From a virus: a stretch of 20,858 nt of DNA. The notes under the pieces are model-generated. The model did not search any database. It was not told the DNA's origin and saw nothing but the letters and a program-made list of their open reading frames with translations. Position 1 is the stretch's first letter. The number at the start of each line of letters is the position of its first letter. Below are positions 1 through 20,858 of this stretch, in pieces. The stretch lies in IMG/VR virus record IMGVR_UViG_3300045996_003241, positions 1-20,858 of that record; one strand, given 5' to 3'. The translations under genes and the position numbers were made by a program.

Positions 1-885
1 ACCACCCCTGGAACCCGTCGCGGTGTACGTGCCCGGCGCGTCGTACGTGTGCACGAGCGACGAGCCGTCCGTGGAGTAGTCCCAGGTGCCGTCCCCGAAG
101 TCGACCCAGAACGGGTCGGTCCCGGTGGGCGCCGCGGCGAACGTCGCCTGGAGGTTCGTCTTCGTGACGGTCAGGCTCGTGATCGCCGGGTCCGACGGGT
201 CGAGCAGCGGGCGTGCACCCACCGCGGGCTCCGGCGGGGCGACCTCGGTCTGGATGAGGAGCCGGTGCTTCCGGTTCCCGAGCGGGACGAGCAGCGGGGA
301 GGGGTCCCCCGTGCCGTCGAGGACGACGTTGTACGGGCCCGTGCCCCAGGCGTTGCCGTCCCGGGTCGAGGCGCCCGTCACCGTGAAGGTGACCGCGTCG
401 TTCTGGATGGTCACGTCGCCGGAGACGCCGCCCTGGAGGAACGGGAGCAGGATGTACCCGAAGGTGCCCTGCCCCGTGTCCGAGCAGACGTCCACCGGCG
501 CACCCGCCCAGACCTCCAGCGCGACGCCGGAGTCCTGGAGGCTGATGTCGGTCCCGTCCGTCCAGCCGACGACGTTGCCGTCCGCGTCGAAGTACGGGTC
601 CTGGCCGGTGAACATCGTGTACAGGTCGGGGTCGACCTCGCAGAACGTGACCTCGACGCCGAACCCGAGCAACTTCGGCTTGGCGGCGTCGCGGACGCAG
701 GTCTCGCCTGCCGCGTTCGTGACGTTGATCTCCGTACCGGCGTCCGTCGACGGGGTCATCGCGACGGACACGAAGCCCTTCGTGGTGACCACCGAGGAGT
801 CGCCGTAGACCACGCGGCCACAGGCGTCCAGGCGCGTCGCCCGCAGCGACCGGCCGCGGAGGAGAGAGATCGCCTTGGTGGGCAT
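1..885 (-). CDS. Probable major tail protein with C-terminal PKD/Ig-like domain (3' end outside window)
   Basis: The ATG at 885 follows the previous stop by six bases and has GAGGGAG upstream. It opens a frame that stays open to base 1 (295 codons seen), so the C-terminus is missing. The N-terminus (GRSLRATRLDACGRVVYGD, residues 11-29) and the following beta-rich region resemble tail-tube proteins of actinobacterial siphophages, as I recall them; this is family recognition, not a search. From about residue 230 a second domain begins; VDFGDGTWDY (261-270) and HTYDAPGTYTAT (279-290) match the PKD-fold pattern of a DFGDG strand followed by HTY..PGTYT. Such Ig-like add-ons on tail tubes are usually surface-exposed and thought to bind cell-surface sugars. 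The position after the capsid gene fits a virion protein. A decoration protein is the main alternative. Confidence 0.62.
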   Translation of the reverse strand, partial: MPTKAISLLRGRSLRATRLDACGRVVYGDSSVVTTKGFVSVAMTPSTDAGTEINVTNAAGETCVRDAAKPKLLGFGVEVTFCEVDPDLYTMFTGQDPYFDADGNVVGWTDGTDISLQDSGVALEVWAGAPVDVCSDTGQGTFGYILLPFLQGGVSGDVTIQNDAVTFTVTGASTRDGNAWGTGPYNVVLDGTGDPSPLLVPLGNRKHRLLIQTEVAPPEPAVGARPLLDPSDPAITSLTVTKTNLQATFAAAPTGTDPFWVDFGDGTWDYSTDGSSLVHTYDAPGTYTATGSRGG

Positions 886-891
886 GAGGTG

Positions 892-1143
892 TTACTCCCT
901 CGTCTTGGCGGTGCTCGCCGTCTGCTGACGGGCGGGCGTGGTCTTCTTCTCGGGCTCGGGCTTCTCGGCGGCGGGCGTCACCACGTCGGCGAGCGCCTCC
1001 GGGACGATGTAGCCGTCGTTCGCCGTGCGCACCAGGGCGACGTCGATGCCCTGCTCCTTCGCCGCGGCGAGGAGCGCGCGGGCGTTCTCCGGCGTCTTGC
1101 CCTGGACGAAGGCCTCACCCTCGTCGATGTTGTTGTGCGCCAT
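892..1143 (-). CDS. Small protein of the head-tail region, unknown function (83 aa)
   Basis: The ATG at 1143 shares a base with the stop of the upstream gene (TGATG), and the gene ends in TAA just before the probable major tail gene. The protein has a compact alpha/beta N-terminal half (residues 1-60, with ENARALLAAAKEQGIDVALV and GYIVPEALADVV). A disordered, charged tail rich in P, E, K and T follows (KPEPEKKTTPARQQTAS). The N-terminal part looks like small proteins found beside capsid genes in actinophages, but I cannot assign a role. It lies between the capsid and tail genes, where head-completion proteins normally lie, yet it is too short for a typical connector. Confidence 0.7.
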   Translation of the reverse strand: MAHNNIDEGEAFVQGKTPENARALLAAAKEQGIDVALVRTANDGYIVPEALADVVTPAAEKPEPEKKTTPARQQTASTAKTRE

Positions 1144-1931
1144 CAGATTCCCTCCGTCGTGACGAGAACGCCGACGACGAAGCAGTCCGCCGCGGCCACG
1201 TAGATCCGCTCCGCGATGCCGCGGGCGGTGTTGTACCTCGGGTCCGGGACCCGGTTGGAGATGACCGGGCCGCGCCAGAGCCCGACCTGACCGGTCATCC
1301 ACACCCAGAAGCGCCCAGTCGCCGGGACGCCCGTGCCCCGGCCGTAGCCCGAGCCGTTCACGACCGGCGTCTGCTGGAAGGTGACCATGTCGCCCTCCTG
1401 GTCCTTGATGACGCCGGACTTGCCGAGGTAGGTCGCGCCGTAGCGGCCGACGTGGATGAGCGGCTTGCCCGAGTAGGTGTTGCCCGCGTACTCCTCCAGG
1501 ATGCCGAACGCCTCGACCGGCTTGATCGCCGTCCCAGGGGTCGGCGTCAGGTCGGCGAGACCGTCGCCCTCCAGCACCGAGATGCGGAAGCCCTCCTCCA
1601 CGCCGCGGGTCTCGCTGAGCGCGAGCGAGTCCTTCGCGCGCTGCTCGTACGACTCCCACTGGAACAGGTCGCACTCGATGCCGCGGTACACGGCGAACGG
1701 GTCGCCGCCCACCGTGTTCGGCGAGTCGAACTCCTTCTCGGCGCCCGGCGCGAACTCGATCGCCCCGTAGCACAGGCCCGGCGCGAGGTGCGCCACACCG
1801 CAGGCGTCGGTGACGTAGTCCACACCCTGCCCGAAGTGCGGGTCCTGCATGTCCACCGGGGTGACGACGCTGAGGAGACCCCCCTCCGCAGGTGCGGTGT
1901 CGGGAGCCTCGATCGTGAGACGAGATGCCAC
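1143..1931 (-). CDS. Structural-region protein of unknown function (262 aa)
   Basis: The start is a GTG at 1931, chosen because a strong AAGGAGG Shine-Dalgarno lies nine bases upstream. It is the first gene after the capsid gene and its hairpin. No transmembrane segment or enzyme motif is visible. Residues 20-60 (LLSVVTPVDMQDPHFGQGVD, then DACGVAHLAPGLCYGA) contain two cysteines. The rest is a soluble mixed fold ending in a beta-rich part (RIYVAAADCFVVGVLVTT). Position suggests a virion protein, either a capsid-associated protein or a head-tail completion protein. I do not recognise the family. It is coupled to the next gene by a TGATG overlap. Confidence 0.8.
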   Translation of the reverse strand: MASRLTIEAPDTAPAEGGLLSVVTPVDMQDPHFGQGVDYVTDACGVAHLAPGLCYGAIEFAPGAEKEFDSPNTVGGDPFAVYRGIECDLFQWESYEQRAKDSLALSETRGVEEGFRISVLEGDGLADLTPTPGTAIKPVEAFGILEEYAGNTYSGKPLIHVGRYGATYLGKSGVIKDQEGDMVTFQQTPVVNGSGYGRGTGVPATGRFWVWMTGQVGLWRGPVISNRVPDPRYNTARGIAERIYVAAADCFVVGVLVTTEGI

Positions 1932-1961
1932 TGTGGCCTACCTCCTTCCGAGGCGAGAGGG

Positions 1962-1995
1962 AGCGGCGGGTGAGGGGCCTTCCTCACCCGCCGCT
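1962..1995 (-). terminator. Strong hairpin after the major capsid gene
   Basis: There is a perfect 14-bp inverted repeat: AGCGGCGGGTGAGG (1962-1975) pairs with CCTCACCCGCCGCT (1982-1995) across a six-base loop. It starts six bases past the capsid stop codon. No U-tract follows on the minus strand; CCCTCTCGCC comes next and then the Shine-Dalgarno of the following gene. It may be a U-less terminator of the type common in actinobacteria. It may instead act as a partial terminator or 3' mRNA stabiliser that lets capsid be made in excess of downstream proteins. Confidence 0.75.
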
Positions 1996-2000
1996 ACGAC

Positions 2001-3653
2001 TCAGGCCTGGGCCGTGCCCCAGTCGTCGTTGATGTCCGCGGCACCCGTGCGACCCGTGACGTTCAGCGGGATCGTGAGGTGGCGGGCCGTGCCACGACGG
2101 TTCGCGAGCGCGACACCCTCCTCGGCGAACAGCGCGGTGTACGTGTTCGTCTTGATGTTGGTGGAGTCGTAGATCGCGTTCAGCGTGATGAGGTCCTTCG
2201 TCAACTTCACGAAGGTCCCCGCCGGGTAGACGAGCGCGTTGACCGTGGCCGGGAAGTCGAGCACCGGGCCGACGCCCGCGCTCGACCCGACGAGCGGGTT
2301 CCAGTTGTAGACGTACTGGACGCGCAACTGGCGCACCCCGAAGTAGGAGTCGATCTGCTGGTCGGTGACCGCCAGCATGTCGACGCCCGTGCGGTTGGCG
2401 AGGTCGGCACGGATGGCCGCCTTCGCCCAGAACGGGAGCACGACCTCCATCGTCGTGTTCATCGGGAGGCGCTTGCGCTGCTTCTCGCCGAGCGCGACCA
2501 GTTCCAGCGCCGTCAGGATCGACGGCGCGTTCGCGAACGCGTTGACGACCGACACCGCGGCGCCCGCGATCGTGGCCGCCCGCGTCAGGAGCGTGCCCGA
2601 GACGCGGTGCTGGTGGGCGATCAGCGTGCCCTCGATGTACCGGCGGACCAGTTCCGGGTACGCCGCGTTCGTGAGGATGCCCGCCGAGATGCAGACGCCG
2701 ACGGCGTCGAGCGTGACGTCCTGGAACGGGGGGCACTCGACCTCGAAGCAGGGCTTCTCGGTGTCCGCGATGACCTGGGCCTCGGTGTACCACCACCCGG
2801 CGTAGTCCTCGTAGAAGTCCGAGAAGTCCGGACCCTTCGTGAACGAGATGCCGCCGCGCGTGACGCCGACCTCGGGCACGTCCCAGAGGCCGTCCGTGGA
2901 CTCCTCCGTGACGAGGTCGTACAGCGTCTCGTTCGGCGCGCACCAGCCACCGGCCGCGACGAGCGAGTTGCCCGTCAGCCGCGACTCGGAGCCCGCCGCC
3001 TCGATGAGGTCCTGCGTGGTCTTGTACTCGCGGTTCGAGTCGGTGAGCCCGTCGGTGCGGGTCTTCATGATGTCGGCGAGGCCGTACGCGTCCCGGCGGC
3101 GCGGGCCGACGAGACCCTTCGGCATCCGCTCGAAGCGGCGGATGGCCGCCTTCGCGAGGTCCTCCATCGACAGCGCCTGACCGAGAGCGACACCGGGGAC
3201 GTCCGCCGACGCGACGATCGTCGCCGGGGTGCGCTCCGGCTCGGCCTCGACCGGCGGCTGCGCGGCGGCAGCACGCTGGAGCGCGGAGCGGGTGGGGGCG
3301 GGACGGGCAGAGGCGGCGACCGCCTCCTTCTCGTCGACGACCTCCTCCTCGACCTCCTCGACCTCGGCGGTGGGCTCCTCGGCGGGAGCCTCCTCCTCGG
3401 CAGGCGCGGCGACGGCGGCGCGGGCCGCGGCGATCCGGTCCTTGCGCTCGGTGCCGGCGGCGGCGAGAGCGGTCTCCTGCGCCTCGGCCTCGGAGATGAA
3501 GGCGGCGAGCGCCTCCAGGGCCTCCAGGTCCTTGTCGGTGAAGTCCTCGTCGGCGATCTCGGCGTACCCGAGCGACTCGGCACGGGCGTCGGCGAGAGCC
3601 TTCTTCAGGTCCTCGATGCTGAGGTCGGCGACGTTCTTGGGGATCTTGAACAC
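2001..3653 (-). CDS. Major capsid protein, HK97-type, with fused N-terminal scaffold (delta) domain
   Basis: This is the shell subunit of the icosahedral head. The GTG at 3653 is chosen because GGAGGGG sits seven bases upstream; an ATG 57 bases further up has no such site. Residues 1-210 look like a delta/scaffold domain. They comprise a helical, charged stretch (LSIEDLKKALADARAESLGY and on to about 80), an acidic disordered linker rich in A, P and E (80-115), and a basic segment (RRFERMPKGLVGPRRRDAYG). The mature part starts near LVAAGGWCAPNETLYDLVTE, a pattern typical of actinophage HK97-fold capsids. Total length is 550 aa, long because the scaffold is fused. The fused protease encoded upstream is the likely processing enzyme. 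A 139-bp gap upstream and a hairpin downstream make this gene its own expression unit. Confidence 0.9.
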   Translation of the reverse strand: MFKIPKNVADLSIEDLKKALADARAESLGYAEIADEDFTDKDLEALEALAAFISEAEAQETALAAAGTERKDRIAAARAAVAAPAEEEAPAEEPTAEVEEVEEEVVDEKEAVAASARPAPTRSALQRAAAAQPPVEAEPERTPATIVASADVPGVALGQALSMEDLAKAAIRRFERMPKGLVGPRRRDAYGLADIMKTRTDGLTDSNREYKTTQDLIEAAGSESRLTGNSLVAAGGWCAPNETLYDLVTEESTDGLWDVPEVGVTRGGISFTKGPDFSDFYEDYAGWWYTEAQVIADTEKPCFEVECPPFQDVTLDAVGVCISAGILTNAAYPELVRRYIEGTLIAHQHRVSGTLLTRAATIAGAAVSVVNAFANAPSILTALELVALGEKQRKRLPMNTTMEVVLPFWAKAAIRADLANRTGVDMLAVTDQQIDSYFGVRQLRVQYVYNWNPLVGSSAGVGPVLDFPATVNALVYPAGTFVKLTKDLITLNAIYDSTNIKTNTYTALFAEEGVALANRRGTARHLTIPLNVTGRTGAADINDDWGTAQA

Positions 3654-3792
3654 GGAAGCCCCTCCAGGGGGTGCGTAGGGAACGAACAGGTGGGTGATGC
3701 GCCACTGCACGTTGGCCTACGGCCGGGGTCGTGCTCTTGCCTCTGGGTGCATCGAACCACACGGGGGCGAGTGGGCACAACCGAACGCGCTG
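3654..3792. other. 139-bp gap upstream of the capsid gene
   Basis: This is the only sizeable non-coding gap between 15 kb and the capsid gene; neighbouring genes overlap or are only tens of bases apart. It holds the capsid Shine-Dalgarno, a GC palindrome (CCCCTCCAGGGGG, 3659-3671) and a small GGCC-TAC-GGCC palindrome. I could not identify a convincing -35/-10 pair on the minus strand, although a capsid-specific promoter would be logical here. Confidence 0.5.
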
Positions 3793-4788
3793 CTACATCC
3801 AGCCGGAAGCCGTCATCTTCCGACGGAGGATCGAGTCGGCCACGGGTGCCACGGGGGCGAGCGCGGGGACGTTCACCGTCTTCGGGTAGGACTGGCCCGC
3901 CTCCACCACGTTGACCGTGTAGACCGACGGGGACGCGCCCTTCGGGATCAGGAACAGGCCCTCGACGGGCTCGGTCACCTGCGCGACGTTGTTCGGCCCG
4001 GAGACCCACGCGATGTTGAACGTCAGCGCGTTCCCGGCCGTGCCCGGCACGAAGGAGCGGAAGTCGGCCGCGAACGTGTCGGACGTCGTCGCGGTACCGG
4101 AAGGTTCCGGGGTCACCGCGGGCCACGCCACCCATGCCGAGTCCGGCGCGTCGCGCATGGCGAGGTCGTCGACCTTGAACGTCGAGCCGATCGTGAACCG
4201 GCCCTGCGTCAGGATGCCGCTCGTCCCCGCGGTGTCGATCCCCGCGGTGTTCGCTGCGCCCAGCGAGTCCTCGGTCGGGTTCCCCGTGGAGTCCATCGCA
4301 CTCCACCACGCCATGCGCACCGCGCCCGTGGTGACGGACTGGCCCGGGTCGGTCCAGAACTGGTACCGCAGCCACGTCGAGTGCGGCAAGGTGATCGTCC
4401 CGCTCCACCGCGTCTGCACCCCGCCGCTGCCGTACGTCTGGAGACGGAAGCGCTGGAGGCTGTTGACGATCAACTGGCCCGCGCGCGTACCCGACGCCCA
4501 CCAGGACTGCGCCACCGTGGTGTCGCCGGTGATGGTGAGCGTCTGGCCGGACGCCGGGGGGTTGATGTACATGCACCCGCGCATCAGCAGCGGGCCGTTC
4601 TGGTTGACGGTGTTCCACGACATCGTCGACGAGGACGACGCCTGCACCGCCGACGTGCCGTGCGCCTTGAAGTCCGTCGTGAAGACCGGCGTGCCGGTGG
4701 GTGCCGACGAGAACGCCGTGCCGCCGTGGTTCGACTGGCCGACGGCGACGCCGTTGCCCCCCTCCAGGGGGGTCTTGAACTCGGTCAT
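3793..4788 (-). CDS. Lectin-like (jelly-roll) fibre/adhesin protein
   Basis: The ATG at 4788 has AGGAG seven bases upstream. The first ~30 residues (MTEFKTPLEGGNGVAVGQSN) look like a short attachment segment. Residues ~30-220 are beta-rich with many W, S, T and G residues (FRLQTYGSGGVQTRWSGTIT, TWLRYQFWTDPGQSV, then FTIGSTFKVDDLAMRD). The pattern resembles concanavalin A/LamG-type jelly rolls, where a strand near the end reads F.IDDL. The C-terminal third (about 245-331) includes a shorter Ig-like beta region (LTFNIAWVSGPNNVAQVTEP). It is the last of five fibre-type genes and precedes the capsid gene. A role in binding host surface sugars is inferred from fold type and context only; no catalytic motif is visible. 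Confidence 0.7.
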   Translation of the reverse strand: MTEFKTPLEGGNGVAVGQSNHGGTAFSSAPTGTPVFTTDFKAHGTSAVQASSSSTMSWNTVNQNGPLLMRGCMYINPPASGQTLTITGDTTVAQSWWASGTRAGQLIVNSLQRFRLQTYGSGGVQTRWSGTITLPHSTWLRYQFWTDPGQSVTTGAVRMAWWSAMDSTGNPTEDSLGAANTAGIDTAGTSGILTQGRFTIGSTFKVDDLAMRDAPDSAWVAWPAVTPEPSGTATTSDTFAADFRSFVPGTAGNALTFNIAWVSGPNNVAQVTEPVEGLFLIPKGASPSVYTVNVVEAGQSYPKTVNVPALAPVAPVADSILRRKMTASGWM

Positions 4789-4801
4789 CGTGCGCTCCTC
4801 A

Positions 4802-5956
4802 TCAGTTCGTCGGCACCTCGTCGGCCTCGGTCACGATGCCACCGTTCGCCGCGGTGAGCAGCACGCCGTTCCCGTACACGTTCCCACCCGGCACCCAGCC
4901 GACGTTGTCCGCCAGGTAGGAGGCGATGGAGGTCGTCTTCACGATCTGGAAGCCCGACTCGTTCGCCCCGCCGCGCACCGCGAACCGGTTGCCGATGATG
5001 CGCACGCCGGACGTCGCCGTCCCCTCCAGGGGGTTGAACAGGAAGTGGCCCGGGATGACGCAGTTGAGGTTCACCGTCGCGGCCGAGCCGTGCAGCCAGT
5101 TGTCGTGGATGTTGATGTCGCGCACGTACCAGTTCGGGTCAGCGCGCTCGGTCGGTCCACTGTCCGGCTCCTGCTGGAGCAGGATGACCGCGTTGTTCGC
5201 GCCCGGCGTGACGAACCCGAGGGCCGTGGCGGTCGTCCCTGTCTCGTGCGTGTAGTCGCCACCCAGGTAGGAGTAGGCGATCTCGATGCTGTGGCCGGTG
5301 TTGACCTGGAAGTTGTCCGAGTGCGTGATGCCACCGATCTGGGTCGAGGTGGCGAAGTAGTTGTTGTACAGCCGCGAGGCGATGACCTTCGTCTGTGCGT
5401 TCGCACCGTTCGGCCGACCGGCGAAGTTGATCGAGTCGGTGAAGCGCCGGATCTCGGTCCGGATGAGTTCGACGTTGCCGCCCCAGATCCCGAAGGAGCC
5501 GTTGTACGAGATCCGGTTGCTCAGGCCGACGTCGTTCCACCAGCCGTGGTCGACCGTGCAGTCCTCCAGGATCACCCGGCGCGCGCTGAAGTTCACCAGG
5601 CCGTACCCCGGGATGTCCGGGTCTGCGGTCTGGCGACTGGCGTAGACGTCCTGCGGGTTGTTGCCGACGATGTGGCAGTTCCGCAGGACGATCGGCGTGG
5701 TCGACTGCTGGAAGGAGATGTTCGACCGGAAGCGCGTGTTCTCGATCAGCGTCGTCGAGGACGGGATCGTCGCCGTGGCGTTCGTGATCGCAGTCTGCTC
5801 GGTGGGCTCGGACATCAGCCCGACGGTGTTCGGGGTCAGGCCGGGGACGTACGTGCCGTACAGCGCGGGCAGGTGGCTGCGCGTCACCGGTCCGACGGTC
5901 CCGCCGCGGCCCCGCCACTCGCCGCCGTCCCAGCGGCGGGCCCAGACGGGGCTCAC
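4802..5956 (-). CDS. Right-handed beta-helix protein (fibre tip / possible depolymerase)
   Basis: The GTG at 5956 overlaps the upstream stop (GTGA) and has GGAGGTGG upstream. Much of the 384-aa protein shows the regular short-strand pattern of right-handed parallel beta-helices: LIENTRFRSN, PIVLRNCHIVGNN, RRVILEDCTVDHG, NVELIRTEIRRF, TKVIASRLYNNYF, HSIEIAYSYLGGDY, RDINIHDNWLHG and GVRIIGNRFAV. Each rung has alternating hydrophobics and an N/D/G turn. This fold is used by phage tailspikes that cleave or bind surface polysaccharides. I cannot assign catalytic residues, so receptor binding is as likely as lysis of a glycan. The N-terminal MSPVWARRWDGGEW segment may be an attachment tag. Confidence 0.8.
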   Translation of the reverse strand: MSPVWARRWDGGEWRGRGGTVGPVTRSHLPALYGTYVPGLTPNTVGLMSEPTEQTAITNATATIPSSTTLIENTRFRSNISFQQSTTPIVLRNCHIVGNNPQDVYASRQTADPDIPGYGLVNFSARRVILEDCTVDHGWWNDVGLSNRISYNGSFGIWGGNVELIRTEIRRFTDSINFAGRPNGANAQTKVIASRLYNNYFATSTQIGGITHSDNFQVNTGHSIEIAYSYLGGDYTHETGTTATALGFVTPGANNAVILLQQEPDSGPTERADPNWYVRDINIHDNWLHGSAATVNLNCVIPGHFLFNPLEGTATSGVRIIGNRFAVRGGANESGFQIVKTTSIASYLADNVGWVPGGNVYGNGVLLTAANGGIVTEADEVPTN

Positions 5957-7683
5957 GGCTCGTCCACCTCCAGCGACTCCCAGAAGTCGCCGACCCGCGC
6001 CAGGGCGTCAGGGCCCGTGGTTGTGCCCGGGAAGTCGGTCGAGTCGAACGTCACCGGGCCGTTGTACCCCGCCGGGACGATCAGGGTCGCGGGCCACGTG
6101 TTCAGGGCGGTCGCCTTGATCCGCGGGTAGATCCCGTACTGGAGCGCGAGGGTCGCGGGAGAGATGTCGCTGACGTTGCCGAGCCCGATGTGCTGCTTCG
6201 TCAGGCCCACCGGCGTGCCCGAGAAGATCGGGTCGACGACCGGCCGGTCGATGATCCACGACGACAGGGACCCCGACCCGACACGACTCGCCAGCGTGCC
6301 GTCGATCACCAGCGTGGTGCCGACGTACGACTTCACGGGGCCCTCGATGTAGTTGACCGACGGGCCCGCGGTGGATGCGGCGCGGACGGTCATCCCGGGC
6401 GCCCAGTCCAGCCCCGCCGCGACGGTGAACGTCCTGTCGCCCGCGGTGTTGATGCCCTGCGTCGACGTCGACGTCGTGCGCAGGCGCTCCTGGACCCCGA
6501 CTCCACCGTGGTGCACCGGAGAGGTGCGCGTGCCGGTCGCCCGCTGGACCGCGGGCGCCAGGCGCACCTCGTCCACCCCGGTCCCCGACAGCACCTGCCC
6601 CGTGCGGCCCCAGAGGTAGCCGCCGTTGATGCTGACCGGCTTGGCCTCCTTCACGCTCAGCGCGTACGACGGCGTCGACACGGCGTCCGCCTGGCCGGTG
6701 TCGTCGTACCCGACCGTGGTGGTCAGGGTGCCGAAGACGAGCGGCCCAGCCTTCCCGGTTGCGGTGGCCGTCTGGATCGAGCCGTCCACGACGATGGCGG
6801 CCCCCTCCGGCGCCACGACCCCGGCGTTGCGGTGGTCGCGGCCGAACGTCGCCGTGCCGATGGTGATCGGGTTCAGGTTGTGCGCGTTGTGCCAGAGGCC
6901 CGGGCCCTCGGAGCGGTCCGTGCCGATGTCGTCGAACTGCACCCCGGCACCCCAGGGGCGGCTGGCGAGCGCGCTGTCGCCGAAGCGGAAGCCGTACCCC
7001 TTCGACCAGGTGGAGCGCAGGCCGACGAAGCGCGAGTCGCCGATGCCCGCGAAGTACCACGAGCCGATCTCGTTCGAGTGCGCGTGGGAAAAGATGATGT
7101 CGGAGTCGGTGAGTCCGTCGATGTACCCGCCGATGCCGGTCGTCGACTCCAGCATCAGGCGGTTGATCCGCCAGCCCTTCGCGTGCGCGGTGCCCGAGGG
7201 AACGATGCTCAGCCCACGGCCCGAGGTGTCGCGGATCGTGACACGGTCGATCTCCACGTTCACGACCGAGCCGGTCGCCGAGATGCCGTGCACCCCGGTG
7301 CCGACGTCGCGGCCGTGGATGCCGAACCCGCGCAGCGTGATGCCCACCGCCCCGTCCGGGATGATGAACAGCGACGAGCCGACGAAGTCCGGCAGCGCCT
7401 CGAACGCGATCGGCGAGCCCGAGTCGTAGTGCCAGATGGCCGCTCGGTCGCCGAGGATCTGCATGTGCGACGGGATCGTGATGGGTCGCGACAGGCCGAT
7501 GACCGTCCGTCCGCCCGTCGGGTTCGGCGAGATCCACAGCGGCTGCTTTGCCGCCACCAGGGTGGCGAACGTCGCCTCCAGCGCGTCGGCCTGGTCGACC
7601 GACCCGTCGACGACGATCCCCTCGGTGAGGAGGGTGCGCTGCGTGCCGGGGCTCCGCAGCGTTCCGGTCTTGGTCCAGGGCAT
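5953..7683 (-). CDS. Pectate-lyase-like beta-helix tailspike/fibre protein
   Basis: This 576-aa protein starts at an ATG with GAGGA eight bases upstream. Residues 1-12 (MPWTKTGTLRSP) resemble the start of the collagen-like protein encoded just upstream (MPWSVAGNIRGP), suggesting a shared attachment motif. From residue 28 a Pectate_lyase_3-type opening is seen (VDQADALEATFATLVAAKQP, then PITIPSHMQILGDRAA). Beta-helix rungs follow (GITLRGFGIHGRDVG, VVNVEIDRVTIRDTSGRGLS, GWRINRLMLESTTGIGG). The C-terminal ~200 residues are a separate beta-rich region ending in VGDFWESLEVDEP. Likely role: binding or degrading a host surface glycan. The product's place on the virion (tail tip or head fibre) cannot be told from sequence. 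Confidence 0.82.
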   Translation of the reverse strand: MPWTKTGTLRSPGTQRTLLTEGIVVDGSVDQADALEATFATLVAAKQPLWISPNPTGGRTVIGLSRPITIPSHMQILGDRAAIWHYDSGSPIAFEALPDFVGSSLFIIPDGAVGITLRGFGIHGRDVGTGVHGISATGSVVNVEIDRVTIRDTSGRGLSIVPSGTAHAKGWRINRLMLESTTGIGGYIDGLTDSDIIFSHAHSNEIGSWYFAGIGDSRFVGLRSTWSKGYGFRFGDSALASRPWGAGVQFDDIGTDRSEGPGLWHNAHNLNPITIGTATFGRDHRNAGVVAPEGAAIVVDGSIQTATATGKAGPLVFGTLTTTVGYDDTGQADAVSTPSYALSVKEAKPVSINGGYLWGRTGQVLSGTGVDEVRLAPAVQRATGTRTSPVHHGGVGVQERLRTTSTSTQGINTAGDRTFTVAAGLDWAPGMTVRAASTAGPSVNYIEGPVKSYVGTTLVIDGTLASRVGSGSLSSWIIDRPVVDPIFSGTPVGLTKQHIGLGNVSDISPATLALQYGIYPRIKATALNTWPATLIVPAGYNGPVTFDSTDFPGTTTGPDALARVGDFWESLEVDEP

Positions 7684-7726
7684 CAGCGCGTCCTCGGGTC
7701 AGATGGGGGAGGGAGGGCGGGCACCT

Positions 7727-8218
7727 CTACGAGAGGTTGTAGACGTCGCCGCTGTTGATGTCGAGGTACTTGTCGCCCGGGATCGACCCGACCGTGTTGG
7801 TGCCGTTCGGCACTCCCGCGCCGATGTACCAGTTCGACCCGCGCACGCCGGTGTTGCCGGTGTCGCCCTTCACGCCCTGCGGCCCGCGGACCACGCCGAC
7901 GTCCGTGAACGCCGTGCCGGACCACACGTGCAGGTGGCCGTCGTTGTTCGTGATGTAGCCGTCACCGGCGTCCTGGACCGTCAGGCCCGTGGGCAGCGAC
8001 GCGGCGGTTGCCACCGAGCCGACGATGGTGACCGACGTGCCGTCCGCACCGCGGGGGCCGACGACGTTCCCCGCGTTGATCGTCGAGCCGTTGGACAGGG
8101 TCAGGATGAGGTTCCCGCTCCCGTCCTTCGCGGCGGACGCGACGGACACACCGTTGGTGCCCGGGTTCCCCTGGACCCCCTGGGGGCCACGGATGTTTCC
8201 TGCGACGGACCAAGGCAT
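7727..8218 (-). CDS. Collagen-like fibre shaft protein
   Basis: The ATG at 8218 lies directly after the upstream stop (one-base gap). Gly-X-Y repeats occur in three short blocks: GPQGVQGNPGTNG (11-23), GPRGADG (54-60) and GPQGVKGDTGNTGVRG (112-127). They imply a trimeric fibre. Between them is a beta module (VGSVATAASLPTGL, then GDGYITNNDGHLHVWSG) that I recognise as common in actinophage fibres. The C-terminus carries a GDKYLDINSGDVYNL motif, also seen at the end of the protein encoded upstream. The N-terminal MPW motif is shared with the next gene downstream. Its length (163 aa) is short for a whole fibre, so it probably works with its neighbours. A six-base-arm inverted repeat (7723-7737) spans its stop codon. 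Confidence 0.82.
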   Translation of the reverse strand: MPWSVAGNIRGPQGVQGNPGTNGVSVASAAKDGSGNLILTLSNGSTINAGNVVGPRGADGTSVTIVGSVATAASLPTGLTVQDAGDGYITNNDGHLHVWSGTAFTDVGVVRGPQGVKGDTGNTGVRGSNWYIGAGVPNGTNTVGSIPGDKYLDINSGDVYNLS

Positions 8219-8219
8219 G

Positions 8220-8765
8220 TCAGGCTCCCAGACGGTAGAGGTTGTACGAGTCGAGGTCGAGATAGGTGTCCCCGGGCGAGGACCCCACGATGGTGGTCGG
8301 TGCACCGACTCCGGTGAAGAAGCCCGGCTTCGTCTGCACGTTCGGGTTCTGGTCCATGAAGTCCTGGACCGCCTGCGCGATGTCCGCCCCGAGCCGCTCC
8401 TCGACCTCGGTCAGCGCGATGTACCACGCCTGGTTCGGCCCGTTGGGCTCCACCAGGCTGGACGCGTCTACCTCCTGGAGGTCCTCGTAGTCGATGACCT
8501 CGTTCGTCTCCGGCACGATGACGTACTTCACGTGCCGGACCGTGTCGACCCAGAACACCACCCGCCAGACCCAGCGCGGGAAGTCCGAGTGCGGCACCTC
8601 GATGACGATGGGCGCGTACGGGGTGATGACCGGGAACGGCTCGGGGATGATGAGGGAGGAGGTGTCGACGATGATGCTCGTCGGGCTCCACACCATGCCC
8701 CGCTTGACACTGAGGTACTGGCCGTTCGACCACATCTGCCGGATGTCGATCCGCACGCTCGTCAT
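8220..8765 (-). CDS. Fibre base (N-terminal attachment) domain protein
   Basis: The ATG at 8765 follows the upstream stop by three bases. Residues 1-120 match, from memory, the base domain that begins many actinophage collagen-type fibres. They contain strands with GMVWSPTS and VIEVPHSD, then a YVIVPETNEVIDYEDLQEVD linker, AWYIAL and a short helix (VEERLGADIAQAVQDFMDQN). In those phages this base is fused to the shaft. Here the protein ends at residue 181, right after a GAPTTIVGSSPGDTYLDLD...YRL motif, which normally leads into collagen repeats; the repeats are instead in the next gene. Inference: this is the base subunit of a fibre encoded by separate genes. Confidence 0.72.
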   Translation of the reverse strand: MTSVRIDIRQMWSNGQYLSVKRGMVWSPTSIIVDTSSLIIPEPFPVITPYAPIVIEVPHSDFPRWVWRVVFWVDTVRHVKYVIVPETNEVIDYEDLQEVDASSLVEPNGPNQAWYIALTEVEERLGADIAQAVQDFMDQNPNVQTKPGFFTGVGAPTTIVGSSPGDTYLDLDSYNLYRLGA

Positions 8766-8768
8766 CTT

Positions 8769-8915
8769 CTACCCCTGCTGCCGGTAGGAGCCGCCGTTGC
8801 GCTGCACGGCCAACTTCGCCTCCGTCTCGGTGTTGTACGTCTTCTGGGTCCCGTCGGAGAAGGTCGCCAGGTACGTGACCCGCGCCCTCGTCTTCGACCC
8901 GCAGTTGCAGCCCAT
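8769..8915 (-). CDS. Small conserved actinophage protein, DUF7196-like (48 aa)
   Basis: This gene is short, but its ATG at 8915 overlaps the stop of the MuF-protease gene (TGATG), and it ends three bases before the next start. The protein begins MGCNCGSKTRARVTYLATFS, continues with DGTQKTYNTETEAKLA, and ends in NGGSYRQQG. The MGCNCG start plus an NGG.Y.. ending is the hallmark of a small family widespread in actinobacterial phages and usually placed in the head-gene region. The two cysteines (residues 3 and 5) could bind metal or react. The family's function is unknown to me. Confidence 0.8.
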   Translation of the reverse strand: MGCNCGSKTRARVTYLATFSDGTQKTYNTETEAKLAVQRNGGSYRQQG

Positions 8916-11344
8916 CAGTGCATCCTCTCCTTCAGCAGGCGCGCCTTCTGCGCCCGCGCGACCTTCTTGGCCGAGGCTACCCGAGCCAGCCTCTCGTCAG
9001 CAGCCTTCGTCTCCGCGAGTGCGCGCTTCACCGCGAGGACGATGCGGTCATCCTCCTGCGCGGGCGCGGGCTGCTCGGTGGTGACGATGCCGGAGGCGAC
9101 CAGCGACACCTGCTCCTCGCCCGACGCGGCGAGGGCAAGGCGGGGGATCGGGAAGCCCGGCACGTTGACCGTCAGAGCGGCGACCATCTCCATGCCCTGC
9201 CCGATCCGGCGCCAGTCGCCCGACAGCGCGCCGGAGCGGAAGGCCTGGACCTTCTCCTGCGGCGCGTCCGGGCGCATCGCCCCGGCGAACCAGATGCCGT
9301 AGTCGTCCTCGCCGACCGTGACGTCGGCGACGACCGCACCGGTGTTGTCGTAGTGCGCCGCGGCGACGTGCGCCTTGGAGCGCATGTCGGCGTGCCCGGT
9401 GTCCATCGTCAGGTGCCCGACGGCGATCTCACCCTCGGTCGTCGCGATGGTGTGAAGCATGAAGTAGGCGTACCCGGTCTGCGAGCGCGGCGGGGTGACG
9501 CACTGGCCCGCCATCCCGATGTGGCAGGTGCCCCACGTGGCGATGTGCCCGTACACCTGCCCCTCGTCCGTGACCGTCAGTGGCGTCGGGCCCGTCAGTC
9601 GCGGGTCGCCGAACCACTCCGCGGGCAGCGCGCTGACCGAGGCGACGAGCGAGTACGCGGGGGCCTGGTCCACGCCGGACGCGGCCAGCGAGTGCTTCCC
9701 GCCCCCGCCCTCCTGGCCGGGCCACACGCCGATGGCGACCTTGTGCAGGTTCGAGCACGTGCCCGCGAGGTACTCCGGGTTGGGGATGTACTTCGACAAC
9801 TGCCGACGGCAGCGGTTGAAGTCGCCCGGCTGGCCCCAGCGGATCTTCGCCGCGCCCTTGCCCTTGGTCCAGTACGTGCGCAGGCGCTGGGTCTCCTTCG
9901 GGTTGGTCACCCAGCCGGGGCCGTCCTTCGTGCCGGGCGCGAAGACCTCGATGCCGCCGTCCTCGTGCACCTCGTACCGGGTGCCGTCGGCCGCGGTGAA
10001 CTGCGCCTCGCCACCGGTGTAGCCCGAGCCCTCGGCCCACTGGCCGAACTCGGCCGCGTGCTCCGCGCTCGCAGACTCGATGGCGGCGAGCACCTCGCAC
10101 GGCTTGCACTCGGCCGAGGCGGCGACAGCCTCGGGGTCCTCCGTGGCGACCGCGTCGGCCCACAGGCCCAGGGCGACGTACGCCTCCTGGAACGCGGGGA
10201 TGGCGCACAGCGTGGACGAGGCGACGCGCCCCTTGATGACGACCTGGAGCGGCATCGGCCCGTTGATGTCGAAGTCAGGGTCGTCGAAGTCGACCGGGGA
10301 GCCGTCGTCGTTCTGCAACTCCGACTCGGCCATGTCGAGGTCGACCGACACCCCGCGCAGGAAGCGGTTGGCGATCTGGTCGATGACGTCGGCACCCTCG
10401 GGGGAGTTCGCACGCAGTGTCCCCTCGCCCTTGATGAGCCCGTCCTCCTCCCAGATGCGCTCGATGTTGCCGACGACGACCGAGCCGTCGTGCCCCATCT
10501 GGTCCTCGGGCATCCACTTCAGCGGGACCGGCAGGTCGCGGAACGTGATGGCGCCCGGGGCGAACTTCCGGCGGTCGCCCGACTCCACCCCGACGGGCGC
10601 GAGGACGCCGTGCCACGGCACCTCCCAGTCGAGGTCGTCCCACGCCTCGGGGGCGAAGGTGTCGACCTCGTCGACCTCGACGTCCTCCACCTCCACCTCC
10701 TCCTCGGTGGCCGCGGCGATCAGCGCGTCCCGGGCTGCCTTCGACAGCGAGAGACGCCTCGTGGTGGCGGTCATGTCTCCTCCAAGCCCCGGTCGCACGA
10801 CGCAGCGGCAGTTGATCCAGACTTCAGGCGGGCCGACCGGCTCGCCCGGGTAGTGCAGGTCGTGCCCGTCGATGTCGAAAGTAGCGCCGACCGGGACGGT
10901 CTGACCATCCACGTGCCGGTGGCTCGCGCGCACGTTCCGGTCGTTCATCGTCACCCAGGTGAGCGTCAGGTCCTCCTCGTCCGCGCCCGCGGCGGCGACG
11001 GTGGCCGCGTTGAGCGCCGAGGTGGACAGCCACTCGGTCAGGGCGACGATCTGCGCCTCCTCCTGCCCCTCCGTCGGCTCCGAGGTCAAGTCGAGGCGCT
11101 CCCGCAGTGCCTTCGCGTACACCTCGCGCGCGTCGTCGACGACGGGAGACGGGTCGGAGTGCTCCTCGGCCGCGACGACGTCGAACCAGGCCAGAGCGGC
11201 GTCCACGAGAGGCTCGAACCAGCCCTCCAGACCCCACTCGCCGAGCGCGGACTCCACCGCGGGGCGCAGGCGCTCGTCTCCACGTGCCATGATGCCCCGG
11301 CGGTCGGCCGCGAACGCCTCAGCGGTCAGCGAGAGCGTCTTCAT
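8915..11344 (-). CDS. MuF-like head protein fused to capsid maturation protease
   Basis: The ATG at 11344 overlaps the portal stop (ATGA). The protein has 809 aa in at least three parts. Residues 1-190 form a MuF-type minor head domain, with the family signature around 130-183 (WVTMNDRNVRASHRHVDGQ, then GEPVGPPEVWINCRCVV). Residues ~230-385 form a prohead-protease (S78-type) domain. H285 in MGHDGSVVVG and S333 in RGVSVDLD are the likely catalytic pair, followed by GRVASSTLCAIPAFQEA. Residues ~400-809 form a long C-terminal region with RLRTYWTKGKGAAKIRWGQP, CRRQLSKYIPNPEYL and HIATWGTCHIGMAGQCV, a domain I associate with actinophage capsid maturation proteins. Its likely job is to cleave the capsid delta domain during head maturation. 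An internal start (M191) has its own strong ribosome site. Confidence 0.88.
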   Translation of the reverse strand: MKTLSLTAEAFAADRRGIMARGDERLRPAVESALGEWGLEGWFEPLVDAALAWFDVVAAEEHSDPSPVVDDAREVYAKALRERLDLTSEPTEGQEEAQIVALTEWLSTSALNAATVAAAGADEEDLTLTWVTMNDRNVRASHRHVDGQTVPVGATFDIDGHDLHYPGEPVGPPEVWINCRCVVRPGLGGDMTATTRRLSLSKAARDALIAAATEEEVEVEDVEVDEVDTFAPEAWDDLDWEVPWHGVLAPVGVESGDRRKFAPGAITFRDLPVPLKWMPEDQMGHDGSVVVGNIERIWEEDGLIKGEGTLRANSPEGADVIDQIANRFLRGVSVDLDMAESELQNDDGSPVDFDDPDFDINGPMPLQVVIKGRVASSTLCAIPAFQEAYVALGLWADAVATEDPEAVAASAECKPCEVLAAIESASAEHAAEFGQWAEGSGYTGGEAQFTAADGTRYEVHEDGGIEVFAPGTKDGPGWVTNPKETQRLRTYWTKGKGAAKIRWGQPGDFNRCRRQLSKYIPNPEYLAGTCSNLHKVAIGVWPGQEGGGGKHSLAASGVDQAPAYSLVASVSALPAEWFGDPRLTGPTPLTVTDEGQVYGHIATWGTCHIGMAGQCVTPPRSQTGYAYFMLHTIATTEGEIAVGHLTMDTGHADMRSKAHVAAAHYDNTGAVVADVTVGEDDYGIWFAGAMRPDAPQEKVQAFRSGALSGDWRRIGQGMEMVAALTVNVPGFPIPRLALAASGEEQVSLVASGIVTTEQPAPAQEDDRIVLAVKRALAETKAADERLARVASAKKVARAQKARLLKERMH
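10772..10785 (-). promoter_or_regulatory. Internal in-frame ribosome binding site and ATG inside the MuF-protease gene
   Basis: On the minus strand GGAGGAGAC directly precedes an in-frame ATG (codon 191, bases 10774-10772), exactly at the junction between the MuF domain and the protease domain. Initiation here would give a 619-aa protease without MuF. It could be a functional nested start, or a relic of two formerly separate genes. Confidence 0.55.
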
Positions 11345-13107
11345 GCCGCGCCCCGGGCCAGCCGGAGGTACTTCTCCAGCAGATCAGGGTCGTGAGGCTT
11401 CTGACCGGAGATCAGGGTGCGGCAGTACGAGTCCAGCGACTGCGTGAGGGTCTCGGAGTTGAACCCGAGGCGCTCGGCGAACCGGCCGACCTGGCTCCAG
11501 GCGTCCTCCAGCACGAAGTCGGTCATCTTGGCGTCGCACTGGGCGTACAGGTACGCCTCCGGCGCGGCGACACCGGGTGGCCGCGTGCCGGTCGCGCTCC
11601 GCAAGCGGTTTCCCGCGCGCTCCAGCGCCCGGAACACCATCTGCTCGACCGCGATGACCGTCGAGGCGTCCACCTCGTCCGGGATTCCGACCTCGGGGTG
11701 CTCCTCCAGGCTCGGGTCCGGCCGCGCCTCCGTCGTCGGAGCCTCGATGACCGGCCGGGGCATGTCCAGGCCGAGCATCCGCATCGCCTCCACGACGATC
11801 TCCGGCGTCGTGGAGCCGCTCGCGGCCTTCCGGAGCAGCCAGCGCTTGAACTCCTCGTCCTTCGGGGCCGAGTCCTTGTCGAAGCCGGTCTCCTGGAGCA
11901 GCGCAGCGGCGCTCAACTCGCCCATCATGTACAACTCCAGCGCCTCCTTGCTCCGGTTCGGGCGCAGGCGCATCTCGGAGGTGTCCGCACCGATGGCGTA
12001 CTTGCGGATGTCCTCCGGCTTGACCCCCGGGACGCCCTGGAGGGCGGGCCGCAGCCACCCCTTCGCGAGGTCCGCGCGCAGCAGGGCGAGCAGGGGCTCG
12101 CTGTGCGACTTGATCGACGACTCGTCGATGCTCCAGGCGGCCCAGTGGTTCGAGTCGCCGACCCCGGAGAGCACCTCGGGGGGCATGTCCATGCTCAGGC
12201 CGAACCGGCGCAGCGCCTCCTGGCGCATCTTCAGCGACTGCTCGTCCAGCGCGGACCAGAACTTGGTGTGCGCGATCTTGTCGATGACGTCGCCGTCGGC
12301 CGTGACGACGATCGGGACCATCGCAGAGGGGTCCGATCGGTCCGACAGGGCGGTGCTCATCACCTCCATGAGGTTGTCGACGAACGCCTGGGCGGTCGAG
12401 GTGGGCGTGGAGGTCTCGCCGTGCTTCACCGTGGCCGTGGCGAGGGCGATCTGGTTCGGAATCCACAGGATGCCTGCGCCCGCGAGGCGCGAGTCGATCT
12501 GCGCGGAGATGTGCTGCGTCGAGCGCTCGATCTCGGCGAGGATCGGCAGCGCCGAGCGCGCGGGAGAGTCGGCCTGACCGCGGCGGCGGGGGTGAGGGCG
12601 CCATGCGCGGATGACGCTGGCGGACTCCAGCGGGTCCTGCTCCCCAGCCCAGTACCAGTTGCCGTCGCGGCGGCTGATCTCCTGCGGGGAGACGACTGCC
12701 CACTCCTGCTCGCCGCCGTCCTGGTACCCCAGGATGCGGGCCTCTCCGGCGACCGTGTAGTGCACGCCGCACTGGTTCAGCATCTGGGCCTTGCCCTCGG
12801 CCGACCCGAACAACTCGTCGAGCGCCTGCACCCCCGGGTCGTCGGGGTCCTCGACGCGCTTGGGCCCTTCACCGTCGTCCTTCGTGACGTACAGGACCGC
12901 GCGCGAGAGGAGGTTGCCCACCCAGTTCGCAGCGAAGCGGAACTCGCCGATCGTGTCGTAGTAGTGCCAGGCCCGGTCCTGCCAGGCGTGCCCGCCCTGG
13001 GAGACGACGGCCTTGCCGGAGTCGGCCGCCGCGTCCAGCCTGACGGCAGACGCGAGGATCGTCTCCGGCTCCCGGGTCTCCGGGGCGCGCGGGGTGGTGC
13101 GGGCCAT
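11341..13107 (-). CDS. Portal protein
   Basis: The portal ring sits at one vertex of the head; DNA enters and leaves through it, and it docks the terminase and the tail. The 588-aa length is typical. Recognisable actinophage portal stretches are AWHYYDTIGEFRFAANWVGN (residues 46-65), the helical region LRRFGLSMDMPPEVLSGVG and SNHWAAWSIDESSIKSHSEP. The start is an ATG at 13107, seven bases after the upstream stop. The stop overlaps the MuF-protease start by ATGA, so stoichiometry may be coupled. The terminase/DUF1360/portal/MuF order supports the call. Confidence 0.92.
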   Translation of the reverse strand: MARTTPRAPETREPETILASAVRLDAAADSGKAVVSQGGHAWQDRAWHYYDTIGEFRFAANWVGNLLSRAVLYVTKDDGEGPKRVEDPDDPGVQALDELFGSAEGKAQMLNQCGVHYTVAGEARILGYQDGGEQEWAVVSPQEISRRDGNWYWAGEQDPLESASVIRAWRPHPRRRGQADSPARSALPILAEIERSTQHISAQIDSRLAGAGILWIPNQIALATATVKHGETSTPTSTAQAFVDNLMEVMSTALSDRSDPSAMVPIVVTADGDVIDKIAHTKFWSALDEQSLKMRQEALRRFGLSMDMPPEVLSGVGDSNHWAAWSIDESSIKSHSEPLLALLRADLAKGWLRPALQGVPGVKPEDIRKYAIGADTSEMRLRPNRSKEALELYMMGELSAAALLQETGFDKDSAPKDEEFKRWLLRKAASGSTTPEIVVEAMRMLGLDMPRPVIEAPTTEARPDPSLEEHPEVGIPDEVDASTVIAVEQMVFRALERAGNRLRSATGTRPPGVAAPEAYLYAQCDAKMTDFVLEDAWSQVGRFAERLGFNSETLTQSLDSYCRTLISGQKPHDPDLLEKYLRLARGAA

Positions 13108-13114
13108 CCTCTAC

Positions 13115-13420
13115 CTACTCTCCGTCGCGGACGACGACCATCGCAGCGGCGTACGAGGCGGCGAGCCACCCGTTGACGATCCACCACGAGACGTGGAAGT
13201 CGCTCAGCAGGCCCCACGCCAGGACGGCCGCCGTGATGTACGGGGCCGCGCAGTACGGGCACGTGACCAGGTCCGACCAGGGGCCGTCGTTGGTCAGCGC
13301 CGACCACTTCGCCCTCACCCAGGCCGCTGGCGGGTAGGTGTCCTGCGTGAGCAGGCGCGTCAGTCGGGCGACGGAGACGACTCCGACCACCACCGCCGCG
13401 AGGATCTGGAGGGTCGTCAT
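13115..13420 (-). CDS. DUF1360-like small membrane protein
   Basis: The start at 13420 is an ATG overlapping the large-terminase stop (ATGA), giving 101 aa. An N-terminal hydrophobic helix (residues 4-20, LQILAAVVVGVVSVARL) is followed by a polar loop (TQDTYPPAAWVRAKWS) and the DLVTCPYCAAPYITAAVLA signature. That TCPYC pair followed by a hydrophobic helix is characteristic of DUF1360. A third hydrophobic stretch (WWIVNGWLAASYAAAMVVV) ends the protein. Relatives occur in actinophages near terminase/portal genes and in Gram-positive bacteria; the function is not established. A membrane location is inferred from the three hydrophobic segments. Confidence 0.82.
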   Translation of the reverse strand: MTTLQILAAVVVGVVSVARLTRLLTQDTYPPAAWVRAKWSALTNDGPWSDLVTCPYCAAPYITAAVLAWGLLSDFHVSWWIVNGWLAASYAAAMVVVRDGE

Positions 13421-14871
13421 GCAGGTGATGCTATCCCGTACGAGGACGTACGGGTACGGAAGCGCGCGTGCATCAGCGGGTCCGTCGACAGGGAGCCCCT
13501 CTGCGTGGGCGTGACGATCTCCGCAGGAGCGCTCAGGCCGCCGAGTTCCGTGAGGCCGTGCACGAGCGCGTCGACGCGGTCGGGGGAATCCGAGTCGCCC
13601 GGCACCCACTCGGTCATCTGCGCTTCCAGCGCCTCGTGCAGACCGACGTGGTGCACCTTGCGCTGCTCGTACAGCGCGACGGTCGGCTCCGCACGCAGCG
13701 CCTTGCCGCGGCGCGACTGGACCATCGTCAGCGGCAGGTGTGCCGCGACGTTGCGCAGCGTGCTCTCCACCATCTCGCCGCCGTAGTTCTTCTCCGCGAT
13801 GACCCGGTCGGCCTGCCACTTGTCGAAGACGGCGACGACCTTGTTCGCCCAGGCGGCCGGGCTGTACTTCCCGGACGCGTCCTCCAGCACGTAGATGTGC
13901 CCGGCGAGGCGGCCCAGCACGATGATGCCGGTCTCGTCCGAGCGCCGGGTCGACGTACCCGCCGGGTCGACAGCGACGATGACGCGGTCGAACGGGGTGA
14001 TGTCCTGGTCGGGCATCTCGTCCACGCGCTCGTCCTCGATCATCTGCGACTGCCAGAGCGCACCCTCGACGTCCTCGATGATCTCGCCGTGCAACTCCTG
14101 GCGCCCGAGCCGGGTGCCCTCGTACTTCTTCAGCACGTTCTTGCGGAACTGCGGGTCGAGGTTGTTCAGGTTCGCGTAGGTGGACACGCGAACCGTGATC
14201 GTGTCCTCCTCCTTCATCAACTCCTTCAGCCACTTCAGCGGCAGGGGAGTCGACGTGCACAGGACCTTCGCGCCGCCCGGCACGCCGTCGAGACGCAGGC
14301 CCATGAGGAGCATGTCCCAGACCTCGGTGATGAGCGGCATGTGCGCGGGCTCGTCGAGCCAGGCGACACCGTGCTGCGGGCCGCGCAGCGAGTCGGGCTC
14401 CTCGGCGGAGTAGCCGAACGCCTTGGCGCCGTTGCCGAAGGTGAACTCCTTCTTCGACGGCTCCCACGTGTAGTCGACCGCCGCGCGCTCGCAGGCGTAG
14501 ATCAGCCCCGAGGGGCCCTCGACCATCGTGCCTCGGACGTCAGGTCCGCGTCGGCCGATCATCGCCATGCGGCCGACGTGCTTCGACATCTTCCGCAGCC
14601 ACTCGGCGCCGGTGCGCGTCTTGCCTGCCCCGCGCCCGGAGATGATGAGCCAGACGAACCAGTCGAACCCGGGAGGCGGCCACTGGTCCGAGCGCGCGTG
14701 CGCGTACTCGTACCCCTCGTGCGGCTGGCCGTCGCAGATGCGCCCGCGGGTGCAGTACCAGGCGAGGATCTTCTTCTCGACACGGCGCTGGAGGGCTTCG
14801 GCTGCGCGCCTCTGCGACTTCTCGTCCCAGGTGTAGATGACGCCAGGGTCGAAGTCCTGCGGGATGGTCAT
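13417..14871 (-). CDS. terL: Terminase large subunit
   Basis: This is the DNA-packaging motor: an N-terminal ATPase and a C-terminal nuclease. The ATG at 14871 was chosen because it overlaps the upstream stop (ATGA); an upstream in-frame alternative at 14922 would add 17 residues. Walker A is SGRGAGKT (residues 78-85), Walker B is VAWLDE (D173, E174), and the coupling motif is CTSTP (205-209). The RNase H-like nuclease triad appears intact: D302 in VAVDPAG, E360 in VIAEKNYGG and D434 in DRVDALVHGL. The 484-aa length is normal. Neighbours (putative small terminase upstream, portal downstream) fit. Confidence 0.95.
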   Translation of the reverse strand: MTIPQDFDPGVIYTWDEKSQRRAAEALQRRVEKKILAWYCTRGRICDGQPHEGYEYAHARSDQWPPPGFDWFVWLIISGRGAGKTRTGAEWLRKMSKHVGRMAMIGRRGPDVRGTMVEGPSGLIYACERAAVDYTWEPSKKEFTFGNGAKAFGYSAEEPDSLRGPQHGVAWLDEPAHMPLITEVWDMLLMGLRLDGVPGGAKVLCTSTPLPLKWLKELMKEEDTITVRVSTYANLNNLDPQFRKNVLKKYEGTRLGRQELHGEIIEDVEGALWQSQMIEDERVDEMPDQDITPFDRVIVAVDPAGTSTRRSDETGIIVLGRLAGHIYVLEDASGKYSPAAWANKVVAVFDKWQADRVIAEKNYGGEMVESTLRNVAAHLPLTMVQSRRGKALRAEPTVALYEQRKVHHVGLHEALEAQMTEWVPGDSDSPDRVDALVHGLTELGGLSAPAEIVTPTQRGSLSTDPLMHARFRTRTSSYGIASPA

Positions 14872-15059
14872 CCTCGGATCGTACTCGCGGCCTTGCGCTC
14901 GGCCCGGTACTTCAGCCAGCACGACATGTGCCAGGGCGGCTTTCCGTAGGGACGGGCCATCTGCGCCCCCACCGTGATCTCACCCCGGCAGCGGACGCAC
15001 GTGGTCGGCCAGCGCGCCTTCATGCATCCAGGGTGACACAGGTAGTGCAGGTTCAGCAC
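14868..15059 (-). CDS. Small zinc-ribbon-like protein upstream of terL
   Basis: A GTG at 15059, seven bases after the previous stop, gives 63 aa. An in-frame ATG at 15023 gives 51 aa. Neither has a good Shine-Dalgarno, so the start is uncertain. The protein contains CVRC (residues 21-24) and HMSC (44-47), a plausible zinc site; in the longer form C8 and C12 (CHPGC) add a second pair. The middle reads VGAQMARPYGKPPWH. The stop overlaps the terL start (ATGA). Small CxxC/HxxC proteins of this kind often accompany phage packaging genes. A nucleic-acid-binding role is a guess. Confidence 0.65.
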   Translation of the reverse strand: MLNLHYLCHPGCMKARWPTTCVRCRGEITVGAQMARPYGKPPWHMSCWLKYRAERKAASTIRG

Positions 15060-15068
15060 TGCTGAATC
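15051..15068. promoter_or_regulatory. Palindrome TTCAGC-N3-GCTGAA, operator candidate near terL
   Basis: A perfect 15-bp palindrome, TTCAGCACTGCTGAA (15052-15066), sits in an 18-bp sequence that is repeated with two central changes at 20381-20398 in the divergent control region. Here it overlaps the stop of the RHH-like gene and the GTG of the next gene. Only these two copies were found by eye. The loop is too short for a stable RNA terminator, so a protein-binding site is more likely. Confidence 0.5.
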
Positions 15069-15456
15069 AGTCGCGCCAGTCCCCGTAGCCGAGGCCGTCG
15101 TCTGCCGTCTTCTCCCCGTTCGGCGCCCGACCGGGAGGGCGGGACCCGTACGGCGTGACGCGGGCGCAGTGCTTCAGGAGCAGCGTCCAGTCCACACCCA
15201 TGTCCTTCGCGATCTGCTTCGCGAGCGCGCGGCGGGCGTACGCGCCGATGGACATGCCGCGGCCCTTCGCGACGATGTGCAGGGCGGAGAGGAACTCCGG
15301 GTCGAAGAAGACCTGGATCTGCGCCTTGCGCCTGCCCTGCGTGCGCACCGCGGACTTCTCCGCCTGGACGTGGCGGACGTTCGCGATGACGCGCTCGCGC
15401 CAGCCCGGGATCTCGCGGTCGGAGATCCCGGCGAGGTTGCCCCTCGGGTTAGCCAC
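15067..15456 (-). CDS. RHH-like DNA-binding protein of the packaging operon
   Basis: The GTG at 15456 overlaps the upstream gene by eight bases. Residues ~44-84 (KAQIQVFFDPEFLSALHIVA, then GMSIGAYARRALAKQIAKD) fit a ribbon-helix-helix pattern: a short strand with alternating residues, helix A, a turn, helix B. The N-terminal 40 residues are basic (GWRERVIANVRHVQAEKSAV). The C-terminal tail is disordered, with charged and glycine-rich residues. RHH proteins bind DNA as dimers, commonly as repressors. Beside terminase genes it could be an autoregulator or an accessory packaging-site binder. Target and role are inferred; a gene symbol would not be justified. Confidence 0.75.
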   Translation of the reverse strand: MANPRGNLAGISDREIPGWRERVIANVRHVQAEKSAVRTQGRRKAQIQVFFDPEFLSALHIVAKGRGMSIGAYARRALAKQIAKDMGVDWTLLLKHCARVTPYGSRPPGRAPNGEKTADDGLGYGDWRD

Positions 15457-16033
15457 GGTCGGGGTCCGCCTCGACGATCTCGGCGTCGATGATGTCCGCC
15501 TCCTCGGCGGTCTGCTCCACGACCTTCGCAGCCATCTGCTCGATCCAGCGCTGGACCTCGTGGTTCTGCGGCGTGGTGATCTGCACCTGCTGCGGGGAGT
15601 CGAGGCCGCGCAGGCGTGCGTGCCGGTCGATGATCGCCAGGGACGTGCGCACGTACTGGAGGTGGTCCGGGTCCCGGTCGTTGATCGCCCGGCGCCACGT
15701 CGACTGGAGGAGACGCTCCAGGCGGCGGCCCATCAGCCCGCGCAACTGGTCGACGTCCTCCAGCGGGACGCTCTCCGCGAGCGCGCGCTCCACAGCGACA
15801 CGGGCCCGGTAGGCGTCCGCGTACTGCAACTCCTTGGCGATGGCCTCGAACGACGCCCCGGCCAACTTCAGCGCGACGGCCGCGGAGGCGCGCGTGGGGT
15901 TGTCGTCGTTGTCCCGGGCGCCGGGGTTGCGGCTGACTCGGGTGAGGTCCCTGTTGATCTCGCCCTTCTCGATGTCCTCCAGGGACGGGGGAGGCGTGCC
16001 GCGCGTCAGCCCGCGGGGGTCGATCTCCGCCAT
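15449..16033 (-). CDS. Probable terminase small subunit
   Basis: The ATG at 16033 overlaps the preceding stop (TGATG), giving 194 aa. After a disordered charged N-terminus, residues ~48-87 (TRASAAVALKLAGASFEAIA, then KELQYADAYRARVAVERALA) look like a helix-turn-helix of the kind small terminases use to bind the packaging-start site. A long helical middle follows (LMGRRLERLLQSTWRRAIND), then SLAIIDRHARLRGLDSPQQV, a stretch I associate with small terminase-type proteins in actinophages. An acidic C-terminus (EEADIIDAEIVEADPD) could contact the motor. The position three genes upstream of terL supports the call. Confidence 0.72.
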   Translation of the reverse strand: MAEIDPRGLTRGTPPPSLEDIEKGEINRDLTRVSRNPGARDNDDNPTRASAAVALKLAGASFEAIAKELQYADAYRARVAVERALAESVPLEDVDQLRGLMGRRLERLLQSTWRRAINDRDPDHLQYVRTSLAIIDRHARLRGLDSPQQVQITTPQNHEVQRWIEQMAAKVVEQTAEEADIIDAEIVEADPDRG

Positions 16034-16149
16034 CAGTCCATGCCCTCCCAGACGGCGACGCCCGCGATGAACTCGGGGGCGACGGTCATCTTGCCCAGGG
16101 GCGCCGGGGGCACCTCGCCGACAGGGCCGTCCCACGTGGTCTCGCTCAT
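16033..16149 (-). CDS. Tiny protein between parB-like and small terminase genes (38 aa)
   Basis: The ATG at 16149 overlaps the ParB-like stop (ATGA), and the TGA at 16033-16035 overlaps the next ATG (TGATG). The frame exactly fills the 117-bp gap with coupled junctions on both sides, which is the main evidence that it is real. The peptide starts MSETTWDGPVGEVPPAPLGK and ends in IAGVAVWEGMD. It has no recognisable domain and no clear membrane helix. Confidence 0.65.
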   Translation of the reverse strand: MSETTWDGPVGEVPPAPLGKMTVAPEFIAGVAVWEGMD

Positions 16150-16664
16150 CGTCCGCCTCCGAAGGTGTGCCCGCACGAGGGGCACTTGATCTCCTGACCG
16201 CGCTGCTTCACCTCGTCCGGCTCAGGCTCCGGCTCGGGCTGGTAGTCCTGCACGTTGATGAGGTGGTTCAGGAACTGGTCGTCGTACCCGGTGCCCAGCA
16301 GGCCCAGGTCCTCGTCGGACACGCGCTCCAGCAGGTCGCGCAACTGGGCCGAGTCGATCATCGCCAACTGTGCGATGCGGTTGTCGGCCAGCAGGATGCG
16401 CAGTGCCTCCTTCTCGTCAACGTCGAGCCAGACGACCGGGATGTTGCGCGCGCCGAGGGAGTGCAGCGCCGCGTACCGGTGGTTCCCCGCGAGGATGTAC
16501 CCGGTCGAGCGCTGCGCGATGACGGGGGTGAAGACCCCGTTGACCTCCATCGAGGCAGCGATGGCCTCGATGTCCCCGTTGTTCGGGTTCTCCGGGTGCT
16601 GGCTGACGGACCCGATGGGCTCCATCAGGGGGGTCAGCGCCTCGTGGAAGCGGACGATGCTCAT
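16146..16664 (-). CDS. ParB-like nuclease-domain protein with C-terminal zinc motif
   Basis: This 172-aa protein shows a ParB/Srx-type domain at residues ~15-100. It contains HPENPNNGDIEAIAASMEVN, then GVFTPVIAQRSTGYILAGNH, with GNHRYAA (61-67) in the position of the GERRYRAA motif of ParB, and WLDVDEKEALRILLADNRIA. It lacks the central HTH domain of chromosomal ParB, so it is not a standard partition protein. A linker rich in P and E leads to CPSCGH (161-166), a probable zinc knuckle. Phage ParB-like proteins often act with packaging or DNA-modifying enzymes. Here it heads the packaging operon, just after a terminator-like hairpin. AGGA lies seven bases before the ATG. Confidence 0.85.
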   Translation of the reverse strand: MSIVRFHEALTPLMEPIGSVSQHPENPNNGDIEAIAASMEVNGVFTPVIAQRSTGYILAGNHRYAALHSLGARNIPVVWLDVDEKEALRILLADNRIAQLAMIDSAQLRDLLERVSDEDLGLLGTGYDDQFLNHLINVQDYQPEPEPEPDEVKQRGQEIKCPSCGHTFGGGR

Positions 16665-16696
16665 GACCGCATCCTAGACCTCAGTACGTGAACATG

Positions 16697-16732
16697 ACGA
16701 TGCCCCGCAGCACCCTCGCTGCGGGGCATCGT
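16697..16732 (-). terminator. Strong hairpin between the lysis and packaging blocks
   Basis: A perfect 15-bp stem (ACGATGCCCCGCAGC, 16697-16711, with its complement at 16718-16732) closes on a six-base loop. It lies 40 bp past the endolysin stop and 33 bp before the ParB-like start. There is no clear U-tract on either side. It most likely ends or attenuates the upstream transcript. Confidence 0.8.
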
Positions 16733-16771
16733 CGGACCTGTCGTTCCGTGTGATGGCCGGAGGGCTTCAGG

Positions 16772-17803
16772 CTACCCGACCGGTTCCGGCTTCGGCGGGT
16801 CGATGCGCAGGATGTGCTTGCTGTGGAACAGGCCGTGCGCCGGGTCGAGGTCGGTGTAGACGGGCTCGCCGAGGGCGACGTGCTGGTCCGCCGTGATCCA
16901 CCGCACCTCGCGTCCGTCGAAGACGTAGGCTGCGTCCTCACCCGCCTTGCGGAAGACCTCGCCGACGAGGCCGAGGATCGGCAGCCGCCAGAAGTTGTCC
17001 GTCGGGTTCAGGCGCACGATCGGGGGGTTGCCCATCGCGTCGTACTGCTCGTCGGAGATCCAGCGCCGCGAGGCGCCGAGGTCGAGCCAGAGCGCCTGAC
17101 CGCCCTCCATGAGCGCGTAGACGGCGGGCGGGCTCGTCGGCTGGGCGGCGAACTCGCGGGAGAGCACGCCCTCGATGATCGCGGTGGTGGTCTCGATGAA
17201 CTCCTGCTTGCTGACCATGTCGAACCAGTCCTTCGGGATGATGGGGGCGGGCGGGGTGACGACGGGGGCGGTGGGCACGTTGCCGTGTCCGACGCCCGGG
17301 TTGTTGATGAGGACGATGTCGCGGCTGGAGGAGTACACCCAGTGCCACGCCTCCTCGACGGAGAGGCCCTCGGTGTTGGACCAGCCGTGCTTCTCGGCGA
17401 CCATCTTGAACTGGGCGTACCGAACGCCCCTGACCCCGCCGAGGCCGGTGACGTCGGCCGCGACGCCCTTGCCGTGGTTCGACTGGCCGGGGAGCGCGGC
17501 TGCCGCGCCGGTGAAGCGCCACCAGTACAGCCCGAGCCACGGGCCTCGGCGGTCCACCCGAGGTGGCCTGCCGTAGGTCGCGTACCGGGAGACGTACCGC
17601 TGACGGAAGACGGCGACCTGGCGCTCCAGGGACCGGTACGCGTCGCCGATCGAGGTGATCGCCGGGCGCCAGCCGAACCGGCGCTCGACCTCGTCGCAGA
17701 CGCGCTCCCAGGAGTTCGCCGCCTCGCACGTGAGGTACGCGCCCGGGTGGCGGCTGAGTTCGCACAGGGCGTGCGTGGGGATCTGGCCGTTGGGGTAGAC
17801 CAT
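16772..17803 (-). CDS. Endolysin: VanY/M15-type peptidase with repeated C-terminal wall-binding region
   Basis: This enzyme would cut host peptidoglycan peptides at the end of infection. Residues ~30-160 form an M15 (D-Ala-D-Ala carboxypeptidase/VanY-like) domain. SIGDAYRSLERQVAVFRQRY (51-70) precedes the zinc site: H110 in SNHGKG, D117 in GVAADV and H154 in EAWHWVY. A proline-rich linker (PTAPVVTPPAPIIP, 177-190) joins a C-terminal region with two related units. One is at about 229-276 (YALMEGGQALWLDLGASRRWI) and the other at about 293-333 (YVFDGREVRWITADQHVALG). They are probably cell-wall-binding repeats. There is no signal peptide, so a holin should be needed for release. The ATG at 17803 overlaps the upstream gene's stop. 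Confidence 0.87.
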   Translation of the reverse strand: MVYPNGQIPTHALCELSRHPGAYLTCEAANSWERVCDEVERRFGWRPAITSIGDAYRSLERQVAVFRQRYVSRYATYGRPPRVDRRGPWLGLYWWRFTGAAAALPGQSNHGKGVAADVTGLGGVRGVRYAQFKMVAEKHGWSNTEGLSVEEAWHWVYSSSRDIVLINNPGVGHGNVPTAPVVTPPAPIIPKDWFDMVSKQEFIETTTAIIEGVLSREFAAQPTSPPAVYALMEGGQALWLDLGASRRWISDEQYDAMGNPPIVRLNPTDNFWRLPILGLVGEVFRKAGEDAAYVFDGREVRWITADQHVALGEPVYTDLDPAHGLFHSKHILRIDPPKPEPVG

Positions 17804-18051
17804 CAGGGCTCCTCGATCGGGATGTGCCGCGCTTCCTCGATGGTAGCGCTGGCCTGGTAGGCGCCGACCGCGTCGTCGAACGACACCACGACGCGCAGGC
17901 TCCGGGCGTCGACGTCGACGCCGCGGGTCTTCTCGTACACCGCCGTCAGCGCCAGGTCGACGGCGTGCTTCACGTGCTCGCGCACCGGGGAGTCCCGCTC
18001 CTCCAGCAGTCGCAGGGGTCGGGTGTGCTGGATGTGGCCGTAGGAGTTCAT
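17803..18051 (-). CDS. Small protein of unknown function upstream of the endolysin (82 aa)
   Basis: The ATG at 18051 overlaps the previous stop (ATGA); an ATG four codons upstream is less likely. The protein has a basic N-terminus (MNSYGHIQHTRPLRLLEERD), a helix (VREHVKHAVDLALTAVYEKT) and a strand-rich part (RSLRVVVSFDDAVGAYQASA). It ends in EEARHIPIEEP. No membrane segment or known motif is seen. Tight coupling with the endolysin suggests co-expression only. Confidence 0.75.
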   Translation of the reverse strand: MNSYGHIQHTRPLRLLEERDSPVREHVKHAVDLALTAVYEKTRGVDVDARSLRVVVSFDDAVGAYQASATIEEARHIPIEEP

Positions 18052-18266
18052 CGGAGGATGCATCCTCTGTGCGGGGTCAGGTGGTGGGCGTGGGTCAAGC
18101 AGCACCGGGTCGTGTGGTTGCACGGCAGGATGCTGATGCCGTTCGTCAGTTCGAGGTGAAACGGACTGACCTCCTGGCTGACGCGGATGTCGTACTCCCC
18201 GCGCTCGTCGGACACGTGCGTCCAGTACGGCAGGGGCTTGGGCTTGCCGTAGCGCGCGTACCTCAC
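18048..18266 (-). CDS. Cys/His-rich small protein (72 aa)
   Basis: The GTG at 18266 overlaps the upstream stop (GTGA), and the stop overlaps the next ATG. The first 45 residues are ordinary (YGKPKPLPYWTHVSDERGEY). The C-terminal 25 residues are dense in metal ligands: C49, H51, C55, C56, H59, H61, H62, H66 and C69. A zinc-binding fold is plausible, although the spacing (CNH...RCCLTHAHHLTPHRGC) fits no family I know. The function is unknown. Confidence 0.7.
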   Translation of the reverse strand: MRYARYGKPKPLPYWTHVSDERGEYDIRVSQEVSPFHLELTNGISILPCNHTTRCCLTHAHHLTPHRGCILR

Positions 18267-18652
18267 GCCAGCACCTCCCCGCAGTCGCAGGCCCAGACCT
18301 TGACCGGTGCTCCCATCTCCCACTTCTCGTCCACGACCCTCACTCGGCGGTGCCGGTGGGTGACCGAGCCGGTCGACCCTGGGCCTGCCGGGACGATGAA
18401 GCCGGTCGGCGTCGGGATGCGGTCGGGGTCCTGCATGGCGTTCTCCTGGGCCGCGGCCGGTGCGGGCTTCACGACCGGGAGGTCGGTGCCCCTGCCGGGG
18501 TGGGCGATGGCGGACAACTGGTTGTCGACCAGGCGACGCAGCGCCTTGCGCGCCGTGCCGCCCCACTGCGCGAGCGCCTGCTCCTCCGCCTCGGTGAGGC
18601 GCACGGTGATGCTCTTGCTCTTGGCCTGGTTGCCCAGGGACGGCCTGCCCAT
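18263..18652 (-). CDS. Ribbon-helix-helix DNA-binding protein
   Basis: The ATG at 18652 overlaps the upstream stop (TGATG), giving 129 aa. Residues 12-48 (SKSITVRLTEAEEQALAQWG, then GTARKALRRLVDNQLS) are a clear RHH pattern, with the ITVRLT strand that inserts into the DNA major groove followed by two helices. A proline/alanine linker and a C-terminal part ending in KVWACDCGEVLA follow; C122 and C124 may bind metal. It is a good candidate for regulating the divergent control region 1.5 kb upstream, since RHH dimers bind phased short repeats such as those at 20120-20197. The target is inference. Confidence 0.82.
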   Translation of the reverse strand: MGRPSLGNQAKSKSITVRLTEAEEQALAQWGGTARKALRRLVDNQLSAIAHPGRGTDLPVVKPAPAAAQENAMQDPDRIPTPTGFIVPAGPGSTGSVTHRHRRVRVVDEKWEMGAPVKVWACDCGEVLA

Positions 18653-18795
18653 CAGTGCACCCCTCCGTTGAAGACGCCGACGATCGCGGCGAAGATGAAG
18701 CCCGCGGCGATGATCGCGAGCACGAACACCCCGGCGAGCGAGGCCAGGGCCACGAAGACGAAGACGAGCGTCTTCCACCACGGGTCGCGCCTCAT
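18652..18795 (-). CDS. Small membrane protein, holin candidate (47 aa)
   Basis: The ATG at 18795 overlaps the upstream stop (ATGA). After a short charged/aromatic start (MRRDPWWK), residues 9-42 are almost wholly hydrophobic (TLVFVFVALASLAGVFVLAI, then IAAGFIFAAIVGVF). That is enough for one long or two tightly packed membrane helices. It lies four genes before the endolysin in the same operon. Small holins can look like this, but it lacks the basic C-terminal tail common in holins, so the role is tentative. Confidence 0.6.
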   Translation of the reverse strand: MRRDPWWKTLVFVFVALASLAGVFVLAIIAAGFIFAAIVGVFNGGVH

Positions 18796-20066
18796 CCGGT
18801 CGTCACCCCGTGGATCGAGTAGCCGCGCGTGCTCTCGACGTCGGTGAACACCCGGATCGCCCCCGCGTTGTTGAAGCGGAACCGCATCACCCAGGTCAGG
18901 TGCCACCGCTCGGCGGTGAAGCCCTCGGCCTCGGCCGCCATGCACAGCGACTCCAGGGCCTCGCCCGCCCGCCGCTGCGAGCGGACGACGAGACCGATCG
19001 TGGCGCCCTTGCTGGCGGCGATGACGGCCTCGCGCGGGCTCATCCAGCGCAAGGGTCCGTCGGTGTGGATGACGGCCAGCGCCTCGCGCCCCGCAGGGGT
19101 CTGCCACCAGGGTCGGTCGGCGACCTCCATGCTGCCCCCGGTGTTCCACTGCGAGGTGGGCCCGAGGTTCACCTGGACGACGTCGCCCTTCTCCGTGCGG
19201 CCCCCGCCGTCGGTCCCGATGAAGACACACCCGGTGTGGCTCGCACCGCTGTCCACACGCTCGCGGTGGACTCGCCCGACGCAGCCAAGCATCGTGCCGA
19301 GTATCGCGCTGGCGTCCCGCACCTGGCTCTCCAGCGGCCCAGAGGCGAGGTGGCCGCTGTCGACGTCGATGGCGCGCGGGCTCGCGTGGTTCGAGGCGCC
19401 GTAGTTGGGACGGAACGGGGCGCGGCCTCCGGCGAACCAGCAGTCGCGGATCTCGATGCGGTCCTGGGGCGGGAGGTTGATCTGCGCCCAGGCCTGGGCT
19501 GTCGAGATCGCCGCCCACTCGTCGAGGTAGGCGGCGCGGATGCGCTCAGCGCTGGCCTTGCGCTCCAGCCACCGCGCGTCGTCGGTCTTGTCCCGCGCCG
19601 CGTCGTTCTCCCTGCCCGGCTCGATCGGGTCCATCGGACGCGACTCCTTCGCTGAGGGAACCGTCGTGCCGGGGACGTGCTCGACGACGCCGTTGATCTC
19701 CGTGCGCCGCAGCGCCTCGACCAGGTTCGCGGTGAAGTCCCGCTCCCGAGCCGCCTTCAGCGCGTCGTCGACCTTGCCCCACCCGATCCTGCCGTCGGGC
19801 CACTTCATCCACACGTCACCGGGCTTCCCGGGGTGGATGCGCCGCTGCGGCACGGTCGGCGGGTTCAGGGCCCTGAGCGCGTCCTCCAGCGCCTGGCGTC
19901 CCGCGGCTCGCTCGTCCGCCCCGTGGTCCTTCGTGAGTCGGTCAGCCACCGGCCCGACGTCGTTCAGCCGCCGCTCGCGCACCTGGTCCGCCGCGGCCCG
20001 CTCCTCGGGTTCGATCCAGCCCCCCCTGCCGAGCGGCCCCGTCATCCCTCCGTCGCTCCTCGCCAT
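18792..20066 (-). CDS. Unrecognised 424-aa protein, first gene of the leftward operon
   Basis: The ATG at 20066 is chosen for its AGGAG eight bases upstream; the frame is open further up only through the control region. The N-terminal 70 residues are charged and helical (EERAAADQVRERRLNDVGPV). Residues 82-100 read PGDVWMKWPDGRIGWGKVD. The centre includes DCWFAGGRAPFRPNYGASNH and VHRERVDSGASHTGCVFIGT. The last ~80 residues (SPREAVIAASKGATIGLVVR, then RFRFNNAGAIRVFTDVESTR and GYSIHG) resemble, by eye, the central part of terminase/helicase ATPase domains, where a strand-turn ending in TRGY/RG.. precedes Walker B. No Walker A or B is present. No function is proposed. Confidence 0.85.
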   Translation of the reverse strand: MARSDGGMTGPLGRGGWIEPEERAAADQVRERRLNDVGPVADRLTKDHGADERAAGRQALEDALRALNPPTVPQRRIHPGKPGDVWMKWPDGRIGWGKVDDALKAARERDFTANLVEALRRTEINGVVEHVPGTTVPSAKESRPMDPIEPGRENDAARDKTDDARWLERKASAERIRAAYLDEWAAISTAQAWAQINLPPQDRIEIRDCWFAGGRAPFRPNYGASNHASPRAIDVDSGHLASGPLESQVRDASAILGTMLGCVGRVHRERVDSGASHTGCVFIGTDGGGRTEKGDVVQVNLGPTSQWNTGGSMEVADRPWWQTPAGREALAVIHTDGPLRWMSPREAVIAASKGATIGLVVRSQRRAGEALESLCMAAEAEGFTAERWHLTWVMRFRFNNAGAIRVFTDVESTRGYSIHGVTTG

Positions 20067-20119
20067 CTCGTTCTCCTCTCGTCTCGGGCGCAGCCCGTTC
20101 GCCACGTCCCGAAAGTTAG

Positions 20120-20197
20120 CGTACACGGAAACCCTGTATCCGTACACAGAAACCCGCGTCAGACCCCCCGAACCCCGGTTTTCGTACACGACAACCC
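20120..20197. repeat. Phased 15-bp direct repeats (operator or iteron array)
   Basis: Three copies start at 20120 (CGTACACGGAAACCC), 20141 (CGTACACAGAAACCC) and 20183 (CGTACACGACAACCC), with one to two differences between copies. The start-to-start steps are 21 and 42 bp, that is two and four helical turns. All lie on the same face of DNA, upstream of the leftward operon. Confidence 0.75.
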
Positions 20198-20216
20198 CTG
20201 ATCCGACCCCATAACC

Positions 20217-20240
20217 GGGTACGAGAACGTTTCCGTACCC
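20217..20240. promoter_or_regulatory. Imperfect 24-bp palindrome related to the 15-bp repeats
   Basis: The outer arms GGGTACG and CGTACCC and the core AACGTT are symmetric; 20 of 24 positions obey the symmetry. Each arm contains a GTAC followed by CGGAAAC-like sequence, as in the neighbouring direct repeats. It is a good candidate for a dimer-binding operator. Confidence 0.65.
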
Positions 20241-20326
20241 AGATTCCTCCCCCGGCAGGACATGACCGCAAGGCCGGGCAGCGTCGTGCACATGCGCGGT
20301 CGTCTGAGTCCGCCTAGGTGGGGGGG

Positions 20327-20398
20327 GTGTCAGGACCCTGATAGTTGACGGTTCGAGTGTCAGGGGGCTGAGGGTCACGGGTTCAGCGGTGCTGAATC
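20327..20398. repeat. Cluster of TCAG/CTGA palindromes upstream of the rightward promoter
   Basis: TCAGGACCCTGA (20330-20341), TCAGGGGGCTGA (20360-20371) and TTCAGCGGTGCTGAA (20382-20396) follow one another. The first two lie in an imperfect 30-bp tandem repeat starting GTGTCAGG at 20327 and 20357 (19 of 30 positions identical). The third is the partner of the palindrome at 15052. Confidence 0.6.
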
Positions 20399-20415
20399 TC
20401 ACCCTCACCTGCAAG

Positions 20416-20445
20416 TTGACAGAGGTGGTGCATTGGTGTTCTACT
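20416..20445 (+). promoter_or_regulatory. Sigma70-type promoter for the rightward gene
   Basis: A perfect -35 box TTGACA (20416-20421) is followed after 18 bp by TCTACT (20440-20445), which matches four of six -10 positions. The start codon of the downstream gene is 51 bp past the -10. The palindrome cluster ends 18 bp before the -35, a natural place for control. Confidence 0.6.
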
Positions 20446-20496
20446 TCTTGTTGTCAGGCCAACACGGGCCGACACACCCGAGAGGAACCACCCACC

Positions 20497-20858
20497 ATGA
20501 GCGCCACCACCACCACCCAGGACACCACCGTGAGCACCGAGACGGGTGTCGTTTCGTCGGCGTCGGCGTCGAAGTCGGCGGAGGTCAAGGCCCCGTCCCC
20601 CGCCCAGGTCCTGTCGTCCCTGTACAGGGGAACGGGTGCGCTGAGCACGGAGGAGCAGGCCGTGGCGCTCTCGCTCCTGACGTCGGCCCGGTCCACGGCC
20701 GTCACCGCCCCCGAGACCATCGCCGCAGGTGAGGCGCAGGTTCAGTCCCTGACGGACGCGCTGGTCGCCGCTCGCGCTGAGGTCCGTTCCTCCCAGACGG
20801 CGCTGGACGGGGCGCACGTCACCATCGCCCGGGTGCTGTTCCTGATCGCCACGCCAGA
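20497..20858 (+). CDS. First rightward gene, unknown function (3' end outside window)
   Basis: The ATG at 20497 has GAGAGGA about ten bases upstream and a good promoter. The frame stays open to the end of the window (120 codons seen), and it is the only convincing plus-strand gene. The N-terminus is disordered and rich in T, S and A (MSATTTTQDTTVSTETGVV). Residues 30-120 are helical (PSPAQVLSSLYRGTGALSTE, then AGEAQVQSLTDALVAARAEV), with heptad-like spacing that suggests a coiled coil. It is probably the first gene of an early or non-structural operon. I do not recognise it. Confidence 0.75.
   Translation, partial: MSATTTTQDTTVSTETGVVSSASASKSAEVKAPSPAQVLSSLYRGTGALSTEEQAVALSLLTSARSTAVTAPETIAAGEAQVQSLTDALVAARAEVRSSQTALDGAHVTIARVLFLIATP

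Follow-up and report, generated by a model that had tools for sequence, protein, structure and literature searches.

What does a short array of phased repeats do in the gap between two divergent phage operons? The array lies near one end of a 20,858-nt stretch of DNA (hereafter, the window), a linear IMG/VR fragment (IMGVR_UViG_3300045996_003241) of a phage whose relatives infect actinobacteria. A first-pass annotation of the window had proposed cooperative repressor binding or replication iterons, with nearby RHH or ParB-like proteins as ligands and a possible role as the phage's main lytic/late switch. Comparison with sequenced relatives instead points to the genome end. We give roughly even chances to a reading in which the array is part of a cosB-like packaging site, with operators on the left-arm side of a terminase cut that would be bound by an RHH protein.

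The repeat array between divergent genes

The array occupies 20115-20246, within an intergenic gap bounded by a minus-strand gene start at 20066 and a plus-strand gene start at 20497. Scanning the window with the repeat CGTACACGGAAACCC gave matches at 20120 (no mismatches), 20141 (one), and 20183 (two)—that is, at steps of exactly 21 and then 42 bp—followed at 20217-20240 by GGGTACGAGAAC/GTTTCCGTACCC, a 10/12 palindrome that uses the same half-site. Each repeat is itself a pseudo-palindrome of the form GTTTYCGTA/CACGGAAAC, symmetric at 12-14 of 18 positions, and the array can be described as follows:

20115..20132, plus strand: full site 1, GTTAGCGTACACGGAAAC, from repeat scan and symmetry; it stops 48 bp short of the start codon of the left-arm gene
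20136..20153, plus strand: full site 2, GTATCCGTACACAGAAAC, from repeat scan and symmetry; 21 bp from site 1
20178..20195, plus strand: full site 3, GTTTTCGTACACGACAAC, from repeat scan and symmetry; 42 bp from site 2
20229..20246, plus strand: site 4, GTTTCCGTACCCAGATTC, a weaker copy (14/18) with one perfect half-site; centre +42 from the predicted cut (see below)
20217..20240, no strand assigned: 24-bp tail-to-tail palindrome of two half-sites, overlapping site 4

All components of the arrangement reported at first pass were thus present, and a scan allowing up to three mismatches returned only one further match in the window, at 3647. Shuffled windows contained 0.65 matches on average, and none of 100 shuffles reached four. 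The proposed helical phasing holds for the three window repeats but not for the fourth site, which is set 51 bp off. A separate reading of the motif as start-associated sequences (SAS/ESAS) was rejected, as it forms one cluster in 20.8 kb and not many copies before start codons. A consensus scan of 19900-20520 found no sigma-70-like promoter or terminator.

The genes around the array include the packaging genes of the left arm (13417..16664):

18792..20066, minus strand: first left-arm gene, 424 aa
18263..18652, minus strand: RHH-type protein (phrog_35770) and candidate ligand; in contig L028, the orthologue is the immediate neighbour of the array
16146-16664, minus strand: ParB-like protein
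15449-16135, minus strand: putative terminase small subunit
15067-15456, minus strand: second RHH-type protein
13417-14922, minus strand: terminase large subunit
20497..20858, plus strand: first gene of the right arm, truncated at the window end; distantly homologous to L028 2363-3184

Sequence searches of viral contigs and phage records found no relatives of the 424-aa product. Two further features of the region are recorded here. The palindrome GGTTCAGC-NNN-GCTGAATC, probably another operator, has exactly two copies in the window, one where the second RHH-type gene ends (15050-15068) and one immediately before a TTGACA that precedes the right-arm gene (20380-20398); two imperfect 30-bp direct repeats also lie upstream of the right-arm gene, at 20328-20387.

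L028 is the closest contig found (terminase large subunit 61% identical, ParB-like protein 54%, RHH-type protein 32%), and it also carries the distant homologue of the divergent right-arm gene listed above. In the corresponding intergenic region, it has four diverged GTTTCCGTACTACAGAAAC-like sites, with a middle one base longer than that of the window, at spacings of 28, 24, and 22 bp. The element is thus kept in place between the two genomes, whereas its exact two-turn phasing is not. A search of viral contigs for exact 21-bp tandems gave three matches, all unrelated, while a search for three-copy GTACTAC arrays recovered L028 plus 20 unrelated repeats. GTACTAC-containing tandem arrays with periods of 24 and 17 bp were seen in three unrelated viral contigs (L051, L066, and L067).

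A site at near-fixed distance from the genome ends of relatives

We compared 18 complete genomes of relatives, 11 at first and seven added later. All 18 have exact direct terminal repeats (DTRs) of 195-953 bp: SilentRX 838, BruhMoment 953, AWGoat 833, Ranunculus about 900, Rizwana 591, Tank 589, Beagle 589, MellowYellow 587, Kithara 337, Sunfish 282, and the Microbacterium phages 195-211. The length for Tank agrees with the published value (PMC5513430), as does that for Hyperion (PMC7302621). In SilentRX, the DTR boundary is flanked by the last gene, which points leftward, and the first gene, which points rightward; this gap is the counterpart of the divergent gap in the window.

When the 130 bp after each DTR end was compared with the region upstream of the RHH operon, the best match peaked at +35 (lineage-averaged z 3.13). 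The two regions covary: matches scored 10.55/14 within a phage versus 8.54/14 against other phages. Five of the seven later-added phages peaked exactly at +35—SadLad (z 7.3), RubyRalph (7.1), Marcie (6.8), OneinaGillian (4.8), and Tempo (5.0)—all of them Microbacterium phages related to Pepe25 or Hyperion, and therefore not fully independent. The other two, Phinky and MellowYellow, lacked the +35 peak, in Phinky apparently due to an indel.

A GT-N-AC dyad (pseudo-palindrome) is centred +41.5 to +43 past the DTR end in 14 of 18 phages and also in L028, against a background of 0.9% for scores of 5 or more; the dyads of Beagle, BruhMoment, MellowYellow, and Tank, counted among the 14, are weak (score below 5). 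Sunfish departs from this spacing (+48.5), and Hyperion, Phinky, and Ranunculus have no clean fit, the exact DTR end of Ranunculus being uncertain by one or two bases. Tested genome by genome, the symmetry of the dyad did not by itself reach significance. Across the cut, 12 of 16 relatives carry a GACCCCC that begins at -49 to -51 (background 0.09%). Most relatives have a single site near the DTR end and no array. In Pepe25, a DnaA-box-like TTATCCACA lies just beyond the +42 site (L023, about 265-275), and a similar GGGTTATC occupies the corresponding place in OneinaGillian (L119).

Carried over to the window, the comparison yields two predicted features:

20279..20280, minus strand: predicted terminase cut and DTR right end, CACGACGCT/GCCCGGCC, from comparison with relatives' exact DTR ends; 20280 would be the last DTR base
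20320..20331, minus strand: GACACCCCCCCC element, with its C-run at -51 from the predicted cut

Both spacings fit this cut (C-run at -51, centre of site 4 at +42), as they do a predicted cut after 3455 in L028 (C-run at -49, dyad centre at +41.5). The two cuts were selected visually on the basis of the cut and C-run sequences. The +42 centres were computed only afterwards, but the arrays and the +35 offset had already been seen, so that the fit is no blind test. By the cut matrix alone, 20280 ranks second of 430 intergenic positions and 3455 first of 413 in L028, on a weight matrix that is weak (leave-one-out ranks from 0 to over 2000) and unsuited to genome-wide prediction. Given this choice of cuts and the poor performance of the matrix, the cut in the window is a prediction only. 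A DTR from 20279/20280 to the window end at 20858 would measure 579 bp, not far from the lengths of several relatives (587-591 bp), which may be coincidence.

On this comparative evidence, the array likely marks the end of the phage genome, and the cut that it flanks would make the right end of the DTR. In most relatives, a single operator lies roughly four turns of the helix away from the cut (+42 bp), and it would be expanded to about four operators in the window (+42 to +156) and in L028 (+42 to +116). The earlier suggestion of a main lytic/late switch is accordingly not our leading reading: the array abuts the predicted genome end, and relatives keep the site at a near-fixed distance from the DTR boundary whatever genes adjoin it.

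Candidate binding proteins and competing readings

RHH autoregulators of the Arc/MetJ type are small proteins with an N-terminal strand-helix-helix that bind pseudo-palindromic operators, including a site at their own gene. The motif in these phages shows a comparable distribution. It overlaps the RHH start codon in Pepe25 (start 4141), sits a few bases upstream of the RHH gene in Sunfish, and in SilentRX, AWGoat, Tank, and Rizwana precedes either the RHH gene itself or the gene immediately ahead of that; the later-added phages also have it at their own RHH gene. In the ~60-kb genomes, the sequences most like the motif beside the DTR are those at the RHH gene and, in several phages, ones upstream of an SSB or RecA operon. 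Pepe25 has a third site upstream of genes 64-62, the last of which codes for an ssDNA-binding protein, with counterpart matches at 43.5-46.9 kb in OneinaGillian, Tempo, Marcie, SadLad, and RubyRalph, and Rizwana has a further site upstream of a RecA-like gene. Copies at both the RHH gene and the SSB/RecA operons suit an autoregulated RHH regulator, and the candidate binder is, judging from motif placement, most likely the phage's own autoregulating RHH protein. Of the ligands first proposed, the RHH protein at 18263-18652 is thus the best candidate for the array, while the ParB-like protein has lost ground (see below).

Orthology of the RHH proteins by profile search was strong for Phinky, Kithara, and Rizwana and weak for Marcie and Pepe25; several orthologues share phrog_35770, a family listed as unknown, and syntenic orthologues are annotated as RHH in GenBank, with borderline NikA-like Pfam matches. 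The full window protein found no relatives in a sequence search of phage records and no match in Pfam, Pfam and PDB profile searches did not confirm an RHH fold for it, and its AlphaFold model was poor (pLDDT 48). In Pepe25, the start of the RHH gene (L023 4141-4311) seems to lie 42 bp before the annotated one, in agreement with the Marcie annotation.

Many of these observations would also be expected if the sites were purely transcriptional—an operator of divergent promoters under an autoregulated RHH repressor, with its nearness to the genome end incidental—and the +42 site could be an operator belonging to a promoter that simply happens to be situated there. Besides the copies at the RHH gene starts of Pepe25 and Sunfish and upstream of SSB/RecA operons, motif-like sequences precede the first left-arm gene in Tank, Rizwana, and SilentRX/AWGoat, and the window array itself stops 48 bp short of a start codon. 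We nonetheless consider this reading rather unlikely, as the distance of about +42 to the DTR end is nearly fixed despite DTRs of 195-953 bp and varied neighbouring genes, some phages having no rightward gene there, and as the consensus scan of 19900-20520 gave no sigma-70-like promoter. The genes next to the DTR in Pepe25 and Hyperion are oriented toward it over some 3-4 kb, yet the site is retained (clearly so in Pepe25), an arrangement that argues against a purely left-arm promoter role.

A cosB-like site could, alternatively, be bound by the terminase small subunit, which would also repress its own operon. This is a possible binder: its gene belongs to the same operon, and the small terminases of lambda and N15 bind R sites beside the cut (PMC4669245). 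The second site in Pepe25 and Sunfish is at the start of the RHH gene, though, and not of the small-terminase gene, and the extra sites at SSB/RecA operons better suit a regulator, making this assignment distinctly improbable.

We think it very unlikely that the array consists of replication iterons or a ParB/parS-like site. In-phase direct repeats, a ParB-like gene in the same arm, and the DnaA-box-like sequence past the Pepe25 site are in line with such a role, but most relatives have a single site and not an array. No initiator was found beside the array among the window proteins searched, and the RepA-like initiator of SilentRX is encoded at 48.7-49.5 kb, far from the array region, which speaks against the iterons suggested at first pass; and Microbacterium relatives that retain the motif (Pepe25, Hyperion, Marcie, OneinaGillian, and Tempo) show no annotated ParB in their packaging operons. 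Finally, a chance or coding repeat, suggested by a 21-bp step equal to seven codons of a minus-strand frame that is uninterrupted across the array (18792-20414), can be practically dismissed given the shuffling result, the motif in the corresponding intergenic position of L028 at other spacings, and a good Shine-Dalgarno sequence (AGAGGAG) before the ATG at 20066.

Relation to known systems and implications

Returning to an RHH-bound packaging site, the layout resembles the cos region of lambda, which comprises cosQ, cosN, and cosB, with a complex cosB (R3-R2-R1) in lambda and a simple one in N15 (PMC4669245). As in those phages, the cut has short protein-binding repeats on one side and a short conserved element on the other, and, as between lambda and N15, there are single-site versions (most relatives) and multi-site versions (the window and L028). 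In contrast to lambda and N15, an RHH protein is the likelier binder here, ahead of a small terminase of the winged-helix type, no IHF site is shown, and the motif is also a gene operator. Because relatives have exact DTRs and not cohesive ends, this is not a lambda-type cos, and we call it cosB-like in layout only.

With Arc/MetJ-type regulators, the candidate would share a small N-terminal strand-helix-helix pattern (the RHH fold here being putative), pseudo-palindromic sites, and a copy of the motif where it is itself encoded; to our knowledge, the usual picture of such proteins does not include a site set at a constant interval from the end of a viral genome. Within the same phage group, the repeats GATCAACCNNGGTTGATC of cluster EG Microbacterium phages are likewise palindromic and intergenic, but differ in sequence and sit upstream of leftward right-arm genes; the passages of the cluster EG report consulted here make no mention of a +42 site (PMC7302621). 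Within the partial literature covered, we found no published report of the GACCCCC/cut/operator layout.

An RHH protein encoded in the packaging operon would, in our proposal, bind the end sites, its own gene, and in some phages the SSB/RecA operon; at the genome end, it would position the terminase, and at promoters, it would tune its own expression and that of replication genes. We advance only tentatively, as a possibility short of probable, the further idea that this repressor doubles as a packaging-specificity factor, so that, across a large group of DTR actinophages, the switching-off of replication genes would be coupled to the onset of packaging.

How DTR phages choose their ends is, as far as we know, poorly understood. 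The layout described here—GACCCCC at -50, the cut, and an operator at +42, conserved among phages of Arthrobacter, Curtobacterium, and Microbacterium—amounts to a concrete, testable model of a packaging site, and may aid the prediction of genome ends in metagenomic contigs. It also gives phrog_35770 a testable function and, if the model is true, a single protein may serve both as a gene regulator and as a marker of the genome end.
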